Assembly: GCF_900108515.1 (NCBI RefSeq)
Contig: NZ_FNWW01000003.1
Coordinates: forward strand, 124,001 to 188,000
Direction of reading: 5' to 3'
Length of the DNA: 64,000 nucleotides
Source: Halobacillus karajensis
Lineage (GTDB): Bacteria; Bacillota; Bacilli; Bacillales; Halobacillaceae
Below are positions 1-64,000 of this stretch, one piece after another. Made by a program: the position numbers and the translations under genes. Positions within the stretch are counted from its first letter, which is position 1. Each line of letters opens with the position of its first letter. The notes below the pieces were generated by a model. The model was not told the DNA's origin, searched no databases, and saw nothing but the letters and a program-made list of their open reading frames with translations.

Positions 1-66
1 AAGGAAAATAGGCAGAAGAATCGACACCGAAGAGGAGATTCGTTAAGATGAAACCAAATCATTAGT

Positions 67-84
67 TTGTGAAGGATGTCACAA
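67..84. promoter_or_regulatory. Rex-type redox operator upstream of cydAB
   Basis: The sequence TTGTGA-N6-TCACAA is an uninterrupted dyad that matches the known Rex (NADH/NAD+ sensing repressor) operator core. It lies about 90 bp before cydA. A possible -10 box TATACT follows at 126-131, without a convincing -35. Rex control of cydAB is established in Bacillus; its operation here is inferred from the site and its position. Confidence 0.75.
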
Positions 85-172
85 AATCGTCATCAACTAA
101 GTGATTATGAACCGTTTTCACACTTTATACTAAAATCATTGATTTACCCATTTGTAGTTAGGGGGAAGAAAG

Positions 173-1534
173 ATGTTTGGTTTTGAAACCGTTGAATTAA
201 GCCGTGCGTTAACAGCAATGACGCTGCTCTTTCATGCAATTTTTGCGACGCTTGGAGTGGGGATTCCTGTCCTCATTTCCGTTGCAGAATTCATAGGAAT
301 AAAGAAAAAGGATCCCCATTATACTCTTCTCGCCCGGCGGTGGACACGTGGCTATACAATCACCGTGGCAGTTGGGGTGGTAACAGGGACAGCCATCGGG
401 CTGCAATTATCACTCATATGGCCAAGCTTTATGCAGCTTGCCGGCAATGTGATTGCCCTGCCCTTGTTTATGGAGACGTTCGCTTTTTTCTTTGAAGCTA
501 TTTTTCTTGGCATTTATTTATATACGTGGGACCGGTTTAAGAAGCCTGTTTATCATTGGTTGCTTTCCATCCCGGTAGTTATTGGAGGGACACTTTCCGC
601 GTTTTTCATTACGACAGTGAACTCATTTATGAATACTCCTCAAGGTTTTGAAATGAAGGATGGACGATTCACAGCGGTTGATCCACTTGCAGCCATGTTC
701 AACCCTGCCACGCCGACAAAAGTATTTCACGTCATCTCATCTTCGTATTTGACGGCAGCTGCTATCCTCGCGGGTATCGCAGCCTTTATGATTCTCATAA
801 AAAAAGGATCGCTCTATCATAAGAAAGCGTTGAAACTCACGGTCACTATGACATTTATTTTTGCGATTTTAACAGCGGTCGCCGGCGATTTATCAGCAAA
901 ATTCCTCGCGGAGAACCAACCGGAAAAATTAGCCGCTGGGGAATGGCACTTTGAAACAGAAGAAGGCGCTGACCTCGTCGTATTTGGGAAGCTCAATGAA
1001 AATAATGAAGTCGAAAACGCGATCCGGATTCCGAATGCATTAAGTTTTCTTGCCCATGGAGATTTCAATGCAGAGGTGGAAGGATTGAATGAGACTCCAG
1101 AAGAGGAACAGCCGCCGCTTTGGATTCATTACATGTTCGATTTGATGGTCAGTATCGGCATTTACACCTTAGGTCTTTCCTTATTATTCCTCCTTTTCGC
1201 GAAAGTGAAGAAGTGGAATGAGCATCACCCGTTATTGTTATGGGGAATCGTTCTCGGAGGCCCGCTGACGATGCTTGCGATTGAATTTGGATGGATTTAT
1301 GCAGAGGTTGGACGTCAGCCATGGATTTTACGAGGGTTCATGACTGTGGCAGAAGGCGCCACAACCTCCCCTTATGTATTCTGGATGTTTGTCCTGTTCG
1401 CTGCTGTTTATCTTGTACTTGCCATCGGATGTCTCTTGGCATTACGGAAAATATTCAAAGGAAAACCGGCTGAAGTTGAGTTGGAACACCGGTATTCTCC
1501 GACCACCGCTGCTGAGAAGGAGGGGGACGTATGA
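173..1534 (+). CDS. cydA: Cytochrome bd quinol oxidase subunit I
   Basis: Heme-bearing subunit of the membrane cytochrome bd oxidase, which oxidises quinol and reduces oxygen to water at low oxygen tension. The 453-residue protein is mostly transmembrane. His21 and His186 sit where the axial heme ligands of CydA lie, and the family signature GWIYAEVGRQPW is near residues 373-384, followed by RGFM, which contains the probable heme b558 methionine ligand. The periplasmic Q-loop is short, as in Firmicutes. The start follows a strong AGGGGGAAG ribosome site. It overlaps cydB by four bases (ATGA), so the two are translationally coupled. A Rex-type operator lies upstream. Confidence 0.95.
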   Translation: MFGFETVELSRALTAMTLLFHAIFATLGVGIPVLISVAEFIGIKKKDPHYTLLARRWTRGYTITVAVGVVTGTAIGLQLSLIWPSFMQLAGNVIALPLFMETFAFFFEAIFLGIYLYTWDRFKKPVYHWLLSIPVVIGGTLSAFFITTVNSFMNTPQGFEMKDGRFTAVDPLAAMFNPATPTKVFHVISSSYLTAAAILAGIAAFMILIKKGSLYHKKALKLTVTMTFIFAILTAVAGDLSAKFLAENQPEKLAAGEWHFETEEGADLVVFGKLNENNEVENAIRIPNALSFLAHGDFNAEVEGLNETPEEEQPPLWIHYMFDLMVSIGIYTLGLSLLFLLFAKVKKWNEHHPLLLWGIVLGGPLTMLAIEFGWIYAEVGRQPWILRGFMTVAEGATTSPYVFWMFVLFAAVYLVLAIGCLLALRKIFKGKPAEVELEHRYSPTTAAEKEGDV

Positions 1535-2544
1535 GTTACGAATTAGTGGGAATCACAGTTTTATGGATTTTCCTTTATGGCTATTTGATCATCGCGTCCA
1601 TAGATTTCGGGGCTGGATTTTTCGCTTATTATGCCCGACTGACGAAAAAGGACCATTTGATGAATCAGCTGATCTCCCGATATCTCTCCCCTGTGTGGGA
1701 AGTCACCAATGTATTCTTTGTTTTCTTCTTTGTCGGGCTTGTCGGGTTCTTTCCGGATATGGCCTACTATTTCGGGCAGTCTTTACTGATTCCAGGCAGT
1801 ATTGCTATTGTGCTTCTTGCTATCCGTGGGTCTTTCTACGCGTTTGAAAACTACGGATCCAAGGATAATCACTTGTACATGTTTTTATATGGGGCGACAG
1901 GTCTGCTTATTCCGGCTTCTCTTTCCACTGCGCTGACTATTTCAGAGGGAGGCTATATAAAAGAGACAGCAGGAGGCGTCCAACTGCTTTATGGAGAGTT
2001 GTTCACCAGTCCTTATTCCTGGAGTGTTGTTTTCCTGGCCATTGTGAGTGTCCTGTATATCAGTGCCATGTTCCTCACCTATTATGCTCATCGAGCAGGT
2101 GATCAACCAGCCCTAGAGCTTTTGAGGAAATATGCTTTGTTCTGGAGTTCTCCGACGATAATAGCCAGTCTGACGACCTTCATTGCTCTTAGCCAACAGA
2201 ACATGGACCACTTTCAACGGGCGATGGATCTATGGTGGGTCTTTGGCATTTCCGTCGGTTTCTTTATGGTTGCGGTATTTCTCGTGTATCAGGGGAAACA
2301 TTACGGTTGGGCTTTTATGGCCGTAATGGTCCAATTTTTCGTCGCTTTCTTCGGATACGGGGCTTCTCATCTTCCGTATTTGTTACACCCGTATGTGACG
2401 ATCACCAGCGGAGTGACAAATGAGTCCATGGCGATTGCCCTGATTGTTGCGTTTATCGCGGGATTACTCTTGTTAATTCCATCCTTACTATTACTGATGC
2501 GTCTCTTCCTCTTCGACGCTGACTATGTAAAAGGCAAAAAATGA
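1531..2544 (+). CDS. cydB: Cytochrome bd quinol oxidase subunit II
   Basis: Second membrane subunit of cytochrome bd oxidase. It is 337 residues with about eight to nine hydrophobic segments and the N-terminal pattern of a CydB protein (a glycine/aspartate motif near IIASIDFGAG, residues 22-31). The start codon overlaps the cydA stop. The usual maturation transporter genes cydC and cydD do not follow; the next gene is ktrC after a hairpin, so cydCD must be elsewhere or substituted. Identity is firm from pairing with cydA and from the membrane pattern. Confidence 0.93.
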   Translation: MSYELVGITVLWIFLYGYLIIASIDFGAGFFAYYARLTKKDHLMNQLISRYLSPVWEVTNVFFVFFFVGLVGFFPDMAYYFGQSLLIPGSIAIVLLAIRGSFYAFENYGSKDNHLYMFLYGATGLLIPASLSTALTISEGGYIKETAGGVQLLYGELFTSPYSWSVVFLAIVSVLYISAMFLTYYAHRAGDQPALELLRKYALFWSSPTIIASLTTFIALSQQNMDHFQRAMDLWWVFGISVGFFMVAVFLVYQGKHYGWAFMAVMVQFFVAFFGYGASHLPYLLHPYVTITSGVTNESMAIALIVAFIAGLLLLIPSLLLLMRLFLFDADYVKGKK

Positions 2545-2551
2545 TGGGACA

Positions 2552-2586
2552 AGCTTGGAGAATCTTTTCTCCAGGCTATTTTTATA
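2552..2586 (+). terminator. Probable terminator after cydAB
   Basis: AGCTTGGAGAA pairs with TTCTCCAGGCT around a short loop and is followed by ATTTTTAT, directly after the cydB stop. The stem carries one or two imperfections. Confidence 0.6.
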
Positions 2587-2707
2587 GTTTAGAGCGAAAG
2601 ATTGCGTGGAAAACGAACCTTTCATTTTAATCCGTGATGGCATAGTTGTTCCCTGTTTTATGTGGTAGAATAAGCATAGATTTTGCGAGACAGTTGGAGG
2701 TTGGCAT

Positions 2708-3373
2708 ATGAAAAAAGATTTCGCCGTCATAGGACTCGGTCGGTTTGGAGGCAGTATTTGCCGGGAATTAAGCCGGGAGGGTATGGAAGTACTGGCGTTA
2801 GACCTTGATGAGGATAAAGTGAACGAATACCGGGATATTGCATCACATGCCGTCATTGCGGATTCCACAGATGAAAGCGTCTTGAAGGAGCTTGGTTTCC
2901 GTAACATCGATCATGTGATCGTCGCTATCGGGGATAATATTCAGGCAAGCATGTTAACGACGTTAATTCTGAAGGAAATGGGACTCAAAATGATTACGGT
3001 CAAAGCCCAAAATGATTATCATGAGAAAATTTTAAATAAAATTGGAGCCGATCAAGTGGTTCACCCTGAGCGTGATATGGGGAAACGGATTGCTCACAAT
3101 ATCATTTCCAACAATATTCTCGATTATATCGAGCTCTCGGATGATCACAGTGTCGTGGAAGTGAAAGCTGGAGATAAAATGGGGGGGAGGACGCTTGTGG
3201 ACCTTGATATTCGTGCAGAATACGGCTGTAACGTCGTGGCGATTAAGCGTGACAGGGATGTCATCGTTTCCCCAATGGCTACGGAGGAAATTAAGGAAAG
3301 CGATGTCCTCATCGTAATCGGAGCAGACAAAGATATCAGTCGATTTGAAAAGAATCTCGTATTGGAAGATTAA
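2708..3373 (+). CDS. ktrC: Ktr potassium uptake gating subunit (RCK domain protein)
   Basis: Cytosolic RCK/TrkA-type ring protein that binds nucleotides and gates a KtrB/KtrD-type potassium channel. The protein is 221 residues, the same length as B. subtilis KtrC. An N-terminal Rossmann fold shows GLGRFG at residues 9-14 and the acidic ribose-binding Asp32. A C-terminal RCK_C domain occupies roughly residues 135-221. No channel subunit lies beside it, as is also true of ktrC in B. subtilis. A GGAGGTTGGCAT stretch places the ribosome. Potassium uptake matters for osmoadaptation, in keeping with a halophile. KtrA is the alternative paralog name; gene order favours KtrC. Confidence 0.88.
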   Translation: MKKDFAVIGLGRFGGSICRELSREGMEVLALDLDEDKVNEYRDIASHAVIADSTDESVLKELGFRNIDHVIVAIGDNIQASMLTTLILKEMGLKMITVKAQNDYHEKILNKIGADQVVHPERDMGKRIAHNIISNNILDYIELSDDHSVVEVKAGDKMGGRTLVDLDIRAEYGCNVVAIKRDRDVIVSPMATEEIKESDVLIVIGADKDISRFEKNLVLED

Positions 3374-3381
3374 ACGCAGCG

Positions 3382-3413
3382 AGCCCCTGGTCTAATGACC
3401 AGGGGCTATTTTA
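3382..3413 (+). terminator. Intrinsic terminator after ktrC
   Basis: A perfect 10-bp stem AGCCCCTGGT / ACCAGGGGCT with a 6-nt loop is followed by ATTTTAT, just after the ktrC stop. Confidence 0.85.
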
Positions 3414-3704
3414 TATGGACGGGCTCCTGAAGGGAAAAAAAGGAGCAATAATATGTGACGCTTTAAAAACCATATGGAACTATTTGGAGGTGAGTGAATT
3501 AGGTTCGCTTTTTCCCACAACAGCCGCCACGTCTGATCGGTCGATTCCCCTTACCGGACGAAGACGTGTTTATGACCATCGGATGATCAGAGCCTTTGAA
3601 AGGCTGATTAAACTGTACTTGTCTTTTCACTTTTCTTGCTTTCACGACTACCTCTCCTTAATCTTAATACTGTATTATAGTCTCTTACTAATAAAGGGGG
3701 AGGG
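3414..3704. other. Gap of about 290 bp with no supported gene
   Basis: A 97-codon open frame crosses this stretch, but it has no ribosome site and its predicted protein has no recognisable composition. It is treated as chance. The stretch separates the ktrC terminator from the 3' end of the minus-strand JAMM gene. Confidence 0.5.
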
Positions 3705-4109
3705 CTAATGGGAAGGGTCTATTAAAAAGGGGTGTTCATCATAAGTATGGGAGTGAATCGTGTAGCACTTCAGGACAGGAGGATGGGTCTTAAAGGATAC
3801 AATAATCATTTTTACTTGTTCATCGGGATGGTACCAAAGATCTCTAGAGGAAGGAATGGGTGCTGTGGTAGGGTGAGAGTGATAAATACCCAGCACCTTT
3901 TGTCCTTGCTCATTTACTTTCTTTATGGTCGATTCGACGACCTTCTTGCTAATAAAATACCGGTTTCGATATTTTTGTTCATTAGCAAGAGGCCACACGC
4001 TTTCTACACGCGATGCTTTTGCTCCTGCTACTAATCCGCACGCCTCATGAGGATGTTCCTGGACACCGTGAGAAATAATCTGCTGGTATAGGGTGGGGGA
4101 AATCTTCAT
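3705..4109 (-). CDS. JAMM/MPN+ metalloprotease (Mov34/M67 family)
   Basis: Small stand-alone JAMM isopeptidase-type protein of 134 residues. The complete catalytic motif is visible: Glu22, then His77-Ser-His79-Pro, Ser87 and Asp90 in exact H-x-H-x7-S-x2-D spacing, so it should bind zinc and be active. Bacterial members cut C-terminal tails from sulfur-carrier proteins (ThiS/MoaD-like) or other isopeptide or peptide bonds; no such partner lies nearby, so the substrate is unknown. The ATG at 4109 was chosen because a GTG at 4124 is itself part of the ribosome site. It starts two bases after the stop of the upstream coiled-coil gene, which indicates translational coupling and suggests a shared job. 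Confidence 0.85.
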   Translation of the reverse strand: MKISPTLYQQIISHGVQEHPHEACGLVAGAKASRVESVWPLANEQKYRNRYFISKKVVESTIKKVNEQGQKVLGIYHSHPTTAPIPSSRDLWYHPDEQVKMIIVSFKTHPPVLKCYTIHSHTYDEHPFLIDPSH

Positions 4110-4111
4110 AT

Positions 4112-5200
4112 CTAACTGTTCCACCTTTGGAATAAGGAAAACAGGGAGCGCTCTTTTTTCTTCGTTGTTTCTTCATTGGAGGCTGCATGCGCTGTGTCAT
4201 TCGTTGATTCCTTTTTGTCTGGAGTTTTTGGTTGATCGGCTGCATTTTCTTGGGTGGTCGACGGGGTGTTGTCAGCCATCCTCATTTGCTTGGCCATTTG
4301 TGCAGATTCGGGCCGCATGAGTTGAAACTGAATGGTTTTCTTTGGTGCCTCTGTTTCCTCCATTAATCCATTTTGGACGGATTTTTCATTTAATTCATTT
4401 TGGGCGGATTTTTCATCGTTTTTTTTTGAATTGGCTCTTACAGTCGTTTGCTGATTCAAATCGAACTGCGGGTTGACATAGGTTTTCGATTTTCCAGCTT
4501 TAGCTCTTGACTGTTTTGAAAAAGATGGTGATGGGGCCTGGAAGCCTTGTGATGGTCCCTGAAATCCTTGTGACGGTCCCTGGTAACCTTGTTGATACGG
4601 ATTATAAGAAGGTTGGTGGCTCATGGGTGGTTGATAATCATTCCGTGGCTGTGAGACACGGGCCGATTTCAACATGTTTTGCAATTTGCGATATTCCGAT
4701 GTGCGCTGTTTTGACTGTTGCGGCGGCTCCATTATTGGAGAAAAATTTTCCTGGGGCTGATGTGTTGTTTGGACGAGTTGTTTCAGTTGATGAATCTCCA
4801 GGTTTAAACGGTCCACCTCACTTGGCTCTTCCTTTTTCTTGGCCATACTTTGTTCATCTATAAAACGATTCATTTTTTCCATCAATTCATGGACTTGGAT
4901 CCGGTCCATTTTTTCTTTGATGGACGTCATATCTTTTTTCAATCCGTTTATCGTTTCCGTGACGGATTGAAGTTGAGCAAAAAGCTGTTTCGTCTTTTGC
5001 TCAGAATTATAATGGTACTTATCCATTTTCCTCAAAACTCCTTCTGTTTGAAACTTAAAATCATGAGATTCTTGTTTAGCAAGAAGGTAGTCGTCGATCA
5101 AACTTCCATTTTTTAAGGAATGCAGCATTTCTTTATAGAGTACTAATTTTTCTTTCTTCGAATGGAGTTCTTCTGAGTTGTTCGGACGTTTTTGATCCAT
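4112..5200 (-). CDS. Low-complexity coiled-coil protein, function unknown
   Basis: Not recognised. The protein is about 362 residues and very hydrophilic. The first 140 residues are Lys/Glu/Gln-rich and predicted coiled coil. A Gln/Pro/Ser-rich middle follows, containing a short tandem repeat of the type (QGFQGPS) near residues 205-225. The tail is disordered and acidic/basic and ends in an amphipathic FSLFQRW stretch. There is no signal peptide or membrane segment. The start at the ATG at 5200 follows AAAAGGG. It is the first gene of a two-gene operon with the JAMM protease. Composition resembles spore coat or other structural assembly proteins, but that is inference only. Confidence 0.7.
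   Translation of the reverse strand: MDQKRPNNSEELHSKKEKLVLYKEMLHSLKNGSLIDDYLLAKQESHDFKFQTEGVLRKMDKYHYNSEQKTKQLFAQLQSVTETINGLKKDMTSIKEKMDRIQVHELMEKMNRFIDEQSMAKKKEEPSEVDRLNLEIHQLKQLVQTTHQPQENFSPIMEPPQQSKQRTSEYRKLQNMLKSARVSQPRNDYQPPMSHQPSYNPYQQGYQGPSQGFQGPSQGFQAPSPSFSKQSRAKAGKSKTYVNPQFDLNQQTTVRANSKKNDEKSAQNELNEKSVQNGLMEETEAPKKTIQFQLMRPESAQMAKQMRMADNTPSTTQENAADQPKTPDKKESTNDTAHAASNEETTKKKERSLFSLFQRWNS
4538..4592. repeat. Short tandem coding repeat (about 18-21 bp units)
   Basis: Three imperfect units containing CCTTGTGA(T/C)GGTCCCTG lie inside the coiled-coil gene. On the minus strand they encode successive Gly-Phe/Tyr-Gln-Gly-Pro-Ser-Gln blocks. Such arrays can change copy number by slippage without breaking the frame. 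Confidence 0.7.
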
Positions 5201-5460
5201 CACTCATCACCCTTTTCAAGCACATTAATATACTATTTGTGTCTTAGCAATACGTGACACATGGACCGATTTTTCCAACCCAATTGCTGTGGTATTCTCT
5301 TTCTTATTATTGTATGTCTTAGAAATTGAATTATTTGAAGATTTTTTTAAAGAGGACAGTCACAAGAAAACACGTCCATGAATCTACTGTAGGTGTTCGC
5401 ACAAAATGCTAAATTGAACGAAATCTCAGCAGATGCACTAGTCCCATCGGTAGGTCCGTT

Positions 5461-5469
5461 CATATGCTA
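5461..5469 (+). promoter_or_regulatory. Candidate sigma-K/sigma-E type -10 element
   Basis: CATATGCTA fits the mother-cell -10 pattern CATAnnnTA exactly and lies about 40 bp before the start of the cysteine-rich gene. A matching -35 (AC core) at the right spacing is not evident, so this is suggestive only. Confidence 0.35.
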
Positions 5470-5509
5470 CAAATGAAAGAAAAATCTTATTCGGAGGTGT
5501 TTGCATACC

Positions 5510-6184
5510 ATGCAAGCAAAAAATCTTAGCGGGGGCCAAGAGCTCCTATGTATCAACACAGAAAAAGTTTATGACTGGATCATCAACGAAGCGACATTCG
5601 ATTTAAGTGTCGATGGACTTGAGTTGCCAATCGGCCCGGATGGAAGCCAGCTGACATGTGACGATATCGTTATTGATACAGTGACATGTGAAGTGGAGCC
5701 AATTGACGCTGAAGTTCTTGGGCGGGTAGACCAGGAACTTGTGGTTGATGGCACAATGTTGACTCTTCAATTGGTCAGCATCCGCAAAAACTTCGAAGTA
5801 ACGATCTTCGTAGATTTGACACCGGAATTGGGTGGCGGAACTGTGGAGGTTGGAAGTGCAGAATTTACTCGTTGTGAGCAGGTTCTCCTTTGTGCTCCAG
5901 AAGGAACAGAGATCGATGTCGACTACACAGACTTGAGCTGCTTTGTTTGTACAGCGTCCTGCGTTGAAAACGGAACAGAGGCTGACGAATTAGACGTCGA
6001 CGTAACAGTCCGTCTTTGCCAAAGCATCCAATCCACATTTGATGTGACTCTAGAAATCACTGCTGAGTTCTGTCAGCCGCGTGATATTCTTCCAATCCCG
6101 CCATGCCCGACTCCAACAATCCCACCACAGTGCCCTGTCTTGTTCCCAAATGGTGACGACGACAACAACGGTAATGATTGCTAA
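5510..6184 (+). CDS. Acidic cysteine-rich protein, possible spore-surface protein
   Basis: Not firmly recognised. The protein is 224 residues with 13 cysteines (14, 50, 60, 122, 128, 144, 147, 151, 170, 188, 199, 208, 224), many Asp/Glu, alternating beta-strand-like segments and a Pro/Cys-rich tail ending in an Asp/Asn run and a terminal Cys. The N-terminal Cys-x3-Glu-Lys-Val-Tyr-Asp-Trp block recalls SPOCS-type or spore-surface proteins, at low certainty. There is no signal peptide. The ATG at 5510 was chosen because GGAGGT at 5493-5498 is 11 bases away; a TTG at 5501 would be too close. It is a single transcription unit ended by a strong terminator, with a mother-cell-like -10 upstream. Disulfide crosslinking in a coat or crust layer is a plausible inference. 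Confidence 0.72.
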   Translation: MQAKNLSGGQELLCINTEKVYDWIINEATFDLSVDGLELPIGPDGSQLTCDDIVIDTVTCEVEPIDAEVLGRVDQELVVDGTMLTLQLVSIRKNFEVTIFVDLTPELGGGTVEVGSAEFTRCEQVLLCAPEGTEIDVDYTDLSCFVCTASCVENGTEADELDVDVTVRLCQSIQSTFDVTLEITAEFCQPRDILPIPPCPTPTIPPQCPVLFPNGDDDNNGNDC

Positions 6185-6201
6185 GCTAGGGTCATAGGTT
6201 T

Positions 6202-6232
6202 AAAGAGAGGAATCCTTTCCTCTCTTTTTATT
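6202..6232 (+). terminator. Intrinsic terminator of the cysteine-rich gene
   Basis: A perfect 11-bp stem AAAGAGAGGAA / TTCCTCTCTTT with a 4-nt loop is followed by a T-rich tail. Confidence 0.88.
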
Positions 6233-6334
6233 TTGGCGTAAGCTAAGAAAACGTTCGTACTTGGGTTATTAAACGAAATGGCAGTTACCTGGGAAGACGT
6301 GATTTCCGCAATACCTTTGGAGATTAAGGAGGCT

Positions 6335-6450
6335 GGGAAAGGACTCACTTTTCTAGGGGGACTGGCAAGATTCCTCGGGCTAAACCCTGTGGGATCTCGC
6401 CTCGTTCATTCTGCTGTGGGAGTCTCCTCCTTCCTCAACGCTACTTTCCC
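6335..6450 (-). repeat. Decayed copy of a Bacillaceae intergenic repeat
   Basis: The tracts CCTCGGGCTAAACCCTGTGG, GATCTCGCC and CTGTGGGAGTCTCC are degenerate forms of a GC-rich repeat I know from intergenic regions of Bacillus-type genomes (core around CCTGCGGGGTCTC...CGCAGGAGTC). This copy is inverted relative to the one at 6595-6690. A 96-codon open frame across it is considered spurious. Confidence 0.55.
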
Positions 6451-6594
6451 TATATATAGGGCTCGAATTCACTGCGTAGAAACCCTTAGCCTGGTTAGGG
6501 AGGAGAATCATTCTTCAGTCCCCTATAAAAAGTTATTTTCAGCTACTCAAGCTCCCTATCAAGAATAGGGTTTGATGATCTCCTATCGTGTGGA

Positions 6595-6690
6595 AAAATG
6601 GAGGGACTCCTTCGGGAGGGTTATGATAGGTAAGATCCCGGAAGGCGAAGCCAAAGAATGCTCACCACATACCCAAGGAAAGCGAGCCCT
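6595..6690 (+). repeat. Second copy of the same intergenic repeat, opposite orientation
   Basis: GACTCCTTCGGGAGGGTTAT, then AGGTAAGATCCCGGAAGGCG and GGAAAGCGAGCCC, follow the repeat core (GACTCCTGCGGGAG...GTGAGACCCCGCAGG...GGAAAGCGAG). With the 6335-6450 copy it forms a long imperfect inverted repeat. The 6233-6822 stretch otherwise holds no supported gene. Confidence 0.6.
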
Positions 6691-6822
6691 TTTCCCACCC
6701 ACCATATCCTCAAACAAAAGCCTCGTAGGTATGTGTTCTCGATAAGTGTGCTTATAGAGAATAAGAGGATTCTTTTTGGAGTAAGAATCATTAATAAGAC
6801 ATATTTTGTGGAGGTGATTGGA

Positions 6823-7380
6823 GTGGATTCAGACCTTTCACAATGGAAAAAAAGACATGAACGCTACATTCATGAAATTAAAGAGAAAATCGAAGAACTA
6901 AAACAATCCCAGGATCAGCATGTATACAGCTATTTTACATACTCAATTCACTTTTCCCACGATCCTGCCCACGAAAGCATGCTTCTTGGCAGCTTCCATA
7001 TTCAGAATAAAGGAAGAGAACCGTTCAAGGCTCCCTACATTTGTCTGAAGCTATCAGAGAACTCCATTTTTCATTTTTTAGGTAAATATCTCTACAAAGA
7101 TTCTTTAAAGAAGATGCGTATGTCCGGAGCATGGGAGCGGTTGAATGAAGTGACAGATAAAGAGGAATTCTGGCTGCGTCCTGTTGAAGTGAAACAGATT
7201 GAACCAGGAGATTCCTTAACCTTTTCCAACTTCCAATTGAAATGGTCTCCGGAAAAAAACTATGCCGGCAGCTTGATGGGCTTTACGTATGGCGAAGAGC
7301 ATGAAGAAGGGGTTCCTGCTTTGAACCAAATTAACCTCAGTGGGATGAACGTAGATAGGGAGGACGATAATCATGGATGA
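6823..7380 (+). CDS. Protein of unknown function, first gene of a three-gene operon
   Basis: Not recognised. The protein is about 185 residues with a short basic/acidic helical N-terminus (residues 5-30, predicted coiled coil). A beta-rich domain with Gly-Arg-Glu-Pro and Pro-Gly-Asp-Ser turns near residues 65-150 is compatible with an Ig-like or beta-sandwich fold. There is no signal peptide or membrane helix. The GTG at 6823 is preferred because GGAGGTG sits 6 bases before it; upstream in-frame codons run back into the decayed repeat. The 3' end overlaps the next gene by 8 bases, so the two are coupled. Neighbours are a 90-residue helical protein and a long coiled-coil protein. Confidence 0.68.
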   Translation: MDSDLSQWKKRHERYIHEIKEKIEELKQSQDQHVYSYFTYSIHFSHDPAHESMLLGSFHIQNKGREPFKAPYICLKLSENSIFHFLGKYLYKDSLKKMRMSGAWERLNEVTDKEEFWLRPVEVKQIEPGDSLTFSNFQLKWSPEKNYAGSLMGFTYGEEHEEGVPALNQINLSGMNVDREDDNHG

Positions 7381-7645
7381 TCGCGAACTACAGATCTTCA
7401 TGAAAAAGTATCTCAGGCAGTGGATGATGCGTCAGTTGAGCGATGTGAAAGAAGGGAAAAAAGGCCAAAGTTTCGTCTATTTGGATGAACAAACATTGCA
7501 AATGCTGTTGATGATGCTACTTATGAATAAAGAGGAGAAAGGAGGAGCGTCTACGTCGAATGAGGGAAAAAAGCAAGCTTTTGAAAATCTTTTAGAAGAG
7601 CAGGAAGATCATCTGAAAGAAATTCTGGATTTACTGAACAATTAA
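7373..7645 (+). CDS. Small helical protein of unknown function
   Basis: Not recognised. The 90-residue, mostly alpha-helical protein has a methionine/leucine-rich stretch (LQMLLMMLLMN near residues 42-52), a Gly/Ser linker, and a Glu-rich C-terminal helix that looks able to form a coiled coil. There is no signal peptide; the hydrophobic run is too short for a confident membrane helix. It starts inside the last codons of the upstream gene and is followed 22 bases later by the long coiled-coil gene. The arrangement suggests a small adaptor co-made with its partners, which is inference. Confidence 0.68.
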   Translation: MDDRELQIFMKKYLRQWMMRQLSDVKEGKKGQSFVYLDEQTLQMLLMMLLMNKEEKGGASTSNEGKKQAFENLLEEQEDHLKEILDLLNN

Positions 7646-7667
7646 ATGCTCGGTAGGAGGAATGAGG

Positions 7668-9083
7668 ATGGAGAAAGATACGATTGTATTGCAGCAAAAA
7701 ATCATTCATTTCAAATCAGAGCTGGCGAAATATAAAGAAAAAGTAAGAGATTATCAAGAGAATTATCATTATGCTTTATTGACGAAATTGAAGAAAGAAA
7801 ATGCTGAACTATTGGAGCAGCAGGAAGAATTGCAAAAGGAAAAAAATATAGCCGTGGAAGAGTCGAATCGACGATTAAGAGGCATGGAGAATCAGCTCAG
7901 CATAAGCAAAAGACGAGAAGATCATCTTCAGGAAGAAGTTCAACGGTGGGAAGAAAAAGCGAATCGCTATCAAAAAACAATCACGGAGCTGTCTCAAAAT
8001 CTGGCTTCTGCTAAAAAAGAGATCTCCCATCATCAATACCTGGTTCAAAAAAAGGCAAAAGAACTGGATGAGACAAAAGCAGAATATAAGACCAAGGTCC
8101 AAGAATACGAAGAAAAAGCGGCGAATCACATCACCCGTATTGCAGACCTTTCGGAACAAAACCAATCACTTGAACAACAGCTGAATGAAGCCAAAACAGA
8201 TAGGGCAAGTATGGAGAAATCCATAAAGGTTCTCGAAAATAAAGCAGAAACAAAAGAAAAAGAGGCTTCCTCACTAAAAGAAACCTTACAGCAATCGGAA
8301 AATACATGTGAAAAGCTTAAGAAAAGCGGGGAAGAAAACGCGAAGAAGTTTCAAAAAGTGGAAGCCGCCTACCATTCCATCAAAGAGAAAAGTCAGCAAC
8401 AACAAAAACAGATCGAAACCCTTCAAAGAAAAAATGACAAGCAAGCGAATCGATTAGAGAAAGCGTTGGAGGAAAAAAATCATCTAGAAACAACTGTCCA
8501 GACCATTAAAAAAGAACTTCAAGAACGCATCGAGAAAAATAATTATTTTGAAGAAAGATTGCCGACACTACAAGATTCTCTGCAGCAATTGAAAGAGGAA
8601 CGGAAGGAACTGCTTAATCAGAAAAAAGCACAAGAAAAAATGGCAGTGCAATTAAAAGAAGAAAAGACCAACTATCAATCCCGAATTCAATCTTTTGAAG
8701 CGGAGAGTAAAGCATGGAAGCAAAAGCAGAAAGAATGGGAAAAGGCACGGGAGAATCTGGAGGAGAAACAGGCAGCTGTCCTATCAGAACTCAAGGAAAA
8801 GCAAGAACAAATCGATCATTTGAGAGAGTTAAATGCTAATTTACAAAAACAAAACCAAAAATACTTACAGTCTTTTTCTGAATTCAATGAGGAGTCCTCG
8901 AAAGATATTATCGGTTTCTTGGATGAACAGATGAAAAACATCCTTGGGCAGACGTTTGAATACGAAGAGGAATTGGATTCTAAAATTGTCTTCATGAAAT
9001 CCCTGGAAGAGAAAATAGAGCAGCTTGGAAAAGAAATACTGGAGTTAGAAGACGAACAAGACGGTCAAAACCCTGAGACTTGA
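7668..9083 (+). CDS. Long coiled-coil protein of unknown function
   Basis: The 471-residue protein is almost entirely predicted coiled coil (Lys/Glu/Gln heptads over roughly residues 5-400), with a short non-repetitive C-terminal segment and a final acidic helix. No signal peptide, membrane segment or enzymatic motif is seen. The ATG at 7668 follows TAGGAGG by 7 bases; the ATG at 7662 is too close to it. It is the last gene of the three-gene operon, and its stop lies inside the left arm and loop of the terminator hairpin. Such rods serve as scaffolds; together with the coiled-coil/JAMM pair upstream this suggests a structural assembly, possibly of spore or envelope. The length and heptads are seen; the role is inferred. 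Confidence 0.75.
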   Translation: MEKDTIVLQQKIIHFKSELAKYKEKVRDYQENYHYALLTKLKKENAELLEQQEELQKEKNIAVEESNRRLRGMENQLSISKRREDHLQEEVQRWEEKANRYQKTITELSQNLASAKKEISHHQYLVQKKAKELDETKAEYKTKVQEYEEKAANHITRIADLSEQNQSLEQQLNEAKTDRASMEKSIKVLENKAETKEKEASSLKETLQQSENTCEKLKKSGEENAKKFQKVEAAYHSIKEKSQQQQKQIETLQRKNDKQANRLEKALEEKNHLETTVQTIKKELQERIEKNNYFEERLPTLQDSLQQLKEERKELLNQKKAQEKMAVQLKEEKTNYQSRIQSFEAESKAWKQKQKEWEKARENLEEKQAAVLSELKEKQEQIDHLRELNANLQKQNQKYLQSFSEFNEESSKDIIGFLDEQMKNILGQTFEYEEELDSKIVFMKSLEEKIEQLGKEILELEDEQDGQNPET

Positions 9084-9104
9084 GCTCAGGGTTTTTTATT
9101 TTTT
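9067..9104 (+). terminator. Terminator overlapping the 3' end of the coiled-coil gene
   Basis: AAAACCCTGAG / CTCAGGGTTTT forms an 11-bp stem with a 7-nt loop followed by T runs. The last codons and the stop of the coiled-coil gene lie within the hairpin. Confidence 0.88.
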
Positions 9105-9197
9105 GTTTCTCGTAGGTTTGAATAGACGTTAGAGGAGGAAACGATTGATGAAAGGAACGAATGGAGAGTCATAACATGATGAGGGGAGAATCAAAGA

Positions 9198-10325
9198 ATG
9201 GAAGCAGTGAATCATTATTTTAAAGGAGCCTATGAAGAATCAAGAAAAGAATTCCGTCATTTACTTTCCCTTATCCAGTCAAAATGGCCCGGAGCTAAAC
9301 TATACACAAAGTTTATTGGGGAAGAAGAGGATAACACGATTGATGTTCTTTATGCTGAAGCCGATGAATCTAATCGCCAGGTCCTTTTCATGACTAGTGG
9401 GGAACATGGTATTGAGGGGTATGCGGGAGCCGCAGTCATTCGTTTGTTTGTGGAAGAATGGATCGAGGATATGGATCCTTCTGAAACTGGAATATGTCTT
9501 GTACACGCCATAAATCCTTGGGGAATGAGGAATTTCCGCAGGGTCACAGAAAATAATGTCGACTTAAATCGGAATTACTTTTTGAATCCCTCCGCTATCC
9601 CCCGGGATATCAATAGTATGTATGAAAAGGAATGCCATATTTTTCTGCCTGAACGTCCGGTGGAAAGCATTGAAAAAGAAAAAACGTCCCTCTATGAGTC
9701 GCTAAGTAAAGGCATGATGAAGGAAGGTTATAAAGGGATAAAACAGGCGAAAGGAATGGGACAATTTCAGTTTGAACGAGGCGTTTATTTCGGTGGAAAA
9801 GAAGAAGAACCATCAGTTACCTATATGAAATCGTGGCAGGAAACACTCCTTAACCGTTTTGATCGGATTGTGCACATGGACTGGCATACAGCTTTAGGTC
9901 CTTCAAATGAGGTGACGATGGTCATGTCAAAAGAAAATAAAAAACATGAAGAAGAGCTGATGGAATGGTATGGACTAAATAATATCCAAGTTTTTTCACC
10001 TGAAAAGGTTAAGGGGGATTCCACCAATTATTTCTATGAGTTAAAAAAGGAGAAGTTTCCCTCAAAACATCTGACCTCAGCTCTGTTTGAATTCGGTACT
10101 TTTGGAACCAGTCGGCAGGCAGAACTCCGGGAGTTCATCACGATTATTTTAGAAAATCAGCTGTATTGGGAAGGAACAAAGAATCACGAAAGCAGAGAGT
10201 GGATCAGGGGAGAATTCATGAATATGTTCTATCCTCAAGATAGGAATTGGAAAGAATCTGTTTTAATGGAAGCACGCAAGGCTATTCAATCCGTGCTTCG
10301 AGCGGAAGGGATCCTGCCTCGATAA
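9198..10325 (+). CDS. DUF2817/M14-like zinc peptidase family protein
   Basis: The 375-residue cytosolic protein has the pattern of the DUF2817 branch of the zinc carboxypeptidase (M14) clan. A TSGEHGIEGYAGAA block near residues 67-80 supplies the probable His and Glu zinc ligands, NVDLNRNY near residue 120 resembles the substrate-binding Asn-Arg motif, and HMDWHTALGP near residue 228 supplies the third His. The likely reaction is removal of an amino acid or acyl group from a small peptide or amide; the substrate is unknown. There is no signal peptide. The start follows AGGGGAG. It sits between the coiled-coil operon and pyruvate oxidase and is probably its own unit. Confidence 0.78.
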   Translation: MEAVNHYFKGAYEESRKEFRHLLSLIQSKWPGAKLYTKFIGEEEDNTIDVLYAEADESNRQVLFMTSGEHGIEGYAGAAVIRLFVEEWIEDMDPSETGICLVHAINPWGMRNFRRVTENNVDLNRNYFLNPSAIPRDINSMYEKECHIFLPERPVESIEKEKTSLYESLSKGMMKEGYKGIKQAKGMGQFQFERGVYFGGKEEEPSVTYMKSWQETLLNRFDRIVHMDWHTALGPSNEVTMVMSKENKKHEEELMEWYGLNNIQVFSPEKVKGDSTNYFYELKKEKFPSKHLTSALFEFGTFGTSRQAELREFITIILENQLYWEGTKNHESREWIRGEFMNMFYPQDRNWKESVLMEARKAIQSVLRAEGILPR

Positions 10326-10502
10326 ATCTATTGATGATGAGAAGGTATATGGAACTGAACCCTTCATGTTCCGTGGTTGTTTGGCGGACCTTCTTCTCGA
10401 GGATGCCGGGAGTTTATAAAAGGTGCTGTTTAAGAAAAGGATGAAAAGGATATAAGAAAGGTTAAGGGAAATAATTTAGTGGAATGGGAAAGGGTGATTT
10501 TG

Positions 10503-12224
10503 ATGTTCAATAAAAGAACAGGTGAAGTCCTGACACAGCAATTGATCAATTGGGGTGTCGATCACATATATGGGATGCCTGGAGATTCCATCAACGAGCT
10601 GATAGAAGATTTAAGAAAGAGGAAAGAAGAAATCGAATTTATTCAAGTGCGTCATGAAGAAACAGGCGCCCTCTCCGCTGCAGCCTATGCTAAATTAACA
10701 GGGAAAATCGGCGTTACAGCAGCCATTGCGGGCCCTGGAGCTGTCCATCTCCTGAATGGTCTTTACGATGCTAAAGCAGACAGTGCACCAGTACTGGCCA
10801 TTGTTGGACAAGTGCATAGTGAAGAAGTAGGAACCGGTGCTTTTCAAGAAATCAATCTTGAACGGATGTTTGATGATGTGGCGGTCTTTAATCGTCGGGC
10901 TGAAACGGAAGCACAGCTCCCCGACTTACTTAACCAGGCGATCAAAGAAGCTTACACCTATAAAGGAGTAGCGGTCCTCATCGTTCCAGATGACTTATTT
11001 GCTGCCAAACAGAAGGAAGAAGTGCGGCTTACTTCTGGGAAATATTACAAAGCGGAAGTGTCCCCTTCCCAAACACAGCTGAATGAAGCAAGACAATTGA
11101 TCGAAAACGCGGAAAAACCGATTATCCTTGCTGGTCAGGGTACACGACAAGCAAAAAATGAATTGATTGATTTTGCGGAAACTATCAAAGCCCCTGTCAT
11201 TTTAAGTTTGCTAGCGAAAGGCGTTATTCCCGATAATCATCCATATTGTCTTGGCCAGCTTGGGCAAATTGGAACGAAACCCGCTTACCATGCGATGAAA
11301 GAAACGGATTTGCTCATCCTCGTGGGCACCCAATTTCCATATAGAGATTTTCTTCCTGAGGATGTATCTGCGATCCAAATCGACAATAAGTCTGCACATT
11401 TAGGCAAATATTACCCGATTGAAGTTGGACTTCCTGGGGATAGCAAGGAAACCCTTTCCGCTTTAACTAAGCTCGTCCAATCTGTTGAAAAGAGGGCCTA
11501 CCTCGAGCATTATCAGGAAAAAATGAACGAATGGAGAATTGCCATCCAGGAAGAAAAACGTTCGACAGAAGATCCTCTTCATGCCCCTCAAGTAATGTAC
11601 GAACTTGAAAAACATGTGGAGCCTGGGGCGATCATCTCAGGGGACGTGGGGAATGTAACGGTTTGGTTAACCCGTTTTTTACATTTAGTCAACCAGAAGT
11701 TCATTTTATCAGGATGGTTGGCAACCATGGGAAGCGGCCTGCCTGGTGCCATTGCTGCAAAGAAAGCACATCCTGAGAAACAGGTCATTGGTGTAGCAGG
11801 TGATGGCGGATTTTCAATGGTTATGCATGATTTTGTAACGGCTGTTAAATACAACCTTCCGATTAAAATGATTGTCCTAAACAATAGCAAGATCGGGATG
11901 ATTAAATATGAGCAAGAACAAATGGGGCATCTGAATTATGTTACGAACTTAGGAGAAGTGGACTTTGCTAAGTTTGCAGAAGCCTGTGGAGGGGAAGGAA
12001 TCCGTATTGAATCCTATGAGGAACTAGAATCAAAAATGAAACAGGCTTTTATATCGGATCAGCCGGTTCTTGTTGATGTAGTTATCGAAGATCAAGCGCC
12101 TTTACCTGGAAAAATCGAATATCAGTCTGCTGTTAACTTTTCGAAATATATTATTAAAGAGTTTTTTGAATCAGGCAACCTCGATCTGCCTGATATGGTA
12201 AAAGCATTGAAGCGTTTGAGGTAA
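10503..12224 (+). CDS. Pyruvate oxidase, thiamine pyrophosphate dependent
   Basis: Cytosolic ThDP/FAD enzyme of the pyruvate oxidase/acetolactate synthase superfamily, closest in layout to YdaP/PoxB/SpxB. It would oxidise pyruvate to acetate or acetyl phosphate with an acceptor or oxygen. The protein is 573 residues. The N-terminal PYR domain has the ThDP glutamate in RHEETGA near residue 50. A central FAD/NAD-type domain follows. The C-terminal PP domain shows GDGGFSMVMHDF plus LNNSKIGM near residues 430-465. The ATG at 10503 has AAGGGTG before it; the upstream GTG lacks one. It forms another pyruvate-consuming branch beside PDH and PycA. Substrate assignment within the family is inference. 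Confidence 0.85.
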   Translation: MFNKRTGEVLTQQLINWGVDHIYGMPGDSINELIEDLRKRKEEIEFIQVRHEETGALSAAAYAKLTGKIGVTAAIAGPGAVHLLNGLYDAKADSAPVLAIVGQVHSEEVGTGAFQEINLERMFDDVAVFNRRAETEAQLPDLLNQAIKEAYTYKGVAVLIVPDDLFAAKQKEEVRLTSGKYYKAEVSPSQTQLNEARQLIENAEKPIILAGQGTRQAKNELIDFAETIKAPVILSLLAKGVIPDNHPYCLGQLGQIGTKPAYHAMKETDLLILVGTQFPYRDFLPEDVSAIQIDNKSAHLGKYYPIEVGLPGDSKETLSALTKLVQSVEKRAYLEHYQEKMNEWRIAIQEEKRSTEDPLHAPQVMYELEKHVEPGAIISGDVGNVTVWLTRFLHLVNQKFILSGWLATMGSGLPGAIAAKKAHPEKQVIGVAGDGGFSMVMHDFVTAVKYNLPIKMIVLNNSKIGMIKYEQEQMGHLNYVTNLGEVDFAKFAEACGGEGIRIESYEELESKMKQAFISDQPVLVDVVIEDQAPLPGKIEYQSAVNFSKYIIKEFFESGNLDLPDMVKALKRLR

Positions 12225-12229
12225 AAAAG

Positions 12230-12272
12230 AAAAAGAACCCGCTGGGATATTATCCCAGCGGGTTCTTTTTAT
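12230..12272. terminator. Bidirectional terminator between pyruvate oxidase and rnjA
   Basis: A perfect 18-bp stem, AAAAAGAACCCGCTGGGA with its complement, and a 5-nt loop are flanked by A and T runs on both sides. It serves the two convergent units. Confidence 0.93.
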
Positions 12273-12274
12273 AC

Positions 12275-13945
12275 TTACACTTCCATGATGATTGGGAGAA
12301 TCATCGGACGACGCTTGGTTTTTTCGAACAAGAACGGTGCGATGGTGTCCGTAATCTCATTCTTAATTTCAGACCATTGGGTCGTACGACGTTCCATAAC
12401 TTTTTCAACATGGGAGCTGACAAGTTTTTGTGCTTCTTTAATTAAGTCCTCTGATTCTCTCATGTAAACAAATCCACGAGAGATAATGTCAGGACCTGAT
12501 GCAATCTTGAATTCCTTCATATTTATGCTGACCACGACAATGACAAGTCCTTCTTCTGAAAGGATACGGCGGTCACGAAGAACAATGTTTCCAATATCTC
12601 CGATTCCACTGCCATCTACGTAGACAGAGCCGGACGGGATTTTACCAGCGACACTTGCTTCTTCTTTACCAAGGGCTAATACATCACCATTATCCATGAC
12701 GAAGCAGTTCTCAGGTTCCACTCCACAATCGTGGCTCAGTTTTACGTGTTCTTTCAACATGCGGTATTCACCATGAATCGGCATGAAGAATTTTGGTTGG
12801 ATTAAACGAAGCATTAGCTTCATTTCTTCTTGGCTTCCGTGTCCTGAGGTGTGGATATCATTCAATGGGCCGTGGATGACATCTGCACCGGCGCGGTACA
12901 ATTTATTAATCGTACGGCTGACACTGATCGTGTTTCCAGGGATTGGGGAAGAAGAGAACACGACGGTGTCGCCAGGTTGAATTTGAATTTGGCGGTGAGT
13001 ACCGTTGGCAATTCTCGACAGGGCAGCCATTGGTTCACCTTGAGAGCCTGTACAAAGGATCACGACTTCATTTGCTGGAAGCCTATTGATCTGTTGGGCA
13101 TCAATGAATGTATCCTTAGGGGCACGGATATATCCAAGTTCCTGACCGATTCGAATGGCAGATTCCATACTACGGCCAAATACAGCGACCTTACGACCGT
13201 TTTTAACGGCAGATTCCACGACCTGCTGTAAGCGGTGAATGTTGGAAGCAAACGTGGCAAAGATCAAACGACCATCGTCCATACGCGTAAAGATATCGTC
13301 GATGCTTTGTCCAACCACTCGTTCTGATTTTGTAAAACCAGGAACTTCTGCATTGGTGCTGTCTGATAATAGGGCGAGAACGCCTTCTTTACCGATTTCA
13401 GCCATTTTAGCTAAATCAGCTGGTTCTCCTACAGGTGTAAAGTCAAACTTAAAGTCACCTGTGTGTACAACGTTTCCTGGTGGAGTTTTAACGACAACTC
13501 CATAAGAATCAGGAATACTGTGCGTTGTACGGAAGAAAGATACGGATGTTTTACGGAATTTGATGACATCATCTTCCTGGATGGTGTTCAGTTTCGCATT
13601 CCGTAAAAGACCGTGTTCATCCAATTTGTTACGCAGAAGGCCGATAGCCAGTTTCCCAGCATAAATGGGGATGTTGATTTCGCGTAACAAGTAGGGAATA
13701 CCGCCAATATGGTCTTCGTGACCATGTGTGATGAATAGTCCTTTGATTTTATCTTGGTTTTGAACAAGGTACGTATAGTCCGGGATGACATAGTCGATAC
13801 CGAGCAACTCGTCTTCCGGGAATTTAATTCCTGCATCAATGAGGATGATTTCGTCTTGGAATTGTACACCGTACGTATTTTTACCGATCTCACCGAGTCC
13901 GCCAAGGGCAAATACGGCTGTCTGATCATTCTTAACGAATTTCAT
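12275..13945 (-). CDS. rnjA: Ribonuclease J1
   Basis: Metallo-beta-lactamase/beta-CASP ribonuclease with 5'-3' exo- and endonuclease activity, central to mRNA decay and rRNA maturation. The 556 residues match the family length. The zinc-binding motif HGHEDHIGG is near residues 74-82, the beta-CASP domain covers about 210-360 (SDSTNAE, FGRSM), [12 protein letters not shown] is near 360-370, and a C-terminal dimerisation domain follows. It begins three bases after the rpoY stop, forming the conserved rpoY-rnjA operon. Transcription ends at the strong bidirectional terminator. Confidence 0.96.
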
Positions 13946-13948
13946 CGG

Positions 13949-14158
13949 TTACAAGCTCTCCACTTTATAATTTTCGGATTGCTTTTCATATTCCAGGTGA
14001 TCCTCATCAAGCACCTGAATATATTCAATATTGAATCCTTCATTTTTTAATTTTTCACGAACTTGTCTTTCTGTTTCCGCTTCCACGTATAGGCTTTCTG
14101 TACGCTCGCGGACAGGAACTTCACTCGCCTGTTCCTGATATAGTACTTTAAATATCAT
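13949..14158 (-). CDS. rpoY: RNA polymerase epsilon subunit
   Basis: Small accessory RNA polymerase subunit (YkzG/DUF1447) of 69 residues, the same length as in B. subtilis. It begins MIFKVLYQ and has the charged central block typical of the family. The ATG at 14158 follows TAGGAG; longer upstream frames have no ribosome site. It is the first gene of the rpoY-rnjA operon. The family binds near the polymerase jaws and is non-essential. Confidence 0.93.
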
Positions 14159-14285
14159 TACTCTATCGCTCCTAACTAGATATAATTTCCACATTCTTGT
14201 CCTGTCATCATCATAGCACGTTTTATAACCTGTATGGTAATGATAACGGTATGTGCAGGTGCTCGGTACACCCTTAAACAATGAT

Positions 14286-14363
14286 TTACGCGTATGTTTT
14301 TCGTTTCATAATGTTTTTCCAACGTTTTCTAAGCTTCCTTCGTAGACGCTTCATCATTTGCAT
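14286..14363 (-). CDS. Candidate 25-residue highly basic peptide
   Basis: A 25-codon frame begins with ATG about 4 bases after AAAGGGG and encodes [17 protein letters not shown], followed by a further short basic tail. Eleven of the 25 residues are Lys or Arg. It lies about 130 bases upstream of rpoY on the same strand, after a possible -10 TATACT (14427-14432, minus strand). It could be a leader or regulatory peptide, a membrane-active or nucleic-acid-binding peptide, or chance. The internal ATG pair (residues 3-4) offers better ribosome spacing. No family was recognised. Confidence 0.35.
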
Positions 14364-14597
14364 CTATCCCCTTTCATCAAATGAAGAAAACATAAAACGT
14401 TAAACCGCCCAATCCCTGTTACCTCTAGTATAATACGGTTTGTGGAAGAATGAAACATTTACATATTATATTTTATATATATCGTTTGTTTTTCTTCTCA
14501 AACCTATCCACTCATGCTACAGTATAGCCAAAGAAAAGGGTATGCTATGATACATATAGAAAAATTGTATATCGCTATTTTTAGGAGGAACCAAGTT

Positions 14598-15374
14598 ATG
14601 ACGAAGAAAATTGCGCTGTTTGACATTGATGGTACGTTACTTGACCATGATAAAAAATTACCGGAAAAGACGAAAACAGCTATCCAGGCTTTAAAAGAAG
14701 AGGGCGTTTTTTGTGCGATTGCTACAGGGCGAGCTCCGTTCATGTATAAAAAATTGAGAGAGGAACTTGGAATCGATTCCTTTGTGAGCTTCAATGGGCA
14801 GTATGTTGTTTTTGAAGGCCAAGAAGTGTACAATAATCCACTTTCAGAACCTGAACTGGAAAGACTTCACAACCATGCGGAAGGGAACGACCATCCTATG
14901 GTATTTATGAACCACGAGGAAATGAAGGCATCTGTTCCCGATCATAATCATATCGAGGAAAGCTTGGGCACATTGTACATTGATCACCCGAGTGCAGACG
15001 CCTCTTTTTTTAGGGGAAGGAAGATTTATCAAGCGCTTTTATTCTGTGAAGGCGATGAAATAGAAGAGTACCGCGAAGCTTATGATGCTTTCGATTATAT
15101 TCGCTGGCACCCAGTATCTTGTGACGTCTTGCCAAAAGGTGGTTCCAAAGCGGAAGGGATTAAAAAACTTGTGGAAGCGGCAGGTCTTCATATGGAAGAT
15201 ACTTACGCGTTCGGGGATGGACTCAATGACATTGAAATGATTCGCGAAGTAGGGACAGGCATCGCAATGGGAAATGCCGTGTCAGAAACGAAAGCAGTCA
15301 GTGATTTTGTTACGAAAGACGTGGCTGAGGATGGGATAGCTCATGCCATATATGAGCTTGGATTGTTAAAGTAA
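14598..15374 (+). CDS. ykrA: HAD superfamily phosphatase, Cof type
   Basis: Cytosolic haloacid dehalogenase-fold hydrolase of the Cof/YkrA class, which removes phosphate from sugar phosphates or flavin/nucleotide intermediates. It is 258 residues. Motif I is DIDGTLLD near residues 8-15, motif II lies around ATGR near 42-45, a type C2 cap is in the middle, and motif IV GDGLNDIEM is near residues 206-214. The ATG at 14598 follows TAGGAGG; earlier in-frame starts lack a site. Position between rnjA/rpoY and def matches ykrA. Substrate unknown. Confidence 0.88.
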   Translation: MTKKIALFDIDGTLLDHDKKLPEKTKTAIQALKEEGVFCAIATGRAPFMYKKLREELGIDSFVSFNGQYVVFEGQEVYNNPLSEPELERLHNHAEGNDHPMVFMNHEEMKASVPDHNHIEESLGTLYIDHPSADASFFRGRKIYQALLFCEGDEIEEYREAYDAFDYIRWHPVSCDVLPKGGSKAEGIKKLVEAAGLHMEDTYAFGDGLNDIEMIREVGTGIAMGNAVSETKAVSDFVTKDVAEDGIAHAIYELGLLK

Positions 15375-15428
15375 ACCAGGTGCATCGCTTCCTTACTTAG
15401 AAGGAAAATGGCCCAGTAAGGTATATAA

Positions 15429-15462
15429 AAAAGCTCCACCGCTTAAACGGTGGAGCTTTTTA
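15429..15462. terminator. Bidirectional terminator between ykrA and def
   Basis: A perfect 13-bp stem AAAAGCTCCACCG / CGGTGGAGCTTTT has a 6-nt loop and A/T flanks. It serves convergent genes. Confidence 0.92.
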
Positions 15463-15510
15463 TGATTTACTTATTATTAATAGAAGGTGATGGGGTCCGG
15501 TTGTAAGGTC

Positions 15511-16065
15511 TTAACGGTCAGCCGGGGTCGCACCTTCCGGCTCTTTGAAAGGGTTCTCTTGATTAATATGATCGTAGAACATGATGCCATGTAAATGGTC
15601 GATTTCATGCTGAAAAACGATGGCAGCGTAATCTTTTAACCTTAATTTCACTTCATTTCCCTCAAGATCTGTCGCTTTAACCGTAATTCTGCGATACCTC
15701 GGAACATAGCCAGGCACTTCACGATCAACGGAGAGGCAGCCTTCTCCTGTAGATAGATACGTCTTTTCAACAGAATGACTGACAATGCGGGGGTTGAACA
15801 AGCCATAACTGTATAGGCGGTCTTTCAAATCAGTAAAGTGAACCGCAAGCATGCGCTTGTTTACATTAATTTGAGGAGCAGCCAATCCAACACCTGGACG
15901 AAGGCCGTACCGTTCACATACCTTCTCATCCTGACTGTTTTTTAAGTATTGAATCATTTCTTCTAATGTTTTTTTGTCCTCTTCGGAAGGGGGGAGGGGA
16001 ACCTCTTCGGTTACTTTGCGCAATGCGGGGTGCCCTTCACGGACAATATCGTCCATTGTAATCAT
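15511..16065 (-). CDS. defB: Peptide deformylase
   Basis: Metalloenzyme that removes the N-formyl group from nascent proteins. The 184 residues match the length of B. subtilis YkrB/DefB. Three signature motifs are present: GVGLAAPQI near residue 60, EGCLS near 110 (metal-binding Cys) and QHEIDHLHG near 154 (two metal His plus catalytic Glu). The insertion between motifs is the Gram-positive type 2 form. It has an AAAGGATG ribosome site and lies alone, convergent with ykrA and divergent from ykyA, as in B. subtilis. Confidence 0.95.
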
Positions 16066-16310
16066 AAAACAACATCCTTTCTGCCTGAAACATTTTTCTA
16101 AGAAGCTCTAATAAACATGGACCTACGTTTTATTTTATCTATTAAATTTCACATGACTAGTGATAGAGCTCTTTATAATAAACCTTAACTCGCTCATGTC
16201 AATGGTAACATATGTGAAAAAAGGTTCTTTTCATTTAATATCATTTATTATACTATTGTAGATACGTCTAGATTACAATAATGTTTCACGGAATTCGAGG
16301 GGGAAAAGTT

Positions 16311-17009
16311 GTGCGATTACATATTTTTGCGGCGCTTTTGGCAACGGCAGCTTTTTTATCTGCCTGTACGGGTCAGTCGGCAGAAGAAGAGATTTATGAT
16401 CATCTGGAAAAAGCGGTCACGTTAGAAGATACGTTCCGGGAGCAACAACAGCCAATGGTGGAACTTGAAACAAAAGAACAACAATTATATGAAGAAATCA
16501 TCAACTTGAATATGGACCAGATCGATGAAATTAAAGAAAAATCACAGCAAGCAGCTAAAATCGTAGAAGAAAGAAAAGAAAAACTGGATCTTGAAAAAGA
16601 GAGCATTGATGCAGCAAAAGAAGAATTCGATAAAATCGAATCTCCCGTGAATGATTTAGATGAAGAAAAAGAAGAAGCGAAAGTGAAAGCAGAGGAATTG
16701 GTCGAAACAATGGATGCAAGATACGAGGCGTATCAAAATCTTTATACGGCTTATGACGAAGCTCTCACCCTTGATAAAGAATTGTATGATATGATGCAGG
16801 ACGAAGAGTTGACGGAAGAACAGCTCCAAGATCAAATAGATCAAGTTAATCAGAAATACAATGAAGTGATGGAACACAATGAAAGTTTCAATAAACACAC
16901 CGAATCGTATAATCAATTAAAAAAAGAATTGTATGAGGCTATGGATCTTGATGTAAGCTATCAAGAACAAGACGAGTCCTCAGCTTCAGAAGATAAAAAA
17001 GAAGAATAG
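16311..17009 (+). CDS. ykyA: Putative cell-wall binding lipoprotein YkyA
   Basis: Exported lipoprotein of the YkyA family, about 232 residues. A GTG start at 16311 follows GGGGGAAAA and gives a short basic N-terminus, a hydrophobic core and the lipobox LSAC (Cys at about residue 19). The mature part is highly acidic and almost wholly helical or coiled coil. Position between def and pdhA is the B. subtilis location. Function is not established; family annotation suggests cell-wall association. The acidic composition fits a halophile surface protein. Confidence 0.85.
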   Translation: MRLHIFAALLATAAFLSACTGQSAEEEIYDHLEKAVTLEDTFREQQQPMVELETKEQQLYEEIINLNMDQIDEIKEKSQQAAKIVEERKEKLDLEKESIDAAKEEFDKIESPVNDLDEEKEEAKVKAEELVETMDARYEAYQNLYTAYDEALTLDKELYDMMQDEELTEEQLQDQIDQVNQKYNEVMEHNESFNKHTESYNQLKKELYEAMDLDVSYQEQDESSASEDKKEE

Positions 17010-17014
17010 GGAAG

Positions 17015-17044
17015 AACCGTTGACAAATGTCGACGGTTTTTTGA
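17015..17044 (+). terminator. Terminator after ykyA
   Basis: AACCGTTGAC / GTCGACGGTT (one G-T pair) with a 4-nt loop is followed by TTTTTGATTTG. Confidence 0.75.
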
Positions 17045-17345
17045 TTTGATCTCACAGGGAGTGGGGCGTTCGGGTCTCTCCCGTGGATCTTCTGCACCTT
17101 AGATATCCGGTTCCGGCGTCCAGCCTCTCCAGACATTAGACAATCACCTCTGTAGAGAAAGGCATGCCACTGTGCCGCTTGTCTTAGGCTAATCGAGTCT
17201 TCCAGAACATCTCCCCACCAAACTTTTTCGGCGCCAGAGCCCAGCTGCTCGAGGTCTTAAGTCCATTTGTTCCTAGAAGGAAATCACATCACTGCACGAA
17301 TGTCCTTAAGCGTGTCGCAGCTCCCAGGGCTCTTCTGCACTTAAG
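17045..17345. repeat. Two tandem decayed units of a second Bacillaceae intergenic repeat
   Basis: Unit one is around 17095-17205 (GGTTCCGGCGTCCAGCCTCT, CCAGACATTAGAC, then GTCTTAGGCTAATCGAGTCT). Unit two is around 17225-17345 (TCGGCGCCAGAGCCCAGCTG, CTCGAGGTCTTAAGTCC, then GTCCTTAAGCGTGTCGCAGC). Both resemble a known stem-loop-forming intergenic family of Bacillus-type genomes with a core near CAGCTTCGGCGCCTAGC...CTCGAGGTC. Each has arms that could pair around a central loop. There is no coding potential. Confidence 0.6.
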
Positions 17346-17501
17346 TCAATTCATTTGATTGTTTGGTTAAAAAAAAGTAAGATTAATACAGGCTTATTTT
17401 TGTGGTGATACAGTATCGGGGTTTTGTGCGACAAAAAAAGTCATTTTCTGACTGCTGTAAGAAGCTCTATGACTATGTATGGATATTATGTAGCGAAGTG
17501 A

Positions 17502-17531
17502 TTGACGAATGATGACGATTTGAGCTAAACT
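17502..17531 (+). promoter_or_regulatory. Candidate sigma-A promoter of the pdh operon
   Basis: -35 TTGACG (17502-17507), 18-nt spacer, -10 TAAACT (17526-17531). This leaves a leader of about 180 nt before pdhA. The match is moderate. Confidence 0.5.
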
Positions 17532-17718
17532 ACATAATGGATTGCCATTGTACCATTGAAACTTACTTAAAAAATGTAACAGTTTCTGTCATCTTCCCTG
17601 TATGATTAACTCAATTCTGTTCAGGGTAAAACGTAAAGAGCAAATAGGTACAGTTTTTTTTCATAATTGGGAAAGCTAACTCACAGCATCCATTTTAAAA
17701 TACGAAAGGAAAGGGTGA

Positions 17719-18807
<1,089 letters not shown>

Positions 18808-18810
18808 ATC

Positions 18811-19788
18811 ATGGCACAAATGACAATGATCCAAGCCATCACAGATGCGATGCGTACTGAACTTAAAAATGATGACAACGTCCTCGTTTTTGGTGAAGAC
18901 GTTGGTCAGAACGGCGGAGTATTCCGTGCAACGGAAGGACTTCAAAAAGAGTTCGGTGAAGATCGTGTATTCGATACACCACTAGCTGAATCTGGAATCG
19001 GCGGTATGTCCATTGGACTTGCACTCACCGGTTTCCGTCCAGTACCTGAAATCCAATTCTTCGGGTTTGTCTATGAAACGATGGATGCCATCAGTGGACA
19101 AATGGCACGTTACCGTTACCGCTCTGGTGGTACACGTCCAATGCCGATCACTGTTCGTTCTCCTTTTGGCGGCGGTGTCCACACACCAGAACTTCACGCA
19201 GACAGCCTTGAAGGCCTAATGGCTCAACAACCTGGTCTCCGTGTCGTAATCCCATCTAATCCATACGATGCGAAAGGTCTTTTGATCTCTTCCATCCGTA
19301 ATAACGATCCGGTCATCTTCCTTGAACACATGAAGCTTTACCGCTCCTTCCGTGAAGAAGTACCGGAAGAAGAATATACAGTAGAACTTGATAAAGCTGC
19401 CGTGAAGCGTGAAGGAACAGACGTAACATTAGTTGCTTATGGTGCGATGGTTCATTCTTGCCTTAAAGCTGCAGAAGAACTTGAAAAAGACGGAGTAAAT
19501 GCAGAGGTTATCGACTTGCGTACTGTTGCTCCGGTTGATTACGAAACAATTCTTGAATCTGTGAAGAAGACAAATCGTGCGGTTGTTGTTCAAGAAGCTC
19601 AAAAGCAGGCAGGAATCGCTGCGAATATCGTATCAGAAATCCAAGAGAAAGCCATTCTACATCTTGAAGCGCCTGTATTGCGTGTGACTGCACCAGACAC
19701 CGTTTATGCATTTACTCAAGCAGAAGAAGTATGGCTGCCAAATCACAACACGATCGTTGAAAAAGTCAACGACGTTATGAACTTTTAA
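18811..19788 (+). CDS. pdhB: Pyruvate dehydrogenase E1 component, beta subunit
   Basis: Beta chain of E1, completing the ThDP pocket. The 325 residues match the family length. The N-terminal [15 protein letters not shown] block (residues 26-40) contains the catalytic glutamate region, and a C-terminal transketolase domain follows from about residue 195 ([11 protein letters not shown]). An AAAGGAGTCGAAG ribosome site ends pdhA. It is cotranscribed with pdhA and pdhC. Confidence 0.96.
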
Positions 19789-19816
19789 TCATCTCTACTA
19801 CTAGGAGGTAATAACC

Positions 19817-21103
19817 GTGGCATTTGAATTTAAGCTGCCTGATATCGGTGAAGGTATCCACGAAGGTGAAATTGCAAAGTGGTTCGTCAAACCTGGCGAC
19901 GAAGTAAAAGAAGACGATGTACTTTGTGAAGTACAAAACGACAAAGCAGTAGTCGAAATCCCTTCACAAGTGGATGGAACTGTCAAAGACATCCATGTTG
20001 ACGAAGGTGAGACGACAACTGTAGGAACGGTCATCATTACAATCGATGATGGTTCTGAAGACTCTCCATCTTCTGAAGAGCCAAAAGAAGAGGCGAAGGA
20101 AGAAAAAGAGGAAGCAGCTAAAGAAGAAAAGTCTGAACAACCAGCTGCATCTTCTGATGACAGTAACGTCGATGAGGATCGTCGCGTTGTGGCTATGCCT
20201 TCTGTCCGTAAATTCGCTCGTGATAACGATGTCGATATCCGTAAAGTACAAGGATCTGGCAAAAATGGCCGTATCCTTAAAGAAGACGTAGAAAGCTTCA
20301 TGAACGGTGGTCAACCAGAAGCTGGAACAGATGCAAAAGCTGAAGACAAACAGGAAGAAGCGGCACCAGCACAGCAAGCAGCACCAGCTGCAGGCGAAGC
20401 GTATCCTGAAACTCGTGAGAAAATGAGTGGAATCCGTAAAGCGATCTCCAAAGCTATGGTGAACTCCAAGCACACAGCTCCTCACGTAACATTGATGGAT
20501 GAAGTGGACGTTTCCGAGCTTGTTGCTCACCGTAAGAAGTTTAAAGCAGTCGCTGCAGAACAAGATATCAAGTTGACTTACCTTCCATATGTAGTGAAGT
20601 CTCTTGTATCCACTCTGAAGAAATATCCTGTTCTTAATACGTCAATTGACGACAATACGGATGAAATTATTCAGAAACACTATTATAATATTGGTATCGC
20701 TGCAGATACAGAGAAGGGACTAATGGTTCCAGTTGTTAAAGATGCGGATCGTAAGTCTGTGTTCTCGATATCAAGCGAAATCAACGAACTAGCTGTGAAA
20801 GCTCGTGACGGTAAACTATCAGCTGAAGAAATGAAAGGTGCTTCCACTACAATTACGAATATTGGATCTGCAGGTGGCCAATGGTTTACTCCGGTCATCA
20901 ACCACCCAGAAGTGGCGATCCTTGGAATCGGACGTATTGCAGACAAGCCAATCGTACGTGATGGCGAAGTTGTAGTAGCTCCAGTTCTTGCGATTTCCCT
21001 AAGCTTTGACCACCGTATTATCGACGGTGCAACAGCTCAGCATGCAATGAACAACATCAAGCGTTTACTGAACGATCCACAACTAATCATGATGGAGGCG
21101 TAA
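19817..21103 (+). CDS. pdhC: Dihydrolipoamide acetyltransferase, E2 of pyruvate dehydrogenase
   Basis: E2 core that transfers the acetyl group to CoA. It is 428 residues with a single lipoyl domain (lipoyl-Lys in NDKAVVEI near residue 43), an acidic Glu/Lys linker, a peripheral-subunit-binding domain ([11 protein letters not shown] near 128-138) and a second Ala/Pro linker. The catalytic domain ends in FDHRIIDGA near 396-404 (His and Asp of the active site). A GTG start at 19817 follows AGGAGG. The usual Bacillus E2 also has one lipoyl domain. Confidence 0.95.
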
Positions 21104-21106
21104 AGT

Positions 21107-22516
21107 ATGGTAGTAGGAGATTTCCCAATTGAATTAGATACGTTAGTTGTCGGTGCGGGACCTGGCGGTTATGTTGCTGCTATCCGCGCTGCACAATCTG
21201 GCCAGAATGTAACGATTGTTGACAAAGGTAACTTAGGCGGCGTTTGTTTGAACGTTGGTTGTGTACCTTCCAAGGCATTGATCCAGGCAGGTCACCGTTA
21301 TGAGCATGCTCAAGGTGCGGAAGATATGGGGATCAAGTCTGAAAACACAACGGTAGACTTTTCCAAAGTGCAAGAATGGAAAGGCGGAGTTGTTAATAAA
21401 CTGACAGGCGGTGTAGAAGGTCTGCTTAAAGGAAATAAAGTGGACATCGTCAAAGGGGAAGTTTACTTTGTCGATAAGAACACGGTACGCGTCATGGACG
21501 AAAAGAATTCTCAAACGTATACGTTCAACAATTGCATCATTGCAACAGGTTCCCGTCCGATTGAGATCCCTTCTTTCAAGTTCTCTGATCGTGTCCTTGA
21601 TTCAACAGGTGCATTGAACCTTGATGAAATTCCGAATAAAATGGTTGTTATCGGAGGAGGATACATTGGTACTGAGTTAGGTACGGCTTATGCAAACTTC
21701 GGTACGGAAGTAACCATCCTTGAAGGTACGAAAGATATTCTTGGCGGCTTTGAAAAGCAAATGTCTTCTTTAGTTAAGAAGCGTCTGAAGAAAAAAGGCG
21801 TAGAAGTCGTTACAGAAGCGATGGCTCAAGGTGTTGAAGAAACGGATAATGGTGTTACAGTGAAGTATGAAGCAAAAGGTGAAGAAAAATCGATTGATGC
21901 GGATTACGTTCTTGTAACAGTTGGCCGCCGTCCAAACACAGATGAAATCGGTTTGGAAGATCTTGGCCTTAAGATGACGGATAAAGGTCTGATTGAAATC
22001 GACAAACAGTGCCGTACAAGCATTGATAACATCTATGCGATCGGTGATATCGTTGACGGACCTCCACTTGCTCACAAAGCTTCTTATGAAGGTAAAATCG
22101 CTGCAGAAGCGATTTCTGGTGAGAAATCCGAAATTGATTATCTAGGAATTCCAGCTGTTGTATTCTCTGATCCTGAACTAGCTTCTGTTGGTTATACAGA
22201 ACAAGAAGCAAAAGATGCGGGATATGATGTAAAAGCAGCTAAATTCCCGTTCGCAGCAAACGGACGAGCACTTTCTCTTAACGAAAGTGATGGCTTCTTA
22301 AAACTTGTAACACGTAAAGACGATGGCCTTGTCATCGGTGCCCAAATCGCAGGTGCTAATGCGAGTGATATGATTGCTGAGCTTGGCTTGGCTATCGAAG
22401 CTGGCATGACAGCAGAAGATTTAGCGTTAACTATCCACGCTCACCCAACTCTAGGTGAGATCACGATGGAAGCAGCAGAAGTTGCGATTGATCAACCGAT
22501 CCACATCGTAAAATAA
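21107..22516 (+). CDS. pdhD: Dihydrolipoamide dehydrogenase, E3
   Basis: Flavoprotein disulfide reductase that reoxidises E2 dihydrolipoamide with NAD+, also shared with 2-oxoglutarate and branched-chain dehydrogenases. The 469 residues show the FAD motif GAGPGGY near 17-23, the redox disulfide [11 protein letters not shown] near 44-54, the NAD motif [10 protein letters not shown] near 183-192, and the C-terminal catalytic HAHPTLGE near 445-452. It begins three bases after pdhC and is closed by an intrinsic terminator. Confidence 0.96.
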
Positions 22517-22530
22517 TCGCAGATTTCTTA

Positions 22531-22569
22531 AAAAACCCGACGGCTCATTTGAGCCTGTCGGGTTTTTGT
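22531..22569 (+). terminator. Terminator of the pdh operon
   Basis: AAAACCCGACGGCTC / GAGCCTGTCGGGTTTT (one bulged base) with loop ATTT and a T tail lies just after pdhD. Confidence 0.9.
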
Positions 22570-22704
22570 GTATCTTTTAAATAGGGGCGGAGGATTCTCA
22601 TCGCCTTCCTACCATCTATCTATCACATTCATAGGGGAGAGGAGAGACATAAGAAGGATTTCTTTCGCTTAATTAAAAATCACCTCACGTTTCGATGTTT
22701 TCCG

Positions 22705-23082
22705 TTATTTTTTTGCGATTACTATTTTATCTTCTAATGTCGTTAATATGTCTTCACGTGGATTGTCACCAGCAATTGTTGTTAAAGTTTTCCCGTTTTC
22801 CTTCACAACAAGGAGTGGTAATTCATCGGTAGGAAGTTTAAGTTTGTCTTTTTTCTGTTCGGACTGTTCAAATTGAAGTTCAGATCCATCCTTCTGTTTT
22901 AACTTCCAGTCAAGCAAAGCACTGAGATAATCTTGGGCGGATTCTTCTTGGTCCGCTTTAGTATATAAGTATAATTCATAATCATCTGGTTTTGCGGTAA
23001 GTACTTGAACAGTATCTCCCTGAAAAATACAGCCAGTGAGAATGAAAATACCAAAAAAGGATAAGAACAATCGATTTAACAT
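22705..23082 (-). CDS. slp: Small lipoprotein, Slp-like
   Basis: Exported 125-residue lipoprotein with a short basic start, a hydrophobic stretch and lipobox LTGC, so Cys is at about residue 18. The mature part is Lys/Glu/Asp-rich. Its place between pdhD and speA, opposite in direction to pdh, matches B. subtilis slp (small peptidoglycan-associated lipoprotein). The ATG at 23082 was chosen because the upstream GTG overlaps the ribosome site. Function unknown beyond surface location; the name rests on location more than on detailed similarity. Confidence 0.68.
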   Translation of the reverse strand: MLNRLFLSFFGIFILTGCIFQGDTVQVLTAKPDDYELYLYTKADQEESAQDYLSALLDWKLKQKDGSELQFEQSEQKKDKLKLPTDELPLLVVKENGKTLTTIAGDNPREDILTTLEDKIVIAKK

Positions 23083-23094
23083 GCTCGGTACCAC

Positions 23095-23464
23095 TCCCTT
23101 GTTGTTTACTCGAGTTCTAGTGTAACAGGAATAAACAAGAGCCCCTGGGATGTTAACGATTTGTCATGGAAATGATAGTCCTGTGTTTCATTTTAATATC
23201 TCCTGTAACCATACTGAAAAGGTACGGGGGTAGATGAAAACTGTGGGGTTGTCTTTTTTTAATTGAGAACTGGTTAACAGTTAAGAGTCTATGGTGGGAT
23301 TACGAACAAGACCTCTCTCCTTATTTCTTCTGTTGCTCTCTCTGACATACCCTTTATAGATTTATTTTACTATGTATTCGAATGCCCCTCATTTGCCCAT
23401 TGCAAATCCTATTTTTATGCACAAAGAAGAAGAGAGATCCCTATTATTCTTTCGACCATAAAAA
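23095..23464. other. Intergenic stretch of about 370 bp without a recognised feature
   Basis: It holds the slp upstream region and then AT-rich sequence up to the terminator of the BCCT gene. No RNA gene, repeat or supported frame was seen. Confidence 0.5.
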
Positions 23465-23496
23465 AAAGGAACCCAGACATTTCTGGGTTCCTTTAC
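23465..23496. terminator. Terminator of the BCCT transporter gene
   Basis: AAAGGAACCCAGA / TCTGGGTTCCTTT is a perfect 13-bp stem with a 4-nt loop; an A run on the + strand gives the U tail for the minus-strand transcript. Confidence 0.9.
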
Positions 23497-23500
23497 CATA

Positions 23501-25036
23501 TTATCTTGACTTCTTCTTCAAATCCACTTTCTTAGCTTCTTCCTGGAATGCTTTGAATAGGGAGAGGCATATGAGAATCATAATGAAAGTGAATGGAAAA
23601 GCCGCGATAATGGCTGCCGTTTGCAGAGCGCCTAATCCGCCTTGCCATAACAGCACAGCCGCTGCTCCTGCTTGAATAATCCCCCAAGTGAACTTCACCT
23701 GGTTTTTCGGGTTCAAGCTGCCATTAGTTGTCTGCATACCTAGTACGAATGTTGCTGAATCCGCAGACGTTACGAAGAATGTACTAATTAGCAATAGACC
23801 GATAATGGACATAATCGCACCCATTGGGATGTTCTCCAACATAGAGAATAGAGCTACTTCTGTACCAAGTGCACTGACGTCTGAAAAAATGTCGACACCA
23901 TTGAAGAACTCAAGGGAGATGGCCGTCCCACCGAACACAGAGAACCAGAGCGCACCGAAAATAGTTGGTACGAGAAGGACTCCAAGAATGAATTCCCGAA
24001 TTGTACGTCCACGCGATACGCGAGCGATGAAGGTTCCAACGAATGGAGCCCAGGAAATCCACCAAGCCCAGTAGAAGATAGTCCAATTTTGTACCCATGA
24101 ATTATCTTCTGCAAATGGTGTCAGACGAAAACTCATATACGGAAGGTCACGAATGTATGACCCAAATGTTGTTGTGAAATAATCCATAATAAAGTTCGTC
24201 GGTCCTGCAAATAACATAAATACCATGAGGACGATGGCTAATACAACGTTCGTGTTACTCAAGTACTTGATCCCTTTGTTTAATCCAGTCATGGCAGAAA
24301 CCATGAAAAGAACGGTCACAATAGCAATGATCGTCAATTGAAGACCGAATGTATCCTCAAGTCCATCCACCGTAAAGGCTAGTCCACTTGAAATTTGCAG
24401 GGCCCCAAGTCCTAGAGATGTCGCTACACCGAAAATCGTGGCAAATACAGCGATGAAGTCAATGAAAGTACCAATTGGCCCTTTGACTCTTTTTTCGCCC
24501 AGAACAGGGGTCAAAGCCGCACTGATGACACCAGGGGCATCTTTCCTGAACTTAAAGTAGGCAAGTGCTAGAGCTAATACTGCATAAATGGCCCAAGGGT
24601 GCAATCCCCAGTGGAAGAATGTGTACTTCATAGCTGATTGAGCCGATTCTTCACTCATCGTTTCCTGACCTGGAACCGGTGGTGTATGGAAGTGGGAAAG
24701 TGGTTCTGCAGCACCCCAAAATACGAGACCAATGCCCATTCCAGCACTAAATAACATAGCAAACCATGTAATGTAAGGATATTCCGGTTCATCGTCAGGT
24801 TTACCTAACTTCAATTTTCCGTATTTTGAGAAGACCAAAAAGATAGCAAAAATCAAAAATCCAGTGGCTGATAATAAATAGAACCATCCAAACTTCTCTG
24901 TTAAGAAACCTTGAATACTCGAAGTTACATTAGATAAGTTCCATGTCGGTAATGTTGTCTCAGGAACAATCCCCCAACCAATAAATAATAGGGCGACAAC
25001 AACCGAAATGTAAAACACTTTTGTTACTTGATTCAT
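23501..25036 (-). CDS. BCCT family transporter (glycine betaine/choline type)
   Basis: Secondary transporter of about 511 residues and 12 membrane segments that takes up quaternary-ammonium osmolytes with sodium or protons. Family marks are the Gly-rich segment MGIGLVFWGAAEPLSHF near residues 95-111 and the Trp-rich stretch FYWAWWISWAPFVGTFIARVSRGRT near 320-345. This is split here as FYWAWWISWAPF and FIARVSRGRT, and contains the tryptophan substrate box. The ATG at 25036 follows AGGAGGGAAG; an earlier start lacks spacing. It resembles OpuD/BetM-type betaine carriers. Substrate is inferred, and osmoprotection fits a halophile. Confidence 0.88.
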   Translation of the reverse strand: MNQVTKVFYISVVVALLFIGWGIVPETTLPTWNLSNVTSSIQGFLTEKFGWFYLLSATGFLIFAIFLVFSKYGKLKLGKPDDEPEYPYITWFAMLFSAGMGIGLVFWGAAEPLSHFHTPPVPGQETMSEESAQSAMKYTFFHWGLHPWAIYAVLALALAYFKFRKDAPGVISAALTPVLGEKRVKGPIGTFIDFIAVFATIFGVATSLGLGALQISSGLAFTVDGLEDTFGLQLTIIAIVTVLFMVSAMTGLNKGIKYLSNTNVVLAIVLMVFMLFAGPTNFIMDYFTTTFGSYIRDLPYMSFRLTPFAEDNSWVQNWTIFYWAWWISWAPFVGTFIARVSRGRTIREFILGVLLVPTIFGALWFSVFGGTAISLEFFNGVDIFSDVSALGTEVALFSMLENIPMGAIMSIIGLLLISTFFVTSADSATFVLGMQTTNGSLNPKNQVKFTWGIIQAGAAAVLLWQGGLGALQTAAIIAAFPFTFIMILICLSLFKAFQEEAKKVDLKKKSR

Positions 25037-25078
25037 TACTGACTTCCCTCCTAAGTAAATATTCATTTTTCCGCCAAG

Positions 25079-26155
25079 TCACGAACGATCAGGTAAATAA
25101 CATTTCTTTACGAGGGTTTTCTGTTTTTCTGAAATATTTTGTAGTTCTTCCAATACATCATGAAAACAGAGAAGCTCATAAATTAAGATCGTCTGCGGTG
25201 GTAAATGGTGACGGTAACCTGTCTGCTTCACGACATGCTCCTCTTTCCATTTCCAGAATGCATCATCCAACTTATTCACCATTTCGAACTGTTTTTCGCT
25301 GATCGAATGTGTAGGGTCGCCTAATACTTGCACATACTCTTTCGTTAAGGCATGCAAAAGTTCTTTCTCTTTTTCTGTAAAATCAGAGGCTTTTGTTTGG
25401 ACATACTGCAAGTTGCCCAAGTGGTAAGCAATTTGCTGAAATGCCGCTAATTTTCTTTGTGAAAGTTGAAATGCTACCATTTCTTCCTCTGAATGACGAT
25501 GATATTTCCATTCTTCTCGTTGGTATTGAGAAAGTTGATTGGTCCTTTCCAAAAGTGCCGTCAGTTGGCGGTATGACCTTTGGATGGCACGAGTTTTCTC
25601 TTTAGATTCTGCCGTAACCTCAGATATTATTCGTTGGAGAAGCAGGCCAGCTTGATTATACAAACCGTTGATGCTTTTGTAAATCATAGGTGAATAATTC
25701 GGAGGCAGAAGGAAAAAATTCACAAATGTCGAGATGATGATCCCAATGGAAGTAGTACCCAATCTTGTGAAAAACGAAACAATATATTGATCCTGAAAGT
25801 CGGGAATCATGGCAGTAGCCGTAATTGTAGCTACTAATATTCCGTCATCCAGTTTCAATTTATGGCAGACAGCAATCGTCACCATCGCTACGAGAGCAAA
25901 TGTTAAGGCACCTTTACCGAACAATCCGTAAAAAGTAGTCGCAAGCAATGCTCCGATGGCGGATGCAGGAAAACGTACAGCTGCTTTTTTTATTGAATCA
26001 GCGGCTGTATGTTCAATCGTCACAATGGCTGTGATAACAGCAAATATGATGGGTAAATTAAAAAAACCACAAATCAATGCAGTCAAAAAAACTGAAATCC
26101 CTGTTTTCAATGTGCGGCTTCCTAAAATTTTGAATTTTTTCAAAGATTGAAGCAT
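25079..26155 (-). CDS. Aromatic acid exporter family membrane protein (ArAE_1/DUF939)
   Basis: The 358-residue protein has four to five N-terminal transmembrane helices (about residues 15-145) and a long cytosolic helical C-terminal part (about 160-358) typical of the DUF939 domain. The N-terminal AVITAIVTIEHTAADSIKKA block is characteristic of FUSC/ArAE-like proteins of Bacillus. Transport of aromatic or other small acids is the family suggestion; substrate unknown. It lies 42 bp upstream of the BCCT gene on the same strand, so co-transcription is possible. Confidence 0.78.
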   Translation of the reverse strand: MLQSLKKFKILGSRTLKTGISVFLTALICGFFNLPIIFAVITAIVTIEHTAADSIKKAAVRFPASAIGALLATTFYGLFGKGALTFALVAMVTIAVCHKLKLDDGILVATITATAMIPDFQDQYIVSFFTRLGTTSIGIIISTFVNFFLLPPNYSPMIYKSINGLYNQAGLLLQRIISEVTAESKEKTRAIQRSYRQLTALLERTNQLSQYQREEWKYHRHSEEEMVAFQLSQRKLAAFQQIAYHLGNLQYVQTKASDFTEKEKELLHALTKEYVQVLGDPTHSISEKQFEMVNKLDDAFWKWKEEHVVKQTGYRHHLPPQTILIYELLCFHDVLEELQNISEKQKTLVKKCYLPDRS

Positions 26156-26290
26156 TTAATCACCCATATGTAAGAAGTCTCTGGACCACGATATATCATT
26201 ATATAATAAATTACCCAAAAACGATAGATAAAATGTTGAATCATCTTATATAATGGAGAAAGTGGAAATACATAACAGTGGAGGGAACCC

Positions 26291-27121
26291 ATGAAAAAAT
26301 GGACGGCTTTCCTGTTTCTCGTGCTTTTTTGGCTGACTGCTTGTTCCGGAGTGAAAAGTGAAGAAGTGCAAGAACAGGAAGAATATCAAGGGAAAGAGAA
26401 AGTGTCGGAAAAGGTAGAGGAAGAAGAGTCAACGGGAGCTAAAGATCATGGGGAGACAAAGGAAGAGGAGGCTGAGCCAGTTGAGCCAGTTGAGCCTCAA
26501 TATGAATTGACTGCAAATTGGTCGATTCAGCCCATCTCAGATGCCAATCCGCAAGTCGCCCTTATAACGATCGATGATGCGCCAGATACCTACGCTGTAG
26601 AAATGGCAAAAACGTTAAAAGAAAAAGAGGCCCCGGCCATCTTTTTTGTGAATGGCCATTTTATTGAGACAGAGGAGGGAAAAAAGAGGCTGAAAGAAAT
26701 TCATGACATGGGTTTTGCTATTGGAAACCATACAGCCTCTCATGCTAGCCTCCAGGATATAAGTGAAGAAGAACAACATGAGGAAATGGTCGGTTTAAAT
26801 GACAAAATTGAAGAGATTATTGGAGAGCGCCCTAAATTCTTCCGGGCTCCTTTTGGCCAAAATACGGATTACTCAAAACAGTTGGCAGCGGAAGAAAATA
26901 TGCTGGTTATGAACTGGACGTATGGCTACGATTGGGAAAGTGAGTATCAGGATGCTTCCGCATTAGCAGATATGATGGTAAATACCCCTCTTCTCAACAA
27001 TGGAGCCAACCTGCTTATGCACGACCGGGAATGGACAAATGGGGCCTTGGGGGAAATCATCGATGGTCTGCGTGAAAAGGGGTATGACCTATTAGACCCG
27101 GCTCTTATTAAAACACCATAA
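26291..27121 (+). CDS. Polysaccharide deacetylase lipoprotein (NodB domain)
   Basis: Secreted, lipid-anchored carbohydrate esterase family 4 protein of 276 residues. Signal sequence with lipobox LTAC (Cys at about 16), then a 50-residue Glu-rich linker with a VEPVEPVEP run, then a NodB fold. The metal/catalytic motifs are TIDDAPD (MT1, near 94-100), HTASH (MT2, near 147-151) and FRAPFGQN (MT3, near 185-192); a LLMHD motif is near 239-243. It probably deacetylates peptidoglycan or another wall glycan. The start follows GGAGGGAACCC. The acidic linker suits a high-salt exterior. Confidence 0.87.
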   Translation: MKKWTAFLFLVLFWLTACSGVKSEEVQEQEEYQGKEKVSEKVEEEESTGAKDHGETKEEEAEPVEPVEPQYELTANWSIQPISDANPQVALITIDDAPDTYAVEMAKTLKEKEAPAIFFVNGHFIETEEGKKRLKEIHDMGFAIGNHTASHASLQDISEEEQHEEMVGLNDKIEEIIGERPKFFRAPFGQNTDYSKQLAAEENMLVMNWTYGYDWESEYQDASALADMMVNTPLLNNGANLLMHDREWTNGALGEIIDGLREKGYDLLDPALIKTP

Positions 27122-27127
27122 ACCATT

Positions 27128-27160
27128 AAAGATCACTCGTAGGAGTGGTCTTTTTTTGTT
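27128..27160 (+). terminator. Terminator after the polysaccharide deacetylase gene
   Basis: AAAGATCACTC / GAGTGGTCTTT (one G-T pair) with a 4-nt loop is followed by a T run. Confidence 0.85.
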
Positions 27161-27248
27161 TGATTATCATTAAAATGACTGGCGATGACCTTTTTGTGGG
27201 CTAAAAAGGCCTTCTGCATCATATAGTAGGAAGAGTGGAATTCATTAG

Positions 27249-27259
27249 TATGTCACAAT
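27249..27259. promoter_or_regulatory. Possible upstream CcpN half-match
   Basis: TATGTCACAAT matches the CcpN consensus TRTGHYATAYW at nine of eleven positions and lies 48 bp before the perfect site. Two-site arrangements are usual for CcpN targets. Confidence 0.4.
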
Positions 27260-27283
27260 TTATAAAAAGATATACTTTTGGGC

Positions 27284-27312
27284 TTGATTTTTAGTTTATG
27301 TCATATTAAAAT
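27284..27312 (+). promoter_or_regulatory. SR1 promoter with overlapping CcpN operator
   Basis: -35 TTGATT (27284-27289), 17-nt spacer, -10 TAAAAT (27307-27312). The sequence TATGTCATATT at 27297-27307 fits the CcpN consensus TRTGHYATAYW at all positions and overlaps the spacer and -10, where a repressor would block transcription. CcpN repression of sr1 under glycolytic conditions is established in B. subtilis. Confidence 0.72.
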
Positions 27313-27355
27313 AAACATATACTGAAAGCGATTACAGGATAAGGAGTGGATATGA

Positions 27356-27469
27356 ATGGGTACAATCGTATGTCAAGACTGTCAGAAGGTAATCGAGCAC
27401 TACGAAAATGAAAAGGTCGCTACTCTCTACGGCACATGTCCAACTTGCAACAAACCAAAAGAGAAATAA
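27356..27469 (+). CDS. SR1P, GapA-binding small peptide
   Basis: A 37-residue peptide beginning MGTIVCQDC, with two CxxC motifs (Cys6/Cys9 and Cys28/Cys31) and a central Tyr-Glu-Asn-Glu-Lys and Leu-Tyr-Gly-Thr-Cys block, clearly of the SR1P family. In B. subtilis it binds GapA and stimulates its association with RNase J1, linking glycolysis and RNA decay; rnjA lies 14 kb away here. AAGGAGTGG at 27341-27349 places the ribosome. An out-of-frame ATG at 27352 is just before it. Too short for ordinary gene calling. Confidence 0.9.
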   Translation: MGTIVCQDCQKVIEHYENEKVATLYGTCPTCNKPKEK

Positions 27470-27510
27470 AAAGGTCGGGCTATTGATCGGGGACAAAAAA
27501 GAAGCATACA

Positions 27511-27546
27511 GAAAGAACCAGACGAGCGAGCGTCTGGTTCTTTCTA
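27511..27546. terminator. Shared terminator of SR1 and speA
   Basis: A perfect 14-bp stem GAAAGAACCAGACG / CGTCTGGTTCTTTC with a 6-nt loop lies between convergent SR1 and speA. Confidence 0.93.
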
Positions 27547-27567
27547 TTTGTTCAGGAGAACTTTCGT

Positions 27568-29037
27568 TTATTGAAAAGCCCGTTGTTCACGTATGACTTG
27601 AATCGTTTCTAGTGTATCGTCTTCTGGTCCCTGCACAGGGAGACCTGCCTCTACATTTTCCTCAATATAGTGAATATTTTCTTGTGTAATAATTTCACCT
27701 GGAATGAAAATGGGGATTCCAGGGGGGTAGACCATTACAAATTCAGCACTGATTCGACCGACGGCCTCTTTTAAGAAAACAGTTTCTGTAGTAGAGTAAA
27801 AAGCTTCCCTAGGAGATAAAGATAGCACAGGTATTTCCGGTACTTTCACAGGGATGTTCTCCAGTTCTTCTGTATCGCCTCGTTCTTCGGAAAGTTCTTC
27901 CAACGCCTTCACCAAAAGGTCGATCTGTTCTTGGCTGTCCCCTGGTGTAATAAGACACAGGATGTTGTATAAATCAGAGAGCTCGACTTCAATCTTATAA
28001 TTGTCCCTCAGCCATACCTCTACATCATAACCGGATAATCCAAGTTTTTTAACAGAAATGATAAGTTTCGTTGGATCGAAATCGATGGTAGCGGTACTTG
28101 TCAGCATTTCTATGCCCGGGCAATAGATGCCGGAAATTTGGTTAAGTCTGTGACGCGCTTCATCAGCCAACGAAAGAGTATTCTCCATTAATTCCCTTCC
28201 ATGAATGGCGAGGTGCCTTCGGGCTGCATCAAGACTCGCCAGCAAAATGTAAGAAGTCGAAGTCGTATGAAGCATGGAAAGAATGGACTGAACCCGCTCA
28301 TGGGAAACCAAGCCTTCCCTTAGATTCAATACGGAACTCTGAGTTAAGGACCCTCCGAGTTTATGGACACTCGTTGCAGCCATATCTGCACCTGCCTGCA
28401 TGGCCGAAAGGGGAAGACGCTTATGGAAATGGATATGCACGCCGTGCGCTTCATCGACCAGAACAGGAATATCAAAACGGTGAGAAATCCTCACGATTTC
28501 TTTTAAGTCACAAGAAATACCGAAATAAGTCGGGTTAATTACCAGTAACCCTTTAGCATCAGGATGAGCTTCACAAGCTTTCTTAACAGCCTCTGAAGTG
28601 ATTCCATGAGAAATCCCGAATCGATCATCCAATTCTGGGTGAATAAAAACAGGCTTCGCACCTGAGAAAATAATGGCAGTCGTCACAGACTTATGAATAT
28701 TTCTCGGAACAATGATTTTATCACCAGGATGACAGACACTCATAATCATTGTCATAATCGCACCTGAAGTCCCTTGAACAGAGAAAAAGGTATAATCCGC
28801 GCCAAATGCCTCTGCTGCAAGGTCTTGCGCTTGTTTGATCATTCCTTGCGGGTGATGAAGGTCGTCAAGGGGTTCAATATTAATCAAGTCAATGGACAAA
28901 GCGTTTTCACCGATGAATGAGCGGAATTCCTCATCCATTCCTTTGCCGCTTTTATGTCCTGGGATATGAAAAGGAACAGGATTTTGATCTCTATGTTTTT
29001 GTAACCCTGTAAACAAGGGGGTTTCGTGTTGGTTCAT
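27568..29037 (-). CDS. speA: Arginine/lysine/ornithine decarboxylase family, SpeA type
   Basis: PLP enzyme of fold type I (Orn/Lys/Arg decarboxylase major domain), 489 residues, against 490 for B. subtilis SpeA. The PLP-binding lysine is in SVHKLGGSLTQSS near residues 220-232. DEAHGVH near 190 holds the PLP aspartate, and a C-terminal small domain follows. It should convert arginine to agmatine, the first step of putrescine/spermidine synthesis. The ATG at 29037 has GAGGTGG 8 bases before it; the GTG at 29049 touches the ribosome site. Position beside SR1, as in B. subtilis, supports SpeA over the YaaO paralog. Confidence 0.88.
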   Translation of the reverse strand: MNQHETPLFTGLQKHRDQNPVPFHIPGHKSGKGMDEEFRSFIGENALSIDLINIEPLDDLHHPQGMIKQAQDLAAEAFGADYTFFSVQGTSGAIMTMIMSVCHPGDKIIVPRNIHKSVTTAIIFSGAKPVFIHPELDDRFGISHGITSEAVKKACEAHPDAKGLLVINPTYFGISCDLKEIVRISHRFDIPVLVDEAHGVHIHFHKRLPLSAMQAGADMAATSVHKLGGSLTQSSVLNLREGLVSHERVQSILSMLHTTSTSYILLASLDAARRHLAIHGRELMENTLSLADEARHRLNQISGIYCPGIEMLTSTATIDFDPTKLIISVKKLGLSGYDVEVWLRDNYKIEVELSDLYNILCLITPGDSQEQIDLLVKALEELSEERGDTEELENIPVKVPEIPVLSLSPREAFYSTTETVFLKEAVGRISAEFVMVYPPGIPIFIPGEIITQENIHYIEENVEAGLPVQGPEDDTLETIQVIREQRAFQ

Positions 29038-29160
29038 TCGTGTTTCCACCTCTTTAAATTAGAAAAGCAAATGAATTATAGCAGGTTCCTTTCTAACTGG
29101 CTAGTCTTTTGTGTATCCTTTTTCTAATCATGATAAAATGAATGAAAGGGAGGGATGCAA

Positions 29161-30117
29161 GTGGAATGGAATACACGTGTTACAAAATTGTTGGATATTA
29201 CATACCCCATCATTCAGGGCGGGCTCGCTCACTTAGCCTACTCGGATTTAGCAGCAGCTGTTTCTAATGCTGGCGGGCTTGGTCAACTGACAGCCATGAG
29301 TATGGAGGGACCCGAACAGTTAAAAGAGGAGATTGTTAAAATAAGAGAGAAAACCCGGCAACCGTTCGGAGTCAACTTCGCCATCGGCCAACATGGCCGT
29401 CCTTTTGATGAAATGGTCCAAGTAGCGATTGACTTGGAAGTGCCGGTCATATCAGTCACAGGAGGGAACCCGGCCCCTGTTCTGAAACGTGTGGAAGGGA
29501 AAGGGATAAAGACACTCGTGCTCGTCGCTGCCCGCAGACAGGCCGTGAAAGCAGAGGAGCTGGGAGCGGATGCGGTTATGGTTGTTGGTCAAGAAGGCGG
29601 CGGCCACCTTGGGCGTGATGATGTCGGAACCTTTGTCCTGACTCCACAAGTGGTGGATGCCGTGGATATCCCTGTCATCGCATCAGGTGGTATAGGGGAC
29701 GGCCGTGGATTAATGGCTGCTCTTGCCCTTGGAGCGGATGGAGTTGAAATGGGAACCCGCTTTATTGCAACGAAAGAATGCGTCCATGCCCATCCTGATT
29801 ATCAAAAAGCACTGGTGGAAGCTGATGAAACATCTACAACGGTTATTAAACGGAGTTTGAAAGCACCTGCTCGTGCCTTGAAAAATAATTGGACCCATCG
29901 TATTTTAGAAATGGAAGCCCAACAAGTCGGTTTTGAAGGCTTGAAGTCCTATATCAGCGGGCAGGCGAATAAAAAGTTTATCCATGATGGACTACAAGAA
30001 TATGGATTCGGTTGGGCTGGTCAGGTGGCATCACGAATCCAGGATGTTCCGACAGTTTCTGAACTGTTCAAACGGATGCTTTCAGAAGCGGAAGCCATTC
30101 GGGGGCATTGGAGCTAA
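29161..30117 (+). CDS. Nitronate monooxygenase/enoyl reductase-like FMN protein
   Basis: FMN-binding TIM-barrel protein of about 318 residues from the NMO (2-nitropropane dioxygenase)/FabK family. FMN-site features are IIQGGLAH near residues 17-24, SVTGGNP near 97-103, GQEGGGHLGR near 142-151 and the phosphate site ASGGIGDGRG near 177-186. It may detoxify nitronates or act on other nitro or enoyl substrates; by sequence alone the two cannot be separated. The GTG at 29161 fits GGGAGG better than the ATG at 29155. It overlaps no gene and is followed by yktA 14 bases later. Confidence 0.82.
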   Translation: MEWNTRVTKLLDITYPIIQGGLAHLAYSDLAAAVSNAGGLGQLTAMSMEGPEQLKEEIVKIREKTRQPFGVNFAIGQHGRPFDEMVQVAIDLEVPVISVTGGNPAPVLKRVEGKGIKTLVLVAARRQAVKAEELGADAVMVVGQEGGGHLGRDDVGTFVLTPQVVDAVDIPVIASGGIGDGRGLMAALALGADGVEMGTRFIATKECVHAHPDYQKALVEADETSTTVIKRSLKAPARALKNNWTHRILEMEAQQVGFEGLKSYISGQANKKFIHDGLQEYGFGWAGQVASRIQDVPTVSELFKRMLSEAEAIRGHWS

Positions 30118-30131
30118 TAAGGAGGAGAAAA

Positions 30132-30404
30132 ATGAGTTACACCTATCCCATTGATGAAGTATATTGGACAAAAGAAGAAATCATTGATGTTGTCAATTTT
30201 TATAGTATGGTCGAACAGGCCTATGAAAATGGTGTGGATCGTGATGAGTTGATGTTAGCCTATACACGATTCAAACAAATCGTCCCGTCCAAGAGTGAAG
30301 AAAAGACGCTTTGCGGGCAATTTGAAAAAGAGTCAGGCTACTCCTGCTATCAAGCTGTCAAACAGGCGAAATCACTCACTAAAGGGGATAAAGTAAAAAT
30401 GTAA
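30132..30404 (+). CDS. yktA: UPF0223 family protein YktA
   Basis: Conserved small cytosolic protein of 90 residues starting MSYTYPIDEVYWTKEEI. The helical, acidic composition and Tyr-Pro-Ile/Leu-Asp start are typical of UPF0223. The ATG at 30132 follows AAGGAGGAG. In B. subtilis yktA lies directly beside speA and yktB; here the NMO-like gene intervenes. Function unknown. Confidence 0.88.
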   Translation: MSYTYPIDEVYWTKEEIIDVVNFYSMVEQAYENGVDRDELMLAYTRFKQIVPSKSEEKTLCGQFEKESGYSCYQAVKQAKSLTKGDKVKM

Positions 30405-30407
30405 ACG

Positions 30408-30438
30408 AAAGGCGCAGCCAATAGGTGCGCCTTTTTTT
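30408..30438 (+). terminator. Terminator after yktA
   Basis: AAAGGCGCA / TGCGCCTTT, a 9-bp stem with a 9-nt loop, is followed by a T run. Confidence 0.85.
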
Positions 30439-30510
30439 ATGGTCTATGAGTTGAAGAGGGGAGCCTCCTGTCTATGCGTAATCAATAATCTTGATAGGAG
30501 CTCGCCGAGA

Positions 30511-31152
30511 TTATTCCCGTTCTATTTGTTTCGTATAGCGGTATAAGGGTTCCAAAGTTTGGAAGGTTTCTTTGCACAAGGCTAAAAATGATTCTGGATC
30601 CTTCAGACGTTCATCCCCGCGTTCAATATTTCTTCCGCATAAAATTTCTGCTTTTTTAACGGATTTCAGACGTTCGGTCATGCTCAAGTACTTGTCCTCG
30701 TCTACTTTGGAATGGGGGATGCTGTCAGGCTTCATATGATCCACCGACCAGACAAAATCTTCCGGAATATGTTGGAGCACCTCATTTTTGTGCTGTTCCA
30801 ATTCAAAGGCGAAATCCTTTTTAATTGGACTTTCATAAATGACAGCAAACCACAGGAAGACATGAGTTTCCCATAAGCCAATTTGAAAGTGGGGAAGCTT
30901 TTTGTACCCACGTTTATTAGAAGCAAGCGCTGCCCATGTGTCGTTAGGCGGGTTTGTTTTTCTGCGTGCATGTTTGGCCACATGTACAAACATCTCATCC
31001 CCTGTCATCGCCGTTACATCAGGGGCTAGTTCAGTTGCTAGAGCATCAAGTTTTGGAGAAACGCGTTCTCTTAATGCCTCCATTCTATTTTCAAGTCCGG
31101 GAATGGAAAATACGTCAAAGTCTTCTTGGGTAAATCCTTTAAATGTCGTCAT
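30511..31152 (-). CDS. yktB: UPF0637 family protein YktB
   Basis: Conserved cytosolic protein of 213 residues. It opens with FKGFTQEDFDVFSIPGLENR and carries the Asn-Pro-Pro-Asn-Asp-Thr-Trp-Ala-Ala and Leu-Trp-Glu-Thr-His-Val-Phe-Leu-Trp blocks of UPF0637, whose fold is known in the family but whose activity is not. Length and orientation opposite to yktA match B. subtilis. A GAGGTGATAG ribosome site precedes the ATG. Confidence 0.9.
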   Translation of the reverse strand: MTTFKGFTQEDFDVFSIPGLENRMEALRERVSPKLDALATELAPDVTAMTGDEMFVHVAKHARRKTNPPNDTWAALASNKRGYKKLPHFQIGLWETHVFLWFAVIYESPIKKDFAFELEQHKNEVLQHIPEDFVWSVDHMKPDSIPHSKVDEDKYLSMTERLKSVKKAEILCGRNIERGDERLKDPESFLALCKETFQTLEPLYRYTKQIERE

Positions 31153-31331
31153 TCTATCACCTCTCGATTTTCTCGCCCCTTATTTTACCACAACATTTCT
31201 TCCTTACTAAGTCATGTGTTCGAGGGTTTGAATGGAGTAAAAATGGGTTACATATTAAGTAATCTAATTGAAACTTCTGCTCCAATCGACACATATATAT
31301 AGAGTAAGGATTTGAAAGGGAGGGATTGGCA

Positions 31332-31520
31332 GTGAAACATGTCATGGAAGCATTGCGTAAAAGAGAAGCTGAAGAGAAGCTCCCGGTAATCCGTATGGAA
31401 ATTGATTACGAATTGGTAACTTTGCATGATGCAATGATCGCCGGGGACGTCGAACAAATGAAGAAAACAAAAAGAAGGCTCTCTGAACTTCGTAAGCAAT
31501 TGATTGAATGGTCTTTATAA
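31332..31520 (+). CDS. Small conserved protein, YkzI-like
   Basis: A 62-residue charged helical protein with KREAEEKLPVIRMEIDYELV in its first half and a Lys/Arg-rich second half. Position between yktB and suhB matches B. subtilis ykzI, so I name it tentatively. A GTG at 31332 is 8 bases after AAAGGGAGGGA; the TTG at 31326 is too close. It has its own terminator. Function unknown. Confidence 0.7.
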   Translation: MKHVMEALRKREAEEKLPVIRMEIDYELVTLHDAMIAGDVEQMKKTKRRLSELRKQLIEWSL

Positions 31521-31523
31521 AAG

Positions 31524-31553
31524 CGAGCAACAATAAAGTTGCTCGTTTTTTTT
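31524..31553 (+). terminator. Terminator after the ykzI-like gene
   Basis: CGAGCAAC / GTTGCTCG, an 8-bp stem with a 6-nt loop, is followed by a long T run. Confidence 0.85.
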
Positions 31554-31584
31554 GTAGGTTTTTAGATGAAGTATCTTTCCTGCG

Positions 31585-31680
31585 TAGGAACTGGCAAGCT
31601 TTTGCGGGCTAAAGCCCTGTGGGATGGACATGACAGGTGAGGTCCCGGAAAACGAATAATTTCCCGGACCTCCAAACACT
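31585..31680 (+). repeat. Decayed copy of the Bacillaceae intergenic repeat
   Basis: GCGGGCTAAAGCCCTGTGGG, GACAGGTGAGGTCCCGG and TTTCCCGGACCTCC follow the same core seen at 6595-6690 (GGGA...GACAGGTGAGACCCCG...). The rest of 31554-31839 is AT-rich and includes the suhB promoter zone; no other gene was seen. Confidence 0.55.
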
Positions 31681-31839
31681 GTCTAACATAGTGGGAATAT
31701 CCTCATCATCTGAAAATGAGTATTCTGGATAAAGGGGCTTATTTGGAAGAGTGGTTATGAGGGGAGTTGCACTTTTGATGAAATATTGTTTAGGTTTTGA
31801 TACGATAAAGGATAAGACTGATAAAAGGGGTACGATGTT

Positions 31840-32649
31840 ATGGATCAACAGAAAAAGAACGAGATTTTTGATCATGCAAAAGCTTGGATCCTGGAAGCTG
31901 GTGAACGGATCAAATCGAAAATTGATTCGCCTCGATCCATTGAAACAAAATCCAACCCGAACGACCTGGTCACGGAAATGGACCAGGAGACAGAACAATT
32001 TTTCGCCCAAAAAATTAACGAAACCTATCAAGACCACTATTTATTAGGAGAAGAAGGATTCGGTGATGAAATAGAGGATCTTGGCGGAACCGTCTGGATT
32101 GTTGATCCGATTGACGGAACGATGAACTTTGTGCATCAAAAGAGGAACTTTGCCATCTCCATCGGAATTTATTATGAAGGAGTAGGTGAGATCGGCCTCA
32201 TTTACAATGTAATGGAAGAAACTCTTTATACAGCCAGACGAGGAGAAGGGGCATACAAAAATGAGCATAAACTTCCCATGCTCGATGAAGAGCGTCCTTT
32301 AAGTGAATCCATTCTAGCCCTTAATACATCATGGATGATTCCAGAAAATCCTCATGTCGAACATCAAGGAATGCAGGACCTTGTGAAGAAATTAAGAAGT
32401 ACCCGATCGTATGGGTCCGCAGCACTGGAATTCGCATTTGTCGCAGAAGGGCTTTTGGATGGTTACTTAACCATGACTCTCATGCCTTGGGATTATGCCG
32501 CGGGTAGTATACTTGTTCGTGAAGTAGGTGGAATCGTTACCCGGGCCGACAGGGAAGAACTAGACCTTCTAAATAAAACCACTGTGCTCGCAAGCCGGCC
32601 GAATATTCATGAAGAAATATCTACTGGATATGTTCGTCTGAAGAAATAA
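31840..32649 (+). CDS. suhB: Inositol monophosphatase family protein
   Basis: Mg2+-dependent phosphatase of the IMPase/SuhB superfamily (YktC), 269 residues. Metal and catalytic motifs: GEEGFGDE near 69-76, WIVDPIDGTMNF near 86-97 and PWDYAAGSILVREVGG near 216-231. Hydrolyses inositol phosphates or related sugar phosphates. The ATG at 31840 follows AAAAGGGG by 9 bases. It lies between the ykzI-like gene and ylaF, as in B. subtilis except that typA is missing downstream. Confidence 0.92.
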   Translation: MDQQKKNEIFDHAKAWILEAGERIKSKIDSPRSIETKSNPNDLVTEMDQETEQFFAQKINETYQDHYLLGEEGFGDEIEDLGGTVWIVDPIDGTMNFVHQKRNFAISIGIYYEGVGEIGLIYNVMEETLYTARRGEGAYKNEHKLPMLDEERPLSESILALNTSWMIPENPHVEHQGMQDLVKKLRSTRSYGSAALEFAFVAEGLLDGYLTMTLMPWDYAAGSILVREVGGIVTRADREELDLLNKTTVLASRPNIHEEISTGYVRLKK

Positions 32650-32650
32650 A

Positions 32651-32690
32651 AGAAAGCGACCTTTTGGGGAAGGTCGCTTTCTCCATGTTT
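32651..32690. terminator. Terminator after suhB
   Basis: AGAAAGCGACCTT / AAGGTCGCTTTCT is a perfect 13-bp stem with a 6-nt loop. It lies between convergent suhB and ylaF and may serve both. Confidence 0.88.
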
Positions 32691-32703
32691 TTTACATAGC
32701 CGG

Positions 32704-32886
32704 TCAAGACGTTTGTTGTTGGTGCTTCCGCTTCCTTCTGAGACCTACGCTCATGAGCGCAAACCCTAAAAAGAAAAGTACCCCTGCCAGCCAGAATATC
32801 TCCTGCCCGATGGCAAAGCCGACAGCAACAAAGGATAATATAACCAGACTTGCTAACAAGGCTGTATTCATATGGAAATTTTTCAT
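32704..32886 (-). CDS. ylaF: Small membrane protein YlaF
   Basis: A 60-residue protein with two hydrophobic helices (about residues 8-27 and 30-47) and a basic tail RRKRKH, the pattern of YlaF (DUF5325). GAGGTGAG lies 5 bases before the ATG. Function unknown. In B. subtilis ylaF stands beside typA; here the typA gene is absent from this spot. Confidence 0.8.
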   Translation of the reverse strand: MKNFHMNTALLASLVILSFVAVGFAIGQEIFWLAGVLFFLGFALMSVGLRRKRKHQQQTS

Positions 32887-33014
32887 AGGCTCACCTCAAT
32901 TCAAGTCTATTATAAAGGATTTGTCTAAATAATGAAAATGGTTTCACGGGTAGCATCCGTGAAGCCTTTCTAGTATCATAGAAAAAGAATAGGGTAATCA
33001 TGAGGAGGAACATC

Positions 33015-33395
33015 ATGAACGATATGTCCACATTACCGGTCCCAACGGATTTATGGCCTGTGGCTGATTTCTTTTTCCGAGGATTTGGTAGTGAAGTAAA
33101 TTTAAATGATGAAAGCGAAGTTTCCATGTTATTTCGCTCTTTCATGCTTTTATACTTAACGACGGTCATTCTGGCCATCCTTACATTTAAACTTGGTTTT
33201 GCAAGAAAATTACCTTTAATGAAGACCATTGTGGTCTATGGTGTATTAATTATTGGAACGTTTGTATTGACGTTGATTCTTGGTTTAAATTTACCGATTC
33301 CGGAAAGCCTGTTTGTTGCGGCCTTGATTCTTGGAATTTACAGGCTGAGGCTCCATAAAGAACGAGGGGCCAGGCAGCAGAATGAGTCCTCATAA
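33015..33395 (+). CDS. ylaH: Membrane protein YlaH
   Basis: The 126-residue protein has three predicted membrane helices (about 43-62, 70-90 and 93-112) and a conserved-looking soluble N-terminus with a DLWPVADFFFRGFGSEV stretch. Length and place between ylaF and ylaI agree with YlaH. The ATG at 33015 follows GAGGAGG; an ATG at 33000 has no site. Function unknown. Confidence 0.82.
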   Translation: MNDMSTLPVPTDLWPVADFFFRGFGSEVNLNDESEVSMLFRSFMLLYLTTVILAILTFKLGFARKLPLMKTIVVYGVLIIGTFVLTLILGLNLPIPESLFVAALILGIYRLRLHKERGARQQNESS

Positions 33396-33399
33396 CATC

Positions 33400-33435
33400 A
33401 AACCCCCTTCCTGACCGCGGAAGGGGGTTTTCCTA
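33400..33435. terminator. Bidirectional terminator between ylaH and ylaI
   Basis: AAACCCCCTTCC / GGAAGGGGGTTT is a perfect 12-bp stem with a 7-nt loop between convergent genes. Confidence 0.92.
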
Positions 33436-33639
33436 TCAACTTAAATGCTTTTCTTTTTTTCGTTCTCTGTTAAAACGGAAGTCTCCTGTGGCTAACCGTT
33501 TTTTTGTGTTCTCTTCTATACGATCATGACAGGATTGACACATGTACGTGTGAATCCTGCGATTCCTCAGACGTTTTGCTTGTAGGCAATAGCTCTCTAT
33601 TTTTTCTATTTTATCGCAAATAACGCATTGTACACGCAT
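33436..33639 (-). CDS. ylaI: Zinc-ribbon protein YlaI (DUF2197)
   Basis: A 67-residue basic protein with CVICDKIE at the N-terminus and CQSCHDRI near residue 39: two CxxC pairs that form a zinc ribbon. The ATG at 33639 lies six bases after GAGGTG; the alternative GTG is part of that site. Basic composition suggests nucleic-acid or ribosome contact, which is inference. Location matches ylaI. Confidence 0.87.
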   Translation of the reverse strand: MRVQCVICDKIEKIESYCLQAKRLRNRRIHTYMCQSCHDRIEENTKKRLATGDFRFNRERKKEKHLS

Positions 33640-33776
33640 CTTTTTCACCTCTATTTTTCCATTCGATTACATATAGTTTAACATATTCTATTTTTTATAA
33701 ATAGATGAACTTTTCACGTTTGAGGTGTTTAAAGTTGGGGAACTGTAATGACAGAAGTTCAGGAAAGGATGATATT

Positions 33777-34061
33777 ATGAGAAAGCGTTGGATCTTTACA
33801 GCTGTAGGAGCAGTAGCCGGAGGAACACTTGCTTATTTCATGAAAGATGAGGACACGCGTAATCAAATGAAAGACAAAGCAAAATCTATCCAGGATAGTT
33901 TTGGGAAATCGGACGACCTGCCAATTGAAGAAGCTGGTCAACCAGAAACGGACAGCTTAGATAATTCAGATATGGTAGCGGAAGGGTCTCAGTTCGGTGT
34001 TCAATATTATAATGAATTAACGGAAAAAGAAAGAGAAATTCTTGAGAAAAGTAACAGCTAA
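33777..34061 (+). CDS. YtxH-type small membrane-anchored protein
   Basis: The 94-residue protein has a basic start and a glycine-rich hydrophobic segment (IFTAVGAVAGGTLAYFM, residues 6-22), followed by a charged helical part with DEDTRNQMKDKAKS, as in YtxH/general stress proteins. The ATG at 33777 follows AGGAAAGGATG. It is inserted between ylaI and ylaJ, convergent with ylaJ. Function unknown; envelope or stress role is inferred. Confidence 0.68.
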   Translation: MRKRWIFTAVGAVAGGTLAYFMKDEDTRNQMKDKAKSIQDSFGKSDDLPIEEAGQPETDSLDNSDMVAEGSQFGVQYYNELTEKEREILEKSNS

Positions 34062-34092
34062 ATCCTTACGAGGATTTAGCTGTTTTTTTTCT
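34054..34092. terminator. Terminator between the YtxH-like gene and ylaJ
   Basis: ACAGCTAAATCCT / AGGATTTAGCTGT is a perfect 13-bp stem with a 4-nt loop followed by T8. It begins inside the last codons of the YtxH-like gene. Confidence 0.92.
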
Positions 34093-34098
34093 TTTCGT

Positions 34099-34677
34099 TT
34101 ATTCTTGTTTCGATTGGTCCTTTTCAATTTTTTCAAGCTCTTCTTTGTCCTCTTTAGGGACCGAATCCTGGTTTTTATTTGAGTTTGGCTGTTCTTCAAC
34201 TGAACCACCTGGCATATACCGGGAAACAATTTGACTCAGTTCATCTGTCACTGCTTCGACAGGATGACCTTCTGATATTTTTTGACCAAGACCGCGTAAT
34301 CGTTCAACGCCATCAGCATCAGCAACAACCGTTGCTTGTTTTCCATATGGATCGTGCTTCAAAGCTTCACCGACGGAATATTTGACTACTCCTACACGGG
34401 AGCGGTCAAGGTCTTTATCGACATCAATGCCAACGACAACATATTGGCCAAGGACGATTGCGGTTGCATCATGAACATCGGGAACCTGTACGGCTAATTT
34501 AGCTAGGTGACGGGCTGCTTGCTGGTTGCTCATGTCTTTCTTTTCTACAGGATCTGAATCAGTCACATATTTCAACTTTGGATCGTTCTGCCGCTCTTGA
34601 AGGAGCGACTCTTCACCGCCATTTTGCTGGCAGGCAGCTAATAATAAAAGGGTTGTAGACAATAATAACTTTTTCAA
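34099..34677 (-). CDS. ylaJ: YhcN/YlaJ family sporulation lipoprotein
   Basis: Exported lipoprotein of about 192 residues: lipobox LAAC at about residues 13-16, then a YhcN/YlaJ domain (about 55-155) with VPDVHDATAIVLGQYVVVGID, and a disordered Glu/Lys tail. The family is associated with the forespore inner membrane. A TTG at 34677 follows GTGGTGG and gives a normal signal peptide; a GTG at 34689 is possible but lacks a ribosome site. In B. subtilis ylaK (phoH-like) follows; it is absent here. Confidence 0.85.
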   Translation of the reverse strand: MKKLLLSTTLLLLAACQQNGGEESLLQERQNDPKLKYVTDSDPVEKKDMSNQQAARHLAKLAVQVPDVHDATAIVLGQYVVVGIDVDKDLDRSRVGVVKYSVGEALKHDPYGKQATVVADADGVERLRGLGQKISEGHPVEAVTDELSQIVSRYMPGGSVEEQPNSNKNQDSVPKEDKEELEKIEKDQSKQE

Positions 34678-34763
34678 AGGAACCACCACTTTTTTTTATT
34701 TATAGCCTGCGTCAGCTTGAAGATAATATACAAAGAGGACAGCTTTAAAAGCTGCCCATTTGT

Positions 34764-35258
34764 TTACTGTAATACAATTTTCTTAATTCCTTTGATCGGC
34801 GCGGACTGGTTAGAACCGTCCTTAAAGTAAAGATGAACAGGCCCTTTTTCTTGTAATGGTTTTCCATCCTCAGCAAACAAGAGGAGGGAATCAGCTAATT
34901 CTTCGGCATCAATGGTTTCTTCACCATTGTCTGTGACAAGAATTGCTCTTTTGACATCCGGAGCTGGTTCACTCGTATGTAAGAAAGGTTGTAACGGCAT
35001 GAGGAATGTGCCTTTGAGAATCCGTTGTTTTTCATAACGATTGATACTTTTATTGACGGGCGGGTTAATTTTTTGCTGGTAAACTTCTCTGTCAAAACGC
35101 GTGGACTGCCGTTTTAATTCATCTTCCTCTGTGAATTCTGGTTTTATTTCCTCTCCTTCAAAAACTTCAGAAAAAGTTTTTTTTCTGTCGTCAAAGATCC
35201 AAACCGTCGGATCAAGGGTGATCGGGAACTTTACATTACCTGCTATTTGGACAATCAT
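34764..35258 (-). CDS. ylaL: YlaL-like conserved protein
   Basis: A 164-residue cytosolic protein beginning MIVQIAGNVKFPITLDPTVW, with a WIFDDRK block and FLMPLQPFL near the middle; no membrane segment. Its location upstream of and divergent from glutaminase matches B. subtilis YlaL. The ATG at 35258 follows AAAGGTGG by eight bases. Function unknown. Confidence 0.75.
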   Translation of the reverse strand: MIVQIAGNVKFPITLDPTVWIFDDRKKTFSEVFEGEEIKPEFTEEDELKRQSTRFDREVYQQKINPPVNKSINRYEKQRILKGTFLMPLQPFLHTSEPAPDVKRAILVTDNGEETIDAEELADSLLLFAEDGKPLQEKGPVHLYFKDGSNQSAPIKGIKKIVLQ

Positions 35259-35348
35259 GGCTGAGGCCACCTTTCGAATAGTAAAAAGTCACTCATTCAA
35301 AATCATAGCAAAAAATGAATTCGATTTCATTAAAGGAGGCTGATTCCA

Positions 35349-36278
35349 TTGATAAAAGATATATCAGAAAGTGTTTTAGAAGCCTGGCTTGAGAATGTTC
35401 GGTCATATGCTCATGATGGTCAAGTGGCCAATTACATTCCCGCATTATCCCGAAGTAACCCTGAAGATCTTGCGGTCGCCATTCATTACCTGGATGGCGA
35501 TACGGTAGAAGCAGGGAAGACAGAAGTGAGGTTTACCCTTCAAAGTATATCGAAGGTAATCTCCCTAGCGTTAGCACTTATGGATAATGGAGAAAATTAT
35601 GTGTTTGATCGTGTAGGCATGGAGCCTACAGGTGATCCGTTCCATTCCATTTATCGCTTGGAACAGAGCCCCACAAAGCCGCTTAATCCTATGATCAACG
35701 CAGGGGCACTAGCTGTAACGAACATGATTCATGGGGACACACCAGATGAAAAAGTGGGCCGTCTGCTTAGCTTCATCCATGAATTGACAGATGATCATTC
35801 GATTAAATATAACGAGGAAGTCGCTGTATCCGAATTTGAATCGGCATTTTTAAACAGAGCCCTTCTTTTTTATATGAAGCAGCACCAAATTGTCACAGGG
35901 AGTGTGGAAGAAACCCTTGATGCGTATACCAAGCAGTGTGCTATTGAAGTGAATGTGTGCCAACTTGCCCGCATGGGAGCATTGCTGGCGAATGGCGGGC
36001 AAGACATTCAGTCAGGGCGGAGGATCATCCCGAAACATCTGGCCCGGATTTGTAAGACATTTATGGTGACTTGTGGAATGTATGATGCTTCTGGTTCGTT
36101 TGCAATTAAAGTAGGAATTCCCGCTAAAAGTGGAGTCTCAGGTTCTGTCTTAGCCTCTTTAAACGAATTTGGCGGCATCGCGGTTTATGGCCCCAGTCTT
36201 GATGAAAAGGGAAATAGTGTTGTCGGACTCCGCTTGCTTGAAATCCTCTCGAACCGTTATGACCTGTCAATCTTTTGA
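35349..36278 (+). CDS. glsA: Glutaminase
   Basis: Serine-dependent beta-lactamase-fold glutaminase (YlaM/YbaS family) converting glutamine to glutamate and ammonia; glutamate is a compatible solute precursor. It is 309 residues. The catalytic Ser-x-x-Lys is in FTLQSISKVISLAL near residues 63-76, and NPMINAGALAV near 114-124 is the conserved Asn region. A GSGVSGSV-like block near 264 appears as KSGVSGSVLA. A TTG start at 35349 follows AAAGGAGG by eight bases. Followed by ylaN. Confidence 0.92.
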   Translation: MIKDISESVLEAWLENVRSYAHDGQVANYIPALSRSNPEDLAVAIHYLDGDTVEAGKTEVRFTLQSISKVISLALALMDNGENYVFDRVGMEPTGDPFHSIYRLEQSPTKPLNPMINAGALAVTNMIHGDTPDEKVGRLLSFIHELTDDHSIKYNEEVAVSEFESAFLNRALLFYMKQHQIVTGSVEETLDAYTKQCAIEVNVCQLARMGALLANGGQDIQSGRRIIPKHLARICKTFMVTCGMYDASGSFAIKVGIPAKSGVSGSVLASLNEFGGIAVYGPSLDEKGNSVVGLRLLEILSNRYDLSIF

Positions 36279-36357
36279 GATACTTATTCCATCTTGCAAT
36301 TTATCGAGTTAAACGATAAGATGATTAAAAGAATGACTTGTATATGGAGGGGATTTT

Positions 36358-36639
36358 ATGTTGTCTGATGTGGCTGTGGATCATCGAGAGAAAGCCTATG
36401 CCCTTCTAAAAGCTGACGCTGATAAAATATTAAGGTTGATAAAAGTACAGATGGACAATTTGACTATGCCTCAATGTCCACTTTACGAAGAAGTTTTAGA
36501 TACACAGATGTTTGGATTATCCCGCGAAATCCATTTTGCGGTTCGCTTGAATTTAATCAGCGACGAAGAAGGAAAAGCCCTTTTGGATAACCTTGAGAAA
36601 CAATTGAACGTTTTACATGAGGCTGCACAGGAATCCTAA
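36358..36639 (+). CDS. ylaN: YlaN family protein (Fur-associated)
   Basis: Small helical protein of 93 residues, close to the 91 of B. subtilis YlaN. It contains [34 protein letters not shown], given here as two adjoining blocks around residues 26-60. Recent work on the family links YlaN with Fur and iron homeostasis. GGAGGGG precedes the ATG. In B. subtilis ftsW follows; here a terminator and then pycA. Confidence 0.92.
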
Positions 36640-36642
36640 TAT

Positions 36643-36692
36643 AAGAACTCAAATTGCGACAGGAAATGTTGTAATTTGAGTTCTTTTTTTGT
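36643..36692 (+). terminator. Terminator after ylaN
   Basis: AAGAACTCAAATT / AATTTGAGTTCTT is a 13-bp stem with a 17-nt loop followed by a T run. Confidence 0.8.
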
Positions 36693-36834
36693 TTCTAAAG
36701 ATCTCCCTGTTTAACGTGAAACTTTATTTTCTCTATCAAAATTGTCAGATTAGAAGGAATTTTGGAACAGAATAGAGAAACCTTATAGAAGCACGTTCAA
36801 ATTCCTAAAACACAGACAATCAGGGAGTGGAATT

Positions 36835-39800
36835 ATGGCAAATGTGAAAAAAATCAACAAAGTTTTAGTTGCAAATCGTGGTGAAATTGCTATACGAGTC
36901 TTTCGAGCCTGTACCGAATTGAACATTCGTACAGTCGCTATCTATTCACAAGAAGATACAGGCTCTTATCACCGTTATAAAGCAGATGAAGCCTATTTGA
37001 TCGGGGAAGGGAAAAAGCCGATCGATGCCTATTTGGATATTGAAGGAATTATTGAAATAGCTAAAAGTGTAGACGTAGATGCTATCCATCCTGGTTATGG
37101 GTTCCTATCTGAGAACATTCAATTTGCCCGTCGTTGTGAAGAAGAAGGCATTACCTTTATCGGACCAACGAGTGAACATTTGAATATGTTCGGCGATAAA
37201 GTGAAAGCAAGAGATCAGGCCGTACAAGCCCATATCCCAGTTATCCCTGGTAGTGACGGTCCTGTCAGTGGATTGGATGAAATACGGGAGTTCGGTGATC
37301 AGCATGGTTACCCGCTCATGATAAAAGCAGCCATGGGAGGCGGCGGCCGCGGAATGCGTGTAGTTCGAAGTGCGGCCACTCTGGAAGAATCTTATGACAG
37401 AGCTCGCTCAGAAGCACAAGCAGCTTTTGGTAGTGATGAGGTTTATGTTGAAAAGCTTATTGAAGAACCCAAACATATAGAAGTGCAGATTATCGGAGAC
37501 ATGGACGGAGAAATTGTGCACTTATATGAACGGGATTGTTCTGTTCAGCGAAGACACCAGAAAGTCGTTGAAATAGCCCCGAGTGTCAGCCTGAATGATG
37601 AAGTGAGAGAGGCGATTTGTCAAGCAGCTGTCAAACTTATGGATAATGTGAAATATATCAATGCCGGCACCGTGGAATTTCTTGTCACGGGGGACGAATT
37701 TTACTTTATTGAAGTCAATCCACGTGTCCAGGTAGAACACACGATCACGGAAATGATTACAGGGGTGGACATTGTTCAGACACAGATTCTAGTTGCCCAA
37801 GGATATGGTTTGCATAGCAGCCGTATTGGAATTCCGACCCAAGAGGATATTTATACACATGGGTATGCCATTCAGTCTCGTGTGACGACAGAGGATCCAT
37901 TAAATAATTTCATGCCAGACACAGGGAAAATTATGGCTTACCGTTCTGGAGGCGGCTTTGGTGTGCGTCTGGATGCAGGGAATGGATTCCAGGGTGCGGT
38001 TATTTCGCCGTACTATGATTCCTTGCTCGTTAAGCTGTCTACATGGGCCCTTAGTTTTGATCAAGCTGCGCATAAGATGGTCAGAAATTTGAAAGAATTC
38101 CGGATCCGCGGCATCAAAACAAATATTCCTTTTCTTGAAAATGTCGTACAGCATAAGCAATTCCTTTCAGGTGAATACGACACGACATTTATCGACCGCT
38201 CTCCAGAATTATTCGTTTTTCCAAAACGAAAAGACCGTGGTACAAAAATGCTATCTTATATTGCTGACCGCACCATCAATGGATTTGAGGGGTATGGAAA
38301 TAGAAAAAAACCTACTTATTCAAAACCGAGAATTCCTGACATTAAACACTCCGCTCCGATGCCGGAGGGGACGAAACAGATTCTGGATGAAAGGGGACCC
38401 GAAGGCCTCGCGAAATGGGTGAAAGAACGTCATGAAGTTCTTCTGACCGATACGACCTTCCGGGATGCCCATCAGTCGTTGCTGGCTACTCGGGTAAGAA
38501 CGAAGGATTTAGAAAATATTGCTGGACCGACGGCACGATTGCTTACCGAACTTTTCTCCCTTGAGATGTGGGGCGGGGCTACATTTGATGTATCATACCG
38601 TTTCCTAAATGAAGACCCTTGGGAACGTTTATTAAAACTGAGAACAAAGGCACCGAATGTCCTTTTTCAAATGTTGTTGAGAGCTTCGAATGCCGTAGGG
38701 TATAAAAACTATCCAGACAACGTCATTCGTGAATTTGTAGAAAAAAGTGCAAGCGCTGGCATTGATGTTTTCAGGATCTTTGACAGTCTCAACTGGGTGG
38801 AGGGCATGAAACTAGCGATTGATTCTGTGCGCGAAAGTGGAAAAGTTGCGGAAGCGTCGATGTGTTATACAGGAGACATTCTTGATACTGGTCGGCCAAA
38901 ATATGATCTCGCTTATTATAAACAACTTGCCATGGAACTTCAGGATGCAGGAGCTCACATCTTAGGCATTAAAGATATGGCCGGTTTGATGAAACCGGAA
39001 GCTGCCTTTCAGTTGATTTCCACATTAAAAGAGACCATCGATATTCCTATTCACCTGCACACTCATGATACAAGTGGGAATGGATTGTTTACTTATGCTA
39101 AAGCGATTGAAGCAGGTGTGGATGTCGTCGATGTAGCGACAGGATCGATGGCTGGGTTAACTTCACAGCCAAGTGCTAACAGTCTTTATTATGCTCTTGA
39201 AGGAAGTGAACGCAAACCAAATGTAGATATCCAGGCGTACGAGGAACTGGGACATTTTTGGGAAGATACTAGAAAATACTATCAGGATTTTGAGAGCGGC
39301 ATGGTGTCTCCCCATACCGAAGTGTATGAACATGAAATGCCAGGAGGGCAATATAGTAATCTCCAGCAGCAAGCGAAGGCTGTTGGACTTGGTCACCGCT
39401 GGGATGAAGTAAAAACAATGTACCGCCGAGTGAATGATATGTTTGGGGATATCGTTAAAGTAACCCCTTCCTCCAAAATTGTTGGGGACATGGCCTTATA
39501 CATGGTGCAAAATGATTTGAATGAAGATGATATCTATGAGAAAGGGGAATCACTTGATTTTCCTGACAGCGTGGTAGAATTTTTCCAAGGGTATCTCGGA
39601 CAGCCATATGGGGGCTTTCCTGCAGAACTCCAACGAATTATATTGAAAGGACGCGAGCCCATATCCGTCCGCCCGGGAGAACTGCTGGAACCTGTCGATT
39701 TCAATAATCTTAAAGAAACATTATTCCATTCATTGAACCGGCAAGTCACTAGTTTTGATATGATCAGCTATGCTCTTTATCCGAAAGTATTTATGGATCA

Positions 39801-40278
39801 CCATAAATTCTGTGAACAGTATGGAGACATGTCCGTACTTGATACACCTACCTTTTTCTATGGAATGAGGCTCGGGGAAGAGATCGAAGTCGAGATTGAA
39901 CAAGGGAAAACGTTAATTGTCAAACTTGTTTCTGTCGGCGAGCCCCAAATCGATGGTACACGGACGGTTTATTTTGAATTAAACGGTCAGCCTCGGGAAG
40001 TTGTAGTTAAGGACGAGAATGTAAAAGCAACTGTCCAGCAAAGACCAAAAGCAGACAAGTCCAATAATAGACATATTGGAGCGACGATGCCGGGTACCGT
40101 TATTAAAGTACTGACAACGAAAGGGGAAAAAGTGAAAAAGGGTGATCATCTCATGATTACAGAAGCCATGAAAATGGAAACGACCGTCCAGGCTCCGTTT
40201 GATGGGGTCATCAAGGATGTGTATGTGGATAATAATGAAGCCATTCATGTTGGTGACTTGTTGCTTGAATTCGAATAA
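36835..40278 (+). CDS. pycA: Pyruvate carboxylase
   Basis: Biotin-dependent anaplerotic enzyme making oxaloacetate from pyruvate and bicarbonate. It is 1147 residues, essentially full length. The biotin carboxylase domain is about 7-455 (ATP loop MGGGGRGMRVV near 165-175 and FIEVNPRVQVEHTITE near 293-308). The carboxyltransferase TIM barrel is about 535-805 (TDTTFRDAHQSLLATR near 540-555; HLHTHDTSGNG near 739-749). A central PYC_OADA part follows, and the C-terminal biotinyl domain has the acceptor lysine in EAMKMET near 1110-1116. Stands alone with its own terminator. Confidence 0.97.
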   Translation: MANVKKINKVLVANRGEIAIRVFRACTELNIRTVAIYSQEDTGSYHRYKADEAYLIGEGKKPIDAYLDIEGIIEIAKSVDVDAIHPGYGFLSENIQFARRCEEEGITFIGPTSEHLNMFGDKVKARDQAVQAHIPVIPGSDGPVSGLDEIREFGDQHGYPLMIKAAMGGGGRGMRVVRSAATLEESYDRARSEAQAAFGSDEVYVEKLIEEPKHIEVQIIGDMDGEIVHLYERDCSVQRRHQKVVEIAPSVSLNDEVREAICQAAVKLMDNVKYINAGTVEFLVTGDEFYFIEVNPRVQVEHTITEMITGVDIVQTQILVAQGYGLHSSRIGIPTQEDIYTHGYAIQSRVTTEDPLNNFMPDTGKIMAYRSGGGFGVRLDAGNGFQGAVISPYYDSLLVKLSTWALSFDQAAHKMVRNLKEFRIRGIKTNIPFLENVVQHKQFLSGEYDTTFIDRSPELFVFPKRKDRGTKMLSYIADRTINGFEGYGNRKKPTYSKPRIPDIKHSAPMPEGTKQILDERGPEGLAKWVKERHEVLLTDTTFRDAHQSLLATRVRTKDLENIAGPTARLLTELFSLEMWGGATFDVSYRFLNEDPWERLLKLRTKAPNVLFQMLLRASNAVGYKNYPDNVIREFVEKSASAGIDVFRIFDSLNWVEGMKLAIDSVRESGKVAEASMCYTGDILDTGRPKYDLAYYKQLAMELQDAGAHILGIKDMAGLMKPEAAFQLISTLKETIDIPIHLHTHDTSGNGLFTYAKAIEAGVDVVDVATGSMAGLTSQPSANSLYYALEGSERKPNVDIQAYEELGHFWEDTRKYYQDFESGMVSPHTEVYEHEMPGGQYSNLQQQAKAVGLGHRWDEVKTMYRRVNDMFGDIVKVTPSSKIVGDMALYMVQNDLNEDDIYEKGESLDFPDSVVEFFQGYLGQPYGGFPAELQRIILKGREPISVRPGELLEPVDFNNLKETLFHSLNRQVTSFDMISYALYPKVFMDHHKFCEQYGDMSVLDTPTFFYGMRLGEEIEVEIEQGKTLIVKLVSVGEPQIDGTRTVYFELNGQPREVVVKDENVKATVQQRPKADKSNNRHIGATMPGTVIKVLTTKGEKVKKGDHLMITEAMKMETTVQAPFDGVIKDVYVDNNEAIHVGDLLLEFE

Positions 40279-40293
40279 ACTTGCTTGGCTAAA

Positions 40294-40330
40294 GCGTGTG
40301 AACCACTGAGGTTTGCACGCTTTTTTTGAT
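40294..40330 (+). terminator. Terminator after pycA
   Basis: AAAGCGTG...GAACC pairs with GGTTT...CACGCTTT across a stem with a small internal mismatch, followed by T7. Confidence 0.82.
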
Positions 40331-40753
40331 AGCGTTTTTGAAGAAGTCTCAGAGTAACAATCTTCGAGTTTTTTGGGGGAAGGATTCACGAAACGTTCAC
40401 ACTCCGGATTTCTGAAGGGGAAATGAAAGAAGTAAGATAGAAGAGAGCTGGAGGATACGCACCAGGACAGTTACGAGAACTTTAACTGATGATGAAAAGA
40501 ATCCTCCATATGAACGGCAGGTCCCCGTGTCCTTTCGAATGCCCATTACCATTTAAGTAAGAGCCACCCCCTTAGGAAACACGATTTTTGTCAAAAAACA
40601 ATCTGTAAAAAACGTGAAAAAAACTTGCAATGTTTGTCAGTGTTTGCTAGAAATATAAAGGTGTGCTCTTCTAATGGCTCTTGAAAACTAAGCTCATTCT
40701 AGGAATAAGCGTTAAATTTTTGAAGAATGGTAGATACTAAAGAAAGTGGTGTT
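40331..40753. other. Noncoding stretch where ctaA would be expected
   Basis: About 420 bp between the pycA terminator and the ctaB regulatory region. No frame on either strand has coding character or a ribosome site, and nothing resembling heme A synthase was seen. A ctaA gene of about 0.9 kb would not fit. Confidence 0.6.
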
Positions 40754-40774
40754 TCACAAAGTTGTCACAAAAGA
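40754..40774 (-). promoter_or_regulatory. Tandem ResD-like boxes upstream of ctaB
   Basis: On the minus strand the sequence reads TTTTGTGACAACTTTGTGAAA, two direct TTTGTGA(A/C) units. They resemble the ResD response-regulator box TTTGTGAAT known to control ctaA/ctaB in B. subtilis. The boxes lie upstream of the candidate ctaB promoter (-35 TAGATA 40797-40802, -10 TATAAT 40820-40825). Functional role inferred. Confidence 0.5.
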
Positions 40775-40796
40775 ATAAAATTGTCGAGTTTAAATA

Positions 40797-40825
40797 GATA
40801 CAATAACAATTACGTGATATAATTA
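40797..40825 (+). promoter_or_regulatory. Candidate ctaB promoter
   Basis: TAGATA, 17-nt spacer, TATAAT. The -10 is perfect and the -35 weak, as expected for an activator-dependent promoter. The leader is about 115 nt. Confidence 0.5.
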
Positions 40826-40946
40826 TTTTGATGTTTCTTGTCATCTTACTATGTGGCAAGTGTGGAAACACCCCTCAGTGAAAGGTCATTGTCATTTGAT
40901 TGATAAGCTCTTGTATTGAGGGAGGTAGAAGGAGGAAGATATAACG

Positions 40947-41882
40947 ATGGACAATCCAAGAACAGTCGAATCTGCTTCTACAGAAATGATCCAAAAAGAA
41001 ACCAATGGCCATTCTTTGTTAGCTGATATAAAGAGCTTGATCAAAGTCGGTATCATTAACTCTAATTTAATTACTACTTTCGCTGGATTTTGGCTGGCGC
41101 TCTATTATACGGGAACATCCTTTATTGATGAGTGGGTCACATTTCTACTGACAATGCTCGGAACCGCTTTCGTAATTGCCGGCGGTTGTATTCTTAACAA
41201 TTGGTATGACAGAGACATTGATCCGGTGATGTCACGGACGAGCAGTCGTCCAACAGTGACAGGAACGATGTCTTTATCATTTATAAAAACATTGGGGATC
41301 AGTATTTCAATTATAGGATTTGTCACTTTGCTTTTAACTACATGGCAGGCAGCCGTGTGGGGGGCATTTGGTTGGTTTGTCTACGTTGTGCTTTATACAA
41401 TGTGGTCAAAAAGGAAATACACCATCAATACAGTAGTTGGCAGTTTCTCCGGAGCTGTACCACCCCTGATTGGATGGTCTGCGATCGACCCTGGGCTTCA
41501 ATTGGAAGCAATAATCCTGTTTCTTATTATGTTCATTTGGCAAACGCCTCACTTTTTGGCTTTGGCAATGAAAAAGAAAGATGAATATAAGGCTGCTGGG
41601 GTTCCCATGTTGCCAGTTGTTCATGGATTTGAGATGACAAAACGGCAAATTGTTGTATATGTCGCATGTCTCCTTCCATTACCGATATACTTAGCTTCAC
41701 TAGGAACAATCTTTCTTGTGATCGCCTATGTACTTTCCATCGGCTGGCTGGCTCTAGGAATTGCAGGTTTCTTTATGAAAGATGATTACAAATGGGCGAC
41801 ATGGATGTTCATTTTTTCATTGAACTATCTGACGATCATGTTCTTTATGATGGTCATCGTCACATTGCCATTCCCATTTTAA
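40947..41882 (+). CDS. ctaB: Protoheme IX farnesyltransferase (heme O synthase)
   Basis: UbiA-family membrane prenyltransferase that farnesylates heme b to heme O for terminal oxidases. It is 311 residues with about nine membrane helices. The first Asp-rich prenyl-diphosphate site is NNWYDRDIDPVMSRTSSRPT near residues 89-108, and the second loop has KRKYTINTVVGSFSGAVPPL near 154-173. GAAGGAGG lies 11 bases before the ATG. First gene of the caa3 oxidase cluster; its usual neighbour ctaA is absent. Confidence 0.96.
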   Translation: MDNPRTVESASTEMIQKETNGHSLLADIKSLIKVGIINSNLITTFAGFWLALYYTGTSFIDEWVTFLLTMLGTAFVIAGGCILNNWYDRDIDPVMSRTSSRPTVTGTMSLSFIKTLGISISIIGFVTLLLTTWQAAVWGAFGWFVYVVLYTMWSKRKYTINTVVGSFSGAVPPLIGWSAIDPGLQLEAIILFLIMFIWQTPHFLALAMKKKDEYKAAGVPMLPVVHGFEMTKRQIVVYVACLLPLPIYLASLGTIFLVIAYVLSIGWLALGIAGFFMKDDYKWATWMFIFSLNYLTIMFFMMVIVTLPFPF

Positions 41883-41884
41883 AG

Positions 41885-41915
41885 AACTGACCTCTACCTT
41901 AGAGGTCAGTTTCTA
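41885..41915 (+). terminator. Hairpin between ctaB and ctaC
   Basis: A perfect 12-bp stem AACTGACCTCTA / TAGAGGTCAGTT with a 3-nt loop sits directly after ctaB, but only TTCT follows. It may be a weak terminator or a processing/stability hairpin that sets the ctaB to ctaCDEF ratio. Confidence 0.65.
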
Positions 41916-41954
41916 AAATAAAAATGTATTTCAATAGAAAGAGAGGTATCACGC

Positions 41955-43019
41955 ATGAGAGGTTGGATGGGTAAATTCCGTTCACTATTCTTATTCGGTG
42001 CTCTTACCATGCTCCTTACCGGTTGTGGTATTGAGAACATTAGTGCATTGAAACCAAAAGGGTATGGCTCGGAATTATTGTTTGATCTTATGTTGATCAG
42101 TATTGCGATTATGATTTTCGTTTTCGTAATTGTTATGGCCATTTATGCTTTTGTTCTTCTCCGTTATCGAGAGAAGAAAGGGCAGGAACACATCGTTCCA
42201 AAACAAACAGAAGGGAACAAAGCATTGGAAGTGATTTGGACAGTCATTCCAATCATCCTGTTACTAGTTTTAGCCATCCCTACTGTTCAGGCGACCTTCG
42301 ACCTTGCCGACCAATCGACGCAAGAGGATGAAGGTGTAATTACGGTGGATGTCACAGGTAATCAATATTGGTGGCAGTTTGACTATTCAGGTGAAGAAAT
42401 ATCTACTAGTCAGGAACTCTACATCCCAACAAATGAAAGGGTATACTTAAACATGAAATCCAGTGATGTAATCCATTCCTTCTGGGTCCCGGCTATTGCA
42501 GGGAAAATGGATACCAACCCTGGAGAAAACATGAACACCATGTACTTAGAAGCTTATGAAGAAGGCGTTTACGAAGGGTTTTGTGCAGAACTTTGCGGAC
42601 CTTCACACTCGTTGATGTATTTCAAAGTTGTCGCTGTCAGCCCGGATGAATATGAACAATGGGTGGAAGACATGAAGAATATCGATCCTGAAGCGACACC
42701 TGAAACAGCATCCGCTCAAGAAGGCCAAGAGTTATTTAACAATAATTGCATGAGCTGTCACGCAATTGGTGGCGCGTCAGCTGGTGTGGGACCAAACTTG
42801 GGTAACTTCGGGAACCGTGAAAAGATTGCCGGGATCTTGGAGCCATCCAAAGAAAATCTCGTAGAGTGGATTGTACATCCGGACGAGGTCAAACCTGGCA
42901 ACCAAATGCCATCTGAATTAGTCACGGAAGAAGAAGCAGGTAAGATTGCTGATTATCTATTAGAATTGCAGCACTCGGATGTAGGTCAGGATCTTCCAGT
43001 GCAAAGTGTTGAAGAGTAA
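41955..43019 (+). CDS. ctaC: Cytochrome c oxidase subunit II with fused cytochrome c domain
   Basis: Membrane lipoprotein subunit of caa3 oxidase that accepts electrons at the CuA centre. It is 354 residues. Lipobox LTGC (Cys at about 24), two membrane helices (about 38-64 and 88-107), and a cupredoxin domain with the CuA site GFCAELCGPSHSLMYF near 212-227. A C-terminal cytochrome c domain has NNCMSCHAIGG near 259-269 (heme-binding CxxCH) and a Met ligand in GNQMPS near 315. The fusion makes this a caa3-type enzyme. Confidence 0.97.
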   Translation: MRGWMGKFRSLFLFGALTMLLTGCGIENISALKPKGYGSELLFDLMLISIAIMIFVFVIVMAIYAFVLLRYREKKGQEHIVPKQTEGNKALEVIWTVIPIILLLVLAIPTVQATFDLADQSTQEDEGVITVDVTGNQYWWQFDYSGEEISTSQELYIPTNERVYLNMKSSDVIHSFWVPAIAGKMDTNPGENMNTMYLEAYEEGVYEGFCAELCGPSHSLMYFKVVAVSPDEYEQWVEDMKNIDPEATPETASAQEGQELFNNNCMSCHAIGGASAGVGPNLGNFGNREKIAGILEPSKENLVEWIVHPDEVKPGNQMPSELVTEEEAGKIADYLLELQHSDVGQDLPVQSVEE

Positions 43020-43053
43020 TTATGAGAAAGAGGTTGAAAAGGGAGGTTAAAGC

Positions 43054-44925
43054 GTGAGTACTGCAGTAGCACAAAAACGTGGGCTCGGCGCTGTGATTTG
43101 GGATTACTTAACGACAGTAGACCACAAGAAGATTGCACATCTTTACTTGGTCGCTGGGGGACTGTTTTTCCTAATCGGTGGGCTCGAAGCCATGATAATT
43201 CGGATCCAGTTGATGAAGCCGGACAATAACTTCATCTCTGCTGGACTTTACAATGAAATGATCACAATGCATGGGACGACAATGATTTTCTTAGCTGCCA
43301 TGCCGCTCATCTTTGCCTTGATGAATGCTGTTGTCCCTTTACAAATCGGGGCGAGGGACGTTGCCTTCCCATTCTTGAACTCCTTAGGTTTCTGGTTGTT
43401 CTTGTTTGGTGGGCTGATGCTGAACGTGTCTTGGTTTACAGGCGGGGCACCGGATGCTGGTTGGACGAACTATGCTCCGTTATCAACGATATCTCCGGGA
43501 CACGGGGTAGATTACTATGTCATGGGGCTGCAAATTTCGGGGGCTGGAACATTAATCGGTGGGATTAACTTCCTAGTGACCATCGTCAATATGAGAGCTC
43601 CTGGAATGACTTACATGCGTATGCCATTGTTCACATGGTCTACATTTGTAACAAGTACGTTGATTCTCTTTGCATTCCCTGCACTGACCGTTGGACTTTT
43701 CCTTATGATGTTTGACCGCATGTTCGGATCTGCATTTTTCGATGTAGGCCTCGGCGGTAATGCGATTATTTGGGAACACCTATTTTGGATTTTCGGTCAC
43801 CCGGAAGTTTACATACTGATTCTTCCGTTATTCGGAGCTTTCAGTGATATCTTTTCCACCTTCTCCAAGAAACGTCTATTCGGATACTCAGCGATGGTAT
43901 TCGCAACTGTGTTAATTGGTTTCTTAGGATTTATGGTATGGGCTCACCACATGTTCACCGTTGGTATGGGACCGATCGCTAACTCTATTTTTGCTGTAGC
44001 GACGATGGCGATTGCGGTTCCTACAGGAATCAAGATCTTTAACTGGTTATTCACGATGTGGGGTGGTCAAATTAAGATGACATCGGCCATGCTTTGGTCT
44101 GTGGCCTTCATCCCATCATTTACCATCGGTGGAATGACAGGGGTTATGCTTGCCGCAGCTGCAGCTGACTACCAGTATCATGACACATACTTTGTAGTTG
44201 GTCATTTCCACTATGTTATCGTTGGTGGTGTAGTCTTTGGTCTATTTGCGTCTCTGCACTACTGGTGGCCGAAGATGTTCGGTAAAGTTCTAAATGAGAA
44301 GCTTGGCAAGTTGGCCTTCTGGCCGTTCTTTATCGGTTTCCATTTAACTTTCTTTATCCAGCATTTCTTAGGATTAATGGGTATGCCTCGTCGTTATTGG
44401 GTTTTCCAGGAAGGACAAGGTCTTGCCACAGGGAATATCATTAGTACAGCAGGTGCCTTCTTGATGGCACTTGGCACGATCATTTTCTTGATCAATGTCA
44501 TCTATACTTCTGTCAAAGAGAAGAAAGTGAGTGGAGACCCTTGGGGTGGTCGTACGCTTGAATGGTCGATTCCATCACCGCCTCCACACTATAACTTTGT
44601 TCAAACACCACTGGTTCGTGGTCTGGATCCACTATGGGTAGAAAAAATGGATGGTAAAGAGGGCATGACACCTGCCGAACCGCTTGGTGACATTCACATG
44701 CCAAATGCATCCATCCTTCCGTTTACAATATCACTTGGTTTGTTTATTGCTGGTTTCGGCTTTATCTACCAAGTGGATGATCCCACATGGTTGATTGCGG
44801 TGTTCGCGGGTATGGCTATTACATTGGGCTCTATGCTAACGCGTTCCCTTAAAGATGATCTGGGTCACCATATTCATAAAGAAGAACTGGAAGAAGATAT
44901 TAAGAAGGGGGTTGGCAAATCATGA
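43054..44925 (+). CDS. ctaD: Cytochrome c oxidase subunit I
   Basis: Catalytic heme-copper subunit, 623 residues with 12 or more helices. All key residues are visible: low-spin heme His in EMITMHGTTM near residue 75, CuB/crosslinked-Tyr motif GHPEVYILILP near 248-258, His pair AHHMFTVG near 297-304, and VVGHFHYVIVGG near 382-393 (heme a3 and heme a His). A GTG start follows GGGAGG. It overlaps ctaE by four bases (ATGA). Confidence 0.98.
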   Translation: MSTAVAQKRGLGAVIWDYLTTVDHKKIAHLYLVAGGLFFLIGGLEAMIIRIQLMKPDNNFISAGLYNEMITMHGTTMIFLAAMPLIFALMNAVVPLQIGARDVAFPFLNSLGFWLFLFGGLMLNVSWFTGGAPDAGWTNYAPLSTISPGHGVDYYVMGLQISGAGTLIGGINFLVTIVNMRAPGMTYMRMPLFTWSTFVTSTLILFAFPALTVGLFLMMFDRMFGSAFFDVGLGGNAIIWEHLFWIFGHPEVYILILPLFGAFSDIFSTFSKKRLFGYSAMVFATVLIGFLGFMVWAHHMFTVGMGPIANSIFAVATMAIAVPTGIKIFNWLFTMWGGQIKMTSAMLWSVAFIPSFTIGGMTGVMLAAAAADYQYHDTYFVVGHFHYVIVGGVVFGLFASLHYWWPKMFGKVLNEKLGKLAFWPFFIGFHLTFFIQHFLGLMGMPRRYWVFQEGQGLATGNIISTAGAFLMALGTIIFLINVIYTSVKEKKVSGDPWGGRTLEWSIPSPPPHYNFVQTPLVRGLDPLWVEKMDGKEGMTPAEPLGDIHMPNASILPFTISLGLFIAGFGFIYQVDDPTWLIAVFAGMAITLGSMLTRSLKDDLGHHIHKEELEEDIKKGVGKS

Positions 44926-45545
44926 GTTCTGAAGATGTACTCAATCCAAAACATATGCCGCACGATCCGGAAAAAGCCACCCTTGAAGGCAAAAACAAAT
45001 TTATAGGATTCTGGTTTTTCCTTGGCGGAGAAACTGTTCTATTCGCAAGTCTTTTCGGTACGTACCTTGCATTGAATGGGTCCACACAGGGGGAGAATAC
45101 ACCTGAGCATTTATTTGGACTCGAGCTTGTGTTCATCATGACAATGCTCCTTCTGACAAGTTCCTTAACGAGTGTTTATGCTATGTATCACATGAAGAAT
45201 CAAGACTTTAAGAAGATGCAGATATGGTTAGGAATTACAGTCGTTTTAGGACTTGGATTCCTTGGAATGGAGATTTATGAATTTTACCATTATATTCACC
45301 ACTATGAATTTACATTCCGCTCTTCAGCATTTGGTTCTGCTTTCTATACGCTTGTTGGTTTCCACGGGGGACACGTTCTCTTTGGATTATGCTGGATTGT
45401 ATCACTGATGCTCCGAAACCAGAAGCGTGGATTAAACTTATACAACGCGCCGAAGTTCTATATTGCAAGCTTGTACTGGCACTTCATCGACGTTGTATGG
45501 GTGTTCATTTTCACAGTTGTGTACCTTATGGGAAAGGTGGGTTAA
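44922..45545 (+). CDS. ctaE: Cytochrome c oxidase subunit III
   Basis: Membrane subunit of caa3 oxidase, 207 residues and five helices, with the subunit III signature YTLVGFHGGHVLFGLCWI near residues 146-163 and a C-terminal YWHFIDVVWVFIFTVVYL. Start overlaps the ctaD stop; ctaF follows after three bases. Part of ctaCDEF. Confidence 0.96.
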   Translation: MSSEDVLNPKHMPHDPEKATLEGKNKFIGFWFFLGGETVLFASLFGTYLALNGSTQGENTPEHLFGLELVFIMTMLLLTSSLTSVYAMYHMKNQDFKKMQIWLGITVVLGLGFLGMEIYEFYHYIHHYEFTFRSSAFGSAFYTLVGFHGGHVLFGLCWIVSLMLRNQKRGLNLYNAPKFYIASLYWHFIDVVWVFIFTVVYLMGKVG

Positions 45546-45548
45546 TCC

Positions 45549-45875
45549 ATGGCAGATAACACACATTCCAAACCTGTGCATCACAGAGAATTTGAAAAGA
45601 AACAGCACCGCGAAGAAATGAAACAACAGGTTCTTACATTCGCTTTGATGATCCTGTTTACATTAATCGCATTCGGTATGGTCATTATGGAAGTGAACTC
45701 TTACTTCATCATTCCAACGTTGATCATTCTGGCTGTTGTCCAGGTAGCTTTTCAGCTCTATTACTTCATGCATATGAAGAACAAAGGGCATGATATGGTT
45801 GCATTGATGATGTATGGTGGCGCAGCCGTTGCGTTACTAACCATCATCACCTTCACATCCATCATCTGGTGGTAA
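45549..45875 (+). CDS. ctaF: Cytochrome c oxidase subunit IV
   Basis: Small 108-residue subunit: a His/Lys/Glu-rich soluble N-terminus (about 1-30) and three membrane helices with FQLYYFMHMKNKG near 70-82, the mark of the CtaF/CyoD family. Needed for assembly or stability of the oxidase. Terminator follows 28 bases later. Confidence 0.94.
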   Translation: MADNTHSKPVHHREFEKKQHREEMKQQVLTFALMILFTLIAFGMVIMEVNSYFIIPTLIILAVVQVAFQLYYFMHMKNKGHDMVALMMYGGAAVALLTIITFTSIIWW

Positions 45876-45903
45876 TCCTAAAGCTGATAAAACCTAATAA
45901 GGA

Positions 45904-45932
45904 AAAAGACCGGTGCTGCCGGTCTTTTTTCA
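45904..45932 (+). terminator. Terminator of ctaCDEF
   Basis: AAAAGACCGG / CCGGTCTTTT is a perfect 10-bp stem with a 5-nt loop and a T tail. Confidence 0.9.
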
Positions 45933-46122
45933 TTGCTCTGAAAATTTTAGTCTGGTCCCTTATTGGAGAGGAGTGTAAACAGTTTCCGAACGTTCATTCT
46001 TAGTACATATAGATATGACTAAATTATGAACAATCGTAGGAATTCCTTATGTATACTCGTTTTTTTGACGATAATTAGGTAAAATGAAGAAGTACAAGTA
46101 AACAATCTGAGGTGAGGCACCT

Positions 46123-47022
46123 ATGTGGTTAGAACTTCAAATTTTTGGCTTCCGAGCCTTGTGGAGTCCGTATTATTTTCTATTCGTTCTGTTACTAGCA
46201 GCTTTTTATTTTTACATAACAGGACCTGGTCGTAAAAAAGGTACGGAGCGTCCGAGTGGGGCTCAACAGTTTATGTTTTATAGTGGTATGCTGCTTTTAT
46301 ACATCGTTAAAGGTTCCCCAGTCGATTTGCTAGGGCATATCATGTTTACCGCCCATATGACACAAATGGCGATTTATTATTTATTGTTTCCTATTTTAGT
46401 TATTAAAGGGTTACCAACATGGATTTGGAAGAAAGTGTTTGCAACAAAAGGAATAAAATCGATCCTGCATTTACTTACACGTCCACTTATTTCCCTATTG
46501 CTGTTTAACGCCCTTTTTTCTATGTATCACATGCCTGTGATCTTTGACTATGCGAAATCGAGTGAACTTGCACACGCTGTGATTACGACAACCATTTTGT
46601 TTGTTGCTTTTTGTATGTGGATTTCCGTATTTCCTCCACTGGAGCGACTGGACAGGTTGAGTCCAATCTTAAAGATTGGTTTTATTTTCGCCAATGGGGT
46701 CTTGATTACACCAGCATGCGGCTTAATCATTTTTGCCGGATCACCGCTTTACGAAACTTACTCTGAAGCTGGGGCGTGGATGCAGGCGATGACGTTGTGT
46801 GTGCCTGCAGATGTGTTGAATGGAATCTCACCGAACTTAAATGGCCCCAATTATTTTACAACGATGCCGCTGATTGAAGATCAACAGCTTGGTGGAATTA
46901 TTATGAAAGTCACACAAGAGATTATTTTTGGGGCAATCATTGCTTATATTTTCTTCAGCTGGTTCAACAAAGAAAGAGATACGATTGATCCATTACCGAA
47001 TCAGTTACAAACGGATTCTTAG
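46123..47022 (+). CDS. ctaG: Cytochrome c oxidase assembly protein CtaG
   Basis: Caa3_CtaG-family integral membrane protein, 299 residues with about seven helices. His-containing segments HIMFTAHMTQMAIYYLLFP (near residues 67-85) and the FSMYHMPVIFDYA block near 129-141 are likely copper or assembly sites. GAGGTGAG precedes the ATG. Separate from ctaCDEF by a terminator and 190 bp, so separately transcribed. Confidence 0.94.
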   Translation: MWLELQIFGFRALWSPYYFLFVLLLAAFYFYITGPGRKKGTERPSGAQQFMFYSGMLLLYIVKGSPVDLLGHIMFTAHMTQMAIYYLLFPILVIKGLPTWIWKKVFATKGIKSILHLLTRPLISLLLFNALFSMYHMPVIFDYAKSSELAHAVITTTILFVAFCMWISVFPPLERLDRLSPILKIGFIFANGVLITPACGLIIFAGSPLYETYSEAGAWMQAMTLCVPADVLNGISPNLNGPNYFTTMPLIEDQQLGGIIMKVTQEIIFGAIIAYIFFSWFNKERDTIDPLPNQLQTDS

Positions 47023-47052
47023 AACGTTGTTTAGAGGGGAAGAGGTGGAAAT

Positions 47053-47508
47053 ATGCCATTATTGCCGACATTGAGTACATTTTTCATTGTATTGAGCGCC
47101 GTACTCGTTGCTGCCGGTTGGGTGTTGATCATTAAAAATAGAAAAAGCTCGCATCGAAAAGTGATGATTGCAGCAGCGATTAGTGCGTTAATCTTTTTTA
47201 TTATTTATGCCAGCCGGACCATCTTTGTAGGTAATACAAGTTTCGGAGGTCCGGATGATATAAAGGCCTTTTATACGATCTTTTTAGTTTTTCATATCTT
47301 ACTGGCAACTGTTGGAGCAGTGTTTGGGATCGTGACATTAACCTTTGCTTTTAATCGTAAAATCAAAAAACATGAAAAAATAGGACCGGTGACAAGTATC
47401 ATTTGGTTCTTTACAGCTATTACAGGAGTGGCTGTTTATTTACTCCTTTATATTATTTATGATGGGGGAAAGACAACAAGCATGATCAAAGCTATATTGG
47501 GAACATAA
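47053..47508 (+). CDS. DUF420 membrane protein
   Basis: The 151-residue protein has four predicted helices, with conserved histidines in KSSHRKVMIAA near residue 32 and FLVFHILLATVG near 78-89. This DUF420 pattern is close to YozB and commonly sits beside ctaG. A role in oxidase maturation is suggested by context only. AGAGGTGG precedes the ATG; 30 bases after ctaG, likely the same operon. Confidence 0.85.
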   Translation: MPLLPTLSTFFIVLSAVLVAAGWVLIIKNRKSSHRKVMIAAAISALIFFIIYASRTIFVGNTSFGGPDDIKAFYTIFLVFHILLATVGAVFGIVTLTFAFNRKIKKHEKIGPVTSIIWFFTAITGVAVYLLLYIIYDGGKTTSMIKAILGT

Positions 47509-47512
47509 GATG

Positions 47513-47550
47513 AACAACGAATCGTAAAAACGATTCGTTGTTTTAGTTTA
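47513..47550 (+). terminator. Terminator after the ctaG operon
   Basis: AACAACGAATCG / CGATTCGTTGTT is a perfect 12-bp stem with a 6-nt loop followed by TTTAG. Confidence 0.88.
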
Positions 47551-47622
47551 CATTTGGGTGAGGCAGGGTATGTTGGAATACGATGAAGTTTTCCATATAC
47601 ATAAAAAGGAAAGGATGACCAG

Positions 47623-48162
47623 ATGAAATTAAAAACAGAGAGGTTGCAGCTTTTCCCGATCACCCTCGATCTTGCCCAAACGTTGATGAAGAATTCGCTT
47701 GCGTTCTATTATAAATTTCAGCTGCCATGGAATAAGAACTGGCCCCATAATGGTTTGAAAGCCCTAATGCCTATGTATGCGGAGCGCTTAGAAAATGATA
47801 CCGAGGAACTTGGGTTTGGACCATGGGTAATGATAGATTCTGAAGGGGATCACGTCATCGGTGATATAGGGTTTAAAGGGAAGCCTGACCCTGAAGGCAA
47901 TGTAGAAATTGGGTATCACGTGGTCGCTTCCGAGAGGAGTTTCGGGTATGCTTCAGAGGCAGTCGAAGGTCTCTGTGAATGGGCCTTTAAGAACGATCAA
48001 GTAAAAGGAATCGAAGCCCAATGTGATAAAGACAACATCCCATCACAAAAAGTATTGATCAATAATGGTTTTACCCACACCGGTAGAAATCAGGATATCC
48101 TGGTTTTTAGAAAAGAAAAAAAGATCTACCATCAAGAAAATACTTGTAACAAAGAATTTTAA
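47623..48162 (+). CDS. GNAT acetyltransferase, RimJ/RimL type
   Basis: Acetyl-CoA dependent N-acetyltransferase of 179 residues. It starts LKTERLQLFPITLD, as RimJ/L-like proteins do. The acetyl-CoA pyrophosphate loop is in SERSFGYASEAV near 107-118, and NIPSQKVLINNGF near 139-151 is motif B. Substrate unknown. AAAGGATG precedes the ATG. An insertion relative to the B. subtilis gene order between ctaG and ylbB. Confidence 0.85.
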   Translation: MKLKTERLQLFPITLDLAQTLMKNSLAFYYKFQLPWNKNWPHNGLKALMPMYAERLENDTEELGFGPWVMIDSEGDHVIGDIGFKGKPDPEGNVEIGYHVVASERSFGYASEAVEGLCEWAFKNDQVKGIEAQCDKDNIPSQKVLINNGFTHTGRNQDILVFRKEKKIYHQENTCNKEF

Positions 48163-48193
48163 AAAACCTGAAGCGATGGCTTCAGGTTTTTTA
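48161..48193. terminator. Bidirectional terminator
   Basis: AAAAAACCTGAAG / CTTCAGGTTTTTT is a perfect 13-bp stem with a 6-nt loop between convergent genes. Confidence 0.92.
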
Positions 48194-48229
48194 ATTGGTC
48201 TGGGTTTCATGTATAGATGTTGGTTTCTT

Positions 48230-49315
48230 CTATAATTTGTAGTTCCACCGGATAATCCCAGCTTCTTTGGCAGAGTTGAATGCTATTACAAGGAGCGGTC
48301 CAAGAATGAATCCTAATAACCCGATAAGTTGTAACCCTAAGTACATGGCAATTAATGTAGCGAGAGGGGAAAGGCCGATATGGCGCCCCATCACTTTAGG
48401 TTCTACTGTACGCCTAATGGCAAGCAATACAATCGCCAGTAAACCAAGCTGTGTTCCCATGGCAATATCACCCGTGAGAAGCATATAAATAGACCATGGA
48501 CCTAATATGACAATCGAGCCGATAATAGGAATGAAATCAATGGCCCAAATAATTAAGGACATGATTAAGGCAACATCAGGAGCGATCCATAATAAACCGG
48601 CCAATGATATAACGAAAATAACAATACTCACCAGAAATTGAGCTTTTAAAAACCCAAATACAACGTAAGAAAGACGCGCATTCATAAACTTCACCTTCTC
48701 GGAAGTCGCCTCTGTAAAATGCTCATGCATTTTATCTCTTAAACGAGGCAGTTCAAGCATGAACAAGAACAAGGCGATCAAATAGACGAGAAAGCTGACG
48801 AGCAGCTCTGGAATCTTGGCAGCAATGGCAGCTATATTGGAAAGTTGTAATTTTTCCGTGATGGCCGTTGTCGTACGGTCGACCGCATTCATAATTTCAG
48901 TGGTTACTTTATCAACGAATTCTTTTGGCAGCGTTTGTGAGAAGCTGGCCATGTGATCTTCCCAGTCCAGCAGGACGTCGTTGATCTGATTAATATACTG
49001 TGGTGCATTATCAGCAAGCTGGACAATTTGTGTAACAGCTCGTGTAACGGCAAATGACCCCAGCAAACCGAGGAATACAAGGAACAATAAAAATACAATA
49101 GTGACAGACATTTTTCGATTGATCCGGAATCTAAATTGAATCCACCTTATAGCCGGGTTCAGAAAAAGCGCGGTTACAAAAGCTAAGATTAATGGAATAG
49201 AGACGGGTAAAATAAAATAGCTTGCTATGATGAGTAAAGCGGATAGAAGTATTAAAATCCACTGTTTTTTTGAAAGTATTCGGAACAATTTATGTATAGG
49301 TCTCCTTTCTCCCAT
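48230..49315 (-). CDS. AI-2E family transporter (YtvI-like)
   Basis: The 361-residue membrane protein has about eight helices and an extracytoplasmic helical region (about residues 95-160). The AI-2E/PerM signatures AIDFIPIIGSIVILGPW near 264-280 and GRHIGLSPLATLIAMYLGLQ near 311-330 are present. Members export small molecules or act as antiporters; YtvI is a sporulation membrane protein. The start is uncertain because the best ribosome-like sequence lies inside the first codons; 49315 gives the longest form. Confidence 0.82.
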   Translation of the reverse strand: MGERRPIHKLFRILSKKQWILILLSALLIIASYFILPVSIPLILAFVTALFLNPAIRWIQFRFRINRKMSVTIVFLLFLVFLGLLGSFAVTRAVTQIVQLADNAPQYINQINDVLLDWEDHMASFSQTLPKEFVDKVTTEIMNAVDRTTTAITEKLQLSNIAAIAAKIPELLVSFLVYLIALFLFMLELPRLRDKMHEHFTEATSEKVKFMNARLSYVVFGFLKAQFLVSIVIFVISLAGLLWIAPDVALIMSLIIWAIDFIPIIGSIVILGPWSIYMLLTGDIAMGTQLGLLAIVLLAIRRTVEPKVMGRHIGLSPLATLIAMYLGLQLIGLLGFILGPLLVIAFNSAKEAGIIRWNYKL

Positions 49316-49418
49316 TGGCCTGACATGACTTCAATATTCATCCTTTTAAAAAAGTCGCTCACCATACTATGATGTGCGACTGTGGTATTCAGCCTCAAAG
49401 AAGGAGGCGGAATGATTA

Positions 49419-49895
49419 TTAGCGGTGCTCGGAATCGCTGGAAAGCTCTTCCACTTTTTTGAGAACTTCTTCGTTTTCATTTTCTTCTGCCCACTTTTTC
49501 AGCTTGTCCAAGACAACATGCTCGGGCACTTGGCTGTGGTATTTTTTCGCAGGTTCACCCACTTTGGATACAAGCGATTTGGCTTTAGAAATAATGCTGT
49601 CAGTAAAGCCTTCCTCATGACCATATTCCACACCATGAGGATAATAATGACGTCCTAGAAGCGGTTTCATTAAGCGTACAACGGCATCGCCACTGTCGAT
49701 ATCACCTTCAAGCGCAAAACCCTGGATTCGAATATAATAGGTAATATTTTTTTCTGGCGCGGGGAGTTTATAATCGTAGGTTACACGCTCGTAGTCCCAC
49801 GATCCTCCGAGGATGAATCCATTACTTTCCATGATTTCTGTCAATGGTTTAAGGTCAACAACGAGACCTTCAATCCCAGTGCCTTCTAATTTCAT
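49419..49895 (-). CDS. YugN-like protein
   Basis: A 158-residue cytosolic protein beginning MKLEGTGIEGLVVDLKPL, followed by GGSWDYERVTYDYKL, the YugN-like family pattern; a charged helical tail follows. The family is linked to glucose-related or phosphoglucose metabolism only by genomic context elsewhere. GAGGTGGAATAA precedes the ATG. Function unknown. Confidence 0.85.
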   Translation of the reverse strand: MKLEGTGIEGLVVDLKPLTEIMESNGFILGGSWDYERVTYDYKLPAPEKNITYYIRIQGFALEGDIDSGDAVVRLMKPLLGRHYYPHGVEYGHEEGFTDSIISKAKSLVSKVGEPAKKYHSQVPEHVVLDKLKKWAEENENEEVLKKVEELSSDSEHR

Positions 49896-50101
49896 TTATT
49901 CCACCTCGCAATTGTTATGTAAGTTACCTTATTTAATATGAAAAGGTAAGGCTTGCCGTTTTGGCATGATGATGTTCATGCTTATGTTTAATATCTGTCT
50001 TTACCACATCATTATACTATAAATGGATACGTGATGCATGTAATAAATTTGGGAAATCGGGGACAATAAACATTGATCATGATTATTGAGGAGGATCTTT
50101 C

Positions 50102-50530
50102 ATGAAAACTGTAAAAGATATCATGACAAGCGATGTCTCCATCTGTCATACTAATGACCAGTTGAGTGACGCAGCTTCTATGATGAAAGAAAAAAATGTT
50201 GGTGCCATTCCTGTTTGTGATGATCAAGGGAACCTTATGGGTATGGTAACAGACCGTGACCTCGTCATCCGTGGATATGCTGCGAAAAAACCTGATTCCA
50301 CACCCATCCAGCAGGTGATGAGTGACCATATGTACAGTTGTTCGCCGGACACTTCATTAGAAGAAGCAAGCAAAATCATGGCCGAACACCAAGTGCGTCG
50401 ACTGCCTGTTGTGGAAAACGGAAAACTTTCCGGCATTCTCTCTTTGGGCGATTTGTCCACAGAAGAGATGTCTGATCATGCAGCTGGTGTGGCTTTACAG
50501 GATATCTCTGAGCGTCCAGAGCTTCACTAA
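50102..50530 (+). CDS. ylbB: CBS domain protein YlbB
   Basis: A 142-residue cytosolic protein made of two CBS domains (about 1-58 and 70-125), with GAIPVCDDQGNLMGMVTDRD and VRRLPVVENGKLSGILSLGD repeats that form one Bateman module binding an adenine nucleotide. GGAGGATC precedes the ATG. Location at the head of the ylb cluster matches YlbB. Regulated partner unknown. Confidence 0.92.
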   Translation: MKTVKDIMTSDVSICHTNDQLSDAASMMKEKNVGAIPVCDDQGNLMGMVTDRDLVIRGYAAKKPDSTPIQQVMSDHMYSCSPDTSLEEASKIMAEHQVRRLPVVENGKLSGILSLGDLSTEEMSDHAAGVALQDISERPELH

Positions 50531-50535
50531 GCTTG

Positions 50536-50570
50536 AAAACCTGCTTGAATAGTCAAGCAGGTTTTCTTAT
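50536..50570 (+). terminator. Terminator after ylbB
   Basis: AAAACCTGCTTGA / TCAAGCAGGTTTT is a perfect 13-bp stem with a 4-nt loop and T tail. Confidence 0.92.
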
Positions 50571-50687
50571 TGGTTTTTTGATCAAAGGCCTAAACACAAA
50601 GGTCTATCGTTACTCCTTACTATTCTAATCATAGCTTATAGGAAAAAGCTTATACATAAAGTAAACGGTCTTACGAGGAGTCGGATA

Positions 50688-51707
50688 ATGAATACAAAAT
50701 TACGTGTTCTTTTCTTTAGCTTCTTTGTTTTTGGCGGATTATTGATATTGTGGTTTACTATTTCACAAAATCAAACAGAGGTTCCTCACACCTCAAAACC
50801 TTCGATCGAAACCGTCGCCCAACCAGAAAAACACTCGTCTCTGCCTTTCTTTTCTTTACGTGGGTTGACATCTGAAGAAGTGTTAAAGGAGTTAGGCGAA
50901 CCTTTAAGGATGGATCCCAGTGAATACGGGTATAAATGGTGGGTATATGGGACAGATAAAGAAACGGAACTACAGCTCGGTATACAGGAAGATAAGGTGG
51001 TGACAGGGGTGCTTTTTCAAGAAGAAGAAGGGAGCATCCAAGTCCATGATTCTTACGAAGCTCTGACAGATAGGTTTTCATTTGAGGATTCTTATCGCCT
51101 TGATAGTGAAGGGGCCTATACGATGAAGTTAACAGAGCAGGATATCGCCGAACGACCCGTCATTTCGCTTGGGGACGATTGGTCGGCCCAAGTATATTTT
51201 GACAACGTCACCCGGAAAGTGTTCGCCATTCGAATGCTGCGGAATGACATTTTACTTAAACAGCAGCCGTATAAGGTGGTTTACCGTGGATCTTTGCCAC
51301 AAAAGGAAATTTTGACAGATGAAGATTGGCGGGGGATCGAAGCTGGAATGAAGGCCCAAATCTTTTCCATCACGAATGGTGTACGTAAGCATCATAAAGC
51401 GGGAAGTCTTAAAGAACACGAGGAAGCCGCTAATGTAGCCTATTTACATAGCCAGGATATGGATATAAATAATTATTTTTCTCATTATTCCCAGGACGGC
51501 GAAGGACTGAGGGAACGTTTATCTGATGTCATGTATGTCCGAGCAGGAGAGAATATCGCTTCCCAATATGTTGATGCAACGGCTGCTGTTCATGGATGGT
51601 TGAACAGTCCAGGTCACCGGAAGGCATTGCTTGACCCCAAATATACCCACCTGGGTGTAGGGGTTCATCAAAAATATTACACTCAGAATTTCTTAACTTT
51701 ACCATGA
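50688..51707 (+). CDS. ylbC: CAP/SCP domain protein YlbC
   Basis: Exported or membrane-anchored protein of 339 residues. It has an N-terminal signal anchor (about 6-25), a CAP-associated N-terminal domain (about 55-195, with LRGLTSEEVLKELGEP) and a C-terminal CAP/PR-1 domain with HSQDMDINNYFSHYSQDG near 255-272 and ENIASQY near 290-296. CAP domains bind lipids, metals or peptides extracellularly. GAGGAGTC precedes the ATG. B. subtilis YlbC has the same layout. Function unknown. Confidence 0.9.
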   Translation: MNTKLRVLFFSFFVFGGLLILWFTISQNQTEVPHTSKPSIETVAQPEKHSSLPFFSLRGLTSEEVLKELGEPLRMDPSEYGYKWWVYGTDKETELQLGIQEDKVVTGVLFQEEEGSIQVHDSYEALTDRFSFEDSYRLDSEGAYTMKLTEQDIAERPVISLGDDWSAQVYFDNVTRKVFAIRMLRNDILLKQQPYKVVYRGSLPQKEILTDEDWRGIEAGMKAQIFSITNGVRKHHKAGSLKEHEEAANVAYLHSQDMDINNYFSHYSQDGEGLRERLSDVMYVRAGENIASQYVDATAAVHGWLNSPGHRKALLDPKYTHLGVGVHQKYYTQNFLTLP

Positions 51708-51766
51708 ACGCCCACTTTCCTCTTGCATAGGCTATACTGTAGTTCTAACTGTGAGGTGTAGAAGGT

Positions 51767-52132
51767 ATGAGTACAAATGAATTGCACCCGAGCGTCCAGC
51801 AGTTCAAATCCTTTGTTGACAGACACCCGAAAGTGAAAGGGCAGTTGAGGAAGAATCATAAATTAATTCAAAGCTATTATGAAAAATATATGATCCTCGG
51901 TGAAGACGACCCTTTCTGGGATTCCCTTCCTTCCAACAATAAAAAGGAAACCTCTCCAGCCAAAATGGACTGGATCAAACAGTTGGGGGGATTAATGGAA
52001 GAAATTAATTGGGAGGAAGTTTCCAGGCAGATTGATGAACTGAATGGTGCGATCGGTCACTTTCAACAATTGATCACCAACGTCAAGAAGGAGTCAGGAA
52101 AGAATAAAGAGATCGAATACCCTTATTACTAG
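51767..52132 (+). CDS. ylbD: Spore coat protein family YlbD
   Basis: A 121-residue hydrophilic helical protein beginning MSTNELHPSVQQFKSFVDRHP, with WEEYMILG-like core KYMILGEDDPFW near 44-55, the YlbD pattern. YlbD is a minor coat-associated protein in Bacillus. GAGGTG precedes the start. The small ylbE gene that follows in B. subtilis was not found. Confidence 0.88.
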   Translation: MSTNELHPSVQQFKSFVDRHPKVKGQLRKNHKLIQSYYEKYMILGEDDPFWDSLPSNNKKETSPAKMDWIKQLGGLMEEINWEEVSRQIDELNGAIGHFQQLITNVKKESGKNKEIEYPYY

Positions 52133-52215
52133 GAATTTCGGCAGGTGGAAGACATCTCTTATTTTCCATCTGCTTTCCTATTTGATAAGATAGGAGATGG
52201 AGGTGGACATGTGAT

Positions 52216-52659
52216 ATGCTAGCAACAATGGAGATTGTCGATCTGCTGGACCGTTCTGAATCGATTGGCCGTATGATCTTGGAATCAGAAACGATGCAAC
52301 AGTACCAGGAGGCTAAAAGAGCCCTTGAGAATGATAAAGAGGCGCAAAAGCTCATAAAAAATTTTGCAAATATGAAGGAACACTATGAGGACGTGCAACG
52401 ATTCGGCCGCTACCATCCGGATTACAATACCATCATGAAAAAAGTCCGCTCCGTAAAAAGAGAGATGGATATGCATGAGACGGTAGCCCAGTTCAAAAGA
52501 GCGGAACGTAATATCCAAAAGCTTCTGGATGAAATCAGCGAAAGTGTAGCTTTCAGTGTAAGCGAACAAATTAAAGTGCCGAAGAACGGCATGGCGCTTA
52601 CGGATACCGGCTGCAGCGGAGGATGTGGAAGTGGCGGAAGCTGTGGATGTGCTTCATAG
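52216..52659 (+). CDS. ricF: RicF (YlbF), regulator of RNase Y / competence and sporulation
   Basis: Helical protein of 147 residues, part of the RicA-RicF-RicT (YmcA-YlbF-YaaT) complex that binds Fe-S clusters and directs RNase Y processing and Spo0A activation. The YlbF/YmcA domain is about 5-115. The C-terminal Gly/Ser/Cys tail TGCSGGCGSGGSCGCAS supplies four cysteines for cluster binding, typical of RicF. GGAGGTGG lies upstream. Directly convergent with the unknown Cys-cluster gene, only three bases apart. Confidence 0.92.
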   Translation: MLATMEIVDLLDRSESIGRMILESETMQQYQEAKRALENDKEAQKLIKNFANMKEHYEDVQRFGRYHPDYNTIMKKVRSVKREMDMHETVAQFKRAERNIQKLLDEISESVAFSVSEQIKVPKNGMALTDTGCSGGCGSGGSCGCAS

Positions 52660-52662
52660 GTT

Positions 52663-52992
52663 TTAAGGTTCAGTAAACCGTATACAATCATCGCATAAAT
52701 TCCCACAGCAGAACATTTTCCGCTGGGGAACTAAGAAGCGGACACGATACACATAGAACGCCTGGTTCTTGCGGACATAGCTCATCGCAAGGGTCAGGCG
52801 TTTTCCTTTCATGGCTTTGGAAGCACACCACTTTAAAATATCTTCCAACTCACGTTTGGTAACTCCTTCTGCAGGCATTAAATAGACAAAAGGGATGCCG
52901 GCGATTTTTTTTAATTCGACTTCCTTTATGGCAATGGATTTTTCTAAGAGGTCTTCAAATAGAAGGGACGCCCGTTCATGATCAGTCACCAT
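52663..52992 (-). CDS. Unknown small protein with C-terminal cysteine cluster
   Basis: Not recognised. The protein is 109 residues: N-terminal helical part, a mixed alpha/beta core with IAGIPFVYLMPAEGVTKREL, and a C-terminal CCGNLCDDC cluster able to hold a metal or Fe-S site. There is no signal peptide. The ATG at 52992 follows AGGAAAGGTG. The gene ends three bases from ricF with no terminator between, so the two transcripts should overlap. Not part of the B. subtilis order. Confidence 0.75.
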   Translation of the reverse strand: MVTDHERASLLFEDLLEKSIAIKEVELKKIAGIPFVYLMPAEGVTKRELEDILKWCASKAMKGKRLTLAMSYVRKNQAFYVYRVRFLVPQRKMFCCGNLCDDCIRFTEP

Positions 52993-53077
52993 GACCACAC
53001 ACCTTTCCTCATTGCTGTATCTGTCGACTTTTGATAAACTGACGATAATATACTATGTTCTATGGGGAGTAGAGACG

Positions 53078-53356
53078 ATGAACAGGACGAAACGACAAGG
53101 CATTATTGTATATTTTCAACATATGAAAAATATAAGACAAATTAAGAAGCATGGGCACCTGATTCATGCATCGAAGAAAATGAAGTATGCTTTATTGTAT
53201 GTTAATCAGGAGGATGTCGAATATAAAATGGAAAAACTAGAGCGTCTACCATTCGTTTCCCGCGTCATCCCTTCCTATAAACCAGACATACGTACGGAGT
53301 ATGAAGGTGCAAAACCGGATAAAGCTAAACAGTACGACTACAAGATGGGGATTTAA
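53078..53356 (+). CDS. ylbG: UPF0298 family protein YlbG
   Basis: A 92-residue basic cytosolic protein beginning MNRTKRQGIIVYFQHMKNIR, with KMKYALLYVN and a Pro/Lys-rich tail, the YlbG (DUF2129) pattern. The ATG at 53078 was taken from the family start; a GGGGAG site lies 8 bases upstream. Function unknown. Usual neighbour of ricF. Confidence 0.9.
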   Translation: MNRTKRQGIIVYFQHMKNIRQIKKHGHLIHASKKMKYALLYVNQEDVEYKMEKLERLPFVSRVIPSYKPDIRTEYEGAKPDKAKQYDYKMGI

Positions 53357-53372
53357 AAGTCCTAGACCTTAC

Positions 53373-53411
53373 GAAAAAGCGCCCGCCTACCATGCGGACG
53401 CTTTTTTTCTG
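53373..53411. terminator. Terminator between ylbG and the 53.5 kb gene
   Basis: AAAAAGCG...CCCGC pairs with GCGG...CGCTTTTTT with small mismatches, between convergent genes. Confidence 0.75.
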
Positions 53412-53459
53412 TATCCAGAAATGGTCGGGATGAACTTTTTCGTAACACAGGAAAGCTTT

Positions 53460-53849
53460 TTACGTTAACGGGGCAATGAATTTATTCATTCGGAGAATGC
53501 CGATCAAGTGTTGGTAGAATAGTTCCGTTTCCGGAAAAAGGTGGGAAGGCTTAATGGTGAATTCCGTAACCTCTTTTCCGGCATTTTCCGCCATTTGTTT
53601 ATACAAATCAAAACGTTGGTTCGGCTTTTCGTGTGGATTTGGGATGCCTTCCCGACAAATATAAATCGGCTGGAATTTGTCATTATAGGCAGGCTTCATG
53701 ACAAGTGAAAGAGAGGCTACAGGCTGGCCATTTTTTTCACTATAGAAAGCGATGGCATGCTGAATACGATCCGGCATACGATGACCAAGATCAATTAATT
53801 CATAAATGTCTGCATACCCTTCGCCAAGTTCAATGAATTTTTGTATCAT
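53460..53849 (-). CDS. Conserved protein of unknown function (DUF7147-like)
   Basis: The 129-residue cytosolic protein begins MIQKFIELGEGYADIYELIDLG; such proteins in Bacillaceae are often labelled methylthioribose kinase, without visible kinase motifs here. A beta-rich middle has VASLSLVMKPAYND and PIYICREGIPNP, then a helical tail. AAAGGACG precedes the ATG. Function unknown; the family label is tentative. Confidence 0.72.
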   Translation of the reverse strand: MIQKFIELGEGYADIYELIDLGHRMPDRIQHAIAFYSEKNGQPVASLSLVMKPAYNDKFQPIYICREGIPNPHEKPNQRFDLYKQMAENAGKEVTEFTIKPSHLFPETELFYQHLIGILRMNKFIAPLT

Positions 53850-54449
53850 AATTTATGTACGTCCTTTCTAAAAAGCAATCAAATTAAACGTAGCATGAAA
53901 CCATGTCCATGTAAATTGGGAAAAGGAGAGGGCATCGAGAAGAGGGATCCTTTTAGCTAGGTCCAGTTTCTATAATATCGGAATGAAACCTTATCGGAAA
54001 TAAGAAACGAAAGGATAGGCTTAAAGCACATTCTTATCCAAAGGAATGCAAAAAAATAGGGCCACCCATAGGGGCGGCCCCGCTTTTTTGAATCATACGA
54101 GATGAAACAAAAAAGTAAAGGGAGAGGAGAAACCGGAGGAAGAGCTTATGGGGATGTAAGCCTTCTCCGTTTTCAGAAGCAGTATCATCCGCTTCAAATG
54201 CTAGTATGTACGTTGTTCATTCTTATTATTCATTCCATAGTAAAAAAATTTATAGATCACCTGTTGGATCCCGCAAAAGGATACATGGAGATGGGAACAA
54301 AACAAATTTCTACCTTAGCCTGAATCACGCAAATGACAGGTTGTTTTTCTTTTTAGTACCTTAAATGCTACTTCCACAGCCAATAGCTTCCCTGGAAGCT
54401 TTGTTTTATGGTAGGATTATGGGGAATGCTGACAAGTGAGGTGTACAGG
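53850..54449. other. 600-bp interval with an orphan promoter-terminator pair
   Basis: No protein gene is supported. A 73-codon frame at 54102-54323 lacks a ribosome site. A TATAAT box at 53971-53976 and a GC-rich hairpin with T6 at 54059-54089 frame a possible small RNA. The last 100 bp lead to rsmD. Confidence 0.5.
53983..54090 (+). ncRNA. Candidate small RNA of about 108 nt
   Basis: -10 TATAAT (53971-53976) has no good -35. The transcript would end at GGGCCACCC / GGGCGGCCC (one mismatch) followed by CGCTTTTTT at 54084-54089. It lacks a reading frame with a ribosome site and does not match an RNA family that I recognise. Inferred only from the signals. Confidence 0.3.
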
Positions 54450-54998
54450 ATGCGAGTAATTGCTGGTGAATTTAAGGGACGACCGTTGAAATCTGTCCCT
54501 ACACATAAAACACGCCCAACGACCGATAAGGTGAAGGAAGCTGTCTTCCACGCGATTGGCCCCTTCTTTGAAGGTGGAAAAGCCTTAGATTTATTCGCGG
54601 GAAGCGGTGGTCTTGGAATAGAAGCTCTTAGTCGAGGGGTGGATTCGTGTGTTTTCGTTGATCAACAGCAAAAGGCGATCCAGACCATTTATGAAAATAT
54701 TAAGCTTCTTCATGTGAATGATCGAACCGAAGTTTTTAAAACAGATGCGAATCGGGCGATTAAGGCCGCAGGGAAACGGAGCTTAACCTTTGATTATATT
54801 TTTCTGGATCCCCCTTATAAAAAGTTTTCTTATAAGGAATTGATGGAAGCGCTTTTAGATCACGAACTTGTGGCTGATGGAGCCATAATTGTGTGTGAAC
54901 ACGATGCATCTGAAAAGATCCCTGAAGAAGTGGGGCGTCTGAAACGAATGAAAACAGATCATTATGGGAGTAATATTGGTGTATCGATTTTTGAGTAA
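54450..54998 (+). CDS. rsmD: 16S rRNA (guanine966-N2)-methyltransferase
   Basis: Rossmann-fold SAM methyltransferase (YlbH/RsmD) acting on 16S rRNA in the small subunit. It is 182 residues: starts MRVIAGEFKGRPLKSVP, SAM loop ALDLFAGSGGLGIEAL near residues 44-59, and catalytic DPPY in FLDPPYKKF near 117-125. The ATG at 54450 was chosen by family start and GTGAGGTG upstream. coaD follows after 12 bases, so rsmD-coaD is an operon. Confidence 0.95.
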   Translation: MRVIAGEFKGRPLKSVPTHKTRPTTDKVKEAVFHAIGPFFEGGKALDLFAGSGGLGIEALSRGVDSCVFVDQQQKAIQTIYENIKLLHVNDRTEVFKTDANRAIKAAGKRSLTFDYIFLDPPYKKFSYKELMEALLDHELVADGAIIVCEHDASEKIPEEVGRLKRMKTDHYGSNIGVSIFE

Positions 54999-55487
<489 letters not shown>

Positions 55488-55512
55488 TCCTTCATATAAA
55501 GGCAAACGATCC

Positions 55513-56709
55513 CTACGCATCATATTCGTAGGGATCGTTTTTTATTCTTCGCTGACTGTTCCACTTTACGGCAATCATGAGCATAATCATTAGCAAAGTG
55601 ATGGGAGGGCCATAGTGGGTGAAGAATTCAATAATCGGCGTGGTGAAATTCTCATTTGGATTCCATATAGGCATACTTTGCTGCTGGTAGGGCCGGAAAA
55701 GGTGATATAAAACAAAGACCAGACTTGCAGCTGTGAAGCCATGGGCTATCCGTGCAAGCGCGTAAGGTTTGAAGCGGATATCTGTCTCAGCAAGGATGCT
55801 TGCAATTTGAGCCTGAATGGAAAACCCGTGAAATCCGAGGATGAAGCTGACAATTACCAATTGCGAAAGCAGGGGTTCATGAGTTTCCGTAATCGCCCCT
55901 ATTCCCGTGGTTAATTCGAGCATACCGGCTGTAAAGGGGACATGAAAGCTTTCGGGAATCCCCGTATAAAAAAGCAGGTGAGAAAAAATATGAATGGCTC
56001 CTGTTTGTTTTAATAATTCTGTAAGGACCGAAAATAACATGATGAAGCCACCGACCATGAGCAGGGTGTCTACAGAACGAGTGACGGCATCTCCCATCAA
56101 TTTTCCCAGCGTCCGACCATCCTCCAGGCGCGACTGATGCATTTTATGAAAGGCATCCCTCCAGGTAGAAGACTTTCGGTCCATCGGGGATTCTTCCTCA
56201 TGCTTTTTATAAAAACGCATGGCCATTCCGACTAAGAAATTTCCTCCATAGTGGGCAGCCGCAATAAGGATTCCGAGGCTTGCGTCATGAAAGAATCCGA
56301 CAGCAATCGCACCAAAAATGAACAGTGGGCTGGAGGCATTCGTAAAGGCCACTAAACGCTCAGCTTCTATACGGGTAACTTGTCCTTTTTTTCTTAGGTC
56401 TGCCGTCCATTTCGCACCAGAGGGATAGCCACTGGCCATCCCCATGACCCAAACGAATCCACCGCAGCCGGGTACATTAAACAATGGTCTCATTAATCTC
56501 TCACTAAGAGCCCCGAGTCCATGCACGACACCAAAGCCGATAAGTAATTCAGCTGTAATGAAAAAAGGGAGAAGAGATGGAAAGACAACTTCCCACCAAA
56601 GGTCAAGTCCGCGTAAACTCGCAGAAAGAGCATCACGTGGGTACAAGATCAATGATATCGCAAGCGCTGAAGCAAGCAGTGTTAATGCGACGGTTTTTAA
56701 TTTGGAAAT
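55513..56709 (-). CDS. ylbJ: Spore membrane protein YlbJ (nucleoside-recognition domain), probable ATT start
   Basis: Integral membrane protein with two Gate/nucleoside-recognition domains, about 398 residues from an ATT codon at 56709. Needed for normal sporulation in B. subtilis, where it is under sigma-E control. The usual start codons give a protein lacking the first membrane helix (nearest TTG at 56652, no ribosome site). In contrast, AAGGAGG lies 8 bases before ATT at 56709 and the added residues (SKLKTVALTLLASALAISL) complete a normal N-terminal helix and the expected length of around 400. Divergent from ylbK. Confidence 0.85.
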   Translation of the reverse strand: MSKLKTVALTLLASALAISLILYPRDALSASLRGLDLWWEVVFPSLLPFFITAELLIGFGVVHGLGALSERLMRPLFNVPGCGGFVWVMGMASGYPSGAKWTADLRKKGQVTRIEAERLVAFTNASSPLFIFGAIAVGFFHDASLGILIAAAHYGGNFLVGMAMRFYKKHEEESPMDRKSSTWRDAFHKMHQSRLEDGRTLGKLMGDAVTRSVDTLLMVGGFIMLFSVLTELLKQTGAIHIFSHLLFYTGIPESFHVPFTAGMLELTTGIGAITETHEPLLSQLVIVSFILGFHGFSIQAQIASILAETDIRFKPYALARIAHGFTAASLVFVLYHLFRPYQQQSMPIWNPNENFTTPIIEFFTHYGPPITLLMIMLMIAVKWNSQRRIKNDPYEYDA

Positions 56710-56876
56710 GGAGAACGCCTCCTTGGTATGGCAGTTTTCTGTACTTCTTATAATAGGAATAGTAGAATGGGAATAGATTTCTCCGCGTTCACAGGTTGTC
56801 TATATTCCATGTGTACGCTCATAAGGGAAGGGTTTATTCCATAAAATAAACCGTATCGACGAAGGAGGAATGGCTC

Positions 56877-57674
56877 GTGAGCAGACCGCAAATAGGCTTG
56901 GCATTAGGTTCTGGGGGTGCGCGTGGTTTTGCACACTTGGGTGTTCTGAAAGTCCTTCGCGAACATAACATTCCCGTGGATTTGGTTGCGGGCAGCAGTA
57001 TGGGGGCTCTTGTCGGCTCTTTTTTTGCTGCGGGCCAAAATATTGAAGACATGTATAAACTCGCTTTTACATTTAAACGAAAGTACTATTTGGATTTTAC
57101 TGTCCCGAAAATGGGTTTTGTACAAGGGAAACGAATTAAAGAGTATATCCGGCTGTTCACTTTTGGGAAAAATATAGAGGATTTCAATATTCCAATGTCG
57201 ATAGTAGCTACAGACCTTTATGCTGGTGAGAAAAAAACCTTCACCAAAGGTCCAGCAAGTGAAGCCGTTCGAGCCAGTATCGCTATTCCTGGTATATTTG
57301 TTCCAGAAAAAATTAATGATCGCCTCTATATTGATGGTGGCGTGATTGATCGCGTTCCTGTTTCTGTGGCCAAGGGAATGGGGGCGGAGTTCATCATCGC
57401 TGTGGATTGTGCTCATTTTGATGCCGATCCGAATATCAATTCCATCTATGATGTCATCACCCAGAGTATTGATATTATGCAGGATGAGCTTGTGACAGCT
57501 GTCGGTGTATCAACAGATGCAGATGTGATGATTAGACCAGATGTATCCAATTTTAGTTCCCGTGCATTTACCAATATTCCAGAAATTGTCGGGGCGGGTG
57601 AGAAAGCAGCGGAAAGTATCATTGAGGATATCAAAAAGAAACTCGCTGCGTGGAAGGGGTCTACGGAAGAATGA
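56877..57674 (+). CDS. ylbK: Patatin-like phospholipase YlbK
   Basis: A 265-residue patatin-fold serine hydrolase (RssA/NTE-like). The oxyanion motif GSGGARGFAH is near residues 12-21, the nucleophile GxSxG (GSSMG) near 40-44, and the catalytic Asp in DGGVIDRVP near 153-161. A Ser/Asp dyad is complete. GTG start after GAAGGAGGAA. Overlaps ylbL by four bases (ATGA), so translationally coupled. Lipid substrate unknown. Confidence 0.92.
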   Translation: MSRPQIGLALGSGGARGFAHLGVLKVLREHNIPVDLVAGSSMGALVGSFFAAGQNIEDMYKLAFTFKRKYYLDFTVPKMGFVQGKRIKEYIRLFTFGKNIEDFNIPMSIVATDLYAGEKKTFTKGPASEAVRASIAIPGIFVPEKINDRLYIDGGVIDRVPVSVAKGMGAEFIIAVDCAHFDADPNINSIYDVITQSIDIMQDELVTAVGVSTDADVMIRPDVSNFSSRAFTNIPEIVGAGEKAAESIIEDIKKKLAAWKGSTEE

Positions 57675-58702
57675 GGGCAAATCGAAGACTGATTATTACA
57701 GGAATTATAACTATCCTTATCGTAGCTTTTTTAGGAGCATTCAGGCTCCCCTATTACATTTATAAACCGGGAACGGCTGATCCACTGAACGATATTGTAG
57801 AGGTCACCGGGGGGTATGAAAGTGAAGGAGATATGCACCTTGTGACAGTCAGGGGCGGGCAGGCAACTCCATTGCAATGGATGCTTGCTAAAATTCGCCC
57901 TTTCCATCAAATTTATCCATTAGAAGAGATCCGACCGGAAGGGGTCACAGAAGAGGAATATTTCCATGCGCAACTCCAGATGATGGAATCCTCTCAAGAG
58001 GCTTCGAAAGTCGTCGCCTATCAAGCAGCAGAAAAAGAGATCGATATTACCTATGAAGGTGTCTATGTAATGAATGTCATTGAAGGTATGCCTGCTGAGG
58101 AGATCCTGGAAACAGGGGATCAAATCGTCAAAGTGGATGGGCAGGAAATTAAAGAAACGAGTGACTTGATTAACTATGTTACGAACATGGAAGCAGGCGA
58201 GTCTGTCACCTTGTCTATCGTTAGAAAAGATAAGGAAATTGAACGAGATCTTGAACTTGCCCCATTCCCGGATAACCCGGATAAAGTGGGGGTCGGCATT
58301 TCGCTTGTCACAGACCGGTCTGTAAAAGTCAGCCCGGAAGTGAATGTGAAAAGCGGTCAAATTGGCGGACCAAGTGCCGGGTTAATGTTTTCACTAGAAA
58401 TCTACGATCAATTAACAGAATCGGACCTTACGAAAGGGTATGAAATCGCCGGTACAGGGGAGATCAATTATGAAGGGCAAGTGGGCCGGATTGGAGGAAT
58501 TGATAAGAAAGTGGTAGCCGCTTCTGAACATGGAGCCGATGTCTTTTTTGCCCCGAATGAAGAGGGAAGAGAAGGATCCAATTACCAAATTGCCAAAAAG
58601 GCAGCCGAGGAAATTGATACAAACATGAAGGTTGTACCTGTAGATACATTTAATGATGCATTAGAATATTTACAAAATTTAAAACCTCAGCAAGAAGCCT
58701 GA
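57671..58702 (+). CDS. ylbL: Membrane PDZ/Lon-type protease YlbL (SepM-like)
   Basis: Single-pass membrane serine protease of 343 residues: N-terminal helix (about 6-26), a PDZ domain (about 110-200, YVMNVIEGMPAEEILETGDQ), and a Lon-type proteolytic domain with catalytic Ser in GGPSAGLMFSLE near 232-243 and Lys in GGIDKKVVAA near 276-285. Family members process peptide pheromones or membrane proteins. Starts within the ylbK stop; ends at a strong terminator. Confidence 0.93.
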   Translation: MRANRRLIITGIITILIVAFLGAFRLPYYIYKPGTADPLNDIVEVTGGYESEGDMHLVTVRGGQATPLQWMLAKIRPFHQIYPLEEIRPEGVTEEEYFHAQLQMMESSQEASKVVAYQAAEKEIDITYEGVYVMNVIEGMPAEEILETGDQIVKVDGQEIKETSDLINYVTNMEAGESVTLSIVRKDKEIERDLELAPFPDNPDKVGVGISLVTDRSVKVSPEVNVKSGQIGGPSAGLMFSLEIYDQLTESDLTKGYEIAGTGEINYEGQVGRIGGIDKKVVAASEHGADVFFAPNEEGREGSNYQIAKKAAEEIDTNMKVVPVDTFNDALEYLQNLKPQQEA

Positions 58703-58740
58703 AAAGCAGCCGTTCCGCTAAGGGACGGCTGCTTTTTTAG
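58702..58740. terminator. Terminator after ylbL
   Basis: AAAAGCAGCCGTTCC pairs with GGGACGGCTGCTTTT (one G-T pair) with a 5-nt loop and T tail; convergent with tmcAL. Confidence 0.92.
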
Positions 58741-58781
58741 CTATTATGGCAGCTGTCACGCTTCCAAACAGCTCAGCTGAC

Positions 58782-59993
58782 TTAAAGGATGACAGGAGCC
58801 TCGTATTCTCTCTTTAGTTTGTTAACTCTTTGCTTTGGACTTAATACACTGTAATAAGCGGCAGCTGCTCTTGCTTCCAGGTCGAGCATGTCATGAGTGA
58901 ACTGTTGTGGCTGGGTGATGATCGGAATATCTGCTTCTTTTTTAATTGAACGCAGGTATCTCTTTCCTGTTTCCGATAGGCCAAGGACTCGCGCATATGG
59001 AGGGGGTGTTTCTCTCAAGAGGATACGAGCTTCTTCCTTATCCGTGCCTACGAGAATATGGGCAAGTGTGCGCTGAAGACGTGTCCAAGTGTAACGTTTG
59101 GTCTTTAGGGAAGATAGAAACTCATGAAAGGTAGCAGATGCTTTAATCATTCTTTTCAAACGGTATTCTAATCCTTCATCCACTCCATGGAAACATCGGA
59201 GCGTACTTTCTTCCATTGTCATGATTTTGTATTGCAATAAATGGAAATAATCCTCCCAGTTGTGCCAGCGACCTTGGTGGATCTGATAGTGCTGCAATAC
59301 CTTAACCGTTTGAGGAGGAAGACAGAGTTCCGATTTCTCTGTCATTGCTTCTGCCTGCAAGAGTTCTTTTCTTATACTTGTGGCACTAGAGATCTGGCCC
59401 GACATTTCTTCATCATGATAGTGATTGTTCTTTCTCAATACAGTTAGTGGCTCTACCTCAGGGGCATAAGTAAGAAGCTGTTTCACATAACTATAACCCA
59501 GAATGTTATTTGGTTGAGTGAGGTCAATCGACCCTGAGGGAAAGGAGATCGCTTCATACCCAAGGCGGGATGCTTCAGGGTAAGCATACCCTTCATTTAA
59601 ATACATGCGTACGGTGGCATTAAATTCTTCCTGGTGTTTGTTCATATGGTCAAAGGCTTCTAAAAAACTTTCGATACGGCCGTTTTCACTTCCGAAACAA
59701 ATACTGTCCACTCCCATTTCAGCCAATGTTTGAACCGCACCTTGACTAAAAAAATCACTATGTTGCACGGCATATAGAAATGGAAGTTCGATAACCAGGT
59801 CTGCCCCCCCGTGAAGAGCTGCCTCTGTTCGGTGCCACTTATCAATGATCGCCGGCTCGCCGCGTTGTAGAAAGTTTCCACTCATAATCGCAATCATACA
59901 GTCGGCTTCTGCATGTTTTTTGGATTGTTCCAGATGATAAAGATGTCCATTATGAAAGGGGTTATATTCGACAACTACTCCACAAGATTTCAT
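58782..59993 (-). CDS. tmcAL: tRNA(Met) cytidine acetate ligase
   Basis: YlbM/TmcAL, which uses ATP and acetate to make N4-acetylcytidine at the wobble position of elongator tRNA(Met). It is 403 residues. The N-terminal nucleotidyltransferase fold has VVEYNPFHNGHLYHL (HxGH) near residues 6-20 and MSGNFLQRGEPAIIDKW near 37-53, followed by an ATP motif SATSIRKELL near 177-186. The ATG at 59993 follows AGGAGG. Divergent from ylbN. Confidence 0.94.
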   Translation of the reverse strand: MKSCGVVVEYNPFHNGHLYHLEQSKKHAEADCMIAIMSGNFLQRGEPAIIDKWHRTEAALHGGADLVIELPFLYAVQHSDFFSQGAVQTLAEMGVDSICFGSENGRIESFLEAFDHMNKHQEEFNATVRMYLNEGYAYPEASRLGYEAISFPSGSIDLTQPNNILGYSYVKQLLTYAPEVEPLTVLRKNNHYHDEEMSGQISSATSIRKELLQAEAMTEKSELCLPPQTVKVLQHYQIHQGRWHNWEDYFHLLQYKIMTMEESTLRCFHGVDEGLEYRLKRMIKASATFHEFLSSLKTKRYTWTRLQRTLAHILVGTDKEEARILLRETPPPYARVLGLSETGKRYLRSIKKEADIPIITQPQQFTHDMLDLEARAAAAYYSVLSPKQRVNKLKREYEAPVIL

Positions 59994-60141
59994 TATGATC
60001 CTCCTGTCCGTTTCTTTACTATTGAACAAGTGTTTGGTTTATTTTATCATGATAGTAGGGAAAATTCGCTTCCTATTCGGAAAATGTGGGATTTTTGGTA
60101 TAAACAGCGCTAATACAAGAACGTGCTGTAAAGAAAAAATA

Positions 60142-60170
60142 TTGACAAATCAGCGAAATCCTTTTACAAT
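60142..60170 (+). promoter_or_regulatory. Sigma-A promoter of ylbN-rpmF
   Basis: TTGACA (60142-60147), 17-nt spacer, TACAAT (60165-60170). This is the best vegetative promoter in the window, about 22 nt before the expected start of the ylbN leader. Confidence 0.85.
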
Positions 60171-60197
60171 AACTTTTGTTGCCATGAGGTGATAACT

Positions 60198-60719
60198 ATG
60201 AAATTTCCTCTACAAAAACTCAAACAGGCAGGCGATGAGCCTTTCTATTTTGAGGATGACGTAGATATTCGCGAATTAGAAAAGTTGAACAATGACATTC
60301 GCAGGATCTCCCCTGTTCATGTCAAAGGTCAGGCAATGACACGAGGAAATGATATAACGGTAACTTTTTCAATTGATGGAGAAATGGTGTTGCCTTGTGC
60401 CCGGACATTAGTCGATGTGACTTATCCATTTCACATTGAGGCTCTGGAGGCATTTAATCTGTCACCGTACCATACAGAAGAAGATGACTCTGAAGTTCAT
60501 TCCGTGAATGGAGAAGTGCTTGACTTAACGCCTTATATCAAGGAAAATGTACAGTTGGAGATTCCAACTCGTGTTTTTTCTAATGATGATGAGGCTCATG
60601 AAGCAGCCCCCCAGGAAGGGAAAGGCTGGCAGGTGGTTACAGAGGAACCAGAGGAAAAGAAAGTGGATCCTCGAATGGCTAAACTGCAATCATTATTAAA
60701 TGAAGAAGAGAACGAATAA
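60198..60719 (+). CDS. ylbN: DUF177 protein YlbN (YceD family)
   Basis: The 173-residue acidic cytosolic protein is nearly always encoded just before rpmF and thought to act in 23S rRNA or ribosome metabolism. Family marks are the LPCARTLVDVTYPF block near residue 70-83 and DLTPYIKENVQLEIPTR near 112-128. GAGGTGAT precedes the ATG at 60198. Co-transcribed with rpmF. Confidence 0.92.
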   Translation: MKFPLQKLKQAGDEPFYFEDDVDIRELEKLNNDIRRISPVHVKGQAMTRGNDITVTFSIDGEMVLPCARTLVDVTYPFHIEALEAFNLSPYHTEEDDSEVHSVNGEVLDLTPYIKENVQLEIPTRVFSNDDEAHEAAPQEGKGWQVVTEEPEEKKVDPRMAKLQSLLNEEENE

Positions 60720-60764
60720 TAAAACATTTATGGTTCTCACAATTCCTTAAAGGAGGTGTACAAC

Positions 60765-60938
60765 ATGGCAGTACCTAAGCGTAAAACGTCTAAAAAAGTA
60801 AAAAACCAACGTCGTACTCACAAGAAACTTCATGCACCAGGAATGGTTCAGTGTGATAACTGTGGCGAGTACTCAAAACCACACCATGTTTGCAAATCTT
60901 GTGGACAATATAATGGAAAACAAGTGGTGAACGACTAA
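60765..60938 (+). CDS. rpmF: 50S ribosomal protein L32
   Basis: L32 of 57 residues: [18 protein letters not shown] start, then a zinc ribbon CDNC...CKSC near residues 30-46 (the zinc-binding form). The ATG at 60765 follows AAAGGAGGTG. Terminator nine bases after the stop. Confidence 0.97.
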
Positions 60939-60946
60939 GTTCATTA

Positions 60947-60982
60947 AAAAAAGGTCTGACTTCGGTCAGGCCTTTTTTATAT
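60947..60982 (+). terminator. Terminator of ylbN-rpmF
   Basis: AAAAAAGGTCTGAC / GTCAGGCCTTTTTT (one T-G pair), loop TTCG and T tail. Confidence 0.93.
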
Positions 60983-61054
60983 ATCTACTCTTTTCCCGCA
61001 AAAGCTCCCTTATCCAGAACACTCAGTTTTGAGACATTGTATGTGTGAATGGGG

Positions 61055-61345
61055 GAGGGGAAGCTACTCGCTTTCCACAGGGAAGACGGCAAACCCATCC
61101 TTTCCCGCAGGAGTCTTTTATGGAGACGGATCTACAGTAACGTCATCATCGAGTTTTCATCCACTGGTAGATTGTATGGAGGACGATTTCCGAAATACTT
61201 GAGACGGCTCTGGGGTCTCCCTTTCATAAAGATCACTATTCTTGGAAGAGATTTTTGAGAAGTCCATTATGCAAGGCACGGCGATCCATTCCTCGCCGCT
61301 CCGATCCGCACCCGATTTCCCGGAATCAAGTTTCCAGAGAACCGC
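61055..61345. repeat. Decayed Bacillaceae intergenic repeat
   Basis: GAAGCTACTCGCTTTCCACA, CCTTTCCCGCAGGAGTC, and later TTTCCCGGAATC are degenerate pieces of the same element seen at 6335-6690 and 31585-31680 (CTACTCGCTTTCCGCGG...CCCGCAGGAGTC). No coding frame is supported in 60983-61406. Confidence 0.55.
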
Positions 61346-61406
61346 CATATAGTTGAATACTTCTGATCACTTTTCTGGTACATTAGGGTAGAAAGGGGTG
61401 GAATGA

Positions 61407-62162
61407 ATGGAGAAGCAAGTATTACTAGAGAAAAAAGAAGGGTATGCCGTTATAACCTTGAATCGATCGGAAAAAATGAATGCGGTTACGAAACAGCTAA
61501 CAAAAGAAATGTACAAAGCGATTATAGATTTGAAGCAGGAAGATTTGAAATTCCTTATCGTCACTGGCGCAGGTCATCGAGCATTTTGTGCCGGTGGAGA
61601 CCTTAATGAACTTCACGGGGAAATGAATGCTGAACAAGCCTATCAAATCTTACATCCTATGAAGGAAGTGCTGTATGAATTAGCTACATTCCCAGTCCCT
61701 ACAATTGCCGTTCTAAATGGGCAAGCCAGAGGAGGGGGATGCGAAATTGCAACAGCCTGTGACTTTAGGTATGGGGCGGAACAGGCCTCTTATGGGTTCG
61801 TTCAAGGGAACTTAGGGATCACACCTGGTTGGGGAGGAGGGACGCTTCTATACCATCGAATACAAAACGACTTTGCTGCTCATTGGCTAATGGATGCTGA
61901 AATGTACACAGCAGAGCAAGTCTATCGAATTGGGTGGTTACATAAGATCATTATGGTAAACTGGAATGAAAAATTGTTTGCTTCCTTTTTAAGAAAAACA
62001 AATGAACAGATGAGGGTCTTTAAACGCCAGTATATGGAACATTTAGATCTTCCGTATCTATCGGAGCAAATGGACAAAGAAGTGTATCAATGCTCCTTAT
62101 TATGGGAATCGGATGAACATAAAGAAGCAGTTCGGAACTTTGCAGCTAAGAGAAAAAGGTAA
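61407..62162 (+). CDS. Crotonase-fold protein (enoyl-CoA hydratase/isomerase family), catalytic residues changed
   Basis: A 251-residue cytosolic protein of the enoyl-CoA hydratase/isomerase superfamily. Oxyanion-hole segments HRAFCAGGDL (57-66) and GQARGGGCEIATACD (105-119) are intact, so acyl-CoA binding is expected. Both catalytic glutamates of true hydratases appear replaced: Gln133 and His159 in the aligned positions (SYGFVQGNLGITPG and AAHWLM). It may be a hydrolase, isomerase or non-catalytic homolog. AAAGGGGTGG precedes the ATG. Commonly sits between rpmF and ylbO in Bacillaceae. Confidence 0.85.
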   Translation: MEKQVLLEKKEGYAVITLNRSEKMNAVTKQLTKEMYKAIIDLKQEDLKFLIVTGAGHRAFCAGGDLNELHGEMNAEQAYQILHPMKEVLYELATFPVPTIAVLNGQARGGGCEIATACDFRYGAEQASYGFVQGNLGITPGWGGGTLLYHRIQNDFAAHWLMDAEMYTAEQVYRIGWLHKIIMVNWNEKLFASFLRKTNEQMRVFKRQYMEHLDLPYLSEQMDKEVYQCSLLWESDEHKEAVRNFAAKRKR

Positions 62163-62200
62163 GAAATGAGAAATGCGATTCTATCAATCATCCCTCATGC

Positions 62201-62209
62201 ATAACTATA
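62201..62209 (+). promoter_or_regulatory. Candidate sigma-E/G -10 for the gerR-like gene
   Basis: CATAACTAT resembles the sporulation -10 (CATACAnT / CATnnTA), about 25 bp before the start. B. subtilis ylbO is sigma-E dependent. The -35 is weak. Confidence 0.35.
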
Positions 62210-62233
62210 AGCAAACGATAGAGGAGGGATGCT

Positions 62234-62716
62234 ATGGATGCCCCAAGACAAGATGCCTGGAAGGAAGAAGAGGATCTTTTACTGGCAACGACTGTGTTAA
62301 AACATATTCGTGAAGGGAAAACGCAGCTGGAAGCCTTCCAGGAAGTCGCTGAACAGCTGCACAGAACTCCGGCAGCGTGTGGATTCCGATGGAATGCGAC
62401 CGTCCGGAAAAAATATCAGAAAGAAATTCAGGAAGCTAAAAATAGCAGAAAATCGACGCGAACGTTCTATGCACCACCTGCATCATCCGATGAAGCCCCG
62501 ATGTCTCTTGATGCGGCCATTTCCTTTTTAAAAGAGATGAAAAGTAAGCAGTTCGAAGAGCAGGGGAAAGAAAACTTGGAAAGTAAACTGAAAAAGCTTA
62601 ACGAGGATAATGAAAAACTCCGTAAAGAATTGAAACAGTGGGAAGCGGCATGGAACGAAATGGATCGACTCGTACACTGGGTGAGAGAAAAACGAAAAAG
62701 TGAAAGTGGTGTTTAA
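62234..62716 (+). CDS. gerR: RsfA/GerR family sporulation transcription factor (YlbO)
   Basis: The 160-residue protein has an N-terminal Myb/SANT-like DNA-binding domain (about 1-60, [20 protein letters not shown] and [13 protein letters not shown]), a variable linker and a C-terminal coiled coil (about 100-145). RsfA-family architecture and the location after rpmF match YlbO/GerR, a mother-cell regulator of coat and germination genes. GAGGAGGG precedes the ATG. Shorter than B. subtilis GerR in the linker. Confidence 0.85.
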
Positions 62717-62761
62717 TTTTCCTCGTTCCTCATGCCCTTTATATTAATTACTATCATAAAA

Positions 62762-62792
62762 AAAGGCCCCTACAACAAGTGTAGTGGCCTCA
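62762..62792. terminator. Terminator between gerR and ylbP
   Basis: AGGCC-CCTAC...GTAG-TGGCCT forms an imperfect GC-rich stem with A and T runs on both sides; convergent genes. Confidence 0.75.
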
Positions 62793-62806
62793 TTCTTGTT
62801 TTTTAT

Positions 62807-63283
62807 TTACACATCTCTTTCCTCGACACCTGATGGCATCCAGATCAGAGGGTTCTCCCCTAAATCGCGCTCTACATCATAATTAGCTTTCTGGAAGCCC
62901 ATATGCTCCCAAAAACCGTGAGAATTGATGCGAGGATTTGTTTTGATCGGCAGATCGAAACTTTTTGCAAATTCTACTAAATCTTTCCCATAGCCAAGCC
63001 CTCGGTAGTCAGGCAGTACTTCGAGTTTCCACAATTCTAAATAGTCCTGAGGGGGTTCGAAGTAATGATCATATTTTGCCTTCACACGGTACAGGCTCAT
63101 CCGCGCCACTAAAGCGCTTCCATAATAGATCCCGTAAAAAGGTGATTCACTGTCGTTTTCAACGATATTGCTTTCTAAGTCTTCCAACATGGCAAGTTCC
63201 TGGTTTCCGTATTCTTTGAAGCGCTTAAATTCCTCGAGCGTCTTATAATTGACCAACAAAGGTTGAACTTTTGTTTTTGTCAT
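62807..63283 (-). CDS. ylbP: GNAT acetyltransferase YlbP
   Basis: N-acetyltransferase of 158 residues. The acetyl-CoA loop LPDYRGLGYGKDLVEFA (R/Q-x-x-G-x-G) is near residues 99-115, and NSHGFWEHMGFQKANYD near 127-143 is motif B. The ATG at 63283 follows GGGGATTC. Length and location between gerR and panE match YlbP. Substrate unknown. Confidence 0.88.
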   Translation of the reverse strand: MTKTKVQPLLVNYKTLEEFKRFKEYGNQELAMLEDLESNIVENDSESPFYGIYYGSALVARMSLYRVKAKYDHYFEPPQDYLELWKLEVLPDYRGLGYGKDLVEFAKSFDLPIKTNPRINSHGFWEHMGFQKANYDVERDLGENPLIWMPSGVEERDV

Positions 63284-63445
63284 CATATCAGAATCCCCTT
63301 TCAATTATCTGTATATATCCTTATTATAATATAAAAATTTTCAGAATGAAATGAATAATAATACATTGGACAAAAATCGACTGCATTATTGTTCGAGAAT
63401 CTGCTACAATGGGTAAGCAGATTCGTAAGAAATGAGGAGAGACAG

Positions 63446-64000
63446 ATGAAAATTGGAATCATTGGAGCGGGTTCCATAGGATTATTGACAGGGGCCTATC
63501 TTGGGGAAAATCATGAGATTCATATGTTTGTTAGAAATGAAAGACAAAAGCAAATCCTTAAAACAGAAGGAATTGTTTGTGATGGTCTTCCAAGCCCCAC
63601 ATCCGTCCATGCCCACATGCACACAACGGTCCATGAAGGCTTTGATTTATGGATTGTTACAGTTAAACAACACAGCCTCCCAGCTCTTCTTGCTGAACAA
63701 CTGCCGAAGGATGCGCCCTATTTGTTTCTTCAAAATGGTATGGGGCACTTAGCAAAAATTCAAGAAACAAACCTAAGCAGCTATGTCGGTGTCGTAGAGC
63801 ACGGAGCCTTGGCAACAGCAGATAATAAGGTCTCTCACACTGGAAAAGGGAATATCCAATTGGCGGCGTTTACGCATGTGGAAGAACACGGTGTCCAACC
63901 CCTTGCGGAGACATTACATAGAAGAGACTTCCCGTTCATTCCACAGGAAGATTATGAGCGCATGCTAAAAAATAAAATCGTCATCAATACAGTTATCAAT
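63446..64000 (+). CDS. panE: 2-dehydropantoate 2-reductase, partial (runs off the end)
   Basis: First 185 codons of ketopantoate reductase (YlbQ), which uses NADPH to make pantoate for CoA synthesis. NADPH motif GIIGAGSIGLLTGAYL at residues 4-19, WIVTVKQHS near residue 71-79 (catalytic lysine), LQNGMGH near 96-102 and the NKIVINTVIN block at the cut end, part of the C-terminal domain with its catalytic lysine. GAGGAGAG precedes the ATG. Pairs functionally with coaD 8 kb upstream. Confidence 0.93.
   Translation, partial: MKIGIIGAGSIGLLTGAYLGENHEIHMFVRNERQKQILKTEGIVCDGLPSPTSVHAHMHTTVHEGFDLWIVTVKQHSLPALLAEQLPKDAPYLFLQNGMGHLAKIQETNLSSYVGVVEHGALATADNKVSHTGKGNIQLAAFTHVEEHGVQPLAETLHRRDFPFIPQEDYERMLKNKIVINTVIN

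Follow-up and report, generated by a model that had tools for sequence, protein, structure and literature searches.

SR1 is among the few dual-function RNAs of Gram-positive bacteria that have been studied in detail. A 64,000-nucleotide stretch of Halobacillus DNA, here called the window, contains a short intergenic locus that a first-pass annotation, made from the letters alone, read as an SR1/SR1P gene with a CcpN operator. The locus raises the questions of whether it is the known gene in a Halobacillus species, and how the regulatory sites at its promoter compare with those described for Bacillus subtilis. In the SR1 literature passages at hand, including those of PMC8464778, PMC8152036 and PMC8501984, the genus goes unnamed as an SR1 host; in the available part of PMC10989752, SR1P is named solely in a reference list, and a search for Halobacillus together with CcpN found no paper.

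The covariance model for SR1, RF02376 (antisense_SR1), and the SR1P profile, PF13790, both pass their cut-offs at this locus (Table 1). The covariance score is barely above its threshold, and the match has many non-standard pairs in its 5' helix. The RNA fold z-score of -2.26 speaks for the gene. The 37-codon frame described in the first-pass annotation is present, with its MGTIVCQDC start and two CxxC pairs. It is conserved as a protein-coding frame, since its variable sites distribute as 12, 7 and 33 over the first, second and third codon positions (first 34 codons of 33 Halobacillus-group genes, 31 of them distinct). SR1 of Bacillus subtilis likewise gives a full-length covariance match and an SR1P profile match, although its peptide has 39 residues rather than 37; both RNAs have a terminator hairpin, different in sequence. 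With both models passing, CcpN encoded in the genome and the sites conserved, the reading as an SR1/SR1P locus with a CcpN operator is supported. We are highly confident that this is the known SR1/SR1P gene in a Halobacillus species, a judgement made jointly with the account of its control and product given below. The gene itself is mostly one already known, and its kind was correctly spotted, as the present results confirm.

Table 1. Features of the SR1/SR1P locus and the CcpN-type site at ccpN (window positions unless a contig is named).
Feature	Position	Strand	Basis or remark
Distal CcpN-type site TGTGACATACT, inverted	27247-27257	-	exact match; centre 48 bp upstream of proximal site
Half-site GATATACT	27269-27276	+	where other Bacillales have a full CcpN site adjoining the -35 box
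-35 box TTGATT	27284-27289	+	promoter hexamers alone not above chance
Proximal CcpN-type site TATGTCATATT	27297-27307	+	exact match; promoter spacer
-10 box TAAAAT	27307-27312	+	columns average 0.97
SR1 RNA	27313-27547	+	RF02376 45.4 bits, cut-off 45, model positions 1-210 of 210; Rfam extent
cre box TGAAAGCGATTACA, predicted CcpA site	27323-27336	+	just downstream of predicted transcription start
Shine-Dalgarno AAGGAG	27341-27346	+	sequence
SR1P, 37 aa	27356-27469	+	PF13790 66.1 bits, cut-off 26
Terminator hairpin	27510-27545	+	15 bp stem, 6-nt loop; also terminator-like on the other strand, for the convergent gene
SpeA-like Orn/Lys/Arg decarboxylase, convergent	27568-29049	-	PF01276 372 bits; adjoins SR1P in relatives
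CcpN-type site at ccpN	own genome C23:227224-227234 (L065:1453-1463)		exact match; one site, right behind TATAAT

SR1P is widespread in this part of the bacterial tree. All 44 family genomes have a PF13790 match, and across the order 325 of the 397 genomes sampled have one, representing 118 of 135 genera. The gene is followed by a convergent decarboxylase, as at other SR1 genes, that of B. subtilis among them. When loci were fetched with the decarboxylase as query, SR1P occurred in the flank of 68 of the best 80 of 546 (50 recognized by pattern and 18 by profile). Within the family, the C-terminus of the decarboxylase lies behind SR1P in 34 of 40 parsed loci; of the remaining six, four belong to group g5, one has a differing longest frame and one lies at a contig end. 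In the four g5 genomes, the stretch fetched around SR1P showed no sign of the conserved decarboxylase. Among the best 80 of 546 matches, which may omit very near genomes, the top identity of the decarboxylase is 87% in Halobacillus sp. Nhm2S1, followed by 80% in H. halophilus and 79% in H. locisalis, with H. campisalis, Thalassobacillus devorans and H. massiliensis at 75% each.

The promoter that had been proposed is present as TTGATT, a spacer of 17 nucleotides, and TAAAAT. Taken by themselves these hexamers are at chance level, one being found where shuffled sequences lead us to expect 1.2, and the transcription start near 27319 is a prediction only. The terminator stem, which the first-pass annotation put at 14 bp, has 15 pairs, and its T-tail is poor (ATTTGTTC). 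The motif GCATGC in the stem is common to several SR1 terminators of the Bacillus group, while Halobacillaceae terminators vary freely between species.

Matches to the CcpN consensus TRTGHYATAYW, used here as the first-pass annotation supplied it, occur twice at this promoter. The proximal site is exact, as claimed, and lies in the spacer between the -35 and -10 boxes, overlapping the latter by one base. A second site had been called weaker and placed 48 bp upstream. The distance holds, centre to centre, but read on the minus strand the site matches exactly, and its value was underestimated; neither the cre box nor the lineage-specific layout described below was noticed in that annotation. One match to the 11-mer proves little, because the pattern is common: the window contains three where 1.22 are expected, and the genome contains 85, compared with 70 copies of the reversed pattern. 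With enrichment so slight, genome-wide counts were set aside as evidence for CcpN. For two sites in the 234-bp intergenic stretch, the Poisson probability is about 1e-5, and both sites are conserved in relatives. The SR1 promoter carries two exact, conserved consensus matches as predicted CcpN sites. Between them, the full 11-mer around the half-site (27266-27276, centre 27270, offset -31 from the proximal site) has two mismatches.

The arrangement of these sites was compared between the Halobacillus group, made up of the genus itself (g1) and g3, and 42 loci from other Bacillales. The latter set is what remains of 50 loci with SR1P recognized by pattern once eight named Halobacillaceae (L126-L133) are taken out; the 18 later profile finds lie outside it. 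Positions are measured from the proximal site, with anchors set by script and not individually checked, except that of L085, which was moved by hand to -55; counts are without the four g5 genomes, which have no proximal anchor. All 33 Halobacillus-group loci have the distal site at -46 to -49 within one mismatch, 29 of them exactly, and in inverted orientation, against one of 42 in the other Bacillales. The other Bacillales instead have a site within one mismatch at -30 to -34 in 39 of 42 loci (31 exact), a place where the Halobacillus group has no exact site in 33 loci and a one-mismatch site in seven. The proximal site is found within one mismatch in 32 of the 33. What stands at -31 in the group is a nearly invariant half-site, GTTATACT, with a mean column conservation that rounds to 1.00 over 30 distinct promoters; the copy in the window, GATATACT, is the one that deviates.

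In B. subtilis, CcpN binds directly upstream of the -35 box and in the spacer, according to the portion of PMC8464778 available, and these positions correspond to the common Bacillales layout. The spacer site is shared with Halobacillus. The upstream site differs, standing at -48 and inverted in Halobacillus, where the half-site alone adjoins the -35 box. Other groups of the family vary. The Thalassobacillus group (g6) keeps the common layout in five of five loci within one mismatch, four exactly. Groups g2 and g4 are represented by one genome each. That of g2 carries sites in both places, exact at -30 to -34 and one mismatch off at -46 to -49; that of g4 lacks a site at -46 to -49, and its site at -30 to -34 has one mismatch. 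The four g5 genomes (L040, L042, L043, L045; 2.6-3.2 Mb) keep SR1P and CcpN and have distal-like and half sites, but a clear proximal site is not seen; CcpN control is therefore not universal in the family. The new element is that, judged by their sequences, the CcpN and CcpA sites at the Halobacillus SR1 promoter appear to be arranged in a lineage-specific way.

The distal inverted site might be no more than an inherited leftover, with repression exerted by the proximal site alone. Its carriers are all related, and its columns exceed those of the gaps on conservation by a modest amount (0.89 against 0.79 and 0.83). Neutral columns do drift here, however, since the promoter spacer drops to 0.72 while the half-site columns stay at 1.00, and a similar site recurs at ccpN itself, in 17 of 18 loci. 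We find it unlikely that the distal site is such a relic, and read it as a second predicted CcpN site.

The proposed regulators are encoded in the genome. CcpN scores 347.7 bits against a cut-off of 260 for equivalog model NF053704, and it is above cut-off in 44 of 44 family genomes; CcpA scores 505 bits against 442 for TIGR01481. The gene preceding ccpN looks like glyS, a putative assignment, and a gene for a PPDK regulator follows ccpN. Thirty PF03618 loci of the genus were sorted into 18 ccpN loci and 12 others. In 17 of the former, the CcpN-type site is exact and stands just behind TATAAT, and 11 of the latter have at least one CcpN-type site before the gene; the reversed pattern is absent from the same 30 stretches. 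The position of the site makes autoregulation of ccpN likely. The first ATG of the ccpN frame is located inside the CcpN-type site, so translation may in fact begin at a codon further on.

Elsewhere in the genome, exact 11-mers precede gapB (two) and pckA (one), and two exact CcpN-type sites (L018; C6:154155-154196) precede another PPDK-regulator gene, which is followed by ppdK, an order checked for this genome alone. Sites are therefore present at all three members of the CcpN regulon of B. subtilis: gapB, pckA and sr1. In Lactobacillales, the predicted CcpN targets given in the accessible part of PMC3616900 are ppdK, ccpN and fbp, and the Halobacillus sites at the ppdK operon and ccpN match these predictions. 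Sites of both the B. subtilis set and the Lactobacillales set are present in Halobacillus. At gapB (L008), a cre-like sequence, AAAAGCGCTTGC, was noticed by eye some 70 bp before the start of the gene, immediately ahead of its pair of CcpN sites.

The cre box, the palindromic binding sequence of CcpA, provides a further element at the SR1 promoter. TGAAAGCGATTACA is the only exact match to the palindromic consensus in the window, where 0.09 are expected. In all 22 genomes of the genus it lies at +5 of the predicted transcript with no mismatch. Over the family, each of the 44 genomes has a cre box within one mismatch (34 exact), starting between +5 and +7, compared to 0.8 loci expected in shuffles, summed over six groups; for this search, a point 60 bases before the start codon was chosen by hand as the g5 anchor. 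Among the 42 other Bacillales, one locus has an exact match and nine have a match within one mismatch, with 0.70 expected in shuffles. A further 23, at two mismatches, show the core ARCGNWWWCA in the same orientation, and ten lack it, as read by eye and uncontrolled. With this site at the promoter and CcpA encoded in the genome, SR1 is a predicted member of the CcpA regulon. For B. subtilis, CcpA binding is reported about 260 bp upstream in the section of PMC8464778 at hand, whereas the cre box of Halobacillus SR1 is at about +5. With one mismatch allowed, 27323-27336 is the sole cre match between window positions 18,740 and 32,932, and none lies some 260 bp upstream.

The columns of the cre block exceed their flanks in conservation (36 distinct sequences from 40 family loci, g5 not included). 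This block might be conserved as a structure at the 5' end of the RNA and not as a CcpA site. Its CGAUUAC can pair with GUAAUCG within the SR1P frame, 22 of 40 relatives keep all seven pairs intact, and in the relative L088 one of the pairs shows a double change. The same helix is broken at two other positions in L088, 18 of the 40 relatives have one or more broken pairs, and the TGAAA part of the block, which is equally conserved, falls outside the helix altogether. An RNA structure as the cause of conservation seems improbable to us, and we keep to the reading as a predicted CcpA site.

Whether the second function of SR1, pairing with ahrC mRNA, extends to Halobacillus is less clear. In B. 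subtilis, the contact between SR1 and ahrC starts at the terminator arm, as described in the part of PMC8464778 at hand, and pairing is stated to be conserved in the corresponding part of PMC8501984. The Halobacillus transcript could instead be an mRNA for SR1P only, lacking the antisense function on ahrC. Pairing was scored from short helices with opening costs, comparing cognate with swapped partners in 29 of 30 Halobacillaceae (G019, with a misplaced ahrC frame, was omitted). Cognate pairs are no better than swapped ones (p=0.92), and the pair from this genome ranks 10 of 29. The longest complement between terminator and ahrC equals the control, at 6.93 against 6.85 (30 genomes), and the script-picked terminator arms vary widely, even among species of one genus. 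All three results speak for a transcript serving as mRNA only, but 26 other Bacillales give no signal either (p=0.48; 6.88 against 6.99). The pairing test lacks power because this comparison set fails too. In the relative G034, a strong helix is predicted with the ribosome-binding region of ahrC, rank 1 of 29, which speaks for pairing, as does the earlier statement of conservation. Cruder whole-length duplex energies gave p=0.89 for the 29 Halobacillaceae and p=0.07 for the 26 others; they produced giant non-physical duplexes and were rejected. Loss of the antisense function is a tentative reading, to which we give somewhat less than an even chance.

For the SR1/SR1P gene under CcpN and CcpA control, we infer the following scheme. 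A sigma-A promoter would give an RNA of about 230 nucleotides, translated into SR1P. In the presence of glucose, CcpN would repress from the spacer site and the distal site, and CcpA would add repression from the cre box at about +5 to +18. In the absence of glucose, SR1 RNA and SR1P would be produced, and by analogy with B. subtilis, SR1P would bind GapA and favour RNase J1 activity. This account as a whole, including the step from SR1P to GapA, we hold to be very probable.

Two proposals about the history of the switch are judged together, and we consider the chances evenly balanced. The first is that the Halobacillus sr1 switch has been rebuilt: the operator adjacent to the -35 box would have decayed, leaving the half-site, and been replaced by an inverted one 17 bp further out, while the start-proximal cre box would serve direct repression by CcpA. 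The second is that CcpA control at the SR1 start site predates the reported upstream cre and is more widespread, as is suggested by the cre-like core similarly placed in many other Bacillales SR1 genes. The rearranged operator would offer natural variants for studying how CcpN cooperativity depends on the spacing and orientation of its sites, and the start-proximal cre box may be a natural case of direct CcpA action at the start of sr1.
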